Of a stretch of 57,585 nucleotides of DNA, positions 1 to 57,585 are shown one piece after another. How positions within the stretch are numbered: position 1 is the stretch's first letter; the number at the start of each line of letters is the position of its first letter. Source of the DNA: Candidatus Bathyarchaeia archaeon (lineage in GTDB: Archaea > Thermoproteota > Bathyarchaeia > Bathyarchaeales > DTEX01). The notes below the pieces were generated by a model that saw only the letters and a program-made list of their open reading frames with translations, ran no database searches and was not told the origin of the DNA. The DNA lies in NCBI GenBank assembly GCA_038882715.1, contig JAVZNR010000011.1:1-57585 (forward strand). The letters run 5' to 3'. A program made the position numbers and the translations under genes.

Positions 1-2706
1 TCGTAGGAAATGTTTATTCTTCCCTCGCAAAAGGTACGGTATCTGGAAGCCGTAGAGATTCGGCTGCATGGAGAAGCCTCCTCTACTAAACCAATACCTA
101 TCGAAATCTGGAACAGCGTATCCGTATTCTTCGGAAATATAGCGATTGTCCTCATAGTCTTTCAGTATCCACTCAGCGATCCTCGAATATGGATCCACTA
201 AGCCGCATAAAATTAAGTGTATAGCGCCCTCCAGCGTCTCACGTATCCATCCAATATCGCGCCCCCGTCTGTCAACCCTCGAAGGAATATATGGCACCCA
301 TGTTCCATCCCTAAGCTTAACTGCAGGGCTCCTAACCATGGCTTCCATAATACCTGCAAGCAAATCCTCCCTGTATGCTTCAGCCTCCTTCCTTAATCTT
401 TCAGCCTCAGGGTGATTTATTTCGCTCAAGACCTCTGCTACAGATTTAAGCCCCCTGTAAGCGTGGGCGTTCGTCACAATCCAATGCCAGAATTCTCTGA
501 CATCCTCTAGGGAGCCGGGAGGCAGAAAACCATATTCAATAACCTTTTTACCGTTAATTGTCTTCATGGTTGCTTTTCTCTCCTCAATTATCCAGTTACA
601 TGCCTCAACTAGATTTGACGCGACTCTTCTAAGCCACTCTTCATTGCGCGTATGTTTATAATGTTCCGCAAAAGCCCATAAAACCCAACCATGATGCTGA
701 CCATAATCTCCACATTCATAGCCTCCTGCGCCGAAGAATACACCTTTAGCTGTAGAGTATTTTCCAGTCATAACGGCTGTTCCCTGATAACGTATAAAGA
801 CATCTAACCTGCGCTCCGCTTCATCATAAAGCCCCCTCCGATCAAGCTCGCTTATAACCATCGCGCTTTCATTGGCGAAAACACCGTAATTAAATGAGCT
901 TACTCTACACATGTATCTCTGTGATCCAGGCTCTTTATCGTCAGTTATATGCACGTGGCTCAGAAAGGCTTTGTAAAAATTATTTAGCCATTTCTCCGGA
1001 ACATTAATCTGCGTTCCTCGACTGAGTAAACTCCTCCAATACTGAATTACCCTTTCCTTCTCTTCCTCGAAATCTAAACTTTTAAGCCTACTTATCTCAA
1101 GGTTTTCAAGCGGGGTTATTGAGGGGATCTTGACGTACACCGTGTGTTTTTCGCCGGGACTAAGATTCAAAACGTAAACAAGGGAACCGTCTGAATCTTT
1201 AACTTCCCCTCGTCTACATGCATCCAGAATATATCTGAGCCTTTTAGTCGGATAACTTTGACACAGCGCATAAACAAATCCATTCTCGTATTTAAGTTGC
1301 TCCTCTATACCTTCAGCATCACGCCAATTATTCTTACACAACGATGATATTTTAAGGCATACGGTTTTCGGAGAAAGCCTCTGGGAGAAAAGCGTTATTT
1401 TCATCAAACATACGACTGGATCATCACCGTCTATCATCTCCTCCCCTTTAAGATCCTCAAGCAGGTTCTTTAACAGCAGCGTTGCGAAAGCTTCTTGTTC
1501 AAAAACTATGCCATCTTCAATCCACTTGGCGTGTACGATCGGCAGGTATTCATCCTCTAACCATCTTTCCTCTGGTTCTCTATCTGGAAAACCGAACCTA
1601 TAAGCGATGGTATCCCCATCCCACAACAACCTATCAGAGCACTTTCCCTTCACCCTTATATTCCAAAGTTTCGGTATGAAGACTGTGCCTCTCGTATCGA
1701 CCCCAATCTTCTGCCTTCGACCCTTACATCCCAGAATAAAATGTATGCTCTTTTTCTTAGCAGGCATCTCTTTCCAAGCCCTTTCAAGGCTTTGTTCAGG
1801 CATTTTATCGATCATATCATATACGGTTGCTAATCTTTTCTCACTTAACATGCTACTGTAAGCTTTGAGACTTAGGTTTTCAGAGGACTCTGAAACTAAA
1901 ACATTATAATCTCTTATCAGGATAGCCCCTTCCCTCTCAAGATCCTTCATCGAGAAAGAAAAGCTGAAAGCAGCGGATCTAACAGTAACTATGGTTTCAT
2001 CAAAACTTTTCGGTTTCCCGCTGTAAGTATACCATATTTCCGCCCTAATCCCGTCGGTTTCATCATTCTCAATCTTTGAGGACCAAGAATTCTTAGACAG
2101 GATTTCTACTTTACTGTTAGGGTTAAGCGGTCTTAAGTTCTCTAACTCTCCATTAAAGACCTCAATGAACCCGTCCCAGACCCTTTTCCCATCTGATCCG
2201 CATCCCCATTCGACAGAGACTTCCGTCAGCTTCCAAGTGGAATCAGTATAAACTTCGAAGCTCTTGATTCCATGTAAATCCTTAGAGGAAAGAACCCTAA
2301 CCTTCAGTGTCCTACGATACTTCACGTCATAATCAGTAAACTCCGGAAATTCCCTAGTTAGAGGCTTAAATGTAAAAAGCAACGCGTCTCCTTCTTCGCT
2401 TAAATCGAATTCTGCGTCTTTCCACTGCCCATTGTAAAGATCATCTATGGGAAGCCATCCTGAGAAGCCAGCGCCCGCCTGCTCAAACCTGAACTTAGGC
2501 CAATTACTCTGCCAATACTGCACCTTAAAATCCTCTTTATTCAAATCAGTTAATGTACGCTCAAATCGTATAATTATCGCGCAGACATCTCTAGGGTCAT
2601 CCCATAAAGCGCCAACCTCCCTAGGATTGAACCATAAACTGCCATATTTCGCAGCATTAACGTAGGCGCCCGCTGCGGGGGAAAACGAGAATTTATTTGC
2701 TAACAT
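1..2706 (-). CDS. Partial large six-hairpin glycosidase-like protein (C-terminus outside window)
   Basis: This reading frame is open on the minus strand from an ATG at 2706 to the window edge, about 902 codons with no stop, so the 3' end is missing. Residues about 1-550 are beta-rich and carry no motif I can name. From about residue 600 onward the sequence is helical with many Trp/Tyr/His, for example FANESAMVISELDRRG near 612 and DYGQHHGWVLWAF near 665, the look of an (alpha/alpha)6 toroid glycosidase. No signal peptide is visible. It lies upstream of tagaturonate epimerase on the same strand, which suggests polysaccharide or glycoside breakdown feeding uronate use. The exact GH family and substrate are not recognised. 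It is surely coding; the glycosidase call is moderately sure. Confidence 0.7.
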   Translation of the reverse strand, partial: MLANKFSFSPAAGAYVNAAKYGSLWFNPREVGALWDDPRDVCAIIIRFERTLTDLNKEDFKVQYWQSNWPKFRFEQAGAGFSGWLPIDDLYNGQWKDAEFDLSEEGDALLFTFKPLTREFPEFTDYDVKYRRTLKVRVLSSKDLHGIKSFEVYTDSTWKLTEVSVEWGCGSDGKRVWDGFIEVFNGELENLRPLNPNSKVEILSKNSWSSKIENDETDGIRAEIWYTYSGKPKSFDETIVTVRSAAFSFSFSMKDLEREGAILIRDYNVLVSESSENLSLKAYSSMLSEKRLATVYDMIDKMPEQSLERAWKEMPAKKKSIHFILGCKGRRQKIGVDTRGTVFIPKLWNIRVKGKCSDRLLWDGDTIAYRFGFPDREPEERWLEDEYLPIVHAKWIEDGIVFEQEAFATLLLKNLLEDLKGEEMIDGDDPVVCLMKITLFSQRLSPKTVCLKISSLCKNNWRDAEGIEEQLKYENGFVYALCQSYPTKRLRYILDACRRGEVKDSDGSLVYVLNLSPGEKHTVYVKIPSITPLENLEISRLKSLDFEEEKERVIQYWRSLLSRGTQINVPEKWLNNFYKAFLSHVHITDDKEPGSQRYMCRVSSFNYGVFANESAMVISELDRRGLYDEAERRLDVFIRYQGTAVMTGKYSTAKGVFFGAGGYECGDYGQHHGWVLWAFAEHYKHTRNEEWLRRVASNLVEACNWIIEERKATMKTINGKKVIEYGFLPPGSLEDVREFWHWIVTNAHAYRGLKSVAEVLSEINHPEAERLRKEAEAYREDLLAGIMEAMVRSPAVKLRDGTWVPYIPSRVDRRGRDIGWIRETLEGAIHLILCGLVDPYSRIAEWILKDYEDNRYISEEYGYAVPDFDRYWFSRGGFSMQPNLYGFQIPYLLRGKNKHFLR

Positions 2707-2804
2707 TTTCTCGACTCCTCATGCCCATGAATCTCTCGTTTTCTCTCCTATAAGTGTTCCTAGATTACAATTTTAAGAGCCGATTCTTGCTTACTACCAA
2801 GCGA

Positions 2805-4406
2805 TTAAGCTTTATTTGCTGGCCTTCGACATGCTAAAAATTCAACGTGCTTTCTGATATGTTTAGAAATAACCTCATAGTATTCTTCTTCTTTGTCTAG
2901 CAAAATTTTTCTGATCCGATCTCTAAAGATCCATTTTCCGTCTTCTCCTCTAGCCGTCAGTACCGAGCCGAATGTAACATGAAGTATTTGTCTCATATCG
3001 CCGTTATTGAGATATGTTTCCTCGAGCTTTTCGTCTGGGACTCCTTCGGGCGGATGGGCTCGCGATGGCTCCGCGCTAATATAGTATGATGCTTTATCTT
3101 TTTCAAAGCTCCTAATGCTGAATTTAACGATTTCGCGAAAGAGATTCGGATCATGTCTCGCTATTATGCGCAGCGACTCCAAGTAGCTGGTTCCAGCGGT
3201 TTTTAGATGAACTATATCGCCAGCTATTCTACCTATAATAGGATATAGAGTGAATTTATCGCTCCCAGAATGAATACTTAATTTATAGGGTCCGAAGTTC
3301 CTCGCTATTAACGCGTGGACCTGAAAGGCTCTTTCAAATTCCTTTAGATCACCTATATAGTCAACTGCCTTTTCAAACCTGCCCACGAACCTAAGGGCTA
3401 GGCTCTGTAAATTTATTTTCAATCTCTTTAACTCCAATGCTATGAAAAGGTGTTCAATTGGATCGGTTGGAGTATCTGTCTCATCGACAGATAGCTCCAG
3501 ATCATACTTTTCGCCCCTGAATAAACTGTCTAAAAGCTCTTTTAGCTTTAGGGTATGAGCTATGGCGGCAGAATATTTTACCGCAGCCCTAAGGAGATTC
3601 TCTCTTGAGAAAGAGAGTTTCAGAAGGATTCTCTCATTCGAATCTTTCACCTCAAAGGTTTTCCCTAAATATCTTTTCAAGATCTCTTCTTTACAGCACT
3701 TCAAACTGCTCCATGGCAGCTGATTAAATTTCTCCTCTAGAATCTGGATAGAATAGCTGTCTGCCCCGTTATCGACGTACTCCGAGGGATCTATAGTATA
3801 CATAGTAAAACCCGCTGCAAAAGCCTCTTTGACATCCTCCTCAGTCTTCAGGTGATCTGCGTCAGCTGCAAAACCATCACGGTAGCCTTCCTGAAAAACC
3901 GCCCAAGTAACATCATCTATAACATCTTGAGGTGATCTGAGGGTACGCTTCATTTCACGTACTGATTGTTGAGCAAGAACAGGAAATATCTCAATGCTAA
4001 GATTGCGTATTGCGCGTACAGCGCGTATATGGCCCGGCGTAGCTAGTCCGATACGGTCACCAGTTCCGATGGCTGGAGTTAAACCTATTGGGGTGGGTCT
4101 AGTATATGGAAAGATCCTCCGTATCTCCACAGCGTTTTGAGCGTTACATGGACATATCTTATAGCTTAAAGACTCATTAAGATCGCCTTCTTCCTCGGAA
4201 AGAAAATTGGCGCAAAAAACGGGAGGCTTCTTCGAAGGATAAATTATGGTTAACTTTCGTTCATATTCTTCCCTCATCAGGAAGAAAACCGCGTTATCCT
4301 TACTTGAAATCGAAGAGACGTAAATTTTCACTTTTCGCCCTTTCTCCTCCAGCGATCTCTTAAATGCTGAAACCTCGCTCCGCACTGGAACCTCCCGAGC
4401 GTTCAT
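2805..4406 (-). CDS. uxaE: Tagaturonate epimerase UxaE
   Basis: UxaE converts D-tagaturonate to D-fructuronate, an isomerising shortcut in galacturonate breakdown known from Thermotoga. The 533-residue length fits the family. Characteristic blocks are GTGDRIGLATPGH (114-126), LAQQSVRE (about 144-151), FQEGYRDGFAADADH (171-185), a SVDETDTPTDP block near 300, SIHSGSDKF near 375 and HVTFGSVL near 488; the His/Asp-rich blocks match the metal-dependent active site region of Thermotoga UxaE as I remember it. It is divergent from the LctP-type permease, with only about 70 bases between the starts, and faces the same way as the glycosidase-like gene. Mannonate dehydratase, a later step of the pathway, is found about 28 kb away. 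Confidence 0.9.
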   Translation of the reverse strand: MNAREVPVRSEVSAFKRSLEEKGRKVKIYVSSISSKDNAVFFLMREEYERKLTIIYPSKKPPVFCANFLSEEEGDLNESLSYKICPCNAQNAVEIRRIFPYTRPTPIGLTPAIGTGDRIGLATPGHIRAVRAIRNLSIEIFPVLAQQSVREMKRTLRSPQDVIDDVTWAVFQEGYRDGFAADADHLKTEEDVKEAFAAGFTMYTIDPSEYVDNGADSYSIQILEEKFNQLPWSSLKCCKEEILKRYLGKTFEVKDSNERILLKLSFSRENLLRAAVKYSAAIAHTLKLKELLDSLFRGEKYDLELSVDETDTPTDPIEHLFIALELKRLKINLQSLALRFVGRFEKAVDYIGDLKEFERAFQVHALIARNFGPYKLSIHSGSDKFTLYPIIGRIAGDIVHLKTAGTSYLESLRIIARHDPNLFREIVKFSIRSFEKDKASYYISAEPSRAHPPEGVPDEKLEETYLNNGDMRQILHVTFGSVLTARGEDGKWIFRDRIRKILLDKEEEYYEVISKHIRKHVEFLACRRPANKA

Positions 4407-4476
4407 AAAGAGACCATCTCAAGCAATAAATTACAGATAAAAATATATTGTGTAACTGCGGCTAAAAGTATTTATC

Positions 4477-6021
4477 GTGGATATATGGATTCAGCCGATA
4501 GATCCCTTGGGAAACTTGTTCCTATCTTTCCTATCAGCATTAGTACCTATTCTGCTACTTATTCTGCTCTTATGCTTATTTAGGATGCCGGGATGGAAAG
4601 CATCTCTGATATCCTCAATCGTATGCTTTATCATCTCGCTTACAGTGTATAGGGCCCCCATCCACATAGCTCTTTTAAGCTATATTTTTGGGCTATCTTT
4701 CGGCATTTGGCCAATATCATGGATAGTTTTAAACGCCATTTTCCTATATGAAGTCTCTGAGGAATGTGGCTGCATAAAGAGCCTTTCCGATTGGATAAAG
4801 GATAGCCTACCGGGCGATAAAGGGTTATATGCCCTCCTCGTATCCTTTCTCTTCGGGGGTCTTATAGAAGGGGTGGACGGATACGGTTTCCCCATAGCTA
4901 TGTCTTCTACGTTGCTTATAAGCCTCGGATTTAAACCGCTTGACGCTGTCTGCATATCGCTTATAGCGAACACGGTAACGGTGCCATTCGCGAGCCTAGG
5001 CGTACCAGTGGAAACTTTAAGCATGGCATCAGGATTAGATGTTAAGGAGATATGTCTACCTCTCTCGTTGCACTTAACCTTAATATCGATGATTATAGCG
5101 CCCCTCATAATTTACATGTCATCGGAGCGCAAAGCTAAGCGCAGGGTTTATGAGGCTAGCATAGTGGCGGGTGCAACATTAGGCGCGTCAATATATCTTG
5201 TGTCGACTTATTTAGACCCTCATTTATCAGGCATATTGGCGCCATTAGCCTCCATGCTATCAACAGTAGTTTATATCAGAGTTAGGCTGGGGGTAAAGGT
5301 TAAATCTATAGGCTTTAAGGGCTGGCTTCCATGGATAATCGTCTCAATTTTAATGGGAGTGGCAGGTTTTAAAGGGCTGCATAGAACATTTGCGGTGAAA
5401 ATATACATGTCAGGTTTACATGAAAAAGTCTTTATACCCCTATACGGCTCAACCTATAGTGCCATATATGAGATCCAGCCGTTGGCGCATGGAACCTTAG
5501 CGTTAATCTCGGCTTTAATAGTGGCATGCATTTTTAGTTTAAAGCCGTCCAAAACGCTAAGGTTATATATAAACGCTTGGAAGAAGATGAAGTACACATT
5601 TTTAACTATAGCGGAAATACTTGGCTTAGCTTTCCTCATGAATTATACGGGCTTATCTTTAACGCTGGGATACTCGCTCTCATACGTGGGACCGCTATTT
5701 CCCATTCTCTCCGGCTTCATAGGATGGATCGGAACCTTTGTGAGCGGATCAGAAACGGGCTCTAACGCCCTATTTGGAAACCTTCAGAGGATAGTGGCCA
5801 TGAAGTGCGGTCTCTCGCCATATTTAACTACGAGCCTAAATGCCGCTGGAGGGGTTTTAGGCAAAATAGTCTCCCTACAGAGCATAACGATTGGTCTCTC
5901 AGCAGCGGGATTAAGGGGAGAAGAAGGCACCGTTATGCTTAAACTGATCGGCTACAGCTTAACATTAACATTTATACTTGGATTAACAGCTTACCTACAA
6001 GCATATCTTTTGCCCCACTAG
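4477..6021 (+). CDS. LctP-family permease (lactate permease-like, possible uronate carrier)
   Basis: This 514-residue polytopic membrane protein has about 12-14 hydrophobic segments. The family signature region FGGLIEGVDGYGFPIA (near 126-142) and the late SGSETGSNALFGN block (near 422-433) place it in the L-lactate permease family, whose known members import lactate and glycolate with protons. The start is GTG at 4477, following an AT-rich leader. It is divergent from uxaE across a 70-base gap, so the two may be co-regulated, and the substrate could be a uronate or another hydroxy acid; that is inference. Family membership is secure and the substrate is not. Confidence 0.85.
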   Translation: MDIWIQPIDPLGNLFLSFLSALVPILLLILLLCLFRMPGWKASLISSIVCFIISLTVYRAPIHIALLSYIFGLSFGIWPISWIVLNAIFLYEVSEECGCIKSLSDWIKDSLPGDKGLYALLVSFLFGGLIEGVDGYGFPIAMSSTLLISLGFKPLDAVCISLIANTVTVPFASLGVPVETLSMASGLDVKEICLPLSLHLTLISMIIAPLIIYMSSERKAKRRVYEASIVAGATLGASIYLVSTYLDPHLSGILAPLASMLSTVVYIRVRLGVKVKSIGFKGWLPWIIVSILMGVAGFKGLHRTFAVKIYMSGLHEKVFIPLYGSTYSAIYEIQPLAHGTLALISALIVACIFSLKPSKTLRLYINAWKKMKYTFLTIAEILGLAFLMNYTGLSLTLGYSLSYVGPLFPILSGFIGWIGTFVSGSETGSNALFGNLQRIVAMKCGLSPYLTTSLNAAGGVLGKIVSLQSITIGLSAAGLRGEEGTVMLKLIGYSLTLTFILGLTAYLQAYLLPH

Positions 6022-6055
6022 GCGCCTAAAATATGAGTACGGGTGAGATCAAGTT

Positions 6056-7282
6056 TCAGAGTTCAAGCATTTTCACTATGGCGTTTACATCAGCCTCCAT
6101 CTCAACTGGTTTTGAATGGATCTTCAAAATAATTTCTGGATCCTTCAACCCATGCCCTGTAAGTATGCAGACAACCACCTCATCTTTATCTATTAGCTTC
6201 GTCCTCGCGAGCTTTATTAGCCCAGCTATAGCTGCGGCGCTGGCCGGCTCAACGAAGATGCCTTCACGTCGAGCCAGGAGCATTTGTGCATCTAATATTT
6301 CTTCATCCGAAACTGTCTCCGCCAAACCATTAGATTCTTTGATGGCTTTAACCGCTTTCTTCCAGTTTACCGGCGAGCCAATCCTTATGGCGGTTGCAAC
6401 TGTCTCAGGGTTCTCAACAAACTTTATTTCGCTTAATTCCCCCTTAAGGAAACCCGCTATGGGCGCGGCCCCCTCAGCCTGTATGCCGATCATTTCGGGC
6501 AGCTTCTCTATCAGCCCAGCGGATTGCAGTTCCTTAAAACCCTTCCATATGGCGCTGATGTTTCCAGCGTTTCCGACAGGAACAATAATTTTATCCGGCA
6601 CATTATGGTTGAGCTGATCCCATATCTCGAAGGCTATTGTTTTCTGCCCCTCAAGCCTATATGGATTTATTGAGTTTAGCAGGTATATTGGACGCGTTAG
6701 GCAGATCCCCTCGATGATCTTTAACGCCTCATCGAAGTTACCCTTTACCTGAATGATCTTGGCGCCATGAGCTATTGCTTGGACAAGTTTCCCAAACGCA
6801 ACTTTACCGGATGGAATAAGCACCATGCATTTCAACCCGGCTCTAGCGGCGTACGCTGCAAGCGAGGCAGAGGTGTTGCCAGTTGAAGCGCACGCAACAT
6901 ACTTCACGCCGAGCTCTAAAGCCTTTGTTACACCAACCGTCATGCCTCTGTCCTTAAATGAGCCGGTTGGATTCTCGCCCTCATTCTTCACATACACATT
7001 TCTCAGATTCACCTCGCAACTAAGTCTAACACATTTGTTTATGCTTGTTCCACCTTCACCCAAGCTCACTATTTTATTTTTATCGCTTATTGGTAATAGT
7101 TCAGCGTACCGCCAAACTGAGAGATCTCTCGACTTCCACTCTAGGGCTATTTCAGGCCTCATTATATCGCTGCTATATTCAATGGAGAGGAGATCCCCGC
7201 ATCTAGAACACCTATAAATAACGTTGTTCGGAGCGTACTCGGCCCCGCAGTTTATGCAAGTCAGGCGATAATGATCGTTCAT
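6056..7282 (-). CDS. thrC: Threonine synthase
   Basis: Fold-type II PLP enzyme converting O-phospho-L-homoserine to threonine. An N-terminal zinc ribbon (C9, C12, C25, C28 from this start) is followed by the PLP lysine in NPTGSFKDRG (K110), the ASTGNTSAS substrate loop and the PVGNAGN phosphate-binding loop. I chose the ATG at 7282 because AGGAG lies about 8 bases upstream of it; an in-frame ATG at 7321 adds 13 residues but lacks such a site. The 408-residue length is normal. It is divergent from a paralogue that lost the catalytic lysine, so this copy is the likely working enzyme. Confidence 0.92.
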   Translation of the reverse strand: MNDHYRLTCINCGAEYAPNNVIYRCSRCGDLLSIEYSSDIMRPEIALEWKSRDLSVWRYAELLPISDKNKIVSLGEGGTSINKCVRLSCEVNLRNVYVKNEGENPTGSFKDRGMTVGVTKALELGVKYVACASTGNTSASLAAYAARAGLKCMVLIPSGKVAFGKLVQAIAHGAKIIQVKGNFDEALKIIEGICLTRPIYLLNSINPYRLEGQKTIAFEIWDQLNHNVPDKIIVPVGNAGNISAIWKGFKELQSAGLIEKLPEMIGIQAEGAAPIAGFLKGELSEIKFVENPETVATAIRIGSPVNWKKAVKAIKESNGLAETVSDEEILDAQMLLARREGIFVEPASAAAIAGLIKLARTKLIDKDEVVVCILTGHGLKDPEIILKIHSKPVEMEADVNAIVKMLEL

Positions 7283-7391
7283 CCCAGTTTCTCCTATAAG
7301 TGCTAAACTTAACCAATTCATTTTTAGCCTATAAAAGTTATTTCAAGGTTCTCAAAAATTATCTTGTGAAGAAGACTAGGTGCCAGCAAAC
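7283..7391. promoter_or_regulatory. Divergent promoter region between thrC and its winged-helix paralogue
   Basis: About 110 bases separate the two divergent starts. The segment is AT-rich (CTATAAAAGTTATTTC near 7328-7343 and AAAAATTATC near 7355) and contains TATA-like sequence usable in both directions. If the winged-helix fusion regulates threonine synthesis, its site should lie here. I see no long palindrome. Confidence 0.4.
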
Positions 7392-8786
7392 ATGCTCATA
7401 TGTGTTGAGTGTGGAGAGAAAGTGGAAGGGGATTTCCCAAGAGACAGATGTCCAAAATGCGGCGGAAGAGGCGCATTAGAATATCAGGTTGACTACGAAA
7501 GGTTAGGGGAAGTAAAATTTGTGGGGGAGTTTTCATTCTGGAGATATAGGGCGCTACTTCCAAAAGTAAAGAACTGCGCAACACTTCATGAAGGTGGGAC
7601 GCCGCTGTATAAAGCTGAGCGTTTAGCGAAGTATATTGGGCTGCCGAAATTATACTTAAAGGATGAGACGAGAAACCCTACGGGCTCCTTTAGGGATAGG
7701 GCTGCGGCGTTAATGGTCTCAAACATGCTGGATCTGGGCTACACGGTAGCTGTATGCGCGTCAAATGGCAACATGGGCGCATCATTATCCGCGTACTGTG
7801 CGAAGTACGGTATTTTATGCCATGTAATAATACCAAAGTATGTAGATATGGGCAAGATGGCTCAAATGATAATATATGCCGCTCTCATTGAAGAGTACGG
7901 CGAAACAGTTGATGAGTCGATGGAGAGAGCTGAGAGAATCGCTGAGGAGACTGGCTGGTATCAGGCTACATCGGCGTTAAACCCGCTCGTTATTGAAGCA
8001 CAGAAGACTATAGCTTTTGAGATAGCTGAACAGATGGGCGTTCCAGACGCTCTTATTGTCCCTATGGGAAGTGGAGGAAACATATATTCCATGTGGAAGG
8101 GCTTCAAGGAACTTAATGATCTGGGTAAGATAAAGGGTTTACCGAGGCTTATTGGGGTTCAATCAAGCGGATGCCCACCCATAGTGAGCGCTTTCCTCGG
8201 AAAAGAGACCGCGCTTGACACTTTATGGACTAAAGCCACAAGCATATTTGTTCTTAACCCGCCAAAGGAAAAACTTGCTATAAAAGCCATAAAGGAGACT
8301 GGCGGGCTTGCTCTCTCTGTGTCTGATCAAGAGATGCTCGAGGCTGAGCGAGAAATCGCTAAAATGGAGGGGTTGTTCGCTGAGCCGGCTAGCTCTGGGA
8401 CAATAGCCGCCCTCAAAAGGCTCATACAAGAGTCCATTATTAGTAGAGATGAAAGCGTTATCTGCTTAATAACTGGGAGCGGACTTAAGGCGACAGATGT
8501 TTTGCAGGCTTTATCGAAGAAACGTAAAATGGCTTTGCTGGAGACGGAGTTTAGTACGAAAGAGAAGATACTGCGTATAATAGCGAGAAAGAAAACGTAT
8601 GGATATGAGATATGGAAGGAGCTGGGTAAAACCATGACTAAAGCAGCCATATATCAGCATCTAAACGATCTGAGAAGCAGAGGCTTAATATCCGTCCAAG
8701 TAAAGAATGGGAGGAAATATTTCACAATAACCCAGAGGGGTAGAAAAGTGCTCGCCGCCATAGACGAAGTAAAAGTGCTCTTGTAG
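7392..8786 (+). CDS. Threonine synthase-like pseudoenzyme fused to a C-terminal PadR-like winged helix
   Basis: The first ~380 residues align by eye with threonine synthase: zinc ribbon CVECG...CPKCGG, NPTGSF block, ASNGNMGAS loop, phosphate-binding PMGSGGN loop and ITGSGLK end. At the Schiff-base position the sequence is SFRDR instead of SFKDR (AGG codon at about 7692), so the PLP-anchoring lysine is absent. The last ~80 residues form a winged helix typical of PadR-like regulators (KILRIIARKKTYGYEIWKEL, then IYQHLNDLRSRGLIS and GRKYFTITQRG). Start: ATG at 7392 has AGGTG 10-14 bases upstream; GTG at 7380 is an alternative. It is divergent from true thrC, so a ligand-sensing transcription regulator of threonine synthesis is plausible. 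It could instead be an enzyme with altered chemistry. Confidence 0.85.
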   Translation: MLICVECGEKVEGDFPRDRCPKCGGRGALEYQVDYERLGEVKFVGEFSFWRYRALLPKVKNCATLHEGGTPLYKAERLAKYIGLPKLYLKDETRNPTGSFRDRAAALMVSNMLDLGYTVAVCASNGNMGASLSAYCAKYGILCHVIIPKYVDMGKMAQMIIYAALIEEYGETVDESMERAERIAEETGWYQATSALNPLVIEAQKTIAFEIAEQMGVPDALIVPMGSGGNIYSMWKGFKELNDLGKIKGLPRLIGVQSSGCPPIVSAFLGKETALDTLWTKATSIFVLNPPKEKLAIKAIKETGGLALSVSDQEMLEAEREIAKMEGLFAEPASSGTIAALKRLIQESIISRDESVICLITGSGLKATDVLQALSKKRKMALLETEFSTKEKILRIIARKKTYGYEIWKELGKTMTKAAIYQHLNDLRSRGLISVQVKNGRKYFTITQRGRKVLAAIDEVKVLL

Positions 8787-8842
8787 AACGAGGACGACAA
8801 AAGACGGTTTAAGATGCTTTAAGCATGCGCACAAAATATTCT

Positions 8843-8867
8843 CTGCTAGACTATTAACATCTAGCAG
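8843..8867. repeat. Inverted repeat, 8-bp arms
   Basis: CTGCTAGA at 8843-8850 and TCTAGCAG at 8860-8867 are exact inverted copies around a 9-base spacer. The element lies just upstream of a TATA-like AGTATTTATT and about 40 bases before the nucleotidyltransferase start. It could be an operator for that gene. Nearby ATGCTTTAAGCAT (8814-8826) is a second short palindrome, closer to the stop of the preceding gene. Confidence 0.45.
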
Positions 8868-8908
8868 GGTAGAAAGTATTTATTCACCAAATATCCTATG
8901 AATCTTGT

Positions 8909-9862
8909 ATGACAGCCTCTTCAAGAGAGGCTTTAGAAAAAGTTAATGAGCTTATATCTTCATCCTTGAGAAGATACGGATATAATTTTCTGGGAGCCGT
9001 CGTTTTTGGTAGCCTTGCTAAAGGAACGTGGCGTAAAAATAGCGACGTGGATATAATGCTATTATTTAATGAATGCGATTACTCTAGGAATTTTAAGATT
9101 TATGACGGCTTAAAATTCGAGATATATAATATGCCTGCAAAGATATTTTTCTCGCCGTTTTCCGGCGGCAGGAGAAATCTTTTCTTTGATATGTTTCGCC
9201 TACAAGTGCTGAGAACAGGAAAGGTTCTTTATGAGAAAGACTATATAATAAGCCGAGTATTCGCCATGCTGAGTGGACGGAAAATCCCGCATGAATATGT
9301 GGGTGAAGCCCTGAATAAAGCCCACGGCCTAGCGAATGCCGCTGAAAGATACCTTTATAGAGGCAGTATTGAGGGCGCTGAGCTAAAGCTATTAGATGCC
9401 TCAATAAACTTTGCGAGAGCACTGTTAATGAAGATGAATATTCCGGAAATAAATACTCCTAGGCTGCTGATCCCGCATATGCGTGGAAAGTCTCCAGATT
9501 TCTATGGGGTTTTCAGAGAAATCTGCGGATTAAAAGGTATGGGAAGGGGCGAAGTTGAAGCCAGAATTGTAGAAGTTAAGGAGACGCTAAATAATATTAG
9601 GCGTAAATTTGGGAAAAACATGGGGCTTAAAGGAGTTATCAACAAGGCGGAAAGCGAATTATCAAGCGCTGAAGACTGCCTAGAGGTCGGCGACCACGAC
9701 TCAGCAGCGCTGCAGGCGGAATACGCCCAATCAATAATTATGAAAAATATGCCGGTGCGCAGCAAGCTTTTGACGTGCACGCTCATGCATAGAAATCTTG
9801 AAAAGGGCGAAATTAAAGAATATGTTAAAATTCTGAAGGAGATGAAAGAGAAGTATTTTTGA
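8909..9862 (+). CDS. Nucleotidyltransferase-fold protein with C-terminal helical region
   Basis: The N-terminal ~100 residues are a Pol-beta-type nucleotidyltransferase: GS at 34-35, then D46 and D48 in GSLAKGTWRKNSDVDIM, the GS-x10-DxD metal-binding signature, all intact. The remaining ~200 residues are helical, with repeated Ala/Glu-rich segments that resemble HEPN-like helical partners, though I do not see a clear RX4-6H motif. The target is unknown; relatives include MNT antitoxins and aminoglycoside-type nucleotidyltransferases. It appears to be a single gene with its own promoter and an inverted repeat upstream. The fold is sure, the role is not. Confidence 0.8.
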   Translation: MTASSREALEKVNELISSSLRRYGYNFLGAVVFGSLAKGTWRKNSDVDIMLLFNECDYSRNFKIYDGLKFEIYNMPAKIFFSPFSGGRRNLFFDMFRLQVLRTGKVLYEKDYIISRVFAMLSGRKIPHEYVGEALNKAHGLANAAERYLYRGSIEGAELKLLDASINFARALLMKMNIPEINTPRLLIPHMRGKSPDFYGVFREICGLKGMGRGEVEARIVEVKETLNNIRRKFGKNMGLKGVINKAESELSSAEDCLEVGDHDSAALQAEYAQSIIMKNMPVRSKLLTCTLMHRNLEKGEIKEYVKILKEMKEKYF

Positions 9863-9922
9863 ATGGCCCGATTCTATGCATTCTAAAGCGCTTTCAAATT
9901 TGGCGATGGGGGCGCGAAAATT

Positions 9923-9954
9923 TTAAATAGTATAGTTACAACTATACTATTTAA
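9923..9954. promoter_or_regulatory. 32-bp palindrome, likely operator of the ECF S component gene
   Basis: TTAAATAGTATAGTT at 9923-9937, a two-base AC centre and the exact reverse complement at 9940-9954 form a palindrome with 15-bp arms. It ends 29 bases before the ATG of the transporter gene and includes TATA-like sequence (TTTTAAATAG), so a dimeric repressor bound here would block promoter recognition or early transcription. Such operators are common for metal and vitamin uptake regulators. Confidence 0.7.
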
Positions 9955-9983
9955 GATTTAACTAAAATATGAGAGTTTGAGCG

Positions 9984-10742
9984 ATGTCCGCAGAAAGATC
10001 TAAACCGGTAGAGAGAGTATTACCAGTTTTAAACCTTGTGTTCGCTGCGATCTCGACTGCTTTGGTATGCATCGCGACGATGTTCTTTAGTGTGTATGTT
10101 CCGGCTACCAGGGGTTTCTTTAATATAGGCGAATCTATGGTTTTCCTGTCAGCCATATTGTTTGGGCCCTTTGTTGGGGCGTTTGCTGGCGGGGTAGGCT
10201 CAATGCTCGCCGATGTCTTATTGGGCTATCCGCATTATGCTCCGGCAACGTTGATAATTAAGGCATCGGAGGGCTTTATAGTTGGATATTTGAACAAACG
10301 AAACCCCAAACTTAATAGGGCGAGATGGAGGGCGCTAACTTCAATTCTAGCTATAGTTGCGGGGGCGCTTTTAGCAGCTATCGGCTCAGCCTACTATAGC
10401 GGGGAGGTTGAATTGACCGTGGGACAGATAATTATTCCAGTCCATATTTCAGAATTATTCTGGCTGACCCTTGGTTTGATAACAGCCATATCCATAATCC
10501 TAGCGGGCTTGATCACAGATCCAGAGGTCGGCTGGACAATCCTATCCGTCATCATCGGCGGCTCCATAATGGTTCTAGGATACTTCATCTATCAAATGTA
10601 TTTTCTATTCCCGCTATTCGGCATAGAGGCGATCGCAATAGCTGAGGTCCCAGTTAACATTGGACAGATGACCATAGGCTTAATAATAGCCGTTCCAGCA
10701 TCTAGAATTATCCGAAAAATATTCCTGACTGGCGGAAAGTAA
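9984..10742 (+). CDS. ECF transporter S component (substrate-binding membrane subunit)
   Basis: This 252-residue protein has about six membrane segments. The N-terminal half has the pattern of S components of energy-coupling factor importers: a first helix, then FFNIGESMVFLSAILFGPFVGAFAGGVGSMLADVLLGYP, where GA/GG-rich helices and the following LIIKASEGFIVGYLN are typical (quoted here as a description of residues about 46-105). No EcfA or EcfT gene is adjacent, so it likely shares an ECF module encoded elsewhere. The ligand, a vitamin or metal, cannot be read from the sequence. The palindrome just upstream suggests repression according to supply of that ligand. Confidence 0.75.
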   Translation: MSAERSKPVERVLPVLNLVFAAISTALVCIATMFFSVYVPATRGFFNIGESMVFLSAILFGPFVGAFAGGVGSMLADVLLGYPHYAPATLIIKASEGFIVGYLNKRNPKLNRARWRALTSILAIVAGALLAAIGSAYYSGEVELTVGQIIIPVHISELFWLTLGLITAISIILAGLITDPEVGWTILSVIIGGSIMVLGYFIYQMYFLFPLFGIEAIAIAEVPVNIGQMTIGLIIAVPASRIIRKIFLTGGK

Positions 10743-10814
10743 AAGCGTCTATGGTTGGAAAGCCGCATTTATCTGTTCAATTAATTATTTGAAGGTAGAG
10801 AGGAAGCAATCTGA

Positions 10815-10826
10815 AAATTTAAATAT
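10815..10826 (+). promoter_or_regulatory. TATA-like promoter of the flavoprotein gene
   Basis: AAATTTAAATAT lies about 45 bases upstream of the ATG at 10868, which would place transcription start near 10846 and give a short leader. Assigned by similarity to archaeal TATA boxes only. Confidence 0.4.
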
Positions 10827-10867
10827 CTGCTTTTCACTTCACTCGATGCATTGATGGGTGCTTGGAT

Positions 10868-11659
10868 ATGAGAGCATTAATCGTGTCTGGTTCACCCCAT
10901 AAAAATGGGCTTTGCGCAACGATATCTAATGAGATCGCAAACGGTATTAAGGCGGCTGGTGGAGAATCCAAAATAGTATTTCTGGCGGAAAAAAGTGTTA
11001 GCGCGTGCAGAGCATGCACTAGCCCATTATGTTGGCAGGAGATGGAGTGCGTAATAGAGGATGATGCGCTTGAACTAAGGAGGCTACTCAATGATTGTGA
11101 TGCGCTGGCGTTTGTTGCTCCAGTCTATTTTCTCTCGGTAAATGGGTTATCTAAAAACTTCATGGATAGGATGAGATATTATGGGGGGAATGGAAAGCCA
11201 GCTATGGCGGTCTCGGTAGCTGGTGGCACAGGTAAAGGATGCGTGCTCGCATTACAGGAGATTTGCAGATGGCTCATTATGCTGGGTTTTCGCCCGCAAA
11301 ACCCGCTGCCGGTAACACGCTATAACTTAGATACAGCTCTTATAGAGGTCAAAGTTAGAGGAAAGAGAATGGTTGGAGTGAAACCTCAGCGGTTCTCTAG
11401 CCTAGCTGAAAAAGTTGCCTACTATGAATCTTTACCATACATGAAATACAGCGTGATAGATGAAATCCTGCTTCTAGCCAAGGAAGCCGTTAATGGGATA
11501 ATGAGGAAAGGGAGAGCTGACTTAATAAGCGAAGCCAAGGAAAAGATTGAGGTTGGAGAAACCCTGCTTAGAATAGGTAAGATTAGCGATGCCATAAAAG
11601 TAATTACAGAAGCCCACGAAGAAAGCATGAGAATCTTTAACGAAGTATCTCGCCAATGA
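10868..11659 (+). CDS. Iron-sulfur flavoprotein / NADPH-dependent FMN reductase family
   Basis: A flavodoxin-like FMN-binding protein: MRALIVSGSPHKNG opens with the beta1-P-loop that binds FMN phosphate. A cysteine cluster C47-x2-C50-x4-C55-x5-C61 follows, close to the compact motif by which archaeal iron-sulfur flavoproteins bind a [4Fe-4S] cluster. AFVAPVYFLSVNG marks the second FMN loop. The last ~80 residues are helical and extend beyond the usual fold. I chose the ATG at 10868 over an in-frame TTG two codons earlier. Electron transfer or oxidative defence is the likely role; the partner is not known. Confidence 0.82.
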   Translation: MRALIVSGSPHKNGLCATISNEIANGIKAAGGESKIVFLAEKSVSACRACTSPLCWQEMECVIEDDALELRRLLNDCDALAFVAPVYFLSVNGLSKNFMDRMRYYGGNGKPAMAVSVAGGTGKGCVLALQEICRWLIMLGFRPQNPLPVTRYNLDTALIEVKVRGKRMVGVKPQRFSSLAEKVAYYESLPYMKYSVIDEILLLAKEAVNGIMRKGRADLISEAKEKIEVGETLLRIGKISDAIKVITEAHEESMRIFNEVSRQ

Positions 11660-11712
11660 TTTTAAATAAATATATCTTTGTCTCAGAGCTCTCTTCTGAG
11701 GATTAAATTAAA

Positions 11713-12150
11713 ATGAGCGGAGATGAAGATCTAATTAAGGATATTCTGTCAAAATACAGGACTATTGCCATAATTGGGCTTTCGAGAGACCCAGAGAAGG
11801 ATAGTTATAGGGTTGCAAGGTATCTGGCGGAGCACGGCTTCAAAATAATACCTGTAAACCCCAATGCTGACGTAATTTTAGGCGAGAAATGTTATGCCAG
11901 TTTACCTGAAATCCCCGCGGATAAACAAAAAATGATTGAGATTGTAAACATTTTTAGGCCGCCGGGCGAGGTTCCGGGAATTGTTGAGCAGGCAATTCAA
12001 TTAAGAAGGTTTCATGGTAAGCCTTATGTCATCTGGACTCAGCTTGGCATAATTAACGAGCGCGCTGCAGGTATGGCTAAAGACGCCGGCTTCGTTGTGA
12101 TAATGGATAGGTGTATTATGCGGGAGCATATGCGGCTCTTCAAAAAGTAG
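11713..12150 (+). CDS. CoA-binding domain protein (YccU-like)
   Basis: A 145-residue single-domain Rossmann protein. TIAIIGLSRDPEKDSYRVA (about 17-35) is the nucleotide loop, PVNPNADVILGEKCYASL the second strand region, and IVNIFRPPGEVP and WTQLGI the later blocks, all typical of the CoA_binding_2 family. Family members resemble the N-terminal domain of succinyl-CoA synthetase alpha and ADP-forming acyl-CoA synthetases but have no catalytic partner. An AT-rich promoter (TTTAAATAAATATA, near 11662) precedes it. The biological role is unknown. Confidence 0.85.
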   Translation: MSGDEDLIKDILSKYRTIAIIGLSRDPEKDSYRVARYLAEHGFKIIPVNPNADVILGEKCYASLPEIPADKQKMIEIVNIFRPPGEVPGIVEQAIQLRRFHGKPYVIWTQLGIINERAAGMAKDAGFVVIMDRCIMREHMRLFKK

Positions 12151-12188
12151 AATGATTCGCTTCTTCTCTAAAGATTCATTAACGCAAT

Positions 12189-12893
12189 TTACTTGTCTGG
12201 CAGATATTGGGCTAGTATCATCGCATGGTCTTTATCATATGGTTCTAGATGTATGACTTGGTGTATTTGGAAGCCGTTCTTCTCCAGTATAGCTATTTCT
12301 CTCTTATAGATTTCGCTAGGCTCCTTCGTAACATCTATGCTCCTCGCTTTTATAGCCAGCATTATCCACCCGCCTTTCTTGAGAAAAATCTTAGCGTTGT
12401 CAGCCAATATCTGAGCCTGCTCCGGCTGAGCTACATCACAGTATATCATGTCAACTTTCTCAACCATATTGGCGTATTTCTCTGGGAGCCTAGCGTCAGC
12501 CAAAATAGGCGACATGTTAGGTCTATATCTGCAGACGTTATCTACGAGCTCCTTCAATGGTCGGGGGGCAAACTCTATGCAGAAGACATGCCCTTCTTCG
12601 CCAACTATATCTGAAACATGGCTTGCAGTTGTCCCAGAAGCCGCGCCTAGATATAGAACCTTGTATCCCGCCCTAATTGGAAGCATTTTTAAGCCCTTGA
12701 GTATGGCCGCAGCTATCTTGCTTCTATACGGATCCCACACTCTATACTCAGCGTCCGCATATTTTATTAAGCGTTCACCATAAACATCTTTGCCCGGTGC
12801 AAGGTTCTTTGACGCTATCCTATGTGATCCGTCCTCAAGGGTCACTCTATACACTCCATCAAACTTTGGCAACGGCTCAACCTTCACACTCAT
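12189..12893 (-). CDS. flpA: Fibrillarin-like rRNA/tRNA 2'-O-methyltransferase
   Basis: Catalytic subunit of the archaeal box C/D RNP, which methylates ribose 2'-OH groups guided by small RNAs. The 234-residue protein has the RVWDPYRSKIAAAI entry block, the SAM-binding VLYLGAASGTTASHVSD (about 79-95), IEFAPR and VDMIYCDVAQPEQ, followed by IKARSID, which together carry the expected fold and catalytic residues. The start lies 11 bases downstream of the nop5 stop, so flpA and nop5 form one transcript, as in most archaea. Confidence 0.95.
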   Translation of the reverse strand: MSVKVEPLPKFDGVYRVTLEDGSHRIASKNLAPGKDVYGERLIKYADAEYRVWDPYRSKIAAAILKGLKMLPIRAGYKVLYLGAASGTTASHVSDIVGEEGHVFCIEFAPRPLKELVDNVCRYRPNMSPILADARLPEKYANMVEKVDMIYCDVAQPEQAQILADNAKIFLKKGGWIMLAIKARSIDVTKEPSEIYKREIAILEKNGFQIHQVIHLEPYDKDHAMILAQYLPDK

Positions 12894-12903
12894 CTATTTA
12901 CCA

Positions 12904-14115
12904 TCACCTCTTTACTTTAGGTTTAGCCTTCTTCTTCGGCGCTTTAGCCTTCGGCGGGCTTGGATACTTCTCCTCTATCTCTTTAATTCTCCGTGACAAC
13001 TCCTCTTTGAGTTTATCGCCCACGTAGTTTCCAGTGAAGGCATCAGTCCTAGCGGCTATGGAAAGCTTGCCGGCAAGAGCCCTCGCAATCTTACCTCTAA
13101 GCCACTTTTTAGCCCTGAAAACCAGCGAGTGCTGGAATATAACGCCGTGTTTAGGCGGCTTAGCGCCAGTTCTTAGAGCCCTGAAGAGCGCCTTCTCAGC
13201 GCCTAAAACTTGCACTGTGCTCGCCGGCATTTTGGCAAGGTTTTCCAGCCCGCCAGCGAGCGCTATCAGCCTAGCCCCTAGGGAGGAGCCTGCCAGGGCC
13301 CTGAGGTTCGGCGCCACATCTTCCATGAGCGCATCTATATATTTTTCTAGGTTCGCTCTGGCTTCGTAAAGCTGCAATATGTTTTTAGAGATTTTCCTTA
13401 TCTGCTCTATGTCGATATCTTGTAGGTCGGCGCCCATAGAAGACTTGGCTGATTCAGATATCTGTATGGCTTTTCCCTCCGGAAAGCCCTCCTTTTCAAG
13501 CCTTTCAACGGTAAAGTTGTCCCTACGCCCAAGGGTGTAGACGAGTTTCGCATATGTTTCATGTTTCTCCACTAGGCGGTTCAGCTCTGGGAAATGGATA
13601 CCATACCATTCACGCAAGCGGCTCATGAAAAGATTCAGCGTCTGATCCAAGTCGTCAAGCGCTTGAACGGCTTGAACAACGAGTAGATCTCTCTTCTCAG
13701 TGGCTTTCCTAATCCTAAGCTTTGAGAGCTCTATTGTTACATCGCGGATCCATCGTGTTATCTCAGAGGGCTTACTAATGAAGCCAACCTCAACGCCCAG
13801 TTCACCCATGTTCTCACGTATCTTCTCACTCAACTCAACTAAAACAGCTGGTTCAGCATTAACCTTAAATTCTTCCCTTACCGCGTTTGCTAGCTCTGGG
13901 TGATCAAACAAGAAACCGGTATATTTCTGATCCTTTAGCCTTCTAATTAACCTTTTTATCTCAGGTGTGGGTTTACCCTGCTCAAGAGCAAATAGCTTTT
14001 CAGCTATTTTAACAGGATCCCTATCAAAAATCTCCTTATCTATTAGCTTGCCGTCTTCGCTTAAGCATAAAATCCCCATAACGCTTGGTATAACCGCAAC
14101 CTTCAATTTATTCAC
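12904..14115 (-). CDS. nop5: Nop5/Nop56-58-like box C/D RNP protein
   Basis: Scaffold of the C/D RNP that joins L7Ae-bound guide RNA to fibrillarin. The 403-residue chain has an N-terminal fibrillarin-binding domain, a long coiled-coil segment (about 130-240) and the Nop domain, including ENLAKMPASTVQVLGAEKALF and the conserved GVIFQHSLV region (about 295-345). It ends in a lysine-rich tail (PKAKAPKKKAKPKVKR) typical of this family. It is the first gene of the nop5-flpA pair. Confidence 0.95.
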   Translation of the reverse strand: MNKLKVAVIPSVMGILCLSEDGKLIDKEIFDRDPVKIAEKLFALEQGKPTPEIKRLIRRLKDQKYTGFLFDHPELANAVREEFKVNAEPAVLVELSEKIRENMGELGVEVGFISKPSEITRWIRDVTIELSKLRIRKATEKRDLLVVQAVQALDDLDQTLNLFMSRLREWYGIHFPELNRLVEKHETYAKLVYTLGRRDNFTVERLEKEGFPEGKAIQISESAKSSMGADLQDIDIEQIRKISKNILQLYEARANLEKYIDALMEDVAPNLRALAGSSLGARLIALAGGLENLAKMPASTVQVLGAEKALFRALRTGAKPPKHGVIFQHSLVFRAKKWLRGKIARALAGKLSIAARTDAFTGNYVGDKLKEELSRRIKEIEEKYPSPPKAKAPKKKAKPKVKR

Positions 14116-14221
14116 CGCGCTTCTTTCCCCTAAAACTATAACATATTCACATAAATATGTGTTGCCAAATATTCACAAGATGAAGCCAAAAATTCTCGAA
14201 AATATTGGAGGGATCTGGGAG

Positions 14222-15139
14222 ATGACCGCCGTTGACTTGAGAACTCGGATCGCAGGCTTAAATATGCCGAACCCAACTATGCTAGCCTCAGGCATACTTG
14301 GAACAACAGCCGACATTCTGAGGGAGGTCGCTAACGCTGGGGCTGGCGCTGTAGTGACGAAATCTGTTGGACTTAAGCCGCGAGAAGGCTATCCAAACCC
14401 GACCGTTATACAGGTTGAGTGCGGCTTCCTAAATGCCGTCGGTCTCCCAAACCCCGGAATACATAAATTTATGGAGGAGATAAGAAGTTTAAATGATCTA
14501 AGAGTTCCGTTAATCGTTAGCGTGTTCGGCTTCTCGCCGGAGGAGTATGCTGAAACCGCAAGATTGGCCGTGGAGGCTGGCGCCAGCGCTGTGGAGCTTA
14601 ACCTCTCTTGCCCACATGTCAAGGGTACTGGGGCTGAGATTGGGCAAGATCTAGAAGCCGTTAGGTTAATTGTTAGAGCTGTTAAGGATCAGGTAGATAG
14701 GCCTGTTTTCGTGAAGCTGACGCCAAACACCTCTCATATACCTGATTTAGCTGAGGCGGCAGCTTCAGCCGGAGCCGACGCGATTACAGCCATAAATACT
14801 GTAAGAGCTATGGCGATAGACGTCGAAACCTTTAGGCCCATACTCGCTAATAAGTTCGGCGGTTTATCCGGCGCCGCCATAAAGCCCATAGCTGTTAGGT
14901 GCGTTTACGAAATATATGAGGTGGTTAACTTGCCAATCATCGGCTGCGGCGGCATAAGAGGCTGGAGAGACGCTGTAGAGTTTATGCTCGCAGGAGCATG
15001 CGCGGTCCAGATAGGTTCAGCAATAGCTCTAGAAGGCTTATCCATATTCAAGAGAATCTGCGATGGCATATCTAGTTTCCTTGAGAGGAAAGGTTTTAGG
15101 AGCGTAAATGAAATTGTTGGGCTGGCACATAAAAAATAA
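14222..15139 (+). CDS. pyrD: Dihydroorotate dehydrogenase, class 1B catalytic subunit
   Basis: PyrD oxidises dihydroorotate to orotate in pyrimidine synthesis using FMN. From this start the protein has 306 residues: NPTMLASGILG at the N-terminus, VTKSVG and the catalytic-base cysteine in ELNLSCPHVKGTG (C130), KLTPNTSHI, AINTVRAMAID and GCGGIRGW with the FMN phosphate loop. The ATG at 14222 has GGAGGG nine bases upstream; longer in-frame starts exist (14180 and 13967), but the latter would overlap nop5 by ~150 bases on the other strand. pyrK overlaps or abuts its end, the class 1B arrangement. Confidence 0.93.
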   Translation: MTAVDLRTRIAGLNMPNPTMLASGILGTTADILREVANAGAGAVVTKSVGLKPREGYPNPTVIQVECGFLNAVGLPNPGIHKFMEEIRSLNDLRVPLIVSVFGFSPEEYAETARLAVEAGASAVELNLSCPHVKGTGAEIGQDLEAVRLIVRAVKDQVDRPVFVKLTPNTSHIPDLAEAAASAGADAITAINTVRAMAIDVETFRPILANKFGGLSGAAIKPIAVRCVYEIYEVVNLPIIGCGGIRGWRDAVEFMLAGACAVQIGSAIALEGLSIFKRICDGISSFLERKGFRSVNEIVGLAHKK

Positions 15140-15941
15140 CATGCTGCGGATCGTAGAGATACTCGACGTTAAGATCGAGAACCCTCTCGTTAAAACACTG
15201 TCTTTTAGGGATGAAATATGCCGCTTAGCGGAGCCTGGGCAATTTGTTATGGTGTGGGTTCCGGGTGTCGACGAGATCCCGCTGAGCATATCTTTTACTC
15301 GTCCAGACGGCTCCTCATCTGTAACCGTTGCAAATGTTGGCGAAGCGACAAAAGCCCTTACGGGATTAAGGGTCGGCGATTTGGTGGGGGTTAGAGGCCC
15401 CTTCGGATCGGGCTTTAAGGTTACTGGTGGAAAAGCGCTGATAATCGGTGGCGGAACAGGTATGGCTCCTCTAATGATGCTCATAACTAGGCTTGTTAAG
15501 GAGAGGGTTGAGACAACCGTGATTGAGGGCGCGGAAAATTCAGGCAAACTTATATTTCTAGACGAGTTAAAGGACCTATCGAAGAACTGCGGGGTTAAGG
15601 TTTTCTTTATAACTGAGGATGGGAGCTACGGGGTTAAGGGGCTTGCAACGGATCTAGCCGAGAACCTATTACACCGCGAAAAGTTTGATGTGATCTATAC
15701 GTGTGGTCCGGAAAAGATGATTCGGAAGGTTTATGAAATGGCTAAGGAACATTCGATCGACCTTCAGGCGAGCTTGGAACGGTACATGCGATGCGCCGTT
15801 GGAATATGCGGAAGCTGCACCATAGGGAAGTATAGGGTTTGCGTAGATGGACCTGTATTTGATATGGCTAAACTGAGAGAGGTTGAGAAATACCTTGGAG
15901 CCTTCAAGTATAATGAGAGAGGCGAAAGGATTCCAGTTTAA
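15108..15941 (+). CDS. pyrK: Dihydroorotate dehydrogenase electron-transfer subunit
   Basis: PyrK passes electrons from PyrD to NAD+ through FAD and a [2Fe-2S] cluster. Visible are the flavin-binding region (PGQFVMVWVPG, then IPLSISF), the NAD-binding GGGTGMAPL, the TCGPEKM block and the C-terminal cluster ligands in RYMRCAVGICGSC plus a later cysteine in YRVCVDGPVF. The ATG at 15108 overlaps pyrD by 32 bases and has AGGAG five bases before it. A second candidate, ATG at 15141, begins after the pyrD stop and gives MLRIVEI, a more usual family N-terminus. Either start implies translational coupling with pyrD. Confidence 0.92.
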   Translation: MKLLGWHIKNNMLRIVEILDVKIENPLVKTLSFRDEICRLAEPGQFVMVWVPGVDEIPLSISFTRPDGSSSVTVANVGEATKALTGLRVGDLVGVRGPFGSGFKVTGGKALIIGGGTGMAPLMMLITRLVKERVETTVIEGAENSGKLIFLDELKDLSKNCGVKVFFITEDGSYGVKGLATDLAENLLHREKFDVIYTCGPEKMIRKVYEMAKEHSIDLQASLERYMRCAVGICGSCTIGKYRVCVDGPVFDMAKLREVEKYLGAFKYNERGERIPV

Positions 15942-16006
15942 GCTGAATCTTGAATAATAACTCTTTTATTATCTGAAGATTGTTTTGATTAGAAAATTCA
16001 CTTGAA

Positions 16007-16909
16007 TTATTGAGTATTCTCCTCCTCTTTCTCTTCCTTCAGAAGATCTTCAATCCTTCTTAAAATTGGAGCTTCCTTAGTCTCCAGCTGCCTATTCACG
16101 ATGATTGCGCGTACTTTTCTTGGGTTAGATACGCCATACAGCGAAAAATATGTTGCAGCTCTCGGCCTACTTACGCCTTTTTTCCCGCCAAAACCTACGC
16201 TGATACCGCTCCTCTTGATTGGTGTCGCCGACACATATGCTAGGGACGCGTTCTCTCCTAGGCCAAAACCCGATTCAGTTACCGGTATAATTGTGCCGTA
16301 ATTAAAAATTCTGCCAAGTAACCCCTGATCCACATATATATCAGCTATCTTATCATACATTACTTCTCTAACTTCTTTGCCAATAAACTTTTTAACAGTA
16401 ATGATTCTATAGTTTGTTAGAAAATATTTGTGTCCTCTTCGATAGCTCTCCGTTAGGATAAACCCAATAAACGCGAAGAATCCCAGTAGCCAAATTTTGA
16501 TCGTTGCTTTAGGTATAAATGCGAGGTATTGGGGTATAGGCGAATAAACCTCAACTAATGTTCCAGCGAGAGCTATCAAAAACATGTATATTAGGGGCGC
16601 CTTACTAACCCATAGAACGCCCATCAATAGCCCGCTTAATACGAGAATAAGCCAGAAAACTATAAGAAAAAATAGGCTTTCAGCATCCATAGTTGGAATG
16701 AAGCCAAACAGTAAGTTTAGAAAGCTGGTAAAACCAGTGTTTAACTCCATGAGCTCATGGAGCCGCAAGTATAAAAAATGTAGCGCTACCGCTAAGAGAA
16801 TTAAGTAGAAGTTTGCAAAGTAATATTTTAGAAAGGATAGGGGATGAGGCTTAAGATAGGCGTCCACTCGCTCATCCTTTAGGAGGTCAAAGTCATAGTT
16901 TTTAACCAT
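16007..16909 (-). CDS. Membrane protein with bacterial PH-like domain (bPH2)
   Basis: A 300-residue protein with about four or five membrane segments between residues 25 and 155, followed by a soluble bPH2/DUF304-type domain that starts at YFLTNYRIITVKKFIG and includes MYDKIADIYVDQGLLGRIF, NYGTIIPVT. The tail is acidic (KEEKEEENTQ). A Gly-rich stretch (GISVGFGGKKG) interrupts the PH-like domain and is unusual. Such domains are usually attached to membranes and their functions are poorly known. It is convergent with pyrK and downstream of ileS on the same strand. Confidence 0.75.
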   Translation of the reverse strand: MVKNYDFDLLKDERVDAYLKPHPLSFLKYYFANFYLILLAVALHFLYLRLHELMELNTGFTSFLNLLFGFIPTMDAESLFFLIVFWLILVLSGLLMGVLWVSKAPLIYMFLIALAGTLVEVYSPIPQYLAFIPKATIKIWLLGFFAFIGFILTESYRRGHKYFLTNYRIITVKKFIGKEVREVMYDKIADIYVDQGLLGRIFNYGTIIPVTESGFGLGENASLAYVSATPIKRSGISVGFGGKKGVSRPRAATYFSLYGVSNPRKVRAIIVNRQLETKEAPILRRIEDLLKEEKEEENTQ

Positions 16910-17019
16910 TCTTCCACCAACACCAACCTAATACATTAGCCGAGTAAATAACCTTTTGCATTCAGTGGGCGCGATAGATCTGATTGAAATTTTTAGATTG
17001 TTTAAAGTATGTTTGAGCG

Positions 17020-20000
17020 TTATCCTACTTTCCTAAGCCAAATCTTTAGTACTTCGCCAGCCAAACTATATGTTGCTGAGTGGGCTTCTCCCGATGGGCT
17101 TCCCCTTCTTATTATCACCGATAATGTTTCAGCGGCTATGTAATCCCCAAAGCTCTCAAAAACTTCAGTTAACGTTGGTCCCGCTTCATAGTAAGTCTCA
17201 ATTTGATCCGCTATGTTAAACCCTGCCTCCTTCCTCTGGTTCTGTATGCGCCTGACAACGTCTCTGGCAAGCCCCTCTAGTTTAAGGTTTTCCGGAATCA
17301 CACTAAACACGCCAACAACTATGTTATCTTCCTCTGAAATTGAGTAGCCGTCTTTAGGCTCCTCTATAATTCTTATCTCTTCTGGCAGAAGCTTTATCTC
17401 CTGCCCTTCGACAGTTAAACTTAAACCTCCGCTTTTTATGGCAGCAATAACTTCTTCTACACTCATTTTTTCAGCAGCTTCCTGGATTTTTGGAAGTAGT
17501 CTACCGTACTTTTTACCGAGGGCTTCTGGGACAATTTTGATAGAGTAATTGAACAGCTCGCTTCTCCGAGCCGTCAGAGATAAACTCTTAATATTAAGCT
17601 CATCCATTATTATGCCTTTAAGATTCTCTACGCGTCTTAATATCTCCTCACTGGCAACAACCTTCGCTTCCAGTAAAGGTTGACGCAGTTTAATTCCAGC
17701 CTTGTTGCGGGCTGAGCGGCCTAAACTACAGACTTTAATAGCTAGATCCATATCTCTCATTAGATCTTCATCGATCATTTTCTCGTCGACGGTGGGCCAA
17801 TCATTGTGATGTATGCTTTCGGGAGCATTCGGGTCAACGCTACGCACAATGTTTTGATAAATCTCCTCTGTCAAGAACGGGGTGAATGGGGCGAGAAGCC
17901 TGATGAGCGTTATTAAACATATGTAGAGCGTTGTGTACGCGGCATTTTTATCCTCATCTCGCTCGCTCTTCCAGAACCTTCGTCTAGATCTCCTAATGTA
18001 CCACGTGGAGAGATCATCAACGAACCTCTCTATGGCGATTGCAGCGTCATATGGGTTAAAGTCTTCAAGGAACCTAGTTACATCCCTGATTAATACGTTA
18101 AGTTTTGAGAGAGCCCATTTATCAAGCGGTGACAATGAGTCATATGGCACAAGGTTTCTGGGGGACCATTCATCCAAGTTCGCGTAGGTCACAAAGAAGC
18201 TGTAGATATTCCATAGCGGCATCAGAAAACGTTTCTTCGCCTCCTCAGCCCTCTTGTATCCGAAAAGAAGGTTTTGCTCAGGTCTAGTTGTGCAATATAT
18301 CCAGCGCATGACATCAGCCCCCATCTTCTCGACGGCTTCATCGAACCATATGACGTTGCCCCAAGACTTATGCATCTCCCGACCCTGCTCGTCGAGGACA
18401 AGACCATGTCCGAAACACACTTTGAAGGGAGGTTCGCCCTCCATGACCGTGCTCATTGCGAGCATAGCGTAAAACCAGTTTCTGAATTGGCCGGGAAGGG
18501 ACTCGCAGACGAACTCTGCCGGAAACCATTTTCTCCAGTATTCTCTATCAAACCTGTAGCGTATAGTTGAATAGGCAACTATGCCGGCGTCAAGCCACGG
18601 GTTTCCGACATCCGGTATACGCGACATTAAAGAACCGCACTTAAAGCATCTTATTTTAACCGCGTCAATCCAAGGTCTATGCGGAGTATGCCCTTCAAAA
18701 ATCTCCCATCCTTCGACAGCCCTCTCCTTAAGCTCCTCTTTACTGCCTATAACCTCAAAGTTTCCGCATTTCTGGCATTCCCATATTGGTAGAGCTAGTC
18801 CCCAGTAGCGCTTCTTAGATATCATCCAGTCCTCCATGTTTTCAAGCCAGTTCAGCTCATGCTGCAATCCATATTCAGGTATCCAGCGAACTTTCTTCGC
18901 AACCTCAATGATCTGGTAGCGGAGGTTTTGGGCCTTCTCCTCTTCAGTTATCTCCTCAAGCGGCTTATTGAGTTTTTTACCCATCGATATGAACCACTCG
19001 TCAACTAGGCGGAACACTAGCTCGCTGCCGCAACGCCAGCAGACCGGATAGCGGTGCCTATAATCCTCAACCTTAAAGAGTAAACCCTTGCCCTTCAAGT
19101 CCTCTATTATCGGCTTTGCCGAATCGTAAACATGCATGCCCGTATACTTGCCGAACCCGTCACTGAATACTCCGAACTCGTCGAGCGGCGCTATCGTCGG
19201 CAGCCCATATATTTTTCCAAGCTCAAAGTCCTCTTTACCGCAGCCGGGCGCTATGTGAACTATGCATGTCCCCTCTTCCTCCGTAACACCATCCCACAAT
19301 ATTAACCTGTGTGCTTCAACTGCGCCAGAGTTTATTTGAGCCGGAAGATCGTCGAAGGGCCCTTCATAAGCCCAACCCTCCATATCGCTGCCTTTCATCT
19401 CTTCAACTATCTCGTAGCTTCCTTTCGGCAAAATTCTGTCTAAAGCTGGCTTGCCGAGATAGAAGTATTCATCGCCATACTTGACTTTCACATAAGTCAT
19501 ATCAGGGTGGGCAGCCACCGCGACATTGGATGTAAGAGTCCAAGGCGTTGTTGTCCACACGAGCAGCGACTCGTTTTTCCTGCCCCTAAGAGGGAACTTG
19601 AGAGTTAAACCGGGATGAACCAGCTCTCTGTAGCCTTCGGTGACGATTTCGTGCTCTGAGAGAGCCGTTGAGCATCTAGGGCACCATGGCATAACGTCTG
19701 TACCCCTGTAGACCCAGCCCTTCTCGTAACACTTCTTTAGAAAAGCCCAGATCATGTAGTTGTTTTCGTCTGAGAAGGTGAAGTATGAGCCGCCTATCTC
19801 CGGGGAACCCAGCTGCCCAACAATCCTTTCAACAGTGCCCGTTATCAGCTGACCTTCGGCTCCCCGAATAGTTACTATTTGATTTGGGTTCTCTAAAGCG
19901 TCTGCCAGCCAGCGTAGGAAATCCGGGTCGTTCCAATCCATCCAGTAGCCTAAGCGTATGGACTGCTCGGTTTGCTTAGCAGCGTAGCGCAGAACCCTCT

Positions 20001-20364
20001 GTTTACATCTTTTAACGAACTCAGCTATGCCATACGCTTCAATGTCCCTCTTAGACTTGAAACCAAGCTCCTTCTCAACTTCAACCTCAACCCATAGTCC
20101 CTGACAGTCAAAACCGTTCTGATACCGTAGTTCATAACCCTGCATCGCCCTAAACCTTTGAAACAAATCCTTATATGTTCGGCCCCAGGCATGGTGGACA
20201 CCCATAGGGTTATTGGCGGTTATAGGACCATCTATAAAAGAGTAAGGTTTCTTCCCCCTATTCAGTTCCACAAGTTTTTTGAAGGCGTTGCTTTCCTTCC
20301 AGAACCCCAGTATTTTATGCTCGATTTTAGGGAAATCTGGTATTGGCGGGACCTCTTTAAACAT
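17020..20364 (-). CDS. ileS: Isoleucyl-tRNA synthetase
   Basis: Class I synthetase charging tRNA-Ile, about 1114 residues from this start. The HIGH-type motif is PMGVHHAWGRT (near 60) and the KMSKS-type loop reads REMHKSWGN (near 690), both departures from the common spelling, while the last lysine and serine are kept. Editing-domain sequence (VWTTTPWTLTSNVAVAAHPD) is present. Several CxxC knuckles (WCPRC, CWRCG, CQKCG, CFKCG) suggest zinc binding. The anticodon-binding region and a C-terminal extension follow. The ATG at 20364 has GGTGG eight bases upstream; an in-frame GTG at 20376 is possible. It forms a lone transcription unit. Confidence 0.92.
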   Translation of the reverse strand: MFKEVPPIPDFPKIEHKILGFWKESNAFKKLVELNRGKKPYSFIDGPITANNPMGVHHAWGRTYKDLFQRFRAMQGYELRYQNGFDCQGLWVEVEVEKELGFKSKRDIEAYGIAEFVKRCKQRVLRYAAKQTEQSIRLGYWMDWNDPDFLRWLADALENPNQIVTIRGAEGQLITGTVERIVGQLGSPEIGGSYFTFSDENNYMIWAFLKKCYEKGWVYRGTDVMPWCPRCSTALSEHEIVTEGYRELVHPGLTLKFPLRGRKNESLLVWTTTPWTLTSNVAVAAHPDMTYVKVKYGDEYFYLGKPALDRILPKGSYEIVEEMKGSDMEGWAYEGPFDDLPAQINSGAVEAHRLILWDGVTEEEGTCIVHIAPGCGKEDFELGKIYGLPTIAPLDEFGVFSDGFGKYTGMHVYDSAKPIIEDLKGKGLLFKVEDYRHRYPVCWRCGSELVFRLVDEWFISMGKKLNKPLEEITEEEKAQNLRYQIIEVAKKVRWIPEYGLQHELNWLENMEDWMISKKRYWGLALPIWECQKCGNFEVIGSKEELKERAVEGWEIFEGHTPHRPWIDAVKIRCFKCGSLMSRIPDVGNPWLDAGIVAYSTIRYRFDREYWRKWFPAEFVCESLPGQFRNWFYAMLAMSTVMEGEPPFKVCFGHGLVLDEQGREMHKSWGNVIWFDEAVEKMGADVMRWIYCTTRPEQNLLFGYKRAEEAKKRFLMPLWNIYSFFVTYANLDEWSPRNLVPYDSLSPLDKWALSKLNVLIRDVTRFLEDFNPYDAAIAIERFVDDLSTWYIRRSRRRFWKSERDEDKNAAYTTLYICLITLIRLLAPFTPFLTEEIYQNIVRSVDPNAPESIHHNDWPTVDEKMIDEDLMRDMDLAIKVCSLGRSARNKAGIKLRQPLLEAKVVASEEILRRVENLKGIIMDELNIKSLSLTARRSELFNYSIKIVPEALGKKYGRLLPKIQEAAEKMSVEEVIAAIKSGGLSLTVEGQEIKLLPEEIRIIEEPKDGYSISEEDNIVVGVFSVIPENLKLEGLARDVVRRIQNQRKEAGFNIADQIETYYEAGPTLTEVFESFGDYIAAETLSVIIRRGSPSGEAHSATYSLAGEVLKIWLRKVG

Positions 20365-20376
20365 CTGCGTCACCAC

Positions 20377-20871
20377 CTTTCATTCTGAAGTGAAGATAAA
20401 ATTATTACATTTGAATATAAACTGCGCTGTGAGACGCTAAAAGAAAAACGTATTTCTAAATGGCGAAAACCTTTACCTGAGGATTTGGCGGCCACCTTTC
20501 ATTCTACGCACCATGTGAAATGTATATTTAAAGACAAAGATATAAAACTATTGATGTAACCCTTAGAGACCGCCAGCCACGAATATTTTCAGTCTACGCA
20601 TGATAAGTTTTGATAAAAATGGGATAAAACATGGATTAGTTGAGTAGGGTCTTAAGCCTGAATGCTGCCTAACTCGCTATGAAGATGAGTGGGGACCTAG
20701 AGGAAAGCGCCTCTCAAAAACGCTAAATTACTCATCATGGCCTGATATGGCTCTCAGTAATACCCGCTTTCCTCATTGATTTCTCTCAGACAGCCGCAAG
20801 AATAAGTAACGTGTCGACAAAATATAAGCTTTGCTGATTCTCTTGCAGGAGCCGAGACTATGCGCATGGAA
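20377..20871. other. Intergenic region of about 500 bases with short repeats and possible RNA structure
   Basis: No convincing ORF is seen here. The string CCACCTTTCATTCT occurs at the ileS start (about 20373-20386) and again near 20492-20505, and a degenerate third copy near 20575-20600 shares TCTACGCA. A TATA-like TATATTTAAA lies near 20523. At 20684-20736 GATGAGT pairs with ACTCATC around an inner hairpin AGAGG/CCTCT (20699-20714). A weak box C (AAGATGA, one mismatch) near 20683 and box D (CTGA) near 20742 give the spacing of a C/D guide RNA. None of this is decisive. Confidence 0.4.
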
Positions 20872-22356
20872 TTAATCCGTAGTCTTTTTGATGCTTTCTT
20901 CCCTCTCGATGAAGAAGAGCCTTGTCTCGCCCATTGCCTTAACCCTTAGTGGCCTAACTTTTACAATTAACGGAAAGTCTCTCACCACGTCGCCCAGCAT
21001 TAGACAGTGATGGGGTGGTAGATCCCGAACGATGGATATCGTTGTTTCAGCGTCCACTTTAGCGGCTCTGGAAATAACTTCTAGATCGTGTTCATTTACG
21101 AAGTTGAAGAGAAAGATGTTATCTGCTTGGCGATAAATGTTCTCCTTTATCGTGTCCGGCTGGTTTGTTATAAAAGTTGTGAATATTCCAAAATGCCTCA
21201 TTCTCGTCACTATATCATCCCAATAAGTTTCCTTAAGGTATAGGTGCGCTTCCTCGGCGAAGAGAAAAACCGCCCTGATCTTCCATTGTGAGAGTAAGTC
21301 TTGGAGCTTCGCGAGGACATACTCCACTATTATCTGCCGGTCTATAGAGGAAGAGTTACTGAGATCTATTATTATGGCTCCGCCCTGATTCCGCTCAGAT
21401 TCCTGAAGTAAAGACTCAAAGTTAACAGAGCCATCCATATTATCAGTGAAGAAATTTGTGTGCAGAAGAGTGTAGTAGCGGGAAAAGAGGGCGTCTTTAA
21501 CCTGCTGGTTGCATTGCCATCTCCTGATGGCTTCGCCGATCTCCTGCAGCGACAACATATTCCGTTCCTCTAGAAAGCGCCATATATGTCTAAACTCACG
21601 AGATGATGTTCCAGGGAGGTTAAGGGCGTGAACAAGTATCTTTATGATGACTGGGAGACCCGCCTGAGCCAAGGTAACTTTAAAGTTTTCGCCGGGGATT
21701 AGGACGTGAATTTTCTCGTAGAACTCGTTTTTCTCTCCATCAAGGTTTAAGCCTAAATTCTTATATTCGCCGTTCAAGTCGAAGATTACAACGGTTGCAC
21801 CATGCTTAACTAAGCCTAGAACTAGGATCTTCGATAGATGGGATTTGCCAGCTCCCTTTCTCCCAGTAATTATATTTAGTTTTCCATCCAGTTTAGAGAT
21901 ATCTATCGTTATGGGCGTGTTCTCTATTGTCTCGCCTAGGTTTACCGGATACTTTATCGCCGTGTTAACTATTTCCATTAGCTTCTCAATAGGAAGCCTA
22001 TGTATTATAGAGTGAGTTCTCGAAGGCAACCATGAGCTGTTTGAACTCAATTTGCCATTCTCTATTGTCCCGTGAATCTTGCAGACCAGTAGCCGAGCAT
22101 CCTGAACATACAGTATGTGTGAAGTTATGTCAAATGGGTCGACATCATCCCCCTTAACCGGGTCGTCTATTAATGGCTCACGTAAAAGCTCCTCCATTAT
22201 CCCCGGAACGTTCGCGAACTGAACATCAATAACCTGAACCACCATCGATTTGCCGGCTTTTTTATCCTCTATAATAAGATAGCAACCTTTTTCGACGTCT
22301 TCGTCTGGAAAACTAATAATGTGAATGGTGTTGCCAGTCTTCTTGTAGAGGCGCAT
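20872..22356 (-). CDS. herA: HerA-type DNA translocase ATPase
   Basis: HerA is a hexameric FtsK/HerA-class ATPase that pumps DNA and works with the nuclease NurA in end resection. The N-terminal ~130 residues are a HAS-barrel, then Walker A ITGRKGAGKSHLSK (about 162-175), a Walker B-like VFLFAEEAHLYL (about 385) and RMRHFGIFTTFITNQPD carrying sensor/arginine-finger-type residues. The ATG at 22356 begins four bases after the nurA stop and has GGAG upstream; a longer frame from 22440 would overlap nurA by 80 bases. Length of 494 residues is normal. Mre11 and Rad50, the common neighbours, are not in the window. Confidence 0.88.
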   Translation of the reverse strand: MRLYKKTGNTIHIISFPDEDVEKGCYLIIEDKKAGKSMVVQVIDVQFANVPGIMEELLREPLIDDPVKGDDVDPFDITSHILYVQDARLLVCKIHGTIENGKLSSNSSWLPSRTHSIIHRLPIEKLMEIVNTAIKYPVNLGETIENTPITIDISKLDGKLNIITGRKGAGKSHLSKILVLGLVKHGATVVIFDLNGEYKNLGLNLDGEKNEFYEKIHVLIPGENFKVTLAQAGLPVIIKILVHALNLPGTSSREFRHIWRFLEERNMLSLQEIGEAIRRWQCNQQVKDALFSRYYTLLHTNFFTDNMDGSVNFESLLQESERNQGGAIIIDLSNSSSIDRQIIVEYVLAKLQDLLSQWKIRAVFLFAEEAHLYLKETYWDDIVTRMRHFGIFTTFITNQPDTIKENIYRQADNIFLFNFVNEHDLEVISRAAKVDAETTISIVRDLPPHHCLMLGDVVRDFPLIVKVRPLRVKAMGETRLFFIEREESIKKTTD

Positions 22357-22360
22357 AACC

Positions 22361-23464
22361 TTAATCTCCGGCGCCGCCAGCTCCGAATGGCCCGAATAAG
22401 GCTTTTCTAATGCTTGGCCATGTAACAACTTTAAGCCCATATCTTTTCGCTATGAAGCGCTGTATGCCTATGACGTCGCTCGCTGTGAAAGTCGAGAATA
22501 TATGCGCTAGTCTTAGGGTTTCTGGGTAGCCTTGGAAAACCAGATCGTTTCCCAGTAGCCTTTGAACCACCAGCATTTGCGCCTCTCTGGGCAGAGCTTT
22601 ATCAATATCTGCTCTAAAGGCGTAGCCTCTCTCACTCAATTTAACGACACAGATTTTACCTAGCAAACGCAGATTCTTCCTAGAAGATATGGAGAGCATT
22701 CGTTCATCAATCTCTAAGAGACATGGCCCCTTCTGTTTAGCGATTAAATCCGTGATCCTTTTACCTAAAAATTTGACCGTTGAGGCTTTGGAGAGCGACA
22801 AAACCATATTTGAATTGCTTCTAGCATCCCTCAGTATTTGAAGTATTAGGTCAGCGTGACCGTTTTGATAGCTGCATGAAAGTGATCCATCCCAAAGTAT
22901 AATGCTGTTGCTTGTAGATCTAGAAACCATCATTTGAATCCATCTTTCAAGGGCGTCGCATAGGCGACTCTGCACCTCAACTAAGTATGATAGACCAGTG
23001 TTGAATATAGTTGGTGAATGTTGCCCAAGAACTCTTAAGATTTCTTTCCGATTCTCCTCAGTTATGTGGAATGGAAATGGTCCTACGCGCAGATATCTGT
23101 AATTTCTCCTCTCATTCCAAACGACCGCTCCTCTGACAGCGCATATAACGCCGCACTCAGTTTCACCAATCCTAATGCTTGAAGCATCAATTGCCACTAT
23201 TGGCGTATTATCGGGGATCGGCTCCAAATGTGAGATTGTGGAGAGGGAGTCTTTACCGTAAACCTCTACGGTATCTTCCTGTTCACCAATTCTCTCTGCA
23301 GATTGGTCGTCTAGATCAATCCACGGTTGAAAAAACTTCTCTCTTATTTCACTCATCGAGTTAAGACTCAATTCAATAAACTTTTTTGATAAGCCTGTAT
23401 CATTGAGAGTCTGGGGAAAATTATATCTTGATGTTGTTGCATAATGTATTTGTCCAATCAACAA
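22361..23464 (-). CDS. nurA: NurA 5'-3' nuclease domain protein
   Basis: NurA nucleases degrade DNA ends with HerA. This 367-residue protein has the RNase H-like motif IVAIDASSIRIGE (about 88-100) with the first metal-binding aspartate, a second acidic site in IILWDGSLS (about 200), CLLEIDERML (about 250) and the C-terminal pattern LPREAQMLVVQRL...GYPETLRLAHIFSTF that marks the family. The start is TTG at 23464 with GGTGA a few bases upstream; the next methionine, 36 codons on, has no ribosome site. It is transcribed ahead of herA in one unit. Confidence 0.85.
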   Translation of the reverse strand: MLIGQIHYATTSRYNFPQTLNDTGLSKKFIELSLNSMSEIREKFFQPWIDLDDQSAERIGEQEDTVEVYGKDSLSTISHLEPIPDNTPIVAIDASSIRIGETECGVICAVRGAVVWNERRNYRYLRVGPFPFHITEENRKEILRVLGQHSPTIFNTGLSYLVEVQSRLCDALERWIQMMVSRSTSNSIILWDGSLSCSYQNGHADLILQILRDARSNSNMVLSLSKASTVKFLGKRITDLIAKQKGPCLLEIDERMLSISSRKNLRLLGKICVVKLSERGYAFRADIDKALPREAQMLVVQRLLGNDLVFQGYPETLRLAHIFSTFTASDVIGIQRFIAKRYGLKVVTWPSIRKALFGPFGAGGAGD

Positions 23465-23486
23465 CTTTCACCAATTTATAGATGAA

Positions 23487-23532
23487 TGATGTTGTATATA
23501 AATGTTGCGCATGAACAAGATGAACAACATCA
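23487..23532. promoter_or_regulatory. Divergent promoter with inverted repeat between nurA and the winged-helix gene
   Basis: TGATGTTGT at 23487-23495 and its inverted copy ACAACATCA at 23524-23532 flank a 28-base centre that holds the TATA-like TATATAAA. Related GTTGTTG/CAACAAC strings recur on both sides. A regulator binding both arms could control nurA-herA and the small winged-helix gene together. Confidence 0.5.
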
Positions 23533-23547
23533 ACAAGAGAGATTAAA

Positions 23548-23952
23548 ATGATTGAGAAAAATGAAGAAAAACCTCCAGTCCACATAAAAATGAAGGTTGG
23601 AAATGTAGAGTTTGAAATAAGTTGTAGGGAAGATCAGGTAAAGGATGTCATAGATAAAGTTCTTTCAAGTCTAGCCAGCCACGCATCTATTCGGGCTGCG
23701 GCGCCTGAAACCACCACTCCGCCAGCTAAAGCTGAAACATGCCGGGGTGTTATCGAACATCTATGGAAGGAAGGCTGGTTTTCTGTGCCACGTTCCCTAG
23801 ATGACGTTCATAAAGAGATGACCCGTATAGGTTACCATTATGATCGAACAGCTGTCGCGCATGTTCTGCTAGATCTCGTTAGAGACGGGATATTGACTCG
23901 GGAAGGAAAGGCGAAAAGATACCTTTATACGCAGAAAAGACCTCCGCCATAA
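23548..23952 (+). CDS. Small winged-helix-like protein divergent from nurA-herA
   Basis: A 134-residue protein without a family name I recognise. Residues 12-45 resemble a short beta-alpha unit (HIKMKVGNVEFEISC), then a Pro/Ala linker (APETTTPPAKAE), then a ~65-residue winged helix from about 68: CRGVIEHLWKEGWFSVPRSL, a DVHKEM helix, TAVAHVLLDLVRDGILTRE as recognition helix and wing, and a basic end. It could regulate the divergent nurA-herA unit or itself. A TATA box at about 23495 and the inverted repeat precede it. Confidence 0.65.
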   Translation: MIEKNEEKPPVHIKMKVGNVEFEISCREDQVKDVIDKVLSSLASHASIRAAAPETTTPPAKAETCRGVIEHLWKEGWFSVPRSLDDVHKEMTRIGYHYDRTAVAHVLLDLVRDGILTREGKAKRYLYTQKRPPP

Positions 23953-23986
23953 ATGCCAGAACGAAGAATAGCGTCGGTGAAGCCCA

Positions 23987-24529
23987 ATGAGCTTCTCATC
24001 TAAGGTTTTAGTGCTCTCTCATTGCCTGCTTAATAAGAGCACAAGGTGGTGGCAGGACGGCAAACCAATTGAGAGAAATATTGGTTTAGCCGCGGAGCTG
24101 GTGGAGTTCTCCTTAAGGCATAACGTCGGGGTTTTTCAGATGCCTTGTCCAGAGTTTACCTTCTGCGGTAACCCTCGCCCATCTAGAACGAAAGACGAGT
24201 ATGAGGCGCTGCCCGGTTTTAAGGAGCACTGTGATAGTTTGGCGAGAAACGTTGTTGAGCAGCTGAAGGCTCTAGTATATATGAGCTTAAAGCCGCGCAT
24301 CCAGATACTGGCGATTATTGGGGTTAAGCGCTCCCCTTCATGCGCTGTCAGCAACGTGATACGGATGGTGAATAATGAGGCGAGAGTAGTTGAGGAGAGG
24401 GGCATTTTCATGGAGAGCTTAATGAGACATATCCTCAAGAAGGGGTTAAGCGTACGCTTCCTAGAATTCGATTTTGATGAACCATGCAAAATAATTGCAG
24501 ATTTAGAAAGATTGCTTCATCAAGGCTGA
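23987..24529 (+). CDS. TudS/DUF523-related putative desulfidase
   Basis: A 180-residue protein with the cysteine layout of TudS-like desulfurases: LVLSHCLLN near 9-17, FQMPCPEFTFCGNPRPSR around 44-61, GFKEHC, and VKRSPSCAVS near 121. In characterised TudS three cysteines hold a [4Fe-4S] cluster that removes sulfur from thiouracil; here the first and the late SPSC cysteine are conserved and the CPEFTFC pair could supply others. The closest match I can recall is the subgroup called CD3072-like TudS-related. The substrate is unknown. It is convergent with pyrE. Confidence 0.7.
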   Translation: MSFSSKVLVLSHCLLNKSTRWWQDGKPIERNIGLAAELVEFSLRHNVGVFQMPCPEFTFCGNPRPSRTKDEYEALPGFKEHCDSLARNVVEQLKALVYMSLKPRIQILAIIGVKRSPSCAVSNVIRMVNNEARVVEERGIFMESLMRHILKKGLSVRFLEFDFDEPCKIIADLERLLHQG

Positions 24530-24530
24530 A

Positions 24531-25178
24531 TTAAATTTTCTTAGCTTTCACCTGACTCAATATTATTTTAATTTCATCCTCACTTATAGCATTCATCTCA
24601 TAAAGTTTTTGGGCAACCTCCCTTATCCTTAACACTGGATGCAATTTAACGCCTATGCTTTCAAGCCTTTCGCTTCCGCCCTCCTCCCTATCCAGCAATA
24701 CGATTGCGTCTGAGACCAATCCGCCCTCAGCTCTAACCGCCAAAGCAGACTTCTTGAGACTTAAACCAGTAGTCACCAAGTCATCTATTAAGAGAACCCT
24801 ATCTCCGGGCACAACTAGCCCCTCAACCCTGCGCTCCCTGCCCTTAAGCCTCTGCTTCTGCCGAACATAAATGAATGGTTTCCTAAGGACGTACGCTGCA
24901 ACGGCGCTTAAAGGCAGGCCGGCCGTTGGTATGCCCGCCACTCTATCAAAATTCTCCACCCCAATTTCAGCTTTTATAGCGCTAACAAATATTTCAGTCA
25001 CCTTCGCAAAGGCGTCGGGGAAGCTTGGAATAACTCTTAAGTCAATATAGTAAGGGGTCATTCTGCCGTTAGGTAGTTTAAATGCTCCGAACTCGATAGC
25101 TTTAGTCTTCTTAAGAACCTGACAAATCTCTACTAAAATTGATTCTTTATCGCTGGATGCATATTTATAGGCTGACAT
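24531..25178 (-). CDS. pyrE: Orotate phosphoribosyltransferase
   Basis: PyrE joins orotate to PRPP to give OMP. The 215-residue chain has the substrate region GAFKLPNGRMTPYYIDLR, the AGIPTAGLPLSAVAAY block, the flexible loop RQKQRLKGRERRVEG and the PRPP-binding motif VLLIDDLVTTGLSL (about 127-140). A 50-residue C-terminal extension is helical. It stands apart from pyrD-pyrK, which is 9 kb away, so pyrimidine genes are dispersed here. Confidence 0.93.
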   Translation of the reverse strand: MSAYKYASSDKESILVEICQVLKKTKAIEFGAFKLPNGRMTPYYIDLRVIPSFPDAFAKVTEIFVSAIKAEIGVENFDRVAGIPTAGLPLSAVAAYVLRKPFIYVRQKQRLKGRERRVEGLVVPGDRVLLIDDLVTTGLSLKKSALAVRAEGGLVSDAIVLLDREEGGSERLESIGVKLHPVLRIREVAQKLYEMNAISEDEIKIILSQVKAKKI

Positions 25179-25288
25179 ACCTTAACTCCCATAAGAAAAT
25201 AGGGTTTGAATCCTTAAAAGGTTGATTAACAATTTTATGGGAAACCAAAAATATACGTTAGTTAAAAACATTATGATGGTGATGATTT

Positions 25289-26722
25289 TTGGAAGATGTT
25301 GCTGAGTTCATTGTTGATAAAGCGAGGGAGATGGGGGCAGAATACGCTGAAGCAAGACTGCAAATAGATCTACGTGAATCCATAGTAATGAAGAACGGGG
25401 TTTTAGAAGCATCCGCCTTCGAGGAGAGCAGAGGGTTAAGTGTAAGGGTTCTTGTGGACGGGGCTTTGGGCTTTGCCTCCATAAATTCTTTCCGGAGAAA
25501 TGACGCAGATAAGGCTCTCAAACATGCCTTAAGAACCGCCAAGTCTACTTCGAGGCTGATAAGGCAGAAGATCTCCATGGGTAAGGGCGAGCTTGGACGC
25601 GGAAAGGTTAATGTTAAGCCAAGGGTGAGTTTTGGAAGCGTTGATCTCGAGTCAAGGGTTGATCTACTTAAGGATGCTGACGAACAGTCAATTCAAGCAG
25701 CCCTGGCAAGCGGCGTTAAAGCCCCATCTAGAATGATAACTCTGGACACTTGGATAACTGAAAAAATGGTTTTGACTAGCGACGGAGCAAACGTTCATAG
25801 TATTACTCCGAGAGCCGCCCTTTTCGCTTTTATAACGGTCTTTCATCCACAGAAAGGGCCGACTCAAAGATACTTTAATCTTGGTGAGACGGGCGGATGG
25901 GAAGTCGTCGAGAGGTGGAATCTGCCTAAAACATTTTATGATGAAACCTATGCCCTTTCAAGAATTTTGATAGAGGCGGTTGAGCCTCCTAGGGGTGAAA
26001 TGGATGTTGTTCTCGGGCCAGAAGTCGTTGGGATAGTCAGCCATGAGTCGTGCGGGCATCCAAGCGAAGCCGACAGAATACTTGGCAGAGAAGCGGCTCA
26101 GGCCGGTGAAACATTTCTTAAACCGGATTCAATAGGGCTTAGGGTTGGCTCATCGTATGTTAATGTCGTTGATGATCCGACTTTAAAGGGTTCTTTCGGG
26201 TTTTACCTCTATGATGATGAAGGCGTTAAGGCTAGGAGACGCGTACTAATAAAAGAGGGCGTTGTTAACGAGTTTTTACATAACCGTGAGACCGCAAGTG
26301 TCTTTGGCGTGGAGAGTAATGGGTCTTCCAGATCAGTGGCCTATAACCGCGAACCCATAGTTCGTATGGCAAACACGTTCTTTCTGCCAGGCGATTATAC
26401 GGAGGAAGAGATCTTCGAGGACGTTAAAAACGGCTTATACATTAAAAATTTCATGGAGTGGAATATTGACGATAGAAGGTTTAATCAGCGCTATGTTGGG
26501 CTAGAAGCCTATAAAATAGAGGGCGGTGAACCTAAAAACTTAGTTAAAAATCCTGTTTTAGAGATAACCACCATTGGGCTCTGGTCTTCCGTTGATGCTG
26601 CCAGCAAAAAGCTAGAGTTTCAGGCAGCGTACTGTGGTAAGGGGGATCCCATGCAGGGTATACCAGTTTGGACAGGTGGGCCGCATATACGTTTGAGGAA
26701 GGTTAGGATTGGTGGTGCGTAG
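25289..26722 (+). CDS. tldD: TldD-type metalloprotease subunit
   Basis: TldD and TldE/PmbA form a heterodimeric zinc protease; in bacteria it trims microcin B17 and other peptides. This subunit carries the catalytic signature SHESCGHPSEADR (about 251-263), where the two His and the Glu correspond to the HExxxH active site. The 477-residue length fits. The start is TTG at 25289, with GGTGA upstream and an in-frame stop just before it. It is followed after two bases by the partner gene. Confidence 0.9.
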   Translation: MEDVAEFIVDKAREMGAEYAEARLQIDLRESIVMKNGVLEASAFEESRGLSVRVLVDGALGFASINSFRRNDADKALKHALRTAKSTSRLIRQKISMGKGELGRGKVNVKPRVSFGSVDLESRVDLLKDADEQSIQAALASGVKAPSRMITLDTWITEKMVLTSDGANVHSITPRAALFAFITVFHPQKGPTQRYFNLGETGGWEVVERWNLPKTFYDETYALSRILIEAVEPPRGEMDVVLGPEVVGIVSHESCGHPSEADRILGREAAQAGETFLKPDSIGLRVGSSYVNVVDDPTLKGSFGFYLYDDEGVKARRRVLIKEGVVNEFLHNRETASVFGVESNGSSRSVAYNREPIVRMANTFFLPGDYTEEEIFEDVKNGLYIKNFMEWNIDDRRFNQRYVGLEAYKIEGGEPKNLVKNPVLEITTIGLWSSVDAASKKLEFQAAYCGKGDPMQGIPVWTGGPHIRLRKVRIGGA

Positions 26723-26724
26723 AC

Positions 26725-28056
26725 ATGAGGTTGAATGAGATCCCATCATATATTGTCGATTTGGCGAAGCGTTTAGGCGCAACCGATGTAGCGGTCAAGC
26801 TCACAGAAGCTCAGAGAATTATGATACGCTTCTCAAACAACGAGGTAACCGTGTCGAAATCCTTCCTCGAAAACAGCGTGGACGTATTCGTAATGATTGA
26901 GAACCATCGAGCTGCGACAGCGATAAGCACATTATCTACTAGAAATATTAGGAAAACCGTTGAAAATCTTATAAAGACTGCGAAATCAACGCCTCCAGCC
27001 GACGTATACGCGCCGCTGCCTCAGGGACCATTCACCTATAATCCTGAGCTGATGAAGGCGCCAAAAATACCCTTAGACCCAGATAACCTGGCATTTTACG
27101 TTGAGTCATCGGTTAAATCCGCGTTGGAGAAAGGCGCTAAGAGGGCTGCTGGAACATTAAATGCTTATAGGTCTAAAATAACGCTTGCAACATCAGGTGA
27201 GGTTTATGCTTCGCAGGAGAAGGCTGGTATAGAAATATCTGTTAGAGCTTTTGTTTCAGATTTGGCTACAGGGCACGCTGTTTCCGTCGCCAGTAAACTT
27301 GAAGACTTCCATCCGGAGGAAGCCGGCAGGATGGCTGGCGAAATAGCTAAAGCAGCATCAAACCCTAAGCCCGGGGAACCTGGAAAATATATGGCGCTCC
27401 TGGGGCCGATGGTCTTCGCGGATATTGTTAATCAGGTTGGGTCGCTCTCATCAGCCTTCCTAGTTGACGCTGGACAATCGTTCCTAGTCGATAAAATAGG
27501 CTCGGAGGTTGCCTCCAAAAAATTCACTTTGATAGATGACCCAACCCTAGTGGGCTCTCCTGGCGCTAGGGCTTTTGATGATGAGGGTGTTCCAACGAAG
27601 AGGAACGTGATAATTGAGAACGGGGTTCTGAAGACATATCTGCACAACAGTATAACTGCCAAAAAATTTGGTGTGGAGACTACTGGTAACGCTGGGATAA
27701 TCGTGCCTTATCCTTGGAATCTAACAGTTGAATCTGGGAGTAAATCGCCTGAAGATTTGCTGGCGGAGATCGATGACGGCATATATGTTACAAATGACTG
27801 GTATTTAAGGTACCAGAACTATAGGACCGGGGACTTCTCGACTATACCCCGAGATGGCATGTTTCGAGTTAAGAATGGAGAAATTGTCGAGTCGATTAGG
27901 GAGCTCAGAATAAGTGATAACATGCTTAGAATATTGCGGAACATAGTGGACTTAAGCAGGCTAAGAGCATGGGTAAGATGGTGGGAGGTTGAGATTCCAA
28001 CCCTCGCGCCCTACGCGTTGATCAGCGAATTAAACTTTACTAAATCAGCGATGTAA
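26725..28056 (+). CDS. pmbA: PmbA/TldE-type protease partner
   Basis: Second subunit of the TldD/TldE protease. The 443-residue sequence has the family's N-terminal repeat-like region (VKLTEAQRIMIRFSNNEVTV) and the C-terminal beta-rich domain (FTLIDDPTLVGSPGARAFDDEGVPTK, described here as residues about 268-293), and lacks the HExxxH of its neighbour, as expected of TldE. It lies in one operon with tldD, the stop and start being two bases apart. Confidence 0.88.
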   Translation: MRLNEIPSYIVDLAKRLGATDVAVKLTEAQRIMIRFSNNEVTVSKSFLENSVDVFVMIENHRAATAISTLSTRNIRKTVENLIKTAKSTPPADVYAPLPQGPFTYNPELMKAPKIPLDPDNLAFYVESSVKSALEKGAKRAAGTLNAYRSKITLATSGEVYASQEKAGIEISVRAFVSDLATGHAVSVASKLEDFHPEEAGRMAGEIAKAASNPKPGEPGKYMALLGPMVFADIVNQVGSLSSAFLVDAGQSFLVDKIGSEVASKKFTLIDDPTLVGSPGARAFDDEGVPTKRNVIIENGVLKTYLHNSITAKKFGVETTGNAGIIVPYPWNLTVESGSKSPEDLLAEIDDGIYVTNDWYLRYQNYRTGDFSTIPRDGMFRVKNGEIVESIRELRISDNMLRILRNIVDLSRLRAWVRWWEVEIPTLAPYALISELNFTKSAM

Positions 28057-28100
28057 ATCAAGTTTCCGGACAAGCCTAGATTTTAGGAGAGTAAGCTGAG

Positions 28101-28751
28101 CTGAGTGGGAAAGCACCGTTACCAAAAAGCTTCTACACGAGGGACCCTAAAATCGTTGCGATAGATCTTCTGGGTAAGATTCTAGTCAGGAGACTTGATG
28201 ACAATTATCTTGAAGGGATAATCGTCGAGACAGAAGCATACTATGGGGCTAATGATCCAGCCTCAAGGGCTAGAAATGGTATGAAGAGATATAACGCTCC
28301 CATGTGGGGAGAAGTTGGCTTAGCGTTCATATATAATGTGCACAATAATTGGATGCTTAATGTGGTTGCCCACGAGCAAGGAAGCGTTGGCGCGGTACTC
28401 GTTAGGGCAATAGAGCCATTAAGGGGCATAGATATCATGATGGCTAACAGAAAAATTTATGACGACATCATTAACTTAACTAATGGCCCTGGAAAGTTAA
28501 CGAGGGCACTAAAGATTGATGGGAAGCTTAACCGTGTTGACTTAGCCAATAATGGAAGTCCCATCTTTATTTCTCCTGGTGAAAATTTGGGCTGGCGGAG
28601 AATCTGGCAGTCGAGGAGGGTGGGCGTTAAGAAAGATTTGGACATGAGGTTAAGGTTCTATGTGGGTGATAGTTCCTTCGTTTCTAAAAGGTTTAGATCA
28701 GACCTTCCAGTCGACTTTAATGCCGTCAGGCTTAATGTAAATTCTGATTAA
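28101..28751 (+). CDS. 3-methyladenine DNA glycosylase (AAG/MPG family), probable CTG start
   Basis: Removes alkylated purines from DNA. Translating upstream of the first ATG (28281) in frame gives the essential family N-terminus LPKSFYTRDPKI...DLLGKILVRR and the catalytic glutamate in IIVETEAYYG, so the gene must begin before it. An in-frame stop lies at 28092-28094, and between that and the motif the only near-cognate start is CTG at 28101, with AGGAG 11 bases upstream. No ATG, GTG or TTG exists there. The predicted product has 216 residues, normal for the family. Its end overlaps the convergent glycosyltransferase gene by 54 bases. Confidence 0.8.
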   Translation: MSGKAPLPKSFYTRDPKIVAIDLLGKILVRRLDDNYLEGIIVETEAYYGANDPASRARNGMKRYNAPMWGEVGLAFIYNVHNNWMLNVVAHEQGSVGAVLVRAIEPLRGIDIMMANRKIYDDIINLTNGPGKLTRALKIDGKLNRVDLANNGSPIFISPGENLGWRRIWQSRRVGVKKDLDMRLRFYVGDSSFVSKRFRSDLPVDFNAVRLNVNSD

Positions 28752-29828
28752 GCTGGCCACAACTATCAGGAGCCATAGGGGGGCTGTAATAAAATAGAAT
28801 ACTATGAATTCTAAGGGATTAAAGTAGATCCGGAGTTTTCTAGCAACAAAATAGAACGTCAGCGAGTAAGCGGCTAGGTTTCCAAGAACCACAAGGAAGT
28901 TTCTCAGCAATGAAAGGGTTGTGGAGGTTAAAGCGGTTGGAGGTAGAAGAATGTTCGCCTTTGTTGATAGCAAAATCAAAGATAAGTAGAGCATTTTAAG
29001 GGATAAATCGTCTGGCACAAAAATGTTCATCAGCATTACTGGTAGAGCTGGAAAAATCAGCAGTAATGATGGAATTATAACCTTAGGGTACCTCCGTACA
29101 GCTTCTCTAAGTATTTTGAAGTTCTCTTTAAACCAGAAGGCTGCGCCGATACCCCAGCGTTTTCTCTGATTAAACCATTCCCTCCATGATGAAGGCGCCC
29201 TTGTATAGACGGTTAGATCCTCTGCAAACTTGAAGCGCGCGCCGTTAGTGAAAGATCTGACGGCCATATCCAAGTCTTCACATATCACCCTTCTAAATCC
29301 CCCCATTTCTTCAAATACGCTTCTCTTGATGGCGAACGCTGCGCCGTTAATGCCTAAGCATTTTCCTATGCTGCGGGAGAAGTAGAAGCTTGCCAGGTTA
29401 AAGCTTATATAATCGTAGCCCGCGATTTTCGCGGTGAAGGAGTCCCTTATAACCACTTTTTTAACATCAAGTATCTCGGCATCTTCCATTTCTTTAACTA
29501 TTGATTCAAGAAAGCTTTCTCCATTCCTCTCTATCGAAATATCGGCGTCCAAAAATAGTAGTATGTCGCCCCTCGACCTCTTGGCAACCTCATTTAATAC
29601 GTTGGCTTTACCCTTCCTAACACCATTAAATATGAAGTGAACGCCTTTATCCGAAAACTTCCTAGCGATATCTAAGCTTTTTTGCGTTGGCTCGTCTATA
29701 ATGATAAAAAGCTCTTTCTCTTCATATGGATCTCTAAGAAGATCTTCAATTAAGGATTCAAGAAGATTAGACTCCCTATAAACTGGGATCAAAATGCTTA
29801 TCTTTTCACGCCTAATCATATCAAACAA
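28698..29828 (-). CDS. Membrane glycosyltransferase, family 2
   Basis: A processive-type GT2 enzyme of 376 residues. The N-terminal catalytic domain has ISILIPVYRE (about 10-19), FLDADIS with the DxD metal site (about 93-99), the acceptor-site CEDLDMAV (about 183) and NQRKRWGIG (about 220, QxxRW motif). About four membrane helices follow between residues 255 and 365. The acceptor is unknown; lipid- or polysaccharide-directed synthesis is likely. Its 3' end runs 54 bases into the convergent glycosylase gene. Confidence 0.85.
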   Translation of the reverse strand: MFDMIRREKISILIPVYRESNLLESLIEDLLRDPYEEKELFIIIDEPTQKSLDIARKFSDKGVHFIFNGVRKGKANVLNEVAKRSRGDILLFLDADISIERNGESFLESIVKEMEDAEILDVKKVVIRDSFTAKIAGYDYISFNLASFYFSRSIGKCLGINGAAFAIKRSVFEEMGGFRRVICEDLDMAVRSFTNGARFKFAEDLTVYTRAPSSWREWFNQRKRWGIGAAFWFKENFKILREAVRRYPKVIIPSLLLIFPALPVMLMNIFVPDDLSLKMLYLSLILLSTKANILLPPTALTSTTLSLLRNFLVVLGNLAAYSLTFYFVARKLRIYFNPLEFIVFYFITAPLWLLIVVASLIRIYIKPDGIKVDWKV

Positions 29829-29956
29829 TATTGGATCTTCACTATATTTTTGACTTTCGATACTTCACAGAAAATATTTTCTGCTTCTATCAGGAAGTCT
29901 TATATTATGTTGCCGCTGTTTAAGACATGTAAAAACCATGGTTCTGGTGGTCAGGC

Positions 29957-31159
29957 ATGAAGATAGTTGATTTGAAATGCACCGTTGTGGAGGGCTACCC
30001 CATAGTTCGAATAGATACAGATGAGGGGATAAGCGGTCTCGCCCAGATTGAAAAACCCAAGTACTATATAAAACCACACGTCCTCTTCTATAAACGCTAC
30101 ATAATTGGACAGGATCCGACAAACGTTGAGAGAGTCATGCTGAGGATCCGCAATCTAGGCGGCTTCAAACCCTGGGGTAGCGCCGTCAGCGCCATAGAAA
30201 TTGCCCTTTGGGACATAGCCGGAAAGGCTGCTGGGCTGCCGGTCTACAGGCTTCTTGGCGGTAAGATAAGGGATAAAGTGCGCGTCTACAATACTGGCGT
30301 AGGGCCCGCACCGACCGGTTTCACACCGGAGGAATACGCTGAGAGCGCTAGGAAAAGAAAAGCTCTTCCTGAAGGCTTTAAAATATTTAAGTTTGGCATT
30401 GGCTTCCACACAAGGATGCCTGCAGCTATCCCCAACTTCTTTTACGGAGAAGTTGACGAAGGAGCGACACCCTACCCAAACAGGGGGCGTTTAACTGAGA
30501 AGGGATTAAAGCATATGGTTGAATGCGTTAAAGCGCTCAAAGAGGTTCTTGGAGACGAGTATGGGTTAGCCTTAGACTGCGGACCAGGGTTCGATGTTCA
30601 GTCGGCTTTAAGTTTAGCTAAAGCCTTAGAGCCGTTTAATTTAATGTGGCTTGAGGATATGATAACCGGAGATTATACGCCGTACACCGCTGTTGAAGCC
30701 TACCGTTTAGTCTCATCTAACACCATAACCCCGATACATACAGGTGAGCAGATATACTTGAGACAGGGCTTCAAGGATCTAATTGAGAAAAATGCCGTCG
30801 ACGTCATAGGGCCGGATCCATGCGATGTCGGTGGGCTGGCGGAGCTTAAATGGGTTGCAGAATTCGCCGACCTACACAGCATTCTCATAGCTCCCCACGG
30901 GGTTTTTGACGGAATAATTGGAGTTGCAGCGTTAACGCAGGTTTGCGCAACGCTGCCCAAAAACTTCATAGCTTTCGAGATGCCGGTAATAGAGCCTGTT
31001 TGGTGGGATTTGGTTAAGGGGCTTCCAAACCCGCCTGTCAAGGACGGATACATAGAGGTTCAAGATAAACCTGGGTTAGGTGTTGAGATTAACGAGAAGG
31101 CTCTGGCAAAATATCTTCCTGAAGGAGACGACTTCCTAGATTACAGTTCAAAGAAGTAG
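29957..31159 (+). CDS. Enolase-superfamily sugar acid dehydratase (mandelate racemase/muconate lactonizing type)
   Basis: Sugar acid dehydratases of this superfamily remove water from aldonates to give 2-keto-3-deoxy acids. The metal ligands D207 (ALDCGPGF), E233 (WLEDM) and E264 (TGEQ), and the general base H314 (APHGVFDG) are in place. The N-terminal capping domain spans residues 1-125. The presence of nearby mannonate dehydratase suggests a sugar acid such as galactonate or gluconate, but the substrate cannot be read. A strong candidate RBS is not obvious; MKIVDLK is the natural start. Confidence 0.82.
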   Translation: MKIVDLKCTVVEGYPIVRIDTDEGISGLAQIEKPKYYIKPHVLFYKRYIIGQDPTNVERVMLRIRNLGGFKPWGSAVSAIEIALWDIAGKAAGLPVYRLLGGKIRDKVRVYNTGVGPAPTGFTPEEYAESARKRKALPEGFKIFKFGIGFHTRMPAAIPNFFYGEVDEGATPYPNRGRLTEKGLKHMVECVKALKEVLGDEYGLALDCGPGFDVQSALSLAKALEPFNLMWLEDMITGDYTPYTAVEAYRLVSSNTITPIHTGEQIYLRQGFKDLIEKNAVDVIGPDPCDVGGLAELKWVAEFADLHSILIAPHGVFDGIIGVAALTQVCATLPKNFIAFEMPVIEPVWWDLVKGLPNPPVKDGYIEVQDKPGLGVEINEKALAKYLPEGDDFLDYSSKK

Positions 31160-31211
31160 ATGAACTTTTACGTAAACTCAGAGCCCCCGATTTTTCCGCC
31201 TCAATTTTTTA

Positions 31212-32246
31212 TTAATAGAGAAGCTGTAGATCTAGAGCTAAACCTCTAGGAGAAAGCTCCTGACGAATCACTCGAAAATCTTGTCGAGTAACCGGCCCGG
31301 TTATTATGAGGGGCTTCTCCTCCTGTATCTTTTTGAAGGTTGGAATTAGGTCTCGTATCGGCGGGGAGAAGGCTCTAGCTGGGTAATCTATGCTCACCTG
31401 CACTGCGCTTAGCTCCGACACCCCTATCAGTTTATCCACCAAATGGATGTTCGCGGAATGGAGGTGGAAAATGGAGTATTTAGATGCTCTAATAATTTTT
31501 AAGTCATATGGGAGAAACGTTTTTTCATAAACTCTAGGAGAGATTAGCACCGAGTAGTCTGCTTGATTCCTGCAAATAGGTTCAGGGGCCCAAATGCCGT
31601 ACATGCAGCTATAACCGCCACTGAATTTTGGAAGCATGCTCAGTTGCATCTTAAAAGATTGGATGAAAACTTCCGCGCAGAAATCTAGGAAACTTCTGAG
31701 AGAATTCGGGTACCTGAATATTGACACGCAGAGCTTCTCCGGCCCTAAGGCGGATGCGGCCATGTCCATCGGCCCCCTAAAAAGCGGTTGCACGACTGGT
31801 AGGCGGCCTCCGGAGAATTCGATAAGCGCTGATGTGAATTCAAGAAACTTTCTAAGCCATTTATCGTTGATCCTCATGTGCACGTGTATGTTTTCCACAT
31901 CGCGTATAAATGGTTCAGCCCACACTTTACCGGCGGAAACACGGATTGGGCAGCCGATGAAGGCTTGAGTCCAGCAAAGATCGCTTGGAGCCAAAGTTCT
32001 GAGAAAAACGCCAGAGAGAACTGGTGAATCAATATCTAAGTTTGAGTGTTTAATGAAAAGTTTGGGGTCTATGAGCTGGGGCTCTAAAAGCATGCCGTCA
32101 GTTGCTAAACATCCATTAGCCAACGGTATCGCCGTATCCCTTCTGAAGGGCTCATACCTGCTTAATCTGATAAGCGGATTCGGGTTGCTCATCTGCCAGA
32201 AAAGCACGTGCATTTCTAAAATTTCTTCTAGACTCTTTTCGCTCAT
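31212..32246 (-). CDS. Uroporphyrinogen decarboxylase-like (URO-D/MtaA fold) protein
   Basis: The 344-residue sequence has the general layout of the URO-D-like TIM barrel: LPVVQPLFRGPMDMAASALG (about 152-171), a run of helix-strand units and FHLHSANI near 265, where MtaA/URO-D proteins hold a metal or substrate ligand. Classic URO-D arginine motifs are not clear, so it is likely a methyltransferase-like or uncharacterised member often found in carbohydrate clusters of archaea and bacteria. It lies between two plus-strand sugar acid genes, on the minus strand. Confidence 0.55.
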   Translation of the reverse strand: MSEKSLEEILEMHVLFWQMSNPNPLIRLSRYEPFRRDTAIPLANGCLATDGMLLEPQLIDPKLFIKHSNLDIDSPVLSGVFLRTLAPSDLCWTQAFIGCPIRVSAGKVWAEPFIRDVENIHVHMRINDKWLRKFLEFTSALIEFSGGRLPVVQPLFRGPMDMAASALGPEKLCVSIFRYPNSLRSFLDFCAEVFIQSFKMQLSMLPKFSGGYSCMYGIWAPEPICRNQADYSVLISPRVYEKTFLPYDLKIIRASKYSIFHLHSANIHLVDKLIGVSELSAVQVSIDYPARAFSPPIRDLIPTFKKIQEEKPLIITGPVTRQDFRVIRQELSPRGLALDLQLLY

Positions 32247-32339
32247 GCACGTAGTCTCTGCACGTACTCAGTAATATGATTTTAGCCCATAAATCTTAAA
32301 GACTTAAAAAACTGTTAGATAGATGTGGAGGCTTTGGAT

Positions 32340-33302
32340 ATGAGACTTGCCCTTGGATCCATATATGAGCTGACTGACGATAAACTTGTTTTCGCAAAAC
32401 AGCTTGGCGTCGAAGACATAATTGTTCACGTACCAGTGGATCCTTCCCTATCAAGTGGGCCGGGATACTACGAGTTTTACCCTCTTTTAAGGCTTAGGAC
32501 TCGCGTTGAGGCCTATGGGCTTAGGCTACTTGCCATAGAAAACATTCCTTCACAATGGTACATGAAGGTGATGCTTGGCCAAGAGGGTCGGGATGAGCAG
32601 ATAGAGAATTTCTGCAAAACTTTAGAGAATATGGGTAGGGCCCGGATACCGATACTTGGCTACAATTTTATGCCGACAGGGGTTTGGAGGACGTGCACCG
32701 ATATGCCCTGGAGAGGCGCCCGCGTCACAAGCTTCGATTACGAGCTCATTAAGGATGCTCCGGCGAAGCTAGGTAAACTCAACGATGAGCAGATGTGGGA
32801 GAACTTCACATACTTTATTAAGAGAGTTCTGCCAACGGCTGAAGAAGCCGGCGTTAAATTGGCTCTGCATCCAGATGACCCGCCAGTACCGTCTATAGCG
32901 GGCATAGCGAGGATCTTTCGGAGCGTGGAGGCTTTTAAGCGCCTTATCGAGATGGCTCCAAGCGAATATAATGGCATATTATTCTGTCAAGGAACCTTCT
33001 CAGAGATGGGTATAGACGTCATAGAGGCGATCCGGTACTTCGGCTCAAGACGAAAAATCTTTTATGTACATTTTAGGAATGTTCGTGGGAACCCATACAA
33101 GTTCCATGAAACATTCATAGATGATGGACAGACAGATATGCTTAAGGCGATGTTAGCTTACAAGGAAGTCGGCTACGACGGTGTCTTCATAGACGACCAT
33201 GTTCCGCATTCCCCAGACGACACCCCGTGGTGCCATAGAGGCAGAGCCTACGCGTGCGGCTACATAAAGGCTCTAATAGAAGCCGTAAAGAGGCTCGGCT
33301 AA
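32340..33302 (+). CDS. uxuA: Mannonate dehydratase
   Basis: UxuA dehydrates D-mannonate to 2-keto-3-deoxygluconate. Motifs seen: LALHPDDPP, FCQGTFSEMG with the metal-binding cysteine, YVHFRNVRG with the metal-binding histidine, and FIDDHVPHSPDD near the end, the family's Mn-site set. The ATG at 32340 has GGAGG eight bases upstream; an in-frame GTG at 32325 would add five residues. With 320 residues it is shorter than the ~390-residue bacterial enzyme but all motifs are present. Together with UxaE it argues for a uronate pathway. The fructuronate reductase and uronate isomerase genes are not in this window. Confidence 0.92.
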   Translation: MRLALGSIYELTDDKLVFAKQLGVEDIIVHVPVDPSLSSGPGYYEFYPLLRLRTRVEAYGLRLLAIENIPSQWYMKVMLGQEGRDEQIENFCKTLENMGRARIPILGYNFMPTGVWRTCTDMPWRGARVTSFDYELIKDAPAKLGKLNDEQMWENFTYFIKRVLPTAEEAGVKLALHPDDPPVPSIAGIARIFRSVEAFKRLIEMAPSEYNGILFCQGTFSEMGIDVIEAIRYFGSRRKIFYVHFRNVRGNPYKFHETFIDDGQTDMLKAMLAYKEVGYDGVFIDDHVPHSPDDTPWCHRGRAYACGYIKALIEAVKRLG

Positions 33303-33359
33303 AAACACTTCGCTTCTCAGCATCCATTTACCACACGTAAATATTCGGAGGCGGACCAT

Positions 33360-34133
33360 ATGAGCGAACCCTTCAAGTGGCCTGAGGGCAAAAAACTAGC
33401 TGTTTCGCTAACTTTTGATGATGGATTGCCTTCCCAGTTAAAATTTGCGGTGCCGCTTCTAGATAAGTTTGGCATTAAAGCTACTTTCTACGTAAACCCT
33501 AGGGGAGAAGACTATAAGCGTTTTCTTAAGCCTTGGAGGGAAGTCGCCGATGAGGGGCATGAGATAGGTAATCACACTCTTACGCATCCATGCTCCTGTA
33601 ATTTTCAGATCTATAGGAGGGAAGGTTTACAGAACCCCCGATGCTTGGAGAATATGAGCCTCGAAGATATAAAGGCGGATATATTTGAGGCACATAATAG
33701 GATTAGAGAAGTCATACCTGGCGGCAGCAAGACCTTCGCGTACCCATGTTATGAGACGTATGTGGGTAAAGGCCGATTTAAGAAGAGCTATGTGCCGATA
33801 GTCGCTGAGATTTTCTTAGCCGCTAGGGGTTGGGGTGAACACGGATACTCCAATTCCCCTCTACTATGCGACTTACATGAGCTCTGGTCTTGGCCTGCCC
33901 ATAGAATGAGTTATGAGGAGATGATAGGATTAGCCGTCAGAGCCTCATATGAGGGGAGATGGGCAATATACACGTTTCACAATGTTAACGAGGGTTATCT
34001 ATCGGTTTCAGACTACGATCTAACCGGGTTCCTAAAGTTTCTGAAAGACCACGAAGATAAAATATGGGTTGCACCCATATGCGAGATCGCCAACCATATA
34101 CTGGAAGAGCGCAGCAGGCTAGGTCTCCCATAA
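33360..34133 (+). CDS. Polysaccharide deacetylase-family (NodB) protein
   Basis: A 257-residue NodB-fold carbohydrate esterase. LTFDDGLPSQ (about 17-26) gives the metal-binding aspartates, GNHTLTHPC (about 70-78) the two histidines, and TFAYPCYETY and IYTFHNVNEG the later substrate and catalytic blocks. No signal peptide, so it probably acts in the cytoplasm, as in many archaeal members, perhaps on an acetylated sugar released by the nearby glycosidases. It follows uxuA on the same strand with a 57-base gap and may share its transcript. Confidence 0.85.
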   Translation: MSEPFKWPEGKKLAVSLTFDDGLPSQLKFAVPLLDKFGIKATFYVNPRGEDYKRFLKPWREVADEGHEIGNHTLTHPCSCNFQIYRREGLQNPRCLENMSLEDIKADIFEAHNRIREVIPGGSKTFAYPCYETYVGKGRFKKSYVPIVAEIFLAARGWGEHGYSNSPLLCDLHELWSWPAHRMSYEEMIGLAVRASYEGRWAIYTFHNVNEGYLSVSDYDLTGFLKFLKDHEDKIWVAPICEIANHILEERSRLGLP

Positions 34134-34223
34134 AAGGCTCGGCTAAAGGCAGCCAATCTGAACCTCATACACCCCTACCTGAAAAAGAAGCGCCGATCTC
34201 CTTCCCCAAGCTATCCGACAAAA

Positions 34224-34230
34224 CTTAAAT
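34224..34230 (+). promoter_or_regulatory. TATA-like box of the tRNA-Ser gene
   Basis: CTTAAAT lies about 50 bases upstream of the tRNA 5' end in an AT-rich setting, so transcription would start near 34253 and produce a short leader for RNase P. Assigned by position and composition only. Confidence 0.35.
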
Positions 34231-34276
34231 CCTTCGATTTACATTAAAATGAAATTGCAAAGCTAGAATATAGAAA

Positions 34277-34365
34277 GCCGGGTTACCCTAGCCTGGTAGG
34301 GGGCAGGCCTGCTAAGCCTGTGGCGTGTATACGCCGCGCGGGTTCAAATCCCGCACCCGGCGCCA
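34277..34365 (+). tRNA. trnS: tRNA-Ser (anticodon GCU), CCA encoded
   Basis: The 7-bp acceptor stem GCCGGGT (34277-34283) pairs with ACCCGGC (34355-34361); discriminator G and CCA follow (34362-34365). The D stem is CCCT/AGGG (34286-34301), the anticodon stem CAGGC/GCCTG encloses loop CTGCTAA with anticodon GCT at 34311-34313, a long class II variable arm (GGCG/CGCC) is present as expected for serine, and the T arm is GCGGG-TTCAAAT-CCCGC. Serine is supported by the anticodon, the long arm and G73. No intron is seen. Confidence 0.97.
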
Positions 34366-34601
34366 GCCAAAAATCTTTCCCAGTTATTGAAAAGCAGCAA
34401 ATTTTGGGTTTTTCTATGAGTATATAAAGGTTCGTGTTTTCTGTGGGATGCGCCCTTAGCCCTGCTGATAGGAACTGTTCTCTTAGGATGGCTTCTAGGA
34501 GCTGGTTTGGTGTCCTGAAGCCCATCTCAGCGTAGATCTTCTCAAGCAGCTCCTCAACCTCTTTTTTTAACAATTATCCCATCATAGCCCGGCTTAGTCA
34601 C
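34366..34601 (-). pseudogene. Frameshifted ribbon-helix-helix-like gene remnant
   Basis: Reading from GTG at 34601 gives MTKPGYDGIIVKK, then a run of seven A (plus-strand T 34562-34568), after which the frame ends at once in a stop. Removing one A restores KEVEELLEKIYAEMGFRTPNQL and LLEAILREQFLSAG, a typical RHH/CopG-like small protein. No stop comes before the antisense tRNA, so the 3' end is also missing. GGAGGGGC and AAAAGGTG precede the start. It is either a decayed gene, a slippage-controlled gene or a sequencing error in a homopolymer. Confidence 0.5.
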
Positions 34602-34739
34602 CTTTTAAGCCCCTCCCCTTACCTAATAGCTGTTCTCGGGTTAAGGGTTTTCTTCTTAGCTGTAAGTCATATGGAACGTGCGCATACGATAGTAAAGCTT
34701 AAATTTTGGGTTAACCGTCATCTTTGCGGTGAAGGCTGT

Positions 34740-34901
34740 TTGGCGAGTGATGAGGAGCAAGCCCTTCTATATCAATGTGTCAGATGCGGCGCTATTATTA
34801 AGTCAACTGAGCTTGAGCTGGGTATAAGATGCCCCTACTGTCGATACAGGGTTCTAAAGAAGGTTAGGCCTCCAGTCATTAAACGTGTTTTGGCGAGATG
34901 A
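34740..34901 (+). CDS. rpoP: DNA-directed RNA polymerase subunit P (Rpb12-like)
   Basis: Zinc-ribbon subunit of archaeal RNA polymerase. YQCVRCG (about 11-17), GIRCPYCRYR (about 27-36) and the conserved end KKVRPPVIKRVLAR match the family. The likely start is TTG at 34740, with GGTGA seven bases upstream, giving 53 residues, the usual length. A longer frame opens at ATG 34671, but its extra 23 residues resemble nothing in the family. Confidence 0.88.
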   Translation: MASDEEQALLYQCVRCGAIIKSTELELGIRCPYCRYRVLKKVRPPVIKRVLAR

Positions 34902-35001
34902 GGGAAGAGCATATTAACTGAAAAGCCCATTGATTTTTAGAGATATTGTTAAATCTTATTTTTCCCGACTATTGTTTGAGGGCGTGGTGTGTGATATATC
35001 T

Positions 35002-36255
35002 ATGGATTTTAAGGTTAAAGATTTGAGCCTCTCTGAGAAAGGTGAGCTGCTTATCGAGTGGGCTTCTAGGCATATGCCGGTCTTAAATCAGATTGCCAAG
35101 CGTTTTGAGAGTGAAAGGGTTCTTGAAGGCTTGAAGATAGGCGCCTGTCTACATGTAACTAAAGAAACGGCTGTTCTCGTTAAGACCTTAATGGCTGGTG
35201 GGGCTGAGGTTGCGCTGTGCGGTTCTAACCCATTATCAACCCAAGATGAGGTTGCAGCAGCCTTGGCTGATATTGGCGTTAAGGTTTATGCGTGGCGCGG
35301 GGAGACTGCTGAAGAATATTATTGGTGTATAAACCGCGTAATAGATCATCAGCCTAATATAACGCTGGATGATGGCGCTGATCTAGTGACCACGATACAT
35401 TCATCTAGGAGGGAGGCTCTCCAGGACATTATTGGTGGAACCGAGGAGACAACGACTGGTGTTATGCGGCTGAAGGCTATGGCTGAAAAGCAGGTTCTCC
35501 GATACCCGATTATAGCTGTGAATAACGCTTACACAAAGTTCCTGTTTGATAACAGATACGGAACTGGGCAGAGCACACTGGACGGCATATTAAGGGCAAC
35601 AAATATTCTTCTGGCTGGTAAGCGGCTTGTTGTCTGCGGCTACGGGTGGTGTGGTAGAGGATTAGCCTTAAGGGCTAGGGGGATGGGCGCAAACGTTATA
35701 GTGACGGAAGTTGACCCTATAAGGGCTCTTGAAGCCGTTATGGATGGTTTTCAAGTTATGCCGATTAGCGAAGCCGCGTCGATAGGCGATATATTTGTGA
35801 CGGTGACAGGCAATATAAACGTTATACGAATGGAGCACATGCTTAAAATGAAGGATGGCGTGATATTAGCGAACAGTGGACACTTTAATGTTGAGATAAG
35901 CGTATCGGATCTGGAGAAAATTTCCGTTTCAAAGAGGACCATTAGACCGAACCTTGAGGAATACGTCCTTAAGAATGGTAGAAGGGTGTATCTGCTCGCT
36001 GAAGGGAGACTGGTGAATCTAGCCGCGGCTGAAGGGCACCCGTCAGAGGTTATGGATATGTCATTCTCCAATCAAGCCTTATGCGTTGAATATTTAGCTA
36101 AAAATCCGAAGATGGAGCCTAAAGTCTACGATGTGCCGAGGGAAATAGACGAAGCCGTTGCTAGGCTAAAGTTATGGTCGATGGGCGTAGAGATTGATGA
36201 GTTGACTGAAGAGCAGAAAATTTATCTTAAGAGCTGGGAATCCGGAACGATTTAG
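35002..36255 (+). CDS. ahcY: S-adenosylhomocysteine hydrolase
   Basis: Splits S-adenosylhomocysteine into adenosine and homocysteine, using bound NAD+. The N-terminus [14 protein letters not shown] from the ATG at 35002 is the family start; an in-frame TTG at 34930 lies further upstream. [28 protein letters not shown], the TTTGVMRL and [12 protein letters not shown] catalytic blocks, the NAD-binding [13 protein letters not shown] and the C-terminal [15 protein letters not shown] are all present. About 417 residues, standard for archaea. Confidence 0.94.
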
Positions 36256-36285
36256 GATACTCGACTATAGGTGGATGCTGGCGTA

Positions 36286-37053
36286 ATGGGCGGTTATTAT
36301 CTGCCTAAGGGTATGCGTCCCTCAACCCTAAATGAGCGGAAACAGTTCTATGCGTATGAGTTCAGCCTTGAAAGAGTTAGGGAATGGTTTAGTGGATGGC
36401 GTGGGAAAATAGTTTTCGCGGTGATAATTGGAAGACATACAAGAATTTATCCTCCAGAGTATGAGGAGGATGCTTCAACAACAATACTGATAGATGACTA
36501 TAAAGACTTGGAGGATATTAGGGGATGGATATTGGAGTTTCTTCCAGAATCAGTTTATTATGATAGAAATGTTTATGATGAACGGGGGCGCGCCATAGGT
36601 CAAGAGATGGCTTTCGATCTAGACCCAGAAAACTTAACTTGTCCAATTCATGGTTCGCTTGAAGATAAAATGCGTAGGCATGAGGGATTAAGCTTCTGTG
36701 AAGTGGAGCTCGAAATGGTTAAAAACGAAACAATAAAATTATATGAGGAGCTCTCCAAACAGTTTTCGAGTTTAAGAATAGTTTATTCGGGTAGAGGCTT
36801 TCACATACATGTCTTAGATGAAGAAGTATTCAGCTGGGGCCTTGAGAAACGTAAAGAGATCGCAAAAGAAATGAAGAGTAGGGGTTTTATGATAGATGAG
36901 TGGGTTACATCCGGCAGCATGAGGCTTATTCGACTGCCGTATAGTCTTCACGGTATGGTCTCTAGAATTGTAACTCCACTAAGCATATCGGAGATCGGCG
37001 ACTTTAACCCAATTGAGGATGAGAGGTGCATACCAAGGTTTCTGAAAGCCTAG
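36286..37053 (+). CDS. PriS-like primase catalytic subunit
   Basis: Archaeal-eukaryotic primase fold: the catalytic aspartate pair in AFDLDPENL (about 110), a cysteine/histidine stretch CPIHGS...LSFCEVE resembling the zinc-knob of PriS, YSGRGFHIHVLD (about 170) and GSMRLIRLPYSLHG (about 215), which forms the nucleotide-binding and catalytic histidine region. The 255-residue length is short for PriS (330-400), so an N-terminal part may be missing or the protein is a dedicated variant. PriL is not next to it. Start: ATG at 36286 with AGGTGG upstream; GTG at 36271 is an alternative. Confidence 0.75.
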   Translation: MGGYYLPKGMRPSTLNERKQFYAYEFSLERVREWFSGWRGKIVFAVIIGRHTRIYPPEYEEDASTTILIDDYKDLEDIRGWILEFLPESVYYDRNVYDERGRAIGQEMAFDLDPENLTCPIHGSLEDKMRRHEGLSFCEVELEMVKNETIKLYEELSKQFSSLRIVYSGRGFHIHVLDEEVFSWGLEKRKEIAKEMKSRGFMIDEWVTSGSMRLIRLPYSLHGMVSRIVTPLSISEIGDFNPIEDERCIPRFLKA

Positions 37054-37076
37054 GTCTCTTTAAGAAGGCTGTAAAC

Positions 37077-37184
37077 CTACTTTTTCTTTGCTCTCCCACA
37101 TCTCCTCTTCTTCACTTCTTCAGCCTTCTTCTCCTTCTCGCCATAATAATACTTCTTTTTCTTCTCGGCTTCAGCCTCCGACAA
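37077..37184 (-). CDS. Possible 35-residue lysine-rich protein
   Basis: An in-frame TTG at 37184 has GGAGG about nine bases upstream and gives a 35-residue product, starting MSEAEAEKKKK and ending in RRCGRAKKK, with a single cysteine. It sits in the gap between the convergent primase and the phosphatase start. It resembles the basic tails of ribosomal proteins, but I recognise no family and low-complexity lysine codons (AAG/AAA) could give this by chance. Confidence 0.3.
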   Translation of the reverse strand: MSEAEAEKKKKYYYGEKEKKAEEVKKRRCGRAKKK

Positions 37185-37278
37185 ACGGCATTCCTCCAAT
37201 AAATAGTGGTCACCAACGTGGATATAAGGCTTACAAGAATATATATGGGAGACATCCAATGATAGGATTGATGGATAA

Positions 37279-38103
37279 ATGGGCGGCAGCATCAATTTAC
37301 TGATTGAGGTGGCTAAAGAAATATTCTCCTCCGTTCACCCGATGCTTGGGAAACCTAAATCAGGGGAGATAGTCGGATTAGGTTTCGGCGGTGACAGAAC
37401 CAGGTTGATTGATGAGGTGGCGGAAAAAGTCGCCGTTAATTATTTGGAGAAGAACGGTTTTTCATGCGTATTTGTTGGTGAGGAATGCGGCATTAAAAAG
37501 ATCGGTTCCTTGCCAGAATTCTACCTTATAGTGGATGGCGTTGACGGCACAAATAATGCTGTTAGAGGGATTAAGTTTGCATCGTCGTCGATAGCTTTGT
37601 CACCTACGGGAAGGCTGAGCGATATAGAGGCAGCTGTTGTGATAGATCTTTATGACGGCGGGATTTTCTCAGCTGAAAGAGGTCACGGCGCCAAATATAA
37701 CGGCCAGCAAATTAAGCCGTCAAACGTGAGAAGCCTAAAAGACGCCATTGTATCGGTTGACGTGTCAAGGAGCGCTGAATCAATAGAGAGAACAGTGCCG
37801 ATAATGGGTAAAGTTAAGGGCTTAAGAGCTTTTGGATCGGCATCCCTTGAGATATGCCATGTCGCATCCGGTTTTCTGGACGCCTACATCGATTTACGCG
37901 GAATGCTTAGGACGATAGACTTCGCCGCTGGGATGCTGATAATTATGGAGGCTGGGGGAGTGTTTCTACAACCGAATGGCGACAATGTACCGGATGTCCC
38001 GTTAACTGAGGTTAAACGCTTTTCGGTGATAGCCTCGGCTAACAAGAGCCTCTTTGACGAGATAACATCGCTGATAGCAGTTTCCAAGCAGAAGATTGGT
38101 TGA
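37279..38103 (+). CDS. Inositol monophosphatase/FBPase-family phosphatase
   Basis: Lithium-sensitive phosphatase fold of 274 residues. Metal-binding motifs: FVGEECG (about 69-75), IVDGVDGTNNAV (about 91-102, a DPxDGT variant with Gly in place of Pro), and TIDFAAGMLIIMEAGG (about 212-227, the WDxAAG-like motif). Archaeal members act on inositol-1-phosphate or fructose-1,6-bisphosphate. The N-terminal Gly is from the annotated ATG with a preceding TAAATG. It may share a transcript with the metallophosphoesterase that follows 10 bases later. Confidence 0.85.
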   Translation: MGGSINLLIEVAKEIFSSVHPMLGKPKSGEIVGLGFGGDRTRLIDEVAEKVAVNYLEKNGFSCVFVGEECGIKKIGSLPEFYLIVDGVDGTNNAVRGIKFASSSIALSPTGRLSDIEAAVVIDLYDGGIFSAERGHGAKYNGQQIKPSNVRSLKDAIVSVDVSRSAESIERTVPIMGKVKGLRAFGSASLEICHVASGFLDAYIDLRGMLRTIDFAAGMLIIMEAGGVFLQPNGDNVPDVPLTEVKRFSVIASANKSLFDEITSLIAVSKQKIG

Positions 38104-38113
38104 GTGAACGCAT

Positions 38114-38983
38114 ATGGATGAAGGAGACACTCTACTTAAGCCGGTAAGCCCATATGCAGCCCTCATGATAGATGATGGTTCAGAAAAAACCTTAGTGATA
38201 TCAGATGTGCATTTAGGTTGGGAAGCGTCGCTATCAGAGGAAGGGATCCATATACCATCCCAGACGGGCAAGCTTATAAGAAGGCTTGAGCGCATAATAT
38301 CGCTTGAGAAACCGGACTGCCTAATAGTGCTCGGAGACGTTAAACATACAATTGAGAAAATAGAGATTGAAGAGTGGCGGGATGTCCCATTCTTCTTTGA
38401 GAAGATCCGCGAAAAAGTCTCCTGCATAAAAATAGTGCCGGGGAATCACGATGGGAATATAGAGGTTTTATTGCCTGAAGGCGTTGAGGTTGCGCCGCAG
38501 CAGGGCGTGATGATAGGTTCAGTTGGCTTATTTCATGGGCACGCCTGGCCGGAGATAAAGATGCTTGGATGCGAAACGCTTGTTATAGGGCATATTCATC
38601 CAACAGTGGCTTTTAGAGACCCGGTAGGCTTCCGTATAACTAGTCAGGTTTGGGTTAGGGCTCCCTGCGATAGGAATACGCTTGTAAGATCTGTGCTAAA
38701 ACATTACGGCGTCAAGTTTAAGAAGGACGAAGATCCTGAAAATCTACTTAAAATAAAGTTCTCCATAGAACCAAGGGTAAAAAACCTGCTGGTGATGCCC
38801 TCATTTAACGATTTCCTCGGCGGGAGAGCCATAAATAAGGCTTCAATATACGGGGAGGCTGTCTTCAAAGATTTTATCGGCCCGATTCTTCGATCCAGAA
38901 GTATAATCCTCGATAAATCTGAGATTTATCTTCTAGACGGAACTTTTCTCGGCTCACTAGACATATTAAGATCATTAGAATAA
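38114..38983 (+). CDS. Calcineurin-like metallophosphoesterase (archaeal ICC-like)
   Basis: A binuclear metal phosphoesterase of 289 residues: VISDVHLG (about 28-35), VLGDVKH (about 73-79), PGNHDGN (about 113-119), FHGHAWPE (about 138) and IGHIHPT (about 157), all five metal-ligand motifs in order. It belongs to the predicted-phosphoesterase group COG1407, whose substrate is not known. The ATG at 38114 follows the phosphatase gene closely. Its stop overlaps the convergent GH127 gene by nine bases. Confidence 0.87.
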   Translation: MDEGDTLLKPVSPYAALMIDDGSEKTLVISDVHLGWEASLSEEGIHIPSQTGKLIRRLERIISLEKPDCLIVLGDVKHTIEKIEIEEWRDVPFFFEKIREKVSCIKIVPGNHDGNIEVLLPEGVEVAPQQGVMIGSVGLFHGHAWPEIKMLGCETLVIGHIHPTVAFRDPVGFRITSQVWVRAPCDRNTLVRSVLKHYGVKFKKDEDPENLLKIKFSIEPRVKNLLVMPSFNDFLGGRAINKASIYGEAVFKDFIGPILRSRSIILDKSEIYLLDGTFLGSLDILRSLE

Positions 38984-40870
38984 TTTCTCCGGCGATCTTA
39001 ACCACACTGTCATCGGCCCTTCTTCCCTATTCGCCCACGCATAGTACGGTATCGCGGTGAAATCCACTTTACGAGTCTCGTATTTAACATCTGTCTTAGG
39101 GGCATATAGCCTATTCCCGAATCTCTCAGCGTCAATGGCTAAGGCTTTGCCACGTATAATAACGACGCCGCCGAGCATGTTTGGCACATACTGCGTAGTT
39201 AGCGGGGCTTCATCTGGCAGTATCACGTCCCATACGTCAAAAGTTTTATTATCGGCTCCTTCAAGGCAGTATATTATCGGCCCCCTCCTCAAAGCAACCC
39301 TGTCATTATTCTCCATCACGCGTGTATGGGAAACAATCCTTTCAACCGGCATAGCTAACGATAAACGAACTTTGTCACCTTTCCTCCATAAACGGTGGAT
39401 CTTCAAGTATCCTTGCTCAAAAGCTTTCTCGATTCTTTCTCCATTAACCTTTACTTGCGATTCTCTACACCAGCTTGGAATTCGGACGAATAGGCTAAAC
39501 TCAATGTCTTCTTCAGGGTTTACAACGATTTCTATGTCGCCGCTCCACGGATAATCGGTATTCTGAGTTAATGTGATGCGAGTTTTCTCATATTCTATTT
39601 CCGCAGCGTTTTTAGCATAAAGATGAATCCACACGCCTCCCTCCGAAGTGCTGTAAAAGTATCCTGGAAGCGACGCTATTAAGCGGGCTATGTTGGGGGG
39701 ACAGCACGCGCATTCGAACCATTCTTGACGTCTATGGCGGCCCCTATCCGCAAGGGGATTAACATAGAAGTAATGTTTTCCATCAAGCGATATGCCCGAT
39801 AATATGCCGTTGTATAGGGCTAACTCCATAACGTCCGCGAAAAGCCCGTCGCCGGTTACCGTTAGCATGCGCCAGTTCCACATGAAATTGGCTATGGCGG
39901 CGCATGTTTCAGCGTACGCTCGGGCATTCGGCAGCTCGTAATCATCGCCAAAGGCTTCGCCCTCATACCGTGAGCCGACCCCGCCAGTTATATACATTTT
40001 TCGCTCAACCATATTGTGCCAGAGACGCATAAGCGCGTTGAACAGTGATTTATCGCCTATCTCAGCATAGACATCAGCCGCGCCGCAGTTTAAATATAGA
40101 GCTCGGACAGCATGCCCAACAATCTCGTTGAGATCCCTGAAAGGTTTATGATCAATGTGGTATGGGCTTCCACCAATGGTTCCTTTACCCCTAGTGTCGA
40201 TGAAGAAGCGTGCTAAATCTAGATAATCTTTTCTGCCAACCGTTCGATAAAGCTCCACGAGCGCCATCTCGATCTCCGGGTGCCCGCATACACCGATTAG
40301 CTTGCCGGGGCCAAATGTGTCCACTATGTGATCGGCAAATTTACACGCTGAATCTAGAAGCTTCCTGTGGCCGGTAGCTCGATAAAATGCTATTGCAGCC
40401 TGTATGAGGTGGCCTGCACAGTAGAGCTCATGCATATCTCTTAGATTTCTCCACCTATCGTTTTTCCTCTCGAAAGTGAAGTAAGTGTTAATGTAGCCGC
40501 TCTCATCCTGCGCTGCAACAACCTCATCAATAACGCTCATCGCCATGCTGAGAACCCTATCGTCCGGATTATATGCGTAAGAGAAGGCCGAAGCCTCAAT
40601 CCACTTATATACATCTGAATCATTAAAGTATAGGCCGCGGAAATCCCCTTTCTCTTTACCGGAAGCTCTGCGAAAATTAAATATGCGTCCGGTCTCCTCA
40701 AGCAGACGATATTGTGATGGCAAGGTTACTTCCTGAACAAGCTTCAGCCTCGGAGCCCAAAACGCATCTTCTAGATGGACTTTTTCGATCGGCACTGGAC
40801 GTAGTAAAGCATACGGGCTACGGGTGGTATCCACCACATTAGTTAAACCATTTTCACTCAAGCGTTTCAC
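38975..40870 (-). CDS. GH127-type beta-L-arabinofuranosidase
   Basis: Family formerly DUF1680; GH127 enzymes release beta-L-arabinofuranose residues from plant glycans. The 631-residue chain has the (alpha/alpha)6 barrel markers and the zinc-binding set GDDYELPNARAYAETC (about 308-323) and FECACCPPNIARL (about 385-397), where the glutamate and cysteines hold the metal-thiolate site and one cysteine acts as nucleophile in the characterised enzyme. C-terminal beta-sandwich follows from about 430. No signal peptide is seen, so it likely works on imported oligosaccharides. It lies apart from the uronate genes but has a related purpose. Confidence 0.88.
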   Translation of the reverse strand: MKRLSENGLTNVVDTTRSPYALLRPVPIEKVHLEDAFWAPRLKLVQEVTLPSQYRLLEETGRIFNFRRASGKEKGDFRGLYFNDSDVYKWIEASAFSYAYNPDDRVLSMAMSVIDEVVAAQDESGYINTYFTFERKNDRWRNLRDMHELYCAGHLIQAAIAFYRATGHRKLLDSACKFADHIVDTFGPGKLIGVCGHPEIEMALVELYRTVGRKDYLDLARFFIDTRGKGTIGGSPYHIDHKPFRDLNEIVGHAVRALYLNCGAADVYAEIGDKSLFNALMRLWHNMVERKMYITGGVGSRYEGEAFGDDYELPNARAYAETCAAIANFMWNWRMLTVTGDGLFADVMELALYNGILSGISLDGKHYFYVNPLADRGRHRRQEWFECACCPPNIARLIASLPGYFYSTSEGGVWIHLYAKNAAEIEYEKTRITLTQNTDYPWSGDIEIVVNPEEDIEFSLFVRIPSWCRESQVKVNGERIEKAFEQGYLKIHRLWRKGDKVRLSLAMPVERIVSHTRVMENNDRVALRRGPIIYCLEGADNKTFDVWDVILPDEAPLTTQYVPNMLGGVVIIRGKALAIDAERFGNRLYAPKTDVKYETRKVDFTAIPYYAWANREEGPMTVWLRSPEKLF

Positions 40871-40939
40871 CCTAATCCTGAATTATCGAGATATTTATGG
40901 ATAAGATATTCCTGCTTATAAGCGTGATAACGATGTATA

Positions 40940-40954
40940 TGGTATTGGATACCA
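40940..40954. repeat. Short inverted repeat in the divergent region before the zinc-ribbon gene
   Basis: TGGTAT-TGG-ATACCA is an exact 6-bp-arm inverted repeat at 40940-40954, flanked further out by ATGTAT (40933-40938) and ATACAT (40969-40974). It lies in the 277-base spacer between GH127 (minus) and the Cys-tail operon (plus). An operator for either is possible. No ORF is seen in this spacer. Confidence 0.35.
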
Positions 40955-41147
40955 AACTGTGTTTCGAAATACATATTGGCTGAAAGGGGCTTTTTGTTTA
41001 GGGCGAAAGAAAAGATTAATCTAGGTGAGGTTTAGAAAGGCGCTGAAGATTATAGATTTGTAATTTGGCTTGAGATGAGAATAAGAATTATTATAAGAGT
41101 GAACTGTATGTTTCTCTTAGTGCCATATTCGGGGATTTAGATGCGGA

Positions 41148-41495
41148 ATGGTTAGAGGTCTATTAAAGATTATAGTGTATGGTGCATCTGCGCTTCTGCT
41201 GTTTCTAGGCGTGGTCTTCATGATGTCATTTAATCTCGGACTACCCTATCTCCTAGTTGGGGTTCTACTCACATCAACGGCGATAATACTTCTGGCATTA
41301 ACTAGGGAGAGAAAGCCCATAGAGATTAAGCAGACAATATCGGTCGGCGGCCCGGTGAAGGTTAAAGAGGTGCGCTGCCCAGTCTGCGGCGCAAACATAG
41401 ATGTGACTAAAGTTAGGATAGTCGCCGGGAGACCAATAGTTACATGTGGTTATTGTGGAAACAATTTTGAGTTGACAGAGGAGCCGCTATGGTAG
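41148..41495 (+). CDS. Two-helix membrane protein with cytoplasmic zinc ribbon
   Basis: A 115-residue protein with two membrane segments (about residues 5-27 and 29-50) joined by a short loop, then a soluble tail with a CPVCGAN and CGYCGNN pair (about 83-104), a rubredoxin-like zinc ribbon. I do not recognise the family. Its last seven bases overlap the start of the Cys-tail protein, so the two are co-translated. It may be a chaperone, anchor or redox partner for the tail-modification system. Confidence 0.65.
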   Translation: MVRGLLKIIVYGASALLLFLGVVFMMSFNLGLPYLLVGVLLTSTAIILLALTRERKPIEIKQTISVGGPVKVKEVRCPVCGANIDVTKVRIVAGRPIVTCGYCGNNFELTEEPLW

Positions 41496-43081
41496 CGACA
41501 GCTAATAGATGGGTTATCTTCCCGCTCCTAATACTTGCTTTAGCCTTGAGCATCCATCCGGCTTATGCCCAGGTTAGATATAGGGTTGATAGGGAGTGGG
41601 TTCAGATATGGATAAATAAGGATGGCTCAATAGACATACTATACAACATAACCATAACATATGTTTCGGGAACCCCTAAGGGGATAATCACCCTCGGGAT
41701 GCCGAAAAAAGGCTTCCAAATACATTATGTCCGCGATATTAATGGCGGAAATATCACTCACGCTATAATCTCCTATGGAGACTTTTATGGCATAGACATA
41801 TTGCTTAGAGACCCAATCCTACTGAACAAGTCCTACACGGTGATTGTTTACGCTTCAGTCCCAGAAATGATATATGAGGATGAGATGAACCCGGGTAATG
41901 TTGGGCTGAAATTCTATCCATCGACATTCGATGACGCCGAGGGAAAGATAAGCGACATTAGGGTTGCAATAGTTCTCCCAGAGGGGGTCAGGGAGGATGA
42001 GGTGAAATATGCTGAAAGAAGATTCAGCAATGTTTACAGGAATGAGGAGAACCTGCTTGTAGTCTACTGGGAAGAGGACGATTGGCCACCAGCCGAAGAG
42101 TTTTGGGTTGGGGTTTCCTTCCCAAAAAAGTATGTTAGCATAGGCCCAGACATCTGGCATTATATTTTAGTTGGCGGGTCAATCGCAGCATTTATGGTCG
42201 CGATAGGTGTAGTCATAGTTTTAGCCTTTAGGGGATTGAGGAAGGCTAAGTATGAGAAGCCTAGAATAGCCATCGAAGCCCTAGGCCCAGCTCGGGGCCT
42301 CACGGCTGTTGAGGCAGCCGTCCTCTTAGACCTAAAGCCCATTAAGGTTTTAACAATGATTCTCTTTAGCCTTCTCCTCAAGCGTGCAGTTGAAATAGTT
42401 TCTACCGAGCCTGTGATCAGGCTTAGGAGACTACATTACAATAGCGCTGATGAATCCAACCTAAGATACTATGAGATTGACTTTCTATGGGCGATAAGGT
42501 CTGATGGAAGCCTAGATGAGAAGGCGCTCGCAAGACTATACCTTAACCTAAAGGACACAGTGAACCTTAAGATCAGGAGCTTCTCTAGAATTGACACAAT
42601 AAATTACTATAGGGATATTGTGAATAGGGCTTGGCAGCAGGTTATGCGGGCTGGCACACCGGAGCTTAAATGCGATGCTCTTGAGGGGAACATGGAGTGG
42701 CTTTTGGCCGACGAGAGATTTGAGGAGAGACTGCGAATAGCGTTCCCGCCAGACATAATAATCTATCCTAGGCCCGACTGGTGGTGGTATTGGGGTTGGC
42801 CGCGCGGTCAACCTCCAATCCAGACCGGTGGCGAGGTTAAGCCGACCCCCATACCAGGCCAAGAGTTCGCAAATAATATAGTCTTGGCGATTCAGAAGGC
42901 CGCAAACAATATCGTTTCAAATGTGCAGGAGTTCGCAAACCGACTGGTTCCAGCACAGAAGACGCAGGTTACCCAGAGGCCGCTGAGATATCCTAGCTGT
43001 GTATGTGCCTGCGCTAGCTGCGCCTGCGCATGTGCGTGTGTGAGTTGCGCGTGTGCCTGCGCCCATGGGGGTGCCCGTTAA
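41489..43081 (+). CDS. DUF2207-like membrane protein with a ten-cysteine Cys-Ala C-terminal tail
   Basis: 530 residues. A signal peptide (about 1-27, ending AYA), an extracytoplasmic beta-rich domain (28-220), one membrane helix (about 225-248) and a cytoplasmic part from 249 that holds a winged-helix-like LTAVEAAVLLDLKP segment; this is the DUF2207 layout. A WWWYWGWPRGQPP stretch near 431 and a linker follow. Residues 503-526 are three Ser-Cys-led blocks, SCVCACA, SCACACACV, SCACACA, then HGGAR: ten cysteines in 21 residues. The topology puts this tail in the cytoplasm. The next gene is a radical SAM enzyme 2 bases later, so the tail is a likely substrate. It resembles neither a known zinc finger nor a repeat of DNA, because the Cys and Ala codons vary. 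Confidence 0.85.
   Translation: MVATANRWVIFPLLILALALSIHPAYAQVRYRVDREWVQIWINKDGSIDILYNITITYVSGTPKGIITLGMPKKGFQIHYVRDINGGNITHAIISYGDFYGIDILLRDPILLNKSYTVIVYASVPEMIYEDEMNPGNVGLKFYPSTFDDAEGKISDIRVAIVLPEGVREDEVKYAERRFSNVYRNEENLLVVYWEEDDWPPAEEFWVGVSFPKKYVSIGPDIWHYILVGGSIAAFMVAIGVVIVLAFRGLRKAKYEKPRIAIEALGPARGLTAVEAAVLLDLKPIKVLTMILFSLLLKRAVEIVSTEPVIRLRRLHYNSADESNLRYYEIDFLWAIRSDGSLDEKALARLYLNLKDTVNLKIRSFSRIDTINYYRDIVNRAWQQVMRAGTPELKCDALEGNMEWLLADERFEERLRIAFPPDIIIYPRPDWWWYWGWPRGQPPIQTGGEVKPTPIPGQEFANNIVLAIQKAANNIVSNVQEFANRLVPAQKTQVTQRPLRYPSCVCACASCACACACVSCACACAHGGAR
42998..43078 (+). other. Coding segment of the Cys-Ala tail (candidate modified peptide)
   Basis: This segment codes residues 504-530 of the DUF2207-like protein. 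The ten cysteines are spaced C-x-C within blocks, with a two-residue gap holding one serine between blocks (positions 510 and 519). TGT and TGC codons and four alanine codons are mixed, which shows selection on the protein sequence and argues against recent DNA slippage. The final HGGAR contains the GGTG that probably serves as ribosome site for the radical SAM gene. Confidence 0.7.
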
Positions 43082-43083
43082 TC

Positions 43084-44442
43084 ATGGTTAAGATTGGTCT
43101 TAAGAGGCTTTTTTCTGGGAGGATTAGGCTCCCTCTGTATCACTTGAGGGTTTACGATAATGTTCATAGGGGTTTAAGGCTCCACTTAAGGCTTGAGAGG
43201 GACGGAAGCGGTGTATTAATTGTTAATGCCTCAAGGGTCCTATTCCTCAATAAGACCGCAGCCGAGTATGTTGCCTCATTCATTAAGGGAGAGAGCGAGG
43301 ACGAAACTGTGAGAAAAATGGTTAAGCGCTACGATATCGATGCTGAAACGGCGCGCAAAGACTACCATGAAATTCTCTATGTAATAAACACTTTTGTGAA
43401 TACGCCGGATGTCTGCCCAGTCTCGTATTTGGGCGTTGAGAAGATGGAGCCGTTCCAAAAGGAGCTGAGCGCACCATACCGCATGGATCTAGCAATTACA
43501 TACAGATGCAATAATAGGTGTATCCACTGCTATGCTGGTGGACCTAGGGAGACGAGGGAGCTGACGAAGAAGGAGTGGTTTAAGGTTATGGATAAAATCT
43601 TTAGTCTCGGGATTCCACACGTCGTCTTTACTGGTGGTGAGCCAACTTTAAGGGATGATCTGCCCGAGTTAATAGCGTATGCCGAGAAGATTGGACTTAT
43701 ATGCGGGTTAGTTACTAATGGGCGTAGGCTTAAAGATAAATCGTACTTTCAGTCCCTGGTTGATGCTGGCCTAGACCATATTCAGATAACCCTCGAATCC
43801 CATGATCCCGAAATCCATGATAGAATAACTGGCGTTGCTGGGAGCTGGAATGAAACGGTTGAGGGCTTGAGGAACGCTGTCGAGTCGCCCATATACACTA
43901 TAACTAACACGACGCTCAATAAACATAACGCTGACGGAATTCTGGAAACCATAAAATTCATACATGACCTTGGACTTAAGCAGTTCGCATGTAATAGTAT
44001 AATATATTCTGGAAAGGCGGCTCAGCCGGAAGCGATTAAGGATTTCGCCATAGAGGAGCATGAGCTTGAGCCAATACTAACTAAAATTAGGGATTATACA
44101 TATGAGCTCGGGCTGGAGTTCATGTGGTATACGCCGACGGAATACTGTATATTAAATCCGCTTAAACTTGATTTAGGAATAAAGACGTGCAGCGCATGCC
44201 GAATAAGCATGTGCATAGAGCCAGATGGAACAGTTATACCGTGCCAGAGCTATTTTGCTCCGCTTGGAAACATTCTTAGGGATGATTGGGTGAGTATCTG
44301 GCAGCATCCATTATGCCAAGAGATTAGAGGTAGAAAGTATGCTCCGGAGAAATGCCGCGAATGCCCGATGCTGAACATATGTGGAGGCGGATGCCCATTA
44401 AAAATTAGATATGAATCCTATGTTTGCGGCAACATACCATAG
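43084..44442 (+). CDS. Radical SAM/SPASM enzyme with N-terminal PqqD-like domain
   Basis: 452 residues from the ATG at 43084, which starts two bases after the preceding stop. Residues about 40-105 match a PqqD/RRE-like fold (VLFLNKTAAEYVASFI, ETVRKMVKRYDI), the domain that recognises precursor peptides. The radical SAM signature is YRCNNRCIHCY (C142, C146, C149), with GGEPTLR near 180. A SPASM-like C-terminal cysteine set (KTCSACRISMC, VIPCQSY, EKCRECPMLNICGGGCP) would hold auxiliary iron-sulfur clusters. Such enzymes cross-link or epimerise peptides. The Cys-rich tail next door is the obvious substrate. A heme-related enzyme is an alternative reading. Confidence 0.88.
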   Translation: MVKIGLKRLFSGRIRLPLYHLRVYDNVHRGLRLHLRLERDGSGVLIVNASRVLFLNKTAAEYVASFIKGESEDETVRKMVKRYDIDAETARKDYHEILYVINTFVNTPDVCPVSYLGVEKMEPFQKELSAPYRMDLAITYRCNNRCIHCYAGGPRETRELTKKEWFKVMDKIFSLGIPHVVFTGGEPTLRDDLPELIAYAEKIGLICGLVTNGRRLKDKSYFQSLVDAGLDHIQITLESHDPEIHDRITGVAGSWNETVEGLRNAVESPIYTITNTTLNKHNADGILETIKFIHDLGLKQFACNSIIYSGKAAQPEAIKDFAIEEHELEPILTKIRDYTYELGLEFMWYTPTEYCILNPLKLDLGIKTCSACRISMCIEPDGTVIPCQSYFAPLGNILRDDWVSIWQHPLCQEIRGRKYAPEKCRECPMLNICGGGCPLKIRYESYVCGNIP

Positions 44443-44536
44443 AAATGCTGCGCGCTATGCTCTGGGCGGTGGAGGAAAACGACATCTAATTTTTCTATAA
44501 AAGATAAAGATGTTAAATTTAGGCATCCTAATATTC

Positions 44537-44767
44537 TTAGGGTATGCAAACGGCTGTCTGTGTATGTTGAACCCCCTCTATTGCATGTATCCTCTTTATA
44601 ACGCTTTTAAGCGTTTCTAAGCCATCCAGCTCAGCGTAAACTATTATATCGTATTGTCCAGTCACTGCATGCGCTGTTTTTACGCCTTCAATCTTCGATA
44701 TCTCTGATGCTATTTGCCATGGCTCTCCTCTTTCAACCTCGACTAAAATGTATACGCTTATTTGCAT
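44537..44767 (-). CDS. Stand-alone Lrp/AsnC ligand-binding (RAM) domain protein
   Basis: 77 residues from the ATG at 44767 (M-Q-I-S-V). It has the ISVYILVEVERGEPW strand, the helix SEISKIEGVKTAHAVTG and the GQYDIIVYAE strand, and no DNA-binding helix-turn-helix. Such single domains bind amino acids or pair with full-length Lrp partners. GGTG lies just upstream on this strand. It is convergent with the radical SAM gene and shows no link to it. Confidence 0.8.
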   Translation of the reverse strand: MQISVYILVEVERGEPWQIASEISKIEGVKTAHAVTGQYDIIVYAELDGLETLKSVIKRIHAIEGVQHTQTAVCIP

Positions 44768-44864
44768 TTGCCACACCGACTAACATTATTCGCAAGGGTG
44801 ATTAAAAATATATCGTAGTTCTATCCAAATAATATCTTGAATAATTGTTTTGGGAAGACTGGGG

Positions 44865-45431
44865 ATGGAGGAAGAAAAGCTAAGAAAGATTGCGGAGTTA
44901 AGAGAGTTTCTTGAAGAGAGAATAAAAAGTCTGGAGATGGAGATTGAAGGTTTAAGGATGATTCTGGAATTTGTTAACGCGCTCCTACTGGAGAAAAGCT
45001 TTAGAAGAGCTGAAGAGATCACTCCGCTGAGAGCTGCTGAAGCTGCGCCAATCACGGTTCCTCCTCTCAGGGAGGGGGTTAGAGTTATACCATTAAAGAC
45101 GAGCACGGGCGAGGCTTTAGCAAACATATACGTGGAGGATAAAAACCTACGTGTTATCCCAGAGGCTGATAAGAAATTTTATACGGATACTCCTCCCTTC
45201 GAGGCCTTCTTGATCGACAAGGTTTTAAATAAGATGCGGGACATTGATCAAGAGGCCGTTAAAAGAGGAGAACTTATGCCTGAAGAATCCTTATCCTTCG
45301 AGGTAAAGACTGAGGGAAATCTGATTCGAGAAATAGTTATCCGGAATGTGGCGCCGCAGAGGGAACGTGAACTAAGGTCTGCGATAAGGTGGACTCTGGA
45401 GAAGATGTATGAAAAAACCAAGGGAACATAA
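44865..45431 (+). CDS. Conserved protein of unknown function with N-terminal coiled coil
   Basis: 188 residues from the ATG at 44865 (MEEEKLRK); a TTG at 44850 is possible. Residues 1-45 form an acidic amphipathic helix likely to be a coiled coil, followed by a linker (PLREGVRVIPLKT), an alpha/beta domain (70-150, with EAFLIDKVLNKMRDID) and a basic end with ERELRSAIRWTLEKMYEK. I cannot name the family, though it looks archaeal. It stands alone between two unrelated units. Confidence 0.7.
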   Translation: MEEEKLRKIAELREFLEERIKSLEMEIEGLRMILEFVNALLLEKSFRRAEEITPLRAAEAAPITVPPLREGVRVIPLKTSTGEALANIYVEDKNLRVIPEADKKFYTDTPPFEAFLIDKVLNKMRDIDQEAVKRGELMPEESLSFEVKTEGNLIREIVIRNVAPQRERELRSAIRWTLEKMYEKTKGT

Positions 45432-45493
45432 AGCGCCTACTGTACTGAGCTATAGCCGCGAAACATTCATATCCATCTATAGGATTTTATCTA

Positions 45494-45601
45494 TTGGACG
45501 ATGAGGAGATCGAGGTACGTGGACGCTTGCCAGTGGATGACGATCTTTTCCCGCTCCCGAGTCCACGCCATTATGCCACCCTGACAATAGGCAACCATTA
45601 A
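45494..45601 (+). CDS. Possible 35-residue acidic protein
   Basis: From TTG at 45494 the frame reads DDEEIEVRGRLPVDDDLFPL and PSPRHYATLTIGNH to a stop at 45599-45601, with TAGGA about 11 bases upstream. It has the composition of a real protein, with acidic residues and a Pro-rich centre, but no family is recognised and the frame can be extended upstream to 45449. The same DNA also forms an imperfect GTGGAC/GTCCAC hairpin. Confidence 0.3.
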   Translation: MDDEEIEVRGRLPVDDDLFPLPSPRHYATLTIGNH

Positions 45602-45605
45602 AAGG

Positions 45606-46394
45606 CTACCAATAGTAAATTTCCCTTGCACTCCTAATTGTTTTGCGCAGTGTACGGGCGTCTAGGCGCTCAACCCCTGGCCTAGCCGCGTACTCGTCAG
45701 CATAGTCGCTTCGGCAGAGCTCCAGCCTCATTTCAATCGGAGCTTCGAGTATGAAAGGCTTAAATTCGCCGGATTTGGCGCGCCGTATAGCTCTCACAGC
45801 AGCATCATGTATCATTTCATGCGCTCTTTCAGGTGCAATGCATTTAGCTTTGTTTCGGCCAAGCCCTTCTTTAACGGCGACTACCTCAATATCTCCAAAG
45901 AAGGTGCGCGCTTCTTCACATGCGGCCTTATCTCCCGTAACCATGATGACTGGTACACCGAATGCACCTGCGTAAGCGCCTGCCTGCCCAATTTCACCGA
46001 ATTTTCTACCGTTAACGTAAAAGTTGAACCAGGAAATTGAGGATTGGGTGTGATCTAGAAACCCGTTTAGCGTTCCGGCCATGGCGTGGCAGCCAACTTG
46101 CATTAATCCGCTGAAGCTCTCATCAAGACTTGGCATAACCTCTAATGGGCTTTTCACAGTTTCGTAAATGGCTCTATTATCCAGGAGCTCAAGTATAAAG
46201 TTGTTGCCGTCACCGTGTCCATCTAACACGACAACTTCCGTAGCTCCGCCTTCAAAGGCCCCTCTAACAGCGGCGTTAACATCTTCACAAAGAAGCTTAC
46301 GGCTTCTCTCGTACTCTGGGTTACCCTTCTGCACTTGTTCTGGACGCCAAATGCCACTAATACCTTCCATGTCCGTTAAAACATATATTTTCAT
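45606..46394 (-). CDS. D-aminopeptidase, DppA/M55 family
   Basis: Zinc-dependent self-compartmentalising peptidase, first described as DppA of Bacillus. The 262-residue sequence has the metal ligands TDMEGISG (D8, E10), VLDGHGDG (about 57-64), GCHAMAG (about 101) and FGEIGQAGAY with the conserved glutamate near 133. It releases D- or L-amino acids from peptides. The ATG start is clear. It is convergent with the small acidic ORF. Function in this archaeon may be peptide recycling. Confidence 0.88.
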   Translation of the reverse strand: MKIYVLTDMEGISGIWRPEQVQKGNPEYERSRKLLCEDVNAAVRGAFEGGATEVVVLDGHGDGNNFILELLDNRAIYETVKSPLEVMPSLDESFSGLMQVGCHAMAGTLNGFLDHTQSSISWFNFYVNGRKFGEIGQAGAYAGAFGVPVIMVTGDKAACEEARTFFGDIEVVAVKEGLGRNKAKCIAPERAHEMIHDAAVRAIRRAKSGEFKPFILEAPIEMRLELCRSDYADEYAARPGVERLDARTLRKTIRSAREIYYW

Positions 46395-46576
46395 TTTAAA
46401 CCTGCCTCCAACCGCTTTAAATCACATTTTTGGAAATTCAGTTTTAATCCGTTTTACTCCGTAAGATATTAGAGTATCCGTCTCGGAAAATAATCCTTAA
46501 ATCTCCTTAATCCCTAATGTGTAGCATGACACGCATTTAGTTTAATGCTGGGATTACTGCTCTTGGAGGGAAGCAT

Positions 46577-47875
46577 TTGCATCCGGATTTCCGGCAACCA
46601 GTACGCGGCATGAGGGATCTACTGCCTGATGAAGCTTGGACGCTAAGGTTTATTGAGAAGAATGCTAGGCAGCTGGCTGAGCTATATGGCTACGAGGAAG
46701 TTATAACCCCAATCATCGAATACTATGATCTATTAGCCGCTAAAATCGGCGAGGAAAATAGGAGGCGCATGTATGTTTTTGAGGATCTTGGCGGCAGAAA
46801 GGTCGCCTTAAGACCCGAGTTCACCGCGTCAATAGCTAGGCTTGTGGCCACGAAGATGGCTAGCTCACCTAAGCCAATAAGGCTTTTCTCGATTGGAAGT
46901 TTATATCGATATGATGAGCCTCAGCTAGGCAGATACCGAGAATTCTGGCAGGCAAATTACGAGCTTATAGGTTCAAGTAAACCTGAAGCAGACGCTGAGG
47001 TTTTAAGCCTAACAATCGACTTCCTTGAAGGGATCGGATTAAAAGACTACGTGTTAAAGGTAAACCATATCGGTATACTACGTAGCATTCTTGGAAGGGA
47101 AGGCATGCATGAGGAAAGGCAGAACATAATCATGCAGTATTTAGACAAGAAAGATTTGGATGGGGCTATAAGGGCTGCCGAAGAGTATGGCGTATCAAAT
47201 AAATGCCTAAAATCCCTCAAAAACCTCTTTAGCATAAAAGTTGATGATAAGGACGAGTTTGTTAAAAAGATTGGTAATGAGGTGATTTGTGAGTACCCGG
47301 AAGCAGAAGAATCTTTAAGAAACCTTAGCGACATTATTGATCTGGTTAAAGGTTGGGTCACCAATGCAAAATTTTATTTTGAAGCTAGCTTTGCTAGGGG
47401 GCTAGAATACTATACTGGCATAATCTTTGAGACCTATGTTCCAGAGTTAAATATAGCTGTAGGCGGTGGGGGAAGATATGATAGGCTTATAGAGATTTTT
47501 GGCGGCGGAGAGATACCTGCTGTAGGCGTGGCTCTTGGCGTTGACAGAATAATGATCGCTATGGAAAAGCAAAGGGTTAATCCGCCTAAAACGCGGAGAG
47601 CGCGGGTTCTAGTCATTCCGATTGGTGAAAGTAACATAGCTGAAGCCTTCAAAATATCGGCTATGCTTAGAAGGCATAATATTCCAGCTGAAGTAGAAGT
47701 TATGAGGAGAAGTCTTTCACGCGCTCTCTCAGACGCAAGCAGGAGAAACATAACGCATACGGTTATCGTTGGATCGAGAGAGCTCAGTGAAGGAAAGATT
47801 ATTCTGAGAGATATGAGAAGCGAAACCCAAGAAACCATTAAAATAGAAGACTTATTGGATAAAATACCGTCTTAA
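46577..47875 (+). CDS. hisS: Histidyl-tRNA synthetase
   Basis: Class II synthetase charging tRNA-His. 432 residues, TTG start at 46577 with GGAGGG six bases upstream. Motifs: GMRDLLPDEAW, RPEFTASIAR (motif 2 region near 82), SIGSLYRYDEPQLGRYREF, the catalytic ARGLEYYTGIIFE (about 272) and GGGGRYDRLI (about 295), and the C-terminal anticodon-binding domain from about 335. Nothing unusual is seen. It is convergent with lysK. Confidence 0.95.
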   Translation: MHPDFRQPVRGMRDLLPDEAWTLRFIEKNARQLAELYGYEEVITPIIEYYDLLAAKIGEENRRRMYVFEDLGGRKVALRPEFTASIARLVATKMASSPKPIRLFSIGSLYRYDEPQLGRYREFWQANYELIGSSKPEADAEVLSLTIDFLEGIGLKDYVLKVNHIGILRSILGREGMHEERQNIIMQYLDKKDLDGAIRAAEEYGVSNKCLKSLKNLFSIKVDDKDEFVKKIGNEVICEYPEAEESLRNLSDIIDLVKGWVTNAKFYFEASFARGLEYYTGIIFETYVPELNIAVGGGGRYDRLIEIFGGGEIPAVGVALGVDRIMIAMEKQRVNPPKTRRARVLVIPIGESNIAEAFKISAMLRRHNIPAEVEVMRRSLSRALSDASRRNITHTVIVGSRELSEGKIILRDMRSETQETIKIEDLLDKIPS

Positions 47876-47908
47876 TAGGGTAAACGAGGCTTCTAGGAAG
47901 CCTTATTT

Positions 47909-49540
47909 TTAAGCGCTCTCTAAGATCCTCTCTAATGCTTTTATAACATTTTCCCTTCCCATAGCAACTATATATGGCCCTAACCTTGGGCCTGATGGGG
48001 CGCCTAAAAGTATCATGTAAAGCGTCTTAAAGAAGCTTTTCGGCTCTATATCGTTCTTTCTAGCAACCTCAAATATTGCGCTTTGAATCTTTTCAGCTTC
48101 TTTTTCCGCCTGAATTCTTTGAATCAATTGTTTTATCGCGTCCTTCTCATTTTGAGATAGGCTGATTGCTGTCTCGGTTATCTCCTCAAAGTCTTTAACC
48201 CAGTTAAGGGCATACTCAATACGCCGTTTTAACTCATCGTCCACATCGCTTTTACCTTTTATATAGCCGTAGTCTCGCAGCTTATCGGCTATGAAATCGA
48301 GCTCCGAACCCTTAGGCGCGATCTTTGCGAGGTAGGTGAGCACGTTGTACGGCACATGTATACTTGCTTTATCTGGAACCTTAAGGAGCCAACAATATTC
48401 ATATAAGCCTTTAAGCTTAGTCTCCTCCCTTTTATCACTTGTCTTGATCCTGCCGAAATATATGTCCTCTAAATAGTCGAACTCATTCATGTAGCGTGGC
48501 ACATCGGAGATGGAAATATTCCTTGTCCCAACGAACCGCTTCAGCGTTAATAAAAGCAGGGATTGGGGGGAACCATATTTAAGCCAGAGCTGAGGCGTAA
48601 GAACATTTCCAGTCGACTTGGAGATTTTTCTCCCGCTCTTATCTAAGAACAATTCGTAGCGTGCATGAAGCGGAGGCTCATATCCCAGTATTTCGCGTGA
48701 TATTCTATCGTTTACTTTAACTGAATCCGTTAAGTCTTTCCCATAAGCCTCAAACCTTATATCCAGCGCGCGCCATCTAGCTGCAAACTCGCCAGCTTTC
48801 CAACTGAGCTTGCCTTCTCCTTTAGTGTAGTCTGCCTCGCCCTCATATCCGCATCCTTTAAGCCACTTGCCCTTAACCTCCATCCCTTCACATACGTAAA
48901 GCACCTTACTCTCATCCGGTAAAAACTTGTAAGCTTTAGTGGTGTATATTCTCCCGCAGGAAGCGCAAACAGGGAAGTATGGGAGCGCTTCAAGATATTT
49001 TTCTTGTCCAGTCTCTTCATGCACGATCTCGCCTACGCGTGCCGCGTTCAGTAAAATATCTCGAGTCTCATTGTTTAGTAAACCTTGCTTGTAAGCTTCG
49101 ATCGCGGACATGAATTTATATTCTATGCTAAGCCTATCCAAGGTGTCGAGCAGCAGGTAAACCATGTGGTCTCCATAGCTGCCATGGCATCCGAAAGGAT
49201 CCGGAATATCCGTTACAGGTTTACCTAAATGTTCCTCTAAAGACTTTGGCAGTCCGGCTGGAACGCTTCTCAAACCATCCTTATTGTCGGAGAAAACTAT
49301 AAACTCGGATTTATACCCCTGCTCCCTGATCGCTAGTGAAATCGCGTAGTTTCTCGTAACCTCGGATAGGCTACCTATATGTGGTATACCTGACGCCCCG
49401 ACACCGCTCTCAACCCTAATGATGCTTAAACTTCTACCGAGCTTGCGTTCCCTCTCTATTATTTTAAGCGCCATTTTATCATACCATGTTCCGTGTCCAA
49501 TAATCTTCTCATCTGGCTTCGGCTTCAGCGCGCGGCTCAT
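47909..49540 (-). CDS. lysK: Class I lysyl-tRNA synthetase
   Basis: The archaeal-type class I enzyme charging tRNA-Lys, 543 residues. GASGIPHIGSLSE (about 48-60) contains the HIGH-like HIGS, and SGRKISKSTGNVL (about 290) the KMSKS-like loop. A cysteine pair (CASCGRIY) with CEG...GCGYEG suggests a zinc site. The C-terminal half is the helical anticodon domain. ATG start is preceded by an AT-rich leader that is shared with the divergent ribosomal operon. Confidence 0.94.
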   Translation of the reverse strand: MSRALKPKPDEKIIGHGTWYDKMALKIIERERKLGRSLSIIRVESGVGASGIPHIGSLSEVTRNYAISLAIREQGYKSEFIVFSDNKDGLRSVPAGLPKSLEEHLGKPVTDIPDPFGCHGSYGDHMVYLLLDTLDRLSIEYKFMSAIEAYKQGLLNNETRDILLNAARVGEIVHEETGQEKYLEALPYFPVCASCGRIYTTKAYKFLPDESKVLYVCEGMEVKGKWLKGCGYEGEADYTKGEGKLSWKAGEFAARWRALDIRFEAYGKDLTDSVKVNDRISREILGYEPPLHARYELFLDKSGRKISKSTGNVLTPQLWLKYGSPQSLLLLTLKRFVGTRNISISDVPRYMNEFDYLEDIYFGRIKTSDKREETKLKGLYEYCWLLKVPDKASIHVPYNVLTYLAKIAPKGSELDFIADKLRDYGYIKGKSDVDDELKRRIEYALNWVKDFEEITETAISLSQNEKDAIKQLIQRIQAEKEAEKIQSAIFEVARKNDIEPKSFFKTLYMILLGAPSGPRLGPYIVAMGRENVIKALERILESA

Positions 49541-49645
49541 TTTCCTTACCTATCTTCGCTTTGACGCTATAAATATGAAGGTTTAAAATGAAAATAAAAG
49601 CTTATTGATTTTGCTTACGCAAGCCTTCAGAGCGGTGAATTAGCA

Positions 49646-49656
49646 GATAAGTTTAA
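49646..49656 (+). promoter_or_regulatory. TATA-like promoter of the rpsE operon
   Basis: AAGTTTAAATC about 70 bases before rpsE marks a likely TATA box. It is flanked by GCAGA (about 49641) and TCTGC (about 49664), an imperfect inverted pair that may be chance. The presence of this promoter shows that the S5-to-cmk segment is not driven by the upstream half of the spc operon, as LysRS intervenes. Confidence 0.4.
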
Positions 49657-49721
49657 ATCTATTGTCTGCATTGTTTCTTTAAAAATTTGATAACCCAGCT
49701 AAAGATATGGTGTGATATGCG

Positions 49722-50360
49722 TTGGGCGAGGCTGTCAGCAGAACTAAGGAATCTGAATGGGTTCCGCGCACTAAGCTTGGTAGAATGGTGCTTGAGGGTA
49801 AAATATCTTCTCTAGAGGAGATATTTGCCAACGGACTTAAGATAAACGAGCCAGAAATAGTAAATATGCTTGTTCCAAACCTCGAGGAGGAGATTATAAA
49901 TATAAGTCTCGTTCAAAAGCAAACAGATGCTGGTGAAAAGTCTAGGTTTAAGGCTATTGTAGCCGTTGGGAATAGGGATGGATGTTTGGGCATCGGTTCT
50001 GGGAAGGCGACTCAAGTACGCACAGCCATAGAGAAGGCTGCGAGAGAAGCCCGCCTAAACATTACAATTGTACGTAGAGGTTGCGGAAGCTGGGAGTGCG
50101 GATGCGGTCAACTCCATTCATTGCCATTTGAGGTTACTGGAAAATGTGGCGCGGTGAAAGTTAAGATCTTGCCCGGACCTAGAGGTTTAGGTTTAGTTGC
50201 CGGCGAGGTTGCTAAAGTCATCCTCAGGCTTGCTGGCGTTAAAGATTGTTGGATGAGAAGCTATGGTTCAACTGGGACGATACCTTCATTCGCGTACGCG
50301 ATGTTTGATGCCTTAAAGAAAACATATGAAGTTGTTACGCCACTAGACTGGGCGAGGTAA
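49722..50360 (+). CDS. rpsE: 30S ribosomal protein uS5
   Basis: Protein of the small subunit that helps tRNA decoding fidelity. 212 residues, the archaeal length. Motifs: EWVPRTKLGRMV, FKAIVAVGNRDGCLGIGSGK (about 86-105), ATQVRTAIEKA and GSTGTIPSFAYAMFDAL. The start is TTG at 49722 with GGTGTGAT five bases upstream. It opens the rpsE-rpl30-rpl15-secY transcript. Confidence 0.96.
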   Translation: MGEAVSRTKESEWVPRTKLGRMVLEGKISSLEEIFANGLKINEPEIVNMLVPNLEEEIINISLVQKQTDAGEKSRFKAIVAVGNRDGCLGIGSGKATQVRTAIEKAAREARLNITIVRRGCGSWECGCGQLHSLPFEVTGKCGAVKVKILPGPRGLGLVAGEVAKVILRLAGVKDCWMRSYGSTGTIPSFAYAMFDALKKTYEVVTPLDWAR

Positions 50361-50365
50361 GGGAG

Positions 50366-50845
50366 ATGGAGAAGAGAGGCAAGTGTTTAGCGGTTGTTAG
50401 GGTTAGGGGCACTGTTAATGTCAGGAAAGATATTGAAGATACTTTAAAGATGCTTAACTTAACCCGCAACTGCCATGCAACCCTAATAGATGATCGCCCC
50501 TCATATTTAGGTATGCTTCAGAAGGTTCAGAATCAAGTGACTTGGGGGGAAGTTTCAAAAGAGGTTATCGCGATGCTTCTTAAAAAGAGAGGGAGACTTA
50601 TTGGAAACAGAAAGATAACAGATGATTATGCTCAGAAACTTGGCTTTCAGTCCCTTGACGATTTGGCTGACGCAATATACGGTCTACGAGTTGAGTTTAA
50701 TAAGATTCCTGGAATTAAGCCTGTTTTTCGCCTTAAGCCTCCGAGTGGAGGTTATGAGGGAAGCGTAAAAAAGAGCTGGGTGAGTGGCGGCGTGACGGGA
50801 TATAGGGGTGAGGCGATAAACGATTTATTGAAGAAAATGATTTAG
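50366..50845 (+). CDS. rpl30: 50S ribosomal protein uL30
   Basis: 159 residues of the archaeal L30/L7e type: LAVVRVRGTVNVRKDIEDTL, LNLTRNCHATLIDD near 30-43 and FRLKPPSGGYEGSVKKSWV near the end. The ATG follows AAGGGAG and comes five bases after rpsE. Standard. Confidence 0.96.
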   Translation: MEKRGKCLAVVRVRGTVNVRKDIEDTLKMLNLTRNCHATLIDDRPSYLGMLQKVQNQVTWGEVSKEVIAMLLKKRGRLIGNRKITDDYAQKLGFQSLDDLADAIYGLRVEFNKIPGIKPVFRLKPPSGGYEGSVKKSWVSGGVTGYRGEAINDLLKKMI

Positions 50846-50861
50846 GAGGGCTGAATAATAT

Positions 50862-51317
50862 ATGCCGCATAGCCTTAGAAAGATCCGTAAGAAGCGTGGA
50901 TCTAGAACATGTGGATATGGAAGGGTTGGGCAGCATAGGAAAAGTGGGTCTAAGGGTGAAAGGAGGGTTGGCAGACATAAGCATCTGTGGTCTTGGGTTC
51001 TTAGATATGAACCAGATTACTTCGGCTACAAGGGCTTCACTTCCCCAAAACAAAAGAAGATAAAGGATCTTCGGTGCATAAATCTAAAAGATCTTGAGGA
51101 GATAGCGCTGAAAATGGCTTCAAATGTTAAAAAAGGCGAGAAAATAATCGTAGATCTTGAGGAGATGGGTTATGTTAAGCTTCTCGGCGAAGGGAAGATA
51201 ACTATACCGGTCACAGTTAAAGTTCCGTTGTGTAGTGAAATCGCCTTAAGAAAAATTAAGGATGCTGGTGGAGAAGTGCTAATAACCGGGAAAACTGGAG
51301 GGGTTGAAGCCGCCTAG
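50862..51317 (+). CDS. rpl15: 50S ribosomal protein uL15
   Basis: 151 residues, archaeal L15 (L27ae-like). N-terminus MPHSLRKIRKKRGSRTCGYG and the H-K-H-rich basic segment GRHKHLWSW are typical; the C-terminal half (VDLEEMGYVKLLGEG) follows. Located 16 bases after rpl30. Standard. Confidence 0.96.
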   Translation: MPHSLRKIRKKRGSRTCGYGRVGQHRKSGSKGERRVGRHKHLWSWVLRYEPDYFGYKGFTSPKQKKIKDLRCINLKDLEEIALKMASNVKKGEKIIVDLEEMGYVKLLGEGKITIPVTVKVPLCSEIALRKIKDAGGEVLITGKTGGVEAA

Positions 51318-51387
51318 ATACGCCTAAACTAATATAAGTCTTTGAAATAACATTTTTAATTGCGGGACACTGCTTGAGGGATAAAAT

Positions 51388-52809
51388 GTGGCTGGCAGAT
51401 TTCTAAGAGCTTTTCAGCCGCTAATAAAATTTATTCCGGAAATCAAAGCCCCTGAGCGAAGAGTTAGTTTTACTGAGAAGCTGGTCTGGACGGCCCTCGC
51501 CCTACTTATCTACTTTATTATGAGCGAGATACCGCTTTACGGTTTAAGTAAAACTGAGGACATAATGTTCTATAGGGTGATATTTGCCTCAACTAGGGGC
51601 ACATTAATGGAGCTGGGTATAGGGCCAATAGTCACCGCGGGCCTAATACTGCAGTTGCTTGCAGCCTCAGGCTTTATAGGTGTAGATTTCTCAAACTATG
51701 AGGATAGAGCGCTATTCTCAGGCGCAAACAAAGTTTTAGCGGTAATAATGACCGTAGTTCAAGCATCAGCTTATCTGCTGGGCGGCTTCTTCGGAAACCT
51801 AGGAGCTCTGCAGGCGGTGATAATTTTCATGCAGCTGATAGTTGCAGGAATAATTGTCATGCTTCTAGACGAAATGATTCAGAAGGGTTGGGGAATAGGC
51901 AGCGGTATAAGCCTCTTCATATTGGCTGGTGTCGCTCAGCGCATAATGTTAGATTGCTTTTCAATATGGCCTTCTCTAAGTGAACCGGGAAAAGCTAGAG
52001 GAATAATCTCAGCTATGATTCAAACACTTGCCGCGGGAGAATCTCTGAATAGTCTCTTAATTAGGTCGGCCGATGATCCAAGTATTCTTGGCTTAATACT
52101 GACAGTAAGCATATTTCTATTCTGCATTTACGCTCAGGGTGTTAGGGTTGAAATACCTATCGCCCACTCCCGATTTAGAGGATTTAGAGGCAGATACCCA
52201 ATAAGCCTCCTCTATGTCTCTAACCTGCCAGTTATATTCGCTTCAGCGTTGTTCGGAAACATCTATATTATAGGTCAGATCCTGTGGAACAATTACCATA
52301 ATAATCCAACCCTATATCCATGGATAAAATTAATCGGCGATTTCCAATATACGGAGGGAGGGTATCTTCACCCTGTAGGCGGGATGGCGTATTACGTTAC
52401 ATCCCCAAGGGGCTTCTATGATGTTTTAAATGATCCACTCAGATACACTGTTTACGCAGTGCTGCTAGTAGCTTTCTGCGTCCTCTTCTCATGGGTTTGG
52501 CTCCAGGTTGGCGGGCTAGATCCGAGAACCGTCGCCAAGCAGCTTGTTGACGCCGGTATGCAGGTTCCAGGCTTCAGGAGATCTGAGAAACCTATAGAAG
52601 TGATTTTAAAGAGATATATTCCGGTGGTAACTCTACTTGGAGGATTTATTGTAGGTTTAATGGCGGCTATAGCCGATCTATTTGGAGCTTTTGGTACTGG
52701 AACAGGGATACTGCTTTCAGTAGGAATAATCTATCAGTATTATCAGCAGATAGTAGGCGAACGCATTGAGGAAATTTATCCGGGGATAAGAAAGTTCCTC
52801 GGAAGGTGA
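51388..52809 (+). CDS. secY: Preprotein translocase subunit SecY
   Basis: Channel subunit of the Sec translocon with ten membrane helices, 473 residues. IPLYGL and TAGLILQLLAASGFI (TM1-TM2a plug region), GIGSGISLFILAGVAQ (TM4), FRGFRGRYPISLLY (cytoplasmic loop with Arg cluster) and GGLDPRTVAKQLVDAGMQVPGFRRSE (cytoplasmic loop 5) identify it. GTG start at 51388, GAGGG seven bases upstream. In many archaea adk follows; here DUF106 does. Confidence 0.96.
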   Translation: MAGRFLRAFQPLIKFIPEIKAPERRVSFTEKLVWTALALLIYFIMSEIPLYGLSKTEDIMFYRVIFASTRGTLMELGIGPIVTAGLILQLLAASGFIGVDFSNYEDRALFSGANKVLAVIMTVVQASAYLLGGFFGNLGALQAVIIFMQLIVAGIIVMLLDEMIQKGWGIGSGISLFILAGVAQRIMLDCFSIWPSLSEPGKARGIISAMIQTLAAGESLNSLLIRSADDPSILGLILTVSIFLFCIYAQGVRVEIPIAHSRFRGFRGRYPISLLYVSNLPVIFASALFGNIYIIGQILWNNYHNNPTLYPWIKLIGDFQYTEGGYLHPVGGMAYYVTSPRGFYDVLNDPLRYTVYAVLLVAFCVLFSWVWLQVGGLDPRTVAKQLVDAGMQVPGFRRSEKPIEVILKRYIPVVTLLGGFIVGLMAAIADLFGAFGTGTGILLSVGIIYQYYQQIVGERIEEIYPGIRKFLGR

Positions 52810-52814
52810 CAGAT

Positions 52815-53285
52815 ATGCAGCTAGATCTTTTAAGTCCTCCAATCTCAACTTTCTTCATAATGTTTATAGCGTTCATCTCCTCCCTGGTGACCGCGCTAAT
52901 CAACAGAAAGTTCATTGATAGAAAGATGCTTGCGGAATGGCAGAAAGAAATCTCCGCGTGGAACGCTGAGAGGGAGCTCGCTAGAAAAATAAGTGACAAG
53001 AAGCTTATGGCTAAGGTTAAGAAGCAGGAAGTTCGGATAATGCAGATCAAGGCAAGGATCTCCATGCAGCAAACAAAAGTCTGGCTTATCACTTTTATTC
53101 CATTCTTGATCATGTGGTGGTTACTGATATTTTTCTACGGGAATAGGCCGGTCGCCTTTATGCCTCTACTTGGCGAGAAAGTGGAGATACCGTTCTTCTT
53201 CTGGTATATTATATGCCAATTCTTCTTCAACTTTCTAATATCAAGGATACTTAACGTTGAGATGGGCTTTGGAACGAGGACATAG
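52815..53285 (+). CDS. EMC3/TMCO1-family (DUF106) membrane insertase homologue
   Basis: Member of the Oxa1 superfamily found beside secY in archaea, thought to assist membrane protein insertion. 156 residues, three membrane segments (about 10-30, 90-110 and 125-150) and between the first two a charged helical hairpin (KMLAEWQKEISAWNAEREL...AKVKKQEVRIMQIKARIS), characteristic of the family. ATG at 52815 has GGTGA upstream. It is five bases after secY. Confidence 0.9.
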   Translation: MQLDLLSPPISTFFIMFIAFISSLVTALINRKFIDRKMLAEWQKEISAWNAERELARKISDKKLMAKVKKQEVRIMQIKARISMQQTKVWLITFIPFLIMWWLLIFFYGNRPVAFMPLLGEKVEIPFFFWYIICQFFFNFLISRILNVEMGFGTRT

Positions 53286-53305
53286 TGTCTAGGAGGAAAC
53301 AATGG

Positions 53306-53926
53306 ATGGCTTCATCAACGGAAGGAAGGAAAAAAATAGTTATATGTATTTCCGGCCTAGCCGGATCAGGAAAAAGCACTGTCGCCAGGAGGATCGCTGA
53401 GCACTATGGCCTAAAGTACTATTCTGGCGGGGATGCGTTAAGGGCGATCGCGGCGGAGAGGGGCTACCGTATCTATGATCGGGGTTGGTGGGAGACTGAA
53501 GAAGGGATGAGGTTCCTTGAAGAACGCCTAAGAAATCCCGATTTAGACAGGCTCATAGATGATAGGATGCTTAAATGGGCTGAGGAGGGTAACGTCGTAC
53601 TCGACAGCTGGACGATGTCTTGGCTCTTAAAGGACGCTGACTTAAAAATATGGCTTGATGCTTCAGAGGAGGTTAGAGCTCAGAGGATATCTAAGCGGGA
53701 TGGAATAAGCTTTGAAGAGGCGCTTAAACGCATGAGGGAAAGAGAGAGACAAACAAAAGAAATTTACAGGGCCCTTTATGGCTTCAGGTTAGGCGAGGAT
53801 CTTGAACCATTCCATGTAATACTGGACGTGAACAGTCTTGATCAAGATGAGGTTTTCAGGGCTCTCTGCATGATAATTGATAACATGCTCTTGAAGAGAA
53901 AGGAAGAAGAAAAACAGAACCCTTAA
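53306..53926 (+). CDS. cmk: Cytidylate kinase (archaeal CMP kinase)
   Basis: Phosphorylates CMP/dCMP with ATP. From ATG at 53306 (AGGAGG nine bases upstream) the protein has 206 residues. ICISGLAGSGKSTVARRIA is the P-loop, GGDALRAIA the NMP-binding part, VVLDSWTMSWLL near 113 and ISKRDGISFEEALKRM near 140 the lid region. The short archaeal length and its place after secY/DUF106 agree with cmk. Confidence 0.92.
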   Translation: MASSTEGRKKIVICISGLAGSGKSTVARRIAEHYGLKYYSGGDALRAIAAERGYRIYDRGWWETEEGMRFLEERLRNPDLDRLIDDRMLKWAEEGNVVLDSWTMSWLLKDADLKIWLDASEEVRAQRISKRDGISFEEALKRMRERERQTKEIYRALYGFRLGEDLEPFHVILDVNSLDQDEVFRALCMIIDNMLLKRKEEEKQNP

Positions 53927-53956
53927 AAAATTTCAGCTAATTAGCCCGTCGCGCTC

Positions 53957-54781
53957 CTAAATTGATATTGATTTTAGAAGATTGAATGTTAGCCAGAATA
54001 TTATGTCGCCTAGAAATACCGTTATTATCAAGCCGGCTTCCATGAAGATAAGGAAGGGTAGTGCTGGCGTAACCCAAATTTTTCCATTAATTCCCTCCGG
54101 TATCTTGCTCTTGGTCTCATTGTTAGCGCCTAATATCCGGAGTATTTTCAGATTCCTCTTGAAGGAACCATCGCCCTCCATACTAAACTCTTCCATAATC
54201 ATATAATGATGTTTTCCAGAGCGCAATTTTTCAGCTTTCACCCTATACCCAATTGTGAAGGCCAAAGCCTTCTTAAGAAGACTAGTCTTCTCTAATCCCT
54301 CAAATATTCTTCCACCGCTTCTCGCTAAATCTATGAGGTTCCTCAAAGACATCGCTGCAGTCAATAACGCGGCGGCTAAAACAGAATTATTCAATGTTGA
54401 TATCGGTATTGGCAATGGGAAAACGTTTTGCAAACGCTGCTCAAAAATGGGTTTAATAAACTCAATGTTCAAGCGCGTGGGCATCGAGATCGCTAAGCAG
54501 ATCATGGCTTTTGCGTCAGCTCCACCCCACAGACCTGAGTAGAATAATGCCAGCGATAGCCCGGAGACTATAATTAGCGTCATAATCCACGCGATCATGT
54601 CTGAGATTTGATTTGCGCCGCTTAGGACTAATGATGCTATTGAGAGCGCTAAACCTACTGGCGCAGAAATGATCCAAACGAGATCTGGGACTTCTCTAAA
54701 CTTCAAGTCATAGATTGACGCTATGGAGAGAAAAGTTAAGCATAGGCTTAGTCTCAATGAATCGAGTAGACCATTAACCAT
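53957..54781 (-). CDS. Type IV prepilin/preflagellin peptidase (A24 family)
   Basis: Aspartyl membrane protease that removes class III signal peptides from pilins and archaellins. Catalytic aspartates occur in IYDLKFREVPD (about 24-34) and LWGGADAKAM (about 87-96), the known pair of A24 proteases. About six membrane segments in 274 residues, with a long charged cytoplasmic loop (residues about 165-235). No pilin gene is next to it. Start MVNG at 54781. Confidence 0.88.
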   Translation of the reverse strand: MVNGLLDSLRLSLCLTFLSIASIYDLKFREVPDLVWIISAPVGLALSIASLVLSGANQISDMIAWIMTLIIVSGLSLALFYSGLWGGADAKAMICLAISMPTRLNIEFIKPIFEQRLQNVFPLPIPISTLNNSVLAAALLTAAMSLRNLIDLARSGGRIFEGLEKTSLLKKALAFTIGYRVKAEKLRSGKHHYMIMEEFSMEGDGSFKRNLKILRILGANNETKSKIPEGINGKIWVTPALPFLIFMEAGLIITVFLGDIIFWLTFNLLKSISI

Positions 54782-54968
54782 TCGTCTATCCCTCTAGTTA
54801 AACTATTTTGAGAGACTTTTGAACACTTTTAAGAGACCTTACATTAATCCAAGAATGCTTTAGGATGATATTGGTCTATAAAATATATATGTTTTCTCGG
54901 GAATAACCATAATATTATTTGGATGCCAGTAGCCGATGAGAGTCTCTTCCATAGCGAGTTGATGAATA

Positions 54969-55646
54969 ATGGGGGTTAGAGTTAAAGCGATAATAAAGCT
55001 CTCTGGTATAATTATAACGGTGATGCTTTCTACGTTAACCCTATATAAATTGCCTACTAACTCTGCGCTGTTAAGGGAGCATGAGATTATAAGTATTTTC
55101 TTGTCAGCTTTTTTTAGTCATTTGGCGATAATTGCAAGAGGATTTTTTATTCCGCTTTTCCTATCTATGACCGAAAAATACAATCCGATGCTTTTAGGCT
55201 TATCTGCAGGTTTAGGCGGAGGTCTTGGGGAAATAATTGCGTATTGCTGGGGGCTTAGCATAAAAGAAACAGTGTCGACCAATGGAGACAAAGCGAACGA
55301 CCCCTTACCTAAATGGGTTGAAAAATACGGTTTGCTCGCGATCCTATTATTCGCCTCCTCACCATTACCTGACACGCCAATAATGCTTTTAGCTGGAGCC
55401 CTTCGTTTCCCACTCTGGAAGCTGATTATCGCTCAAATTGTTGGAAAAACAACTCTCTACACTCTTGGAGCTATATTTGGAGGCTTTATCTTCATGGAGC
55501 TTAAGTCTGCGGCTGAAGAAGTAATCGTCTCAACAATGATTTTGGCCGCCTCAGTGATTTTATGCGTACTTGTCTCTTGGAATAAAAGTAGGAGGAAAAT
55601 TTTAAGTATTCTTGATAGAGGCATGAAGACGATTATGCGCCAATGA
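54969..55646 (+). CDS. VTT-domain (DedA/SNARE-associated-like) membrane protein
   Basis: 225 residues with about five membrane segments. The VTT features GLGGGLGEIIAYCWGLS (about 76-92) and FASSPLPDTPIMLLAGALRFPLWK (about 133-156) with the embedded Gly/Pro pattern identify it. Family members move or scramble lipids in other systems; the archaeal role is unknown. ATG at 54969. Confidence 0.8.
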   Translation: MGVRVKAIIKLSGIIITVMLSTLTLYKLPTNSALLREHEIISIFLSAFFSHLAIIARGFFIPLFLSMTEKYNPMLLGLSAGLGGGLGEIIAYCWGLSIKETVSTNGDKANDPLPKWVEKYGLLAILLFASSPLPDTPIMLLAGALRFPLWKLIIAQIVGKTTLYTLGAIFGGFIFMELKSAAEEVIVSTMILAASVILCVLVSWNKSRRKILSILDRGMKTIMRQ

Positions 55647-55709
55647 GCCCGTAAATCCAAGCCAATCTATTTATATATTGGCGTATTAGCAGATTAATGT
55701 TGAATCCAT

Positions 55710-57146
55710 ATGGTGCTGAGAATATTCAACACTCTGGGCATGCGAAAAGAGGAGTTCAAACCACTGCATGAAGGCGAGGTCAGAATATATGTCTGCGGCC
55801 CCACAGTATACGATTTTATCCATATTGGAAATGCAAGGGCGTTCATTGTAGCCGACGTTATACGCAGATATCTAGAATATAAGGGCTTCAAAGTTACTTT
55901 GGTGAGTAATATAACTGATATAGATGACAAAATAATTAGGCGCGCACAAGAGACGGGGCTAAGTGTACAGCAGATCGGCGAGATCTATAGTGACGCGTAT
56001 TTTGAGGATATGGCTGCGCTAAACATAAAGAAGCCAGATATCAATCCGCGTGCAACACAACATATACCTGATATGATAATGGCTGTTCAGAAGCTCATCG
56101 AAAAAGGATACGCCTATGAAGTCGACGGAGACGTTTACTTTGACGTGTCAAAATTTAGCGACTACGGCAAATTATCAGGAAATAAAATGGAGGCCTTAGA
56201 GGCTGGCGCAAGGATTGAAGTTAACCCAAAAAAGAGGAACCCCGCGGACTTCGCATTATGGAAGGCGAGGAAAGAAGGTGAACCGGGATGGTATAGTCCT
56301 TGGGGTTGGGGTAGACCAGGATGGCATATTGAGTGCTCAACAATGGCCATGAAGTATCTGGGCGAAACATTAGACATCCATATGGGTGGAAAAGATTTAA
56401 TTTTCCCGCACCATGAGAACGAAATAGCGCAGGCTGAGGCCCTCACTGGAAAGCCTTTTGCCCGATACTGGATACATAATGAGTGGCTTACTGTTAATGG
56501 TCAAAAAATGTCTAAGTCTCTAGGGAACTTCATAACGGTTAGAGATGCTTTGAAAACGTATAGCCCACAGATTCTAAGATTCTTCTTAATATCTGCGCAT
56601 TACAGGAGTCCAATAGACTTCAACGAAGAGAGCATGAAGGTTGCCAAGGCTAATGTTGAGAGAATATTTGGGGCTTTAGAAAGACTTCTCTCTCTTAAGG
56701 AGCGGGATGAAAGCGGAAAAGAAGATGAGAAGCTGGTTTCTCAGGCGCGGGAAGCAAAAAGGAGGTTTGAGGAATCCATGGACGACGACTTTAACATGCC
56801 TCTAGCGATAGCTGCCGTATTTGAGATAGTTAAGGCAGTAAACGCCTACGCAGATCAAAATGGCGAAATCGGAGCCGCAACGAAAAAAGAAGTGTATGAA
56901 ATCTTTAAAACGCTTGTTGAAGATGTTCTTGGAATAAAAATTGAGATTAAAAAAGAGGATGGCGAGGAAAGACAGGAGACAATACTGAAGAGTTTAATTG
57001 AGGTAATTCTTGAGGTAAGGCAAGAGATGAGGAGGAGAAAGGAGTGGAAGATATCTGACGAGATCAGAGATAAACTACAAAAAATCGGCTTCATTATTGA
57101 AGACACACCTAAGGGAACAAGATGGAGAGTTAAAGAAGAAATCTAA
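55710..57146 (+). CDS. cysS: Cysteinyl-tRNA synthetase
   Basis: Class I enzyme charging tRNA-Cys, 478 residues. YVCGPTVYDFIHIGNARAF (about 28-46) contains the zinc cysteine and HIGN; HVGG-equivalent DIHMGGKDLIFPHHENEIAQ (about 222-241) holds the zinc-binding His pair; GQKMSKSLGN (about 267) the KMSKS loop. DALR domain and C-terminal helix follow. Standard. TATA-like ATTTATATATTG lies 35 bases upstream. Confidence 0.95.
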   Translation: MVLRIFNTLGMRKEEFKPLHEGEVRIYVCGPTVYDFIHIGNARAFIVADVIRRYLEYKGFKVTLVSNITDIDDKIIRRAQETGLSVQQIGEIYSDAYFEDMAALNIKKPDINPRATQHIPDMIMAVQKLIEKGYAYEVDGDVYFDVSKFSDYGKLSGNKMEALEAGARIEVNPKKRNPADFALWKARKEGEPGWYSPWGWGRPGWHIECSTMAMKYLGETLDIHMGGKDLIFPHHENEIAQAEALTGKPFARYWIHNEWLTVNGQKMSKSLGNFITVRDALKTYSPQILRFFLISAHYRSPIDFNEESMKVAKANVERIFGALERLLSLKERDESGKEDEKLVSQAREAKRRFEESMDDDFNMPLAIAAVFEIVKAVNAYADQNGEIGAATKKEVYEIFKTLVEDVLGIKIEIKKEDGEERQETILKSLIEVILEVRQEMRRRKEWKISDEIRDKLQKIGFIIEDTPKGTRWRVKEEI

Positions 57147-57231
57147 ACAGATTAGGTCGATGAAAGATTAACTGTTATTGTGCTGGAAAATCAAATATTC
57201 TCGATTTTCATTGGGGTCTCTTTGAGGGGAT

Positions 57232-57537
57232 TTGGTTGCGATTTTTACGTTCTCTATGACAATTTACGTATCTGGTGTTATGCTTTCACGTAGAAGCGCT
57301 AAGAATGGATCTAGTAAGAGAATGCCTTATGTATGCGGTGAAAGACTGGCATCTTTAACTTCAAGAGCTATTATCTCCCCATACAAATATATTATTTTCT
57401 TCATTATTCTTGATTCCTCTCTGGTCATAATTGCTTTTGCATCCGCTGCATTAAATCCGTTTAACATTTGGTTCTTCAGCATTTACGTTCTCTTGCTGCT
57501 TATCTCAAGCACTCTTCTAATGGAAGTGGTAGAGTGA
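57232..57537 (+). CDS. NuoA-like membrane subunit
   Basis: 101 residues with three membrane segments (about 1-20, 45-65 and 70-98). KRMPYVCGERLASL (about 29-42) resembles the conserved PYECG loop of NADH:quinone oxidoreductase subunit A, with the cysteine and glutamate kept. TTG at 57232 has GAGGGG only two bases upstream, so an in-frame ATG at 57256 may be the true start. The next gene overlaps its stop by four bases. A role in a Nuo-, Fpo- or group 4 [NiFe]-hydrogenase-like complex is probable. Confidence 0.6.
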   Translation: MVAIFTFSMTIYVSGVMLSRRSAKNGSSKRMPYVCGERLASLTSRAIISPYKYIIFFIILDSSLVIIAFASAALNPFNIWFFSIYVLLLLISSTLLMEVVE

Positions 57538-57585
57538 CGCTGGCAGATGGTATACTTAGATGGGCTATTAAGAGGTCACCTTGGG
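57534..57585 (+). CDS. Start of a probable [NiFe] hydrogenase small subunit / NuoB-like gene (partial)
   Basis: GTG at 57534 overlaps the previous stop (GTGA). Only 17 codons are visible, MTLADGILRWAIKRSPW, which resembles the N-terminus of group 4 membrane [NiFe]-hydrogenase small subunits (RWA-KKSPW before the cluster cysteines). The cluster motif itself is beyond the window, so this is a tentative call. Confidence 0.5.
   Translation, partial: MTLADGILRWAIKRSPW

Follow-up and report, generated by a model that had tools for sequence, protein, structure and literature searches.

A radical SAM/SPASM enzyme with an RRE domain co-occurs with a Cys-Ala-tailed membrane protein in archaea and bacteria: a proposed modification of the tail

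Sactisynthases and ranthipeptide synthases, such as SkfB, CteB, and SuiB, act on small free peptides that are encoded nearby. In SkfB, SuiB, and CteB, the leader is bound via the RRE, and a Cys-rich or other core is modified (PMC6231123). The enzyme described here resembles them in its three-part architecture of RRE, radical SAM, and SPASM/Twitch domains, and resembles SkfB and CteB in having a putative Cys-rich target. However, the only substrate candidate here is the C-terminus of a membrane protein of 300–600 residues. PqqE/PqqD (PqqD being the prototype of the RRE) and anSME are likewise SPASM enzymes, but the present enzyme scores far under the PqqE cut-off. anSME modifies a Cys within a large protein, as is proposed here; it acts on one Cys in sulfatases, unlike the multi-Cys tail considered below.

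Membrane proteins of TIGR04222 with Cys-rich C-terminal segments have been proposed as substrates of MNIO (DUF692) enzymes, and their tails are Ser/Gly-rich and predicted to be periplasmic (PMC12452194). The present case is similar in that an unstructured Cys-bearing C-terminal tail lies beside a peptide-modifying enzyme and its modification is proposed, whereas the enzyme belongs to another superfamily and the tail is predicted to be cytosolic. The carrier of the tail does not match TIGR04222 in NCBIfam. This set of proteins is the nearest conceptual precedent that we found. No description of the enzyme-tail pair was found in the literature, with subscription journals mostly outside our coverage, and no entry covering the pair was found in NCBIfam or Pfam.

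The enzyme and the membrane protein encoded ahead of it

The window, i.e., the whole stretch of DNA that was analysed, comprises 57,585 nucleotides from a Candidatus Bathyarchaeia archaeon. The features discussed below are as follows.

41148..41495, + strand: small protein with a TM segment and a zinc ribbon, a possible accessory of the Bathyarchaeal form (Pfam; recurrence at tail loci)
41489..43081, + strand: carrier (P0002, 530 aa) with an exported beta-domain, one TM helix, a cytosolic helical domain, and a Cys tail; presumed substrate (AlphaFold, homologs)
41576..42124, + strand: carrier ectodomain, residues 30–212 (AlphaFold; hhalign to bacterial carriers)
42152..42235, + strand: carrier TM helix, residues 222–249 (AlphaFold; positive charges on the tail side)
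42857..42958, + strand: carrier helices 457–490 ahead of the tail, by inference a possible leader-like recognition element of the archaeal form (AlphaFold, homologs)
42998..43078, + strand: Cys-Ala tail CVCACASCACACACVSCACACAHGGAR, presumed core peptide, with the unchanged core CACVSCACACA at 43031–43063 (homolog alignment, codon comparison)
43084..44442, + strand: radical SAM/SPASM maturase with an N-terminal RRE (P0001, 452 aa; ORF, Pfam, NCBIfam, orthologs, AlphaFold, Foldseek)
43177..43401, + strand: RRE (PqqD-like) domain, residues 32–106 (AlphaFold topology, Pfam PqqD at 22.6 bits, TfuB1 profile match)
43495..43962, + strand: radical SAM core, residues 138–293, with CxxxCxxC (C142/C146/C149) at 43507–43530 (Pfam)
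44188..44394, + strand: SPASM cysteine set C369, C387, C424, C427, C433, and C437 (Pfam, ortholog comparison)

A preliminary description of the locus had placed a Cys-tail gene two bases ahead of an enzyme with an N-terminal PqqD-like domain, a CxxxCxxC motif, and SPASM cysteines, and all of these assignments stood. The carrier stop codon occupies 43079–43081, leaving a two-base gap before the enzyme start at 43084. The longest ORF would begin at ATG 43030; this start was rejected in favour of 43084 because from it the tail DNA would be translated out of frame ('MCVCELRVCLRP...'), and comparable N-terminal extensions at other loci are the same artefact.

In Pfam searches, the enzyme matched Radical_SAM (E = 4.8e-30) and SPASM (E = 2.6e-10; 40.8 bits vs 21.5). 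The cysteines of CxxxCxxC are unchanged in 26/26 orthologs, and the six SPASM cysteines fit the motif CxnGx4C - Cx2Cx5Cx3C (C369, G382-x4-C387, and C424-x2-C427-x5-C433-x3-C437). The PqqD match at residues 50–98 (E = 1.3e-4, 22.6 bits) falls 0.8 bit short of the gathering score of 23.4, and this family was found in 11 of the 26 orthologs (best E = 1.7e-7). In the AlphaFold model (mean pLDDT 90.7), residues 32–106 adopt the beta-beta-beta-alpha-alpha-alpha topology of an RRE, and the sequence profile of the enzyme family matches the RRE protein TfuB1 (6jx3_B, E = 7.8e-5). The same profile matches SkfB, PqqE, SuiB, and CteB. The RiPP maturases SkfB, SuiB (precursor-bound), and CteB are the top fold matches of the enzyme in a Foldseek search of the PDB, with identities of approximately 16–22% to solved structures of this type.

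No NCBIfam equivalog came anywhere near its cut-off. The top generic matches were NirJ2 and PqqE, both far under the cut-off: the enzyme reached 133 vs 381 bits for PqqE (TIGR02109), and 135 vs 500, 118 vs 650, and 117 vs 500 bits for the NirJ2/heme d1 or AhbC/AhbD equivalogs. A cofactor enzyme (heme, PQQ, MoaA) was rejected on these scores.

The AlphaFold model of the carrier consists of an N-terminal hydrophobic helix, the beta-rich region 30–212, the TM helix 222–249, a helical region (273–435), helices 457–490, and a disordered Cys tail. A charge bias flanking the TM helix in 91 of 105 homologs (with 8 ties) indicates an N-out/C-in topology, by which the tail is predicted to be cytosolic. 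The ectodomains of the archaeal and bacterial carriers are homologous (hhalign 99.7%, E = 4.2e-25). Short bacterial carriers lack both the cytosolic helical domain and helices 457–490, and the tail is the sole cytosolic element common to them and the long archaeal carriers. P0002 does not match DUF2207 (PF09972) in Pfam, and a Gemmiger-type bacterial carrier (L063) matches it weakly (18.2 bits vs the 24.4 cut-off). An exported N-terminal domain followed by a TM segment is common to DUF2207 proteins and the carriers, but the Cys-Ala tail lies outside the family model. In a fold search, residues 30–212 resembled ribophorin I/OST1 and M1 aminopeptidase domains, with low whole-chain TM-scores.

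The carrier ends in ...SCVCACASCACACACVSCACACAHGGAR, a pattern of S-(CA)n-CV blocks with a terminal GG. Among 88 distinct archaeal-type C-termini, the tail core shows 0% amino-acid difference and 63% synonymous codon difference, whereas positions −40 to −17, just ahead of the tail, show approximately 82% amino-acid difference. The search pattern itself fixed the residues of the core; it did not fix the flanking positions −2, −4, −7, −9, and +12, which are also conserved (C at −2 in 88/88, at −4 in 87/88, and at both −7 and −9 in 86/88; G at +12 in 88/88). The reversed tail pattern gave no matches in 398 genomes of the phylum. Together with the free synonymous codons, this control rules out that the tail arose by chance or from low-complexity sequence. 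In the bacterial carriers, extra residues follow the tail.

Occurrence of the pair across genomes

We scored the presence of the tail by an exact pattern match and that of the enzyme by a profile of tail-associated enzymes. Orthologs scored at least 418 bits (one broken copy scored lower) and paralogs at most 236, and in the enzyme tree the tail-associated enzymes stand apart from paralogs. Among the 398 phylum genomes, 27 have the tail and the enzyme, none has the tail only, 3 have the enzyme only, and 368 have neither, so that all 27 tail genomes are contained in the 30 ortholog genomes. The Fisher p value of approximately 7e-39 is not corrected for relatedness, which inflates it, and most genomes in the counts are MAGs. 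Full carriers were found by profile in tail genomes only; two further carriers, those of G171 and G183, lack a tail and run off contig ends, and there are two marginal partial matches.

On first inspection, the enzyme lies directly downstream of the tail in 25 of the 27 genomes; in G390 and G302, it lies upstream on the same contig, and at the apparent exceptions L058/L059 it was found upstream of the tail gene. Seven further genomes from the family of the present archaeon have orthologs with 72–92% identity beside this tail, and in G008 the enzyme is cut by the contig end. One of the three enzyme-only genomes (G330) has no tail, and its contig breaks at the enzyme gene. The other two (G264 and G401) belong to one genus and are genuine exceptions, as neither a tail nor a carrier was detectable in these genomes. 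Because their enzymes are nested among tail-associated ones in the tree, the tail was likely lost secondarily. In both (L262, L267), the enzyme gene lies near a gene for an AOR-type oxidoreductase and a second radical SAM gene. In another genome (G021, L130), the enzyme is broken into several frames and the carrier by a stop, reflecting either joint decay or sequencing error.

Scanning the contigs of 84,980 species for the tail core gave at least 120 stretches. Those listed span more than 10 phyla of archaea and bacteria. By record title, they include Bathyarchaeota, Thermoproteota, Thermococci, Theionarchaea, Methanofastidiosia, Methanocella, and Hermodarchaeota among the matches listed, as well as Bacillota, Chloroflexota, Krumholzibacteriota, Aminicenantes, Zixibacteria, and more. 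Among these listed matches, 111 of 119 tail ORFs have an orthologous enzyme within the fetched stretch (8 kb or less), located downstream in 76, upstream in 30, on the opposite strand in 4, and on both sides in 1. Most of the eight listed tail ORFs without a nearby enzyme are cut by the end of the stretch. For four of the eight, a whole-genome search found exactly one ortholog elsewhere in the genome. In two Hermodarchaeal genomes, tail and ortholog are on different contigs; in G416, they are a few kb apart on opposite strands; and in G417, they are approximately 29 kb apart. The same type of search found no ortholog in G418, which has the tail. A second sample, 148 genomes of a separate bacterial family, contains four with exact tails, all of which have the enzyme, and in a fifth enzyme genome (G463, L239) the orthologous enzyme lies beside a divergent Cys tail, SSCASSCASSCACASSCACACACASSGRAGC.

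The distances among carriers and those among enzymes are strongly correlated (Mantel r = 0.94, 0 of 2000 permutations, 81 pairs), in part owing to common ancestry. The Methanocella enzyme groups with those of Bacillota that have a long archaeal-type carrier with a GGGGCT-like end (L073, L099, L162, L171), a grouping that suggests a transfer of the enzyme-carrier pair between the domains.

The preliminary description had called for a check of whether the two genes co-occur, and they do, in both domains and with varying gene order, the two genes being separated from each other in four genomes. It had also held that its idea would fail if the enzyme were widespread without the tail and had another clear substrate. 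This situation was not encountered.

Putative modification of the tail and alternative readings

We propose, with a probability of roughly 0.7, that the enzyme is a radical SAM maturase that, guided by its RRE, chemically alters the Cys tail on the cytosolic side of the membrane protein. The RRE domain would dock onto the cytosolic part of the single-pass carrier, and the C-terminal Cys-Ala tail would be modified at the radical SAM centre. The tail most likely remains on the carrier, where it would form a cross-linked or metal-handling element that is anchored in the membrane and exposed to the cytosol. The enzyme has a genetically associated ribosomal candidate substrate (27/30 enzyme genomes contain the carrier; 111/119 listed tail loci contain the enzyme), and the tail is favoured as the target because it is the only cytosolic part common to archaeal and bacterial carriers. 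Its role as the substrate is thus inferred by elimination, which is not proof, and there are no biochemical data. The earlier suggestion of a RiPP-like modification at the C-terminus of a large membrane protein gains strong support from the co-occurrence and the conserved tail, whereas the substrate role and the chemistry are unproven. Our guess at the chemistry, by analogy with SkfB, SuiB, and CteB as the nearest folds and in view of the Cys-rich target, is a Cys thioether of the sacti- or ranthipeptide sort.

The linker at 470–500 had been put forward as a possible target of the RRE. Helices 457–490 could act as a leader in archaea, but the linker cannot be a universal target. Because the short bacterial carriers lack these helices, the recognised element may differ in bacteria or be the tail itself.

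An ORF related to the TM and zinc-ribbon protein occurs at 33 of the 120 listed tail loci, mostly or only in Bathyarchaeia. A related ORF also precedes the truncated carrier of G171 (L261). No plasmid match was obtained, and a plasmid-borne locus was rejected.

CxC repeats are typical metal ligands. Given the frequent zinc-ribbon membrane protein beside the Bathyarchaeal pair and the two genomes that retain the enzyme without a tail, the tail might stay unmodified and bind metal or Fe-S in the manner of a metallothionein, the enzyme having another target or needing the tail as a partner. We consider this unlikely in light of the near-perfect pairing at the genome level, even where the genes lie apart, and of the strict Ala, Val, and Ser between the cysteines, which would be unexpected from metal binding alone. 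To our knowledge, the RRE-SPASM enzymes whose function is established have ribosomal peptides as substrates.

The RRE plus SPASM architecture, the clear C-terminal boundary of the tail, and the further residues after the bacterial tails could also be read as a classical RiPP, with the membrane protein serving as a very large leader from which the modified tail is released as a free peptide. This appears quite improbable because the ectodomain and TM helix are conserved across the domains and the tail is predicted to face the cytosol. In addition, no protease or transporter was found to recur across the listed tail loci, so a released product is not indicated; a general protease is not excluded for leader removal. 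That the two genes are mere neighbours, with the enzyme serving heme, PQQ, or another cofactor pathway, is scarcely credible even though NirJ2 and PqqE are its best generic matches, since those scores (135 vs 500 and 133 vs 381 bits) are far under the cut-offs and the pairing holds across gene orders and without linkage.

Beyond the modification of the tail itself, we advance only tentatively, at somewhat less than even odds, that the pair represents an undescribed class of archaeal and bacterial modification, in which a poly-thioether or metal-binding tail is permanently anchored in the membrane and no peptide is released. For an orphan radical SAM family and a family of membrane proteins, left uncovered by NCBIfam and Pfam, the proposal names a specific pairing of enzyme and substrate that is maintained in more than 10 phyla of both domains. 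If it is correct, the RRE-guided radical chemistry familiar from small natural-product peptides also completes the terminus of a cellular membrane protein that is conserved. We know of almost no characterised RiPP biology in Bathyarchaeia, Thermoprotei, and Hermodarchaeia, and the tail is usable as a search tag. The isolate Gemmiger gallinarum DSM 109015 has the enzyme-carrier pair, which makes the idea directly testable. In enzymes of the Gemmiger type (L109, L079, L173), the second SPASM cluster is reduced to C433, and extra residues are present ahead of CxxxCxxC.
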